From a bacterium (lineage in GTDB: Bacteria > SM23-31 > JAUVVT01), in NCBI GenBank assembly GCA_030616165.1, contig JAUWXV010000248.1:1-5336 (forward strand): DNA of 5,336 nt, read 5' to 3'. Made by a program: the position numbers and the translations under genes. The notes under the pieces are model-generated. The model did not search any database. It was given only the letters and a program-made list of their open reading frames with translations, and was not told the DNA's origin. Position 1 is the first letter of the stretch; each line of letters opens with the position of its first letter. This document shows positions 1 to 5,336 of the stretch, in pieces.

Positions 1-30
1 CCTTACTTCAGTAAGGGGTTGATGTACCTC

Positions 31-106
31 ACACTTCAGCAATGATTTGATAAATATCTCATTAATAAGCCTCAGGCTTATTAACCCCTAACTTTAGTTA
101 GGGGTA
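31..106. repeat. 76-bp double-hairpin module, copy A
   Basis: The module starts at ACACTTCAGCAA and ends in GTTAGGGGTA. It carries two adjacent hairpins: 62-84, with 10-bp arms TTAATAAGCC and GGCTTATTAA around TCA, and 84-105, the CCCC/GGGG hairpin. Copy A differs from copies B and C by one base (T at 43, where they have G). The flanks are also related: GGTTGAT and a TACC tract precede it. Confidence 0.9.
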
Positions 107-164
107 AGTCAGGGGTAAACACATTCCATTAACCCCTTACTTTAGTCAGGGGTTGATTTACCAC

Positions 165-240
165 ACACTTCAGCAAGGATTTGATAAATATCTCATTAAT
201 AAGCCTCAGGCTTATTAACCCCTAACTTTAGTTAGGGGTA
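165..240. repeat. 76-bp double-hairpin module, copy B
   Basis: This copy is identical to copy C over all 76 bp and lies 134 bp after copy A. Its hairpins are at 196-218 and 218-239. Two further simple hairpins (267-288 and 304-325) lie between it and copy C. Confidence 0.9.
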
Positions 241-336
241 AGTTAAGGGGTAAACACATCCCATTAACCCCTAACTTTAGTTAGGGGTACACACATCTCA
301 TTAACCCCTTACTGTAGTAAGGGGTCGATTTACCCC

Positions 337-412
337 ACACTTCAGCAAGGATTTGATAAATATCTCATTAATAAGCCTCAGGCTTATTAACCCCTAACTT
401 TAGTTAGGGGTA
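337..412. repeat. 76-bp double-hairpin module, copy C
   Basis: This copy is identical to copy B and lies 172 bp after it. The 38-bp difference from the A-to-B distance equals about one extra simple hairpin unit, so the array appears to have grown or shrunk by whole units. Its hairpins are at 368-390 and 390-411. Confidence 0.9.
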
Positions 413-634
413 AACACATCTCATTAACCCCTAACTTCAGTTAGGGGTAAGTTAAGGGTAAACACATTCCATTTACCCCTGACTTCAGTCAGGGGTAAAT
501 CTCATCAATCCCCGACCTCAGTCAGCTGTACACACATTCCATTAACCCCTCTCTTCAGTAATGGGTTGATTTAAAATCCAAAACAATAAATTAAGATTGA
601 CTTCGAATTAATTTTTTTATAATTTATAACATTA

Positions 635-775
635 CTGAAAAAGTAGATTACCACGCCTGCGCAGGCGTCGCTTCACTCCTCGTAATGACATGTTTGTTTG
701 CTTGTCATTGCGAGTCCCGAGTACTCGGGACGTGGCAATCTCGCCTCAAATTAACTATTTATTTGACTTTTTCAG
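635..775. mobile_element. MITE-like palindromic element, about 141 bp
   Basis: Perfect 10-bp terminal inverted repeats, CTGAAAAAGT at 635-644 and ACTTTTTCAG at 766-775, bound the element. Inside is a second inverted repeat, AGATTACCACG (645-655) against CGTGGCAATCT (731-741), with one mismatch. A third is CTCGTAATGACA (679-690) against TGTCATTGCGAG (703-714), with one mismatch, closing on a 12-nt loop. Each side also has a perfect palindrome: 16 bp at 653-668 (core CCTGCGCAGG) and 18 bp at 714-731 (core CCCGAGTACTCGGG). A single strand could therefore fold as a cloverleaf. It encodes no protein, so any movement would need a transposase supplied elsewhere. The GTCATTGCGAG...GTGGCAATCTC motif is a widespread interspersed repeat type. 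No clear target-site duplication is visible. Confidence 0.75.
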
Positions 776-789
776 CATTCTCTTATACA
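763..789 (+). promoter_or_regulatory. Possible promoter of the aldo/keto reductase gene, -35 in MITE end
   Basis: TTGACT at 763-768 matches five of six positions of the sigma-70 -35 box. TATACA at 784-789 is a fair -10 box, but the spacer is only 15 bp (TACATA at 786 would give 17 bp but matches less well). The -35 box overlaps the right terminal repeat of the MITE-like element. It sits about 45 bp upstream of the start codon at 834 and no better candidate is visible. This is a weak call. Confidence 0.3.
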
Positions 790-833
790 TAAATACCTAT
801 TTAATATCCATTTTAAATCAAAGGATATATACC

Positions 834-2054
834 ATGAAATCACTAAAAAACAATAACAAATTAACGAGAAGAAATTTCATAAAAAAAAGTTTATTTGGAA
901 CAGGCGTTCTAATAAATACAGGTAAATATTTTCAGGTTAAAGAAAAAAATATTGTCTCAAAAGATGTTGAAATGAAATATAGAATACTCGGAAAATCCGG
1001 ATTAAAGGTTTCTGAAATTGGCTTGGGAAGATTAGAGATGCAGGGTGAAAATGTTCTGGACTACGCTTTGGACAGAGGAATTAATTATATTGACACACCG
1101 CATGAATACATACAGGGCGAAGAAGACAGAATGTTAAGAATTAAGAAAAGAAGAGATAAGGTAGTAATCGCCTCATTACTTGTAACTTCGCATACTTCGA
1201 CAAAACAGGAAACGATGAAATTAATTGAGAACATATTGAAAAGAATGCAGACTGATTATGTCGATATAGCAATTATATATAATGTAGGTTCTGTTATTCG
1301 GAAATACGGGATAACACAACATATTGAACGTCTCAAGAATGAAAATGTAATTGAGGCAATAAATCAGGCTAAAAAGGAAGGAAAAGTAAGGGCTCTTGGC
1401 ATCAGCAGTCACGGCAGAGACTTTATGGACTACATGAACTATGCTATTGACTCCGGTCACTTTGACATGCTTATGCTGAAATACAACTTTATGTCATTCC
1501 CCGATGAAAAAGAATTACTCAGAAAAGCAAAACAAAATAATGTCGGTTCTGTGGCAATTAAAGTAGTAGGAGGCGCAAACGACCAGAAAATAAAAGGATA
1601 TGAAAAATCAAGAACTCCCGAATTCCGCAGGGCAGCCATTAAATGGGTCCTCTCAAATCCAGACATTACCAATCTTGTAATAAGGATGCCCACATTTGAA
1701 GAGGTGGATAACTGCATCAGGGCACTTGATGAAAAATATGGATATAACGACAGAATACTCCTTGAAAAATACGCCTCATCAGTCAAACCATATTACTGCA
1801 GGTGGTGCAGCACATGTACACAGGCTTGTCCTTATGGTGTATCTATTCCAGACATCCAGAGATATCTAATGTATTTCACAAACTTTGAATACAAAAAAGA
1901 GGCAGTGGAAAAATATGCTGATTTACTCCCTGAACAAAAAGCCAATTACTGTTCTGATTGTAGCGCCCCTTGTGAAAACAAATGTCCCAACAACATACAT
2001 ATAAAAGAAATCCTAACCGAAGCACATGAAATTCTTTCTGTCAAAACTGTATAA
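834..2054 (+). CDS. Tat-exported aldo/keto reductase with C-terminal iron-sulfur domain
   Basis: A 406-aa protein of the COG1453 type: an aldo/keto reductase barrel followed by a ferredoxin-like region. The open frame extends upstream to 690, but that part lies inside the MITE-like element. ATG 834 has AAAGGA at 820-825 with an 8-nt spacer and opens a twin-arginine leader (TRRNFIKK, residues 11-18), so I chose it. The barrel begins at residue 47 (MKYRILGKSGLKVSEIGLG), includes GINYIDTPHEY (residues 82-92) and GKVRALGISSHG (183-194), and ends with a degenerate cofactor-binding stretch near residues 281-297. The catalytic Asp87 and Tyr92 are present. The usual Lys position reads VVIASLL (Leu115), and the usual His after YVDxxxx reads Tyr149. 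Cysteines 322, 325, 328 and 332 and then 373, 376, 380 and 384, each ending in CP, could bind two [4Fe-4S] clusters. The Tat leader implies folding with cofactors before export or membrane association. The substrate is unknown. No operon partner is visible. Confidence 0.9.
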   Translation: MKSLKNNNKLTRRNFIKKSLFGTGVLINTGKYFQVKEKNIVSKDVEMKYRILGKSGLKVSEIGLGRLEMQGENVLDYALDRGINYIDTPHEYIQGEEDRMLRIKKRRDKVVIASLLVTSHTSTKQETMKLIENILKRMQTDYVDIAIIYNVGSVIRKYGITQHIERLKNENVIEAINQAKKEGKVRALGISSHGRDFMDYMNYAIDSGHFDMLMLKYNFMSFPDEKELLRKAKQNNVGSVAIKVVGGANDQKIKGYEKSRTPEFRRAAIKWVLSNPDITNLVIRMPTFEEVDNCIRALDEKYGYNDRILLEKYASSVKPYYCRWCSTCTQACPYGVSIPDIQRYLMYFTNFEYKKEAVEKYADLLPEQKANYCSDCSAPCENKCPNNIHIKEILTEAHEILSVKTV

Positions 2055-2086
2055 ATTATTATTTCTAATTCATGTTAATAATTTAT
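2051..2086. terminator. AT-only inverted repeat at the reductase gene end
   Basis: ATAAATTATTA (2051-2061) and TAATAATTTAT (2076-2086) are perfect 11-bp arms around a 14-nt loop, overlapping the stop codon. The stem has no G or C and no T-tract follows, so it is at best a weak transcript end. Confidence 0.2.
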
Positions 2087-2178
2087 TCATACCAATGTTT
2101 TCTCGCATTCCATGTTTATTTCATAAATCTATTCTGAATTCCTTTTCTTCTTCAGATTTAGAATCAATTAATAAATAA

Positions 2179-2418
2179 TACATACTTAAACAAGATTCGA
2201 AGATATTTCGGACAAGAACTAATGATGAGAGGTTGAGTGATATTGAGGGAACTTCGAAAATATAAAGACCTTGCACGTGGGATTCAAGCAATTATATGGC
2301 AGAGGGAGAGTGCACTAGAAGCCCAAAAGAGAATGCATACTGCTCTGGAACTATTGATATAAAAGTTTTACCTATTGACATAATCCGGGAACCGAATGTG
2401 ACTCAAATCAAATACTAA
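2179..2418 (+). pseudogene. Possible decayed small gene of unknown function
   Basis: One frame stays open from 2179 to a TAA at 2416-2418 except for a single TAA at 2263-2265. Its second half reads like a protein segment (CTWDSSNYMAEGECTRSP..., ending in VLPIDIIREPNVTQIKY). An ATG at 2296 would give a 40-residue product but has no clear ribosome binding site. A competing frame, GTG 2237 to TAA 2362, encodes 41 residues with a helical, charged look. Both cannot be real genes. I do not recognise a family. The rest of the 2055-2569 gap shows nothing. Confidence 0.2.
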
Positions 2419-2569
2419 GTTTTCCACCTTGCCAATGCTTGTCATAAATAGTGTGAAATAGTGAGAATTCAATAAAACAATGTAAATACAGCATCTACAA
2501 GCAGTTATGGTGTTTTTAATAAGTCACAAAGTTGTTTAAAAATTACAGGGCAACTTACTGTTAACCAGT

Positions 2570-2881
2570 ATGTTCGGGATTCGATTCCTTGTTGGCGTAC
2601 TTTATTTTTTATTAATTTACGTATTGTTTATAACAAGAAAGTCAGTTGTTCTTTATCCTAAGATGATAGATATGTGTCTTGATACCAATAGAGCGCTTGA
2701 AGAATTTCATTCTGGAGATAAGGATTACTCATACATATCCCACCAAATCCAGATATTCTTAAGAGGTGAAATAAAAGACGCAAGAATTAACGATTATAAT
2801 GATTTGGAACAATTTAAGAAATGCCAAGAAAAGACTTTTTATACTAATATTATTAGACAAGACCTAAATAGAAATAATTAA
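2570..2881 (+). CDS. Small hypothetical membrane-anchored protein, 103 aa
   Basis: I do not recognise this protein. Residues 6-21 (FLVGVLYFLLIYVLFI) form one membrane helix followed by RK, so the N-terminus acts as a signal anchor or uncleaved leader. The remaining roughly 80 residues are hydrophilic and mixed-charge, apparently mostly helical, ending QDLNRNN. Two cysteines (residues 36 and 85) could be structural. No good Shine-Dalgarno motif precedes ATG 2570, which weakens the start and perhaps the gene. Later ATGs at 2663 and 2672 would drop the membrane helix. In DNA this AT-rich an open frame of 312 bp can arise by chance, though the composition (anchor then soluble domain) looks protein-like. 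It stands alone, about 500 bp after the reductase gene. No function is assigned. Confidence 0.45.
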   Translation: MFGIRFLVGVLYFLLIYVLFITRKSVVLYPKMIDMCLDTNRALEEFHSGDKDYSYISHQIQIFLRGEIKDARINDYNDLEQFKKCQEKTFYTNIIRQDLNRNN

Positions 2882-3156
2882 CAAAGATGTTGATAATTCA
2901 TATTATACAATTGAGGTATAGAAAAAACACTTGATAATGTAAAATGTATCTCTTAATTTTTAAAAGTAGAGTATCCAAAATGTTTTGAAGACACACAAAG
3001 GTCTAACAACTCTTTTTTACTCAATTATAGCGTCTCCCAGGTTGCTGAAAAGCGACCAAGGGAAGTATTTTGGAGCAAAGCCGTGAAGTGGGCAAGGTAG
3101 TATTATTGGCTGTTGGCGCTTTCTTTCATGTGGTAATAGTATTTGGATTAAACTTT
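2882..3156. other. Intergenic region between convergent genes
   Basis: No gene is supported here. The segment around 3030-3130 is less AT-rich than its surroundings and has short readable stretches in more than one frame (for example AEKRPREVFWSKAVKWAR, then a stop), which could be the residue of a lost gene. A short stem GGTTGC (3040-3045) with GCGACC (3052-3057) around a 6-nt loop is not followed by a T-tract, so it is not called a terminator. Confidence 0.4.
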
Positions 3157-3972
3157 TCAACGTATCTCATATATTTCAATAGCAATCCTATCGCTTCCAA
3201 AGAGAACTTCGTAGATTCTGGTTACGGTTATCCTGTACGTACGCTCAGAATGACTAAACTCGATGGATTCTCCTCGTTCCCGTACAGTTAATATATGCAT
3301 ATCCTCTTCACTGATATCACTGATTAGTTCGCGGAATCTAGACTCTGTGACCCTTTCAGAGCTCGGCCAGGAATCCATATCACTGACGATAACATATACG
3401 TTGAAAGGCTCCTTATTTGGATTTTGGATATCTTTCACATAAACGTATACCTCATTCTGAAACCTCGAATGCCTTAGACGCCGAATATTTCTTTCTTTAA
3501 GACCAAAATATTCAACTAATACATCTTCCTGAAACTTTGCTATCCTTGAATTGGAACTGGTAGGAGTATATCCTACGCTGATTAGTAAAGTTGCCAGGCT
3601 GAATCTCTGATGCGCCTCGAAATCAGGTAATATGTCAGTTTGGTAATCTACAAACCTTCCAGAATCCTCTAAAAGGTTGCTTCCCCCACCATTTTTGTTA
3701 TTTTCTTGATTCGGTCCTTCCTGTATCAGTGGTGGGAATAATTGTTCGCCAGTGTATAATCTATATATAGGTGTAAAGGCAAGGATAATACCAAAAACTC
3801 CAAGCAACACCCTCTTATATATAGCCTTGATTGGAATTTCTGTAGATATAATTCCCCAAATAGGGATAATCCGTCCCATAATGGATACGAATATTAAGTA
3901 GATTCCAGATAAACCAAAAATCCCACTGCTTCCCTTGTCACTAAAAAAATTAATTGCATCAATAATAGACAT
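3157..3972 (-). CDS. Hypothetical protein with two membrane helices and a C-terminal soluble domain
   Basis: A 271-aa protein that I cannot assign to a named family. The start is well supported: on the minus strand AAGGAGG (complement of 3978-3984) lies 5 nt before ATG 3972. Residues about 17-42 (GIFGLSGIYLIFVSIMG...) and 55-70 (VLLGVFGIILAFTPIY) form two membrane helices. The loop between them is positive (IKAIYKR), so by the positive-inside rule both ends probably face the exterior or periplasm. Residues 74-105 are a flexible linker rich in Gln, Asn and Gly. Residues about 120-271 look like a folded alpha/beta domain: a helix (RFSLATLLISVGY), a very basic stretch (LKERNIRRLRHSR, 158-170), strands (NEVYVYV, FNVYVIVSDMD), then an acidic helix and a final strand pair. 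No catalytic motif stands out. It is transcribed alone, converging on the 103-aa frame. The start-side region 3973-4100 shows no convincing promoter. Confidence 0.85.
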   Translation of the reverse strand: MSIIDAINFFSDKGSSGIFGLSGIYLIFVSIMGRIIPIWGIISTEIPIKAIYKRVLLGVFGIILAFTPIYRLYTGEQLFPPLIQEGPNQENNKNGGGSNLLEDSGRFVDYQTDILPDFEAHQRFSLATLLISVGYTPTSSNSRIAKFQEDVLVEYFGLKERNIRRLRHSRFQNEVYVYVKDIQNPNKEPFNVYVIVSDMDSWPSSERVTESRFRELISDISEEDMHILTVRERGESIEFSHSERTYRITVTRIYEVLFGSDRIAIEIYEIR

Positions 3973-4368
3973 AATTCCCTCCTTTTTCTCATAAAACTTT
4001 TCTATTTTATTTTCTTATATAAAGTTCCTTTTGTAATGGTAATAAATAAAAATAATAATCAAAACACGATTCCTAATAAGGTAGATTGTGGTCTTAAAAT
4101 ATGTTATTAATATAAGTGACGCACCCCATTCCTATTTTGTGCTTCATCAATTTCTTTGGATTGATTTTGCTTTCTTGCAGAGGTCGAATTTGTATAATAA
4201 CTGTATTGTTATTAAAGGATTTCTATTTGGAGGATGATATTTTACTTTATTGTGTCGTTTATGAATGGTAGATTTTTACGCTTCTGGATATTTTTAAGTC
4301 CATTTCTAAATATTATACAAAAAAAATAATTAAAAGTCAATTCTTTATTAAAATAATTTATTTTTTAA
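3973..4368. other. AT-rich intergenic region without a supported gene
   Basis: This is the upstream region of the minus-strand membrane protein gene. A TATAAT occurs at 4193-4198 (+) without a matching -35 box. A 31-codon open frame at 4234-4329 (+) would encode a hydrophobic peptide, MIFYFIVSFMNG..., but GGAGG abuts its ATG with no spacer. A minus-strand open stretch, 4094-4222, has no start signal. None is called as a gene. Confidence 0.5.
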
Positions 4369-4399
4369 TTGACAAACCTAAAATCTTATACTATATATT
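4369..4399 (+). promoter_or_regulatory. Sigma-70-type promoter upstream of the integrase relic
   Basis: TTGACA at 4369-4374 is a perfect -35 box. TATATA at 4392-4397 follows with a 17-bp spacer, and TATATT at 4394-4399 with 19 bp. This is the best promoter match in the window. It lies about 32 bp upstream of the ATG of the recombinase-like relic at 4431, so it is probably the surviving promoter of that gene. Its -35 box also lies in the right arm of an inverted repeat, GTCAATT (4336-4342) with AATTGAC (4367-4373), which could be an operator. Confidence 0.5.
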
Positions 4400-4430
4400 G
4401 GAAAAATAACACAAAAGAAACGTAATAATT

Positions 4431-4569
4431 ATGGCAACATTACGCAAAAAAAATGAAAAATGGTTACATTTGGTTTGTTGATTTGATTCATAACGGTGAG
4501 TGACATAAAAAGAATATTAGGCTATCAAAAAACAAAAATTTAAATACCTTTACATCCGCCGATGATTAA
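4431..4569 (+). pseudogene. Relic of a phage-type tyrosine recombinase (integrase) N-terminus
   Basis: ATG 4431 opens MATLRKKNEKW, a start typical of phage integrases. That frame then stops at TGA 4479. The next frame, from about 4459, continues with NGYIWFVDLIHNGE, a TGA at 4501-4503, then HKKNIRLSKNKNL and ends at TAA 4567-4569. Integrase N-terminal arm-binding domains commonly read about 'MATxRKKNGKWyidfxyNGxRhkkxxxLskNKxlA'. Reading the TGA as a mutated CGA (Arg) and placing one indel in the A-runs between 4446 and 4460 restores this pattern. The catalytic domain (Arg...His-x-x-Arg...Tyr) is absent: nothing similar is visible downstream. The ribosome binding site is poor. I infer a dead, truncated integrase. 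The alternative is a chance resemblance over about 45 residues. Confidence 0.5.
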
Positions 4570-4690
4570 CTATATTTACCTGTGTTTACCTATATTATAT
4601 GAAACTTTTTACACCAATTTGGTACAAATAGAAAATTATTAATTTGTAACTAATTGATTTTTATAATCGATTATCAAATTACGTAGTAAT

Positions 4691-4710
4691 TTCAAATCCC
4701 ACCCGGGGAG
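4691..4710 (+). other. Displaced tRNA 3' end, probable attachment-site remnant (tRNA-Asn-like)
   Basis: The 20 bases fit the end of a tRNA with exact geometry: T-loop TTCAAAT (4691-4697), T-stem 3' strand CCCAC (4698-4702), acceptor 3' strand CCGGGGA (4703-4709) and discriminator G (4710). The partner T-stem strand GTGGG is missing just before it (the sequence is GTAAT), and no D-arm or anticodon arm lies upstream, so this is a fragment. An acceptor of TCCCCGG/CCGGGGA with discriminator G best matches bacterial tRNA-Asn. CCA is not encoded; C and seven Ts follow. Integrases that target tRNA genes leave such a 3' copy at the far end of the inserted element, and the integrase relic lies about 120 bp to the left. 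Confidence 0.6.
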
Positions 4711-4719
4711 CTTTTTTTC
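4697..4719 (+). terminator. T-tract after the tRNA 3' end
   Basis: TCCC (4697-4700) can pair with GGGA (4706-4709), followed by C and seven Ts (4712-4718). The stem is short. The T-tract is most simply read as the original terminator of the tRNA gene that this fragment was copied from or cut off. Confidence 0.35.
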
Positions 4720-5304
4720 TAATCAATTATTGATATTAGATTTATAAATATAAATTTTTGACACTGACAAACCATTGCTATCTTAATAAAGCAATGTTTT
4801 TTGTTTTATAGCTTTAAATCATAAACACATTTTATACCAAATTATCTGAATGAGTGAATAAGTCAAATACGGCCATTTTAATTAAAGTGCTCAAATCATA
4901 AAGCAAAAGAAAAAAAACACTTTCAAAAATCAAATTTATTTCTTATCTTTAATTTACTGAGACGTTTTGATACATACAAACGAGAATTAAGCCTTATACT
5001 TGTTTGGAAAATAATTTCTCATGGTCTGCGGATAAAAGAAATAAAGTCGGATTATCTTTTATTTTGGATGGATAAACGAACCGATGTTTTGCTATTTTAA
5101 GTTAGGCGAAGTGCTTATGAGGTTGCATAAGAAGCAAATAATGAAGATAGTAATAATGTAACTTGGAATGCGGAAAACGGTTTTTCTATTCATTCAGAGT
5201 TGGCAAAGAAGAGCCGGGTTAAAAGAATAACCAAATCTTGTTAGCCTAAATGGTGGAGAGAACTCATCGATTAAATAAAGTGTGTAACGGAGAGTACTTA
5301 AACA
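4711..5304. other. AT-rich region without a supported gene
   Basis: No coding sequence of convincing size is present on either strand. A TTGACA occurs at 4758-4763 without a good -10 box. The terminator-like hairpin at 4773-4802 lies here. A 37-codon open stretch at 5131-5243 (EANNEDSNNVTWNAENGF...) has no start codon or upstream signal. The last 100 bp are presumably the leader of the glycosyltransferase gene, but I see no convincing promoter. Confidence 0.5.
4773..4802 (+). terminator. Intrinsic-terminator-like hairpin
   Basis: CATTGCT (4773-4779) pairs perfectly with AGCAATG (4790-4796) across a 10-nt loop and is followed directly by six Ts (4797-4802), then GTTTT. The stem is only 7 bp with three G/C pairs, so its strength is modest. 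No intact gene lies upstream on this strand. It could end a transcript from the promoter at 4369. Confidence 0.5.
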
Positions 5305-5336
5305 ATGAAAATCGCTTATGTATCGACATATCTTCC
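5305..5336 (+). CDS. Start of a probable glycosyltransferase (partial, cut by window end)
   Basis: Ten codons are visible: MKIAYVSTYLP, with the last Pro codon incomplete. The opening M-[KR]-I-A-x-[VI]-S-T-Y-x-P is characteristic of GT4-type glycosyltransferases (GT-B fold), often continuing RRCGIATFT, where this first beta strand leads into the N-terminal Rossmann-like domain. GGAGAG at 5289-5294 with a 10-nt spacer is a good ribosome binding site and supports the start. Such enzymes transfer sugars from nucleotide-sugar donors in polysaccharide or glycan synthesis, but the donor and acceptor cannot be told from ten residues. Confidence 0.6.
   Translation, partial: MKIAYVSTYL

Follow-up and report, generated by a model that had tools for sequence, protein, structure and literature searches.

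A displaced tRNA-Asn 3' end as the probable far border of a decayed integrative element in a genome with many tRNA scars

In the window, a 5336-bp stretch that is the whole of contig C90 in a 3.74-Mb genome of 343 contigs, the 20 nucleotides at 4691-4710 are probably a tRNA-Asn 3' end displaced by an integrative element that has since decayed, and they would mark its far end (attR). At least two integration events are combined in the window, since position 2600 is the end of another fragment of the same orientation, a tRNA-Lys 3' half with a break of the anticodon-arm type. The features of the window and of related loci are listed in Table 1.

The 20-nt segment reads TTCAAATCCCACCCGGGGAG and is followed by a C and then by seven T. 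It divides into a T-loop of seven nucleotides, a T-stem 3' strand of five, an acceptor 3' strand of seven and a single discriminator base. ARAGORN finds no tRNA within the window. This observation, made in the original prediction from the letters alone, is confirmed: the spacing of a tRNA 3' end, the missing tRNA body and the T-tract are correct according to the parse and ARAGORN. The accompanying claim that no partner strands lie upstream is to be qualified, as a degenerate T-stem 5' strand (GTAAT, versus GTAGG in tRNA-Asn) may survive upstream of 4691. The segment is not scattered over unrelated sites; the 22-mer at 4690-4711 is single in the genome even when up to three mismatches are allowed. 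A tRNA gene ending in exactly these letters had been expected and is absent among the tRNAs found in the genome.

Among the 34 tRNA 3' ends of the genome, that of tRNA-Asn(GTT) is the best match to 4691-4710, with 16 of 20 positions identical (runner-up, 14/20). The four differences are all transitions. By base composition, the chance expectation per window is 0.001 for tRNA-Asn and 0.04 for any of the 34 ends. Reversed and shuffled tRNA ends give 2 and 3 matches of at least 16/20 in 190 kb of contigs, which corresponds to an empirical chance rate of about 0.06-0.08 per window length. Taken without the second copy described below, the 20-mer is borderline and only suggestive of a tRNA-Asn origin. 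A better match to the scar than the genome's own tRNA-Asn is found in G014, a distant genome, whose tRNA-Asn (TTCGAATCCTACCCGGGGAG) agrees at 18/20; the scar may therefore derive from a donor or from an older tRNA-Asn. The scar occurs in none of the 59 other genomes searched; the available relatives are distant, and a search for an orthologous locus to compare found none.

The second copy is on contig C92. In a whole-genome search, C92:12885-12946(-) aligns with window positions 4653-4714 at 77% identity over 62 bp (E about 7e-7). Its tRNA part (C92:12889-12910(-), 18/20) is identical to tRNA-Asn at 17 of 17 positions beginning exactly at the first T-loop base, an identity expected 7e-5 times genome-wide by composition. 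This sister copy makes the tRNA-Asn origin of 4691-4710 convincing. The two loci have approximately 38 bp in common upstream of the tRNA part (ATTGATTTTTAT...TTACGTAGTA), and their downstream sides are unalike. Such upstream-only sharing would be produced by two insertions of one element type and thus points to the left as the element side. This agrees with the earlier placement of the element to the left of 4691, since an arm shared upstream only behaves as element arms do. An Asn-type arm is shared between independent insertions on C90 and C92; it was not found in viral contigs. The C92 copy falls in the class with a T-loop (sublocation II) crossover, its identity starting at the first T-loop base, whereas the window copy has diverged too far to locate the crossover boundary by itself.

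Under the proposed mechanism, a tyrosine recombinase would have crossed over within the T-loop heptamer TTCGAGT (sublocation II) and joined the attP of the element to tRNA-Asn. Integration would have regenerated the tRNA-Asn at the opposite element end and left the 3' part of the gene, starting with the T-loop, behind the element arm at 4653-4690. The element would thus have lain at the left, with its integrase since lost and the fragment drifted by the four transitions. The fragment, the arm common to both loci, the second scar and complete element pairs of this design elsewhere in the genome are direct observations; the recombinase class, the crossover point, the element side and the decay are deduced. 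Against this explanation stand the inexact 20-mer, the lack of an integrase ORF, a cognate tRNA that is off the contig and flanks that all differ. No intact integrase ORF appears in the window, either in the ORF list or in an integrase domain search. A candidate frameshifted integrase N-terminus, weakly indicated by its translation, has no match in Pfam or PHROGs. The 271-aa ORF between the two scars has no significant family match, and phage and plasmid look-ups with this ORF and with the scar region returned nothing useful. Two Prevotella phage matches fall at 4716-4763, a 48-bp AT-rich stretch.

Table 1. Features of the window and positions of the 30-bp near-palindrome in tRNA remnants elsewhere in the genome.
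Feature	Position	Strand	Basis
Aldo/keto reductase with 4Fe-4S domain	834..2054	+	DNA paralogue (88%) beside tRNA-Pro and integrase on C94
Decayed right-end integrase arm before tRNA-Lys half, ACCTTGCCAATGCTTGTCA ... CAGCATCTACAAGCAGTTA ... GTCACAAAGTTGTTTAAAAA	2423..2545	+	73% to C4 arm
Second scar, tRNA-Lys(CTT) 3' part (positions 21-75), anticodon triplet now GTT	2546..2600	+	87% over 55 nt, E 1e-13
Dispersed motif with imperfect palindrome GTCCAAAATGTTTTGAAGAC	2922..2998	+	220-320 bp downstream of tRNA 3' half at C90, C92, C4
271-aa ORF between the two scars	3160..3972	-	ORF list
Candidate frameshifted integrase N-terminus remnant, MATLRKKNEKW / WFVDLIHNGE*HKKNIRLSKNKN	4431..4566	+	Translation; weak
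Element-side arm common to window and C92 scars, absent from tRNA-Asn	4653..4690	+	62-bp match and alignment
tRNA-Asn(GTT)-like 3' end, first T-loop base to discriminator (putative displaced tRNA fragment, attR core)	4691..4710	+	16/20 to own tRNA-Asn; C92 sister copy
T-tract 3' of tRNA fragment	4712..4718	+	T7 also after intact tRNA-Asn
30-bp near-palindrome in tRNA remnant	C4:261-290	-	
30-bp near-palindrome in tRNA remnant	C86:23019-23048	-	
30-bp near-palindrome in tRNA remnant	C177:13762-13791	+	
30-bp near-palindrome in tRNA remnant	C312:7833-7862	-	
30-bp near-palindrome in tRNA remnant	C17:1328-1357	-	
30-bp near-palindrome in tRNA remnant	C145:15738-15767		

The tRNA-Lys scar was missed in the original prediction and is clearer and stronger than the tRNA-Asn scar. 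With a covariance model of tRNA 3' halves it scores 23.8 bits, and the next match in the window scores 4.4. Its stretch from T-loop to discriminator matches at 19 of 20 positions. The arm that precedes it was aligned with those on C4, C69, C86, C327 and C237, and its identity to the C4 arm extends over 164 aligned positions (E 2e-20). This Lys-type arm is shared between insertions on C90, C4, C69, C86 and C327, where it also precedes 3' halves of tRNA-Met and tRNA-Val (C4), tRNA-Arg (C327) and tRNA-Val (C86), as well as a Lys-like fragment (C69). The two window scars are of different types, have the same orientation and are both decayed. Both are displaced 3' fragments that reach the tRNA end, as in the islands collected by Islander. 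The view that the left side is one simple element does not hold, as the tRNA-Lys half sits within it; consequently, 2601-4652 cannot simply be read as the right-hand portion of a single large element.

Neighboring scars with unlike tRNA cores are found in the window (Lys then Asn), on C92 (Val then Asn) and on C4 (Val then Met). Homologous recombination between arms, secondary-site integration and assembly errors are possible sources of these mixed cores. On C4, Gfo/Idh-like and hydrolase-like genes occupy a 4-kb segment that has a tRNA-Val half at its left and a tRNA-Met half at its right, and both halves carry the same arm type, which gives mixed cores in one array.

The dispersed motif downstream of the tRNA-Lys half has the same orientation near the tRNA halves on C90, C92 and C4. 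It is also present elsewhere in C4 and in C237 and C177 (copies include C92:18105-18171 and C237:2947-3029). It is perhaps a left-end or regulatory module, such as a promoter or operator of element genes. Its recurrence after tRNA halves hints that the left end of another element starts past 2600. The aldo/keto reductase region is duplicated, with window positions 786-2074 and C94:2671-3961 having 88% DNA identity, and each copy has a tRNA or a tRNA scar no more than about 500 bp away. At the contig end, positions 1-570 contain TTAACCCCTAACTTTAGTTAGGGG units in repeats that are tandem and interspersed (period 134, 2.1 copies), and related stretches occur on C4 and C92.

An intact tRNA-Asn(GTT), which had been expected to the left, beyond the window, is present in the genome at C295:31402-31477 and is the only one detected. 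It cannot be linked to the window, because the window is a whole contig and C295 ends 76 bp past the tRNA. A place for it just beyond the window is doubtful. The last 78 bp of C295 have no other copy that could be found. The cognate of the second scar, tRNA-Lys(CTT), is on C326 and is likewise not linkable to C90. No two of the three loci (window scar, C92 scar and intact tRNA-Asn) have the same downstream flank. The right side of the window, previously taken as the original chromosomal flank with a glycosyltransferase gene, differs from the C295 tail and is therefore not proven to be that flank; the assignment is doubtful. The window includes no more than 32 bp of the supposed glycosyltransferase gene. 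In the class relative G002, an integrase-like ORF (MVRIKPVRVMKRGHYFQLYFYNHLQKRRR...) begins roughly 230 bp downstream of tRNA-Asn and resembles, by eye, the tRNA-adjacent integrases of the window's genome. This suggests that tRNA-Asn is used as an integration target in the lineage and says nothing of the integrase behind the window scar.

Across the genome there are about 17-20 tRNA 3' scars outside intact tRNAs, a lower bound that comes from a covariance model, tRNA BLAST and 190 kb of contigs. At least 17 are assigned to a tRNA: six to Val, two each to Met, Lys and Asn, and one each to Arg, Leu, Ser, Ala and Glu. Further 3' remnants are on C17, C312 and C145. Four contigs carry an intact tRNA together with a 3' copy in the same orientation. 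On C21, tRNA-Met is followed after 4.06 kb by a 52-nt copy (98% identical), and the far end of this pair has an integrase remnant; the distances are 1.6 kb for tRNA-Ser (C56), 0.34 kb for tRNA-Leu (C173) and 6.5 kb for tRNA-Glu (C3). A fifth pair, with tRNA-Pro on C312, is collapsed to about 60 bp. Eleven integrase domains exceed the cut-off, and four of them (C106, C127, C150 and C94) are directly at tRNAs and are 46-66% identical.

In the closed control genome G017, the same model and threshold give 40 intact matches, one other match resembling a tmRNA end and no scars; the window's genome has 12 or 13 scars at this threshold. The class relatives G001, G002 and G004 have one to three scars each, as lower bounds from incomplete genomes (70-79%), after two tmRNA-like ends are set aside. 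The kind of scar is ordinary and known, and its density in this genome is unusual and of more interest than a single scar.

The genome also contains 5' halves of tRNA-Pro and tRNA-Lys (C94:4077-4248 and C326:31513-31665), which end near the anticodon loop and directly precede intact copies of the same tRNA. The tRNA-Pro half comes right after an integrase gene. Six different tRNA 3' remnants carry a 30-bp near-palindrome (TCCGCC...GGATCCGCC...GGA) in the T-loop, in all six exactly after GGTT. This near-palindrome has about 25 sites in the genome, and the others examined are outside tRNA remnants. It looks like a site-preferring mini-insert. A wider reading, which is tentative and rather doubtful, is that the lineage spreads and shuffles small cassettes that are flanked by tRNA 3' halves and carry cargo such as aldo/keto reductases and Gfo/Idh-type oxidoreductases. 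One integrase family with conserved arms would have switched between Lys, Val, Met, Arg and other targets, and the separate 30-bp palindrome would repeatedly split discarded T-loops at GGTT^.

It is unlikely that the 62-bp unit is a dispersed repeat of the ordinary sort, tRNA-like in its right half by chance and formed with no integration. Two copies of the unit are known, the window copy matches at only 16/20 and the chance level for any tRNA is about 0.04-0.08 per window, all of which a repeat would accommodate. However, the C92 copy follows tRNA-Asn at 17/17 from the exact T-loop start, in phase with the tRNA end, and tRNA 3' scars that are beyond doubt are numerous in the genome, several of them having integrases. 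Some of the window junctions could also be assembly artefacts, in which short-read contigs were merged at repeated integrase arms. The fragmentation into 343 contigs, the repetition of the arms and the adjacent scars with different cores in the window and on C4 fit this account, but both window arms are decayed (73-77% to relatives) and so are not assembly repeats, and the same-contig tRNA pairs are self-consistent. Such a contribution appears quite unlikely.

A complete tRNA-Asn pseudogene that decayed without recombination, leaving 4691-4710 as its tail, is very unlikely. There is weak upstream likeness to a tRNA (by eye, 11 of 16 positions against the variable loop and T-stem), but neither ARAGORN nor the covariance model detects a D-arm or anticodon arm, and decay of a tRNA would not give an upstream 38 bp that is common to an unrelated locus. 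The C+G-rich stretch followed by T7 resembles an intrinsic terminator, and 4691-4718 could in principle be the terminator of an upstream gene that mimics a tRNA end. This was rejected as extremely improbable: a terminator scan reports none, the local fold has a four-pair stem that stands apart from the T-tract and does not surpass shuffled sequences (z -0.46), and no gene ends just upstream.

A single tRNA scar is routine. The 17-20 or so scars, the shared arms with different cores and the complete pairs make the genome a study case for an integrase family that changes its tRNA target and for genomes that fill with remnants. Integration boundaries of this kind are overlooked by tRNA finders alone.

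In the islands collected by Islander, a regenerated tRNA and a displaced fragment mark the ends, with a mean of 3.0 islands per genome having any (PMC4383910). The window is similar in the orientation of the 3' fragment, the crossover class (T-loop or T/acceptor junction) and the element-side arm, and its genome has complete same-contig pairs elsewhere. Unlike those islands, the window is without cognate tRNA and integrase, its fragment is diverged and the scars per genome are many. The tRNA-targeting integrases use the anticodon stem-loop or the T stem-loop (Williams 2002, as described in PMC8371274), and a break in the T-loop is one of three known tRNA target regions (PMC8371274). In accordance with these classes, the breaks lie around the anticodon arm in the Lys-type scars and at the T-loop in the Asn-type scars; the Asn-type scars differ in being known here without their integrase. 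The ssrA islands of Dehalococcoides integrate repeatedly at a tRNA-like T-loop, have a 20-bp 3' direct repeat at each boundary, carry metabolic cargo and occur in tandem (PMC3146451). Repeated T-loop integration, 20-bp 3' repeats, metabolic cargo and tandem arrangement are all paralleled here. Dehalococcoides has a single target, ssrA, and a serine recombinase, whereas the window's genome has many tRNA targets and tyrosine recombinases.
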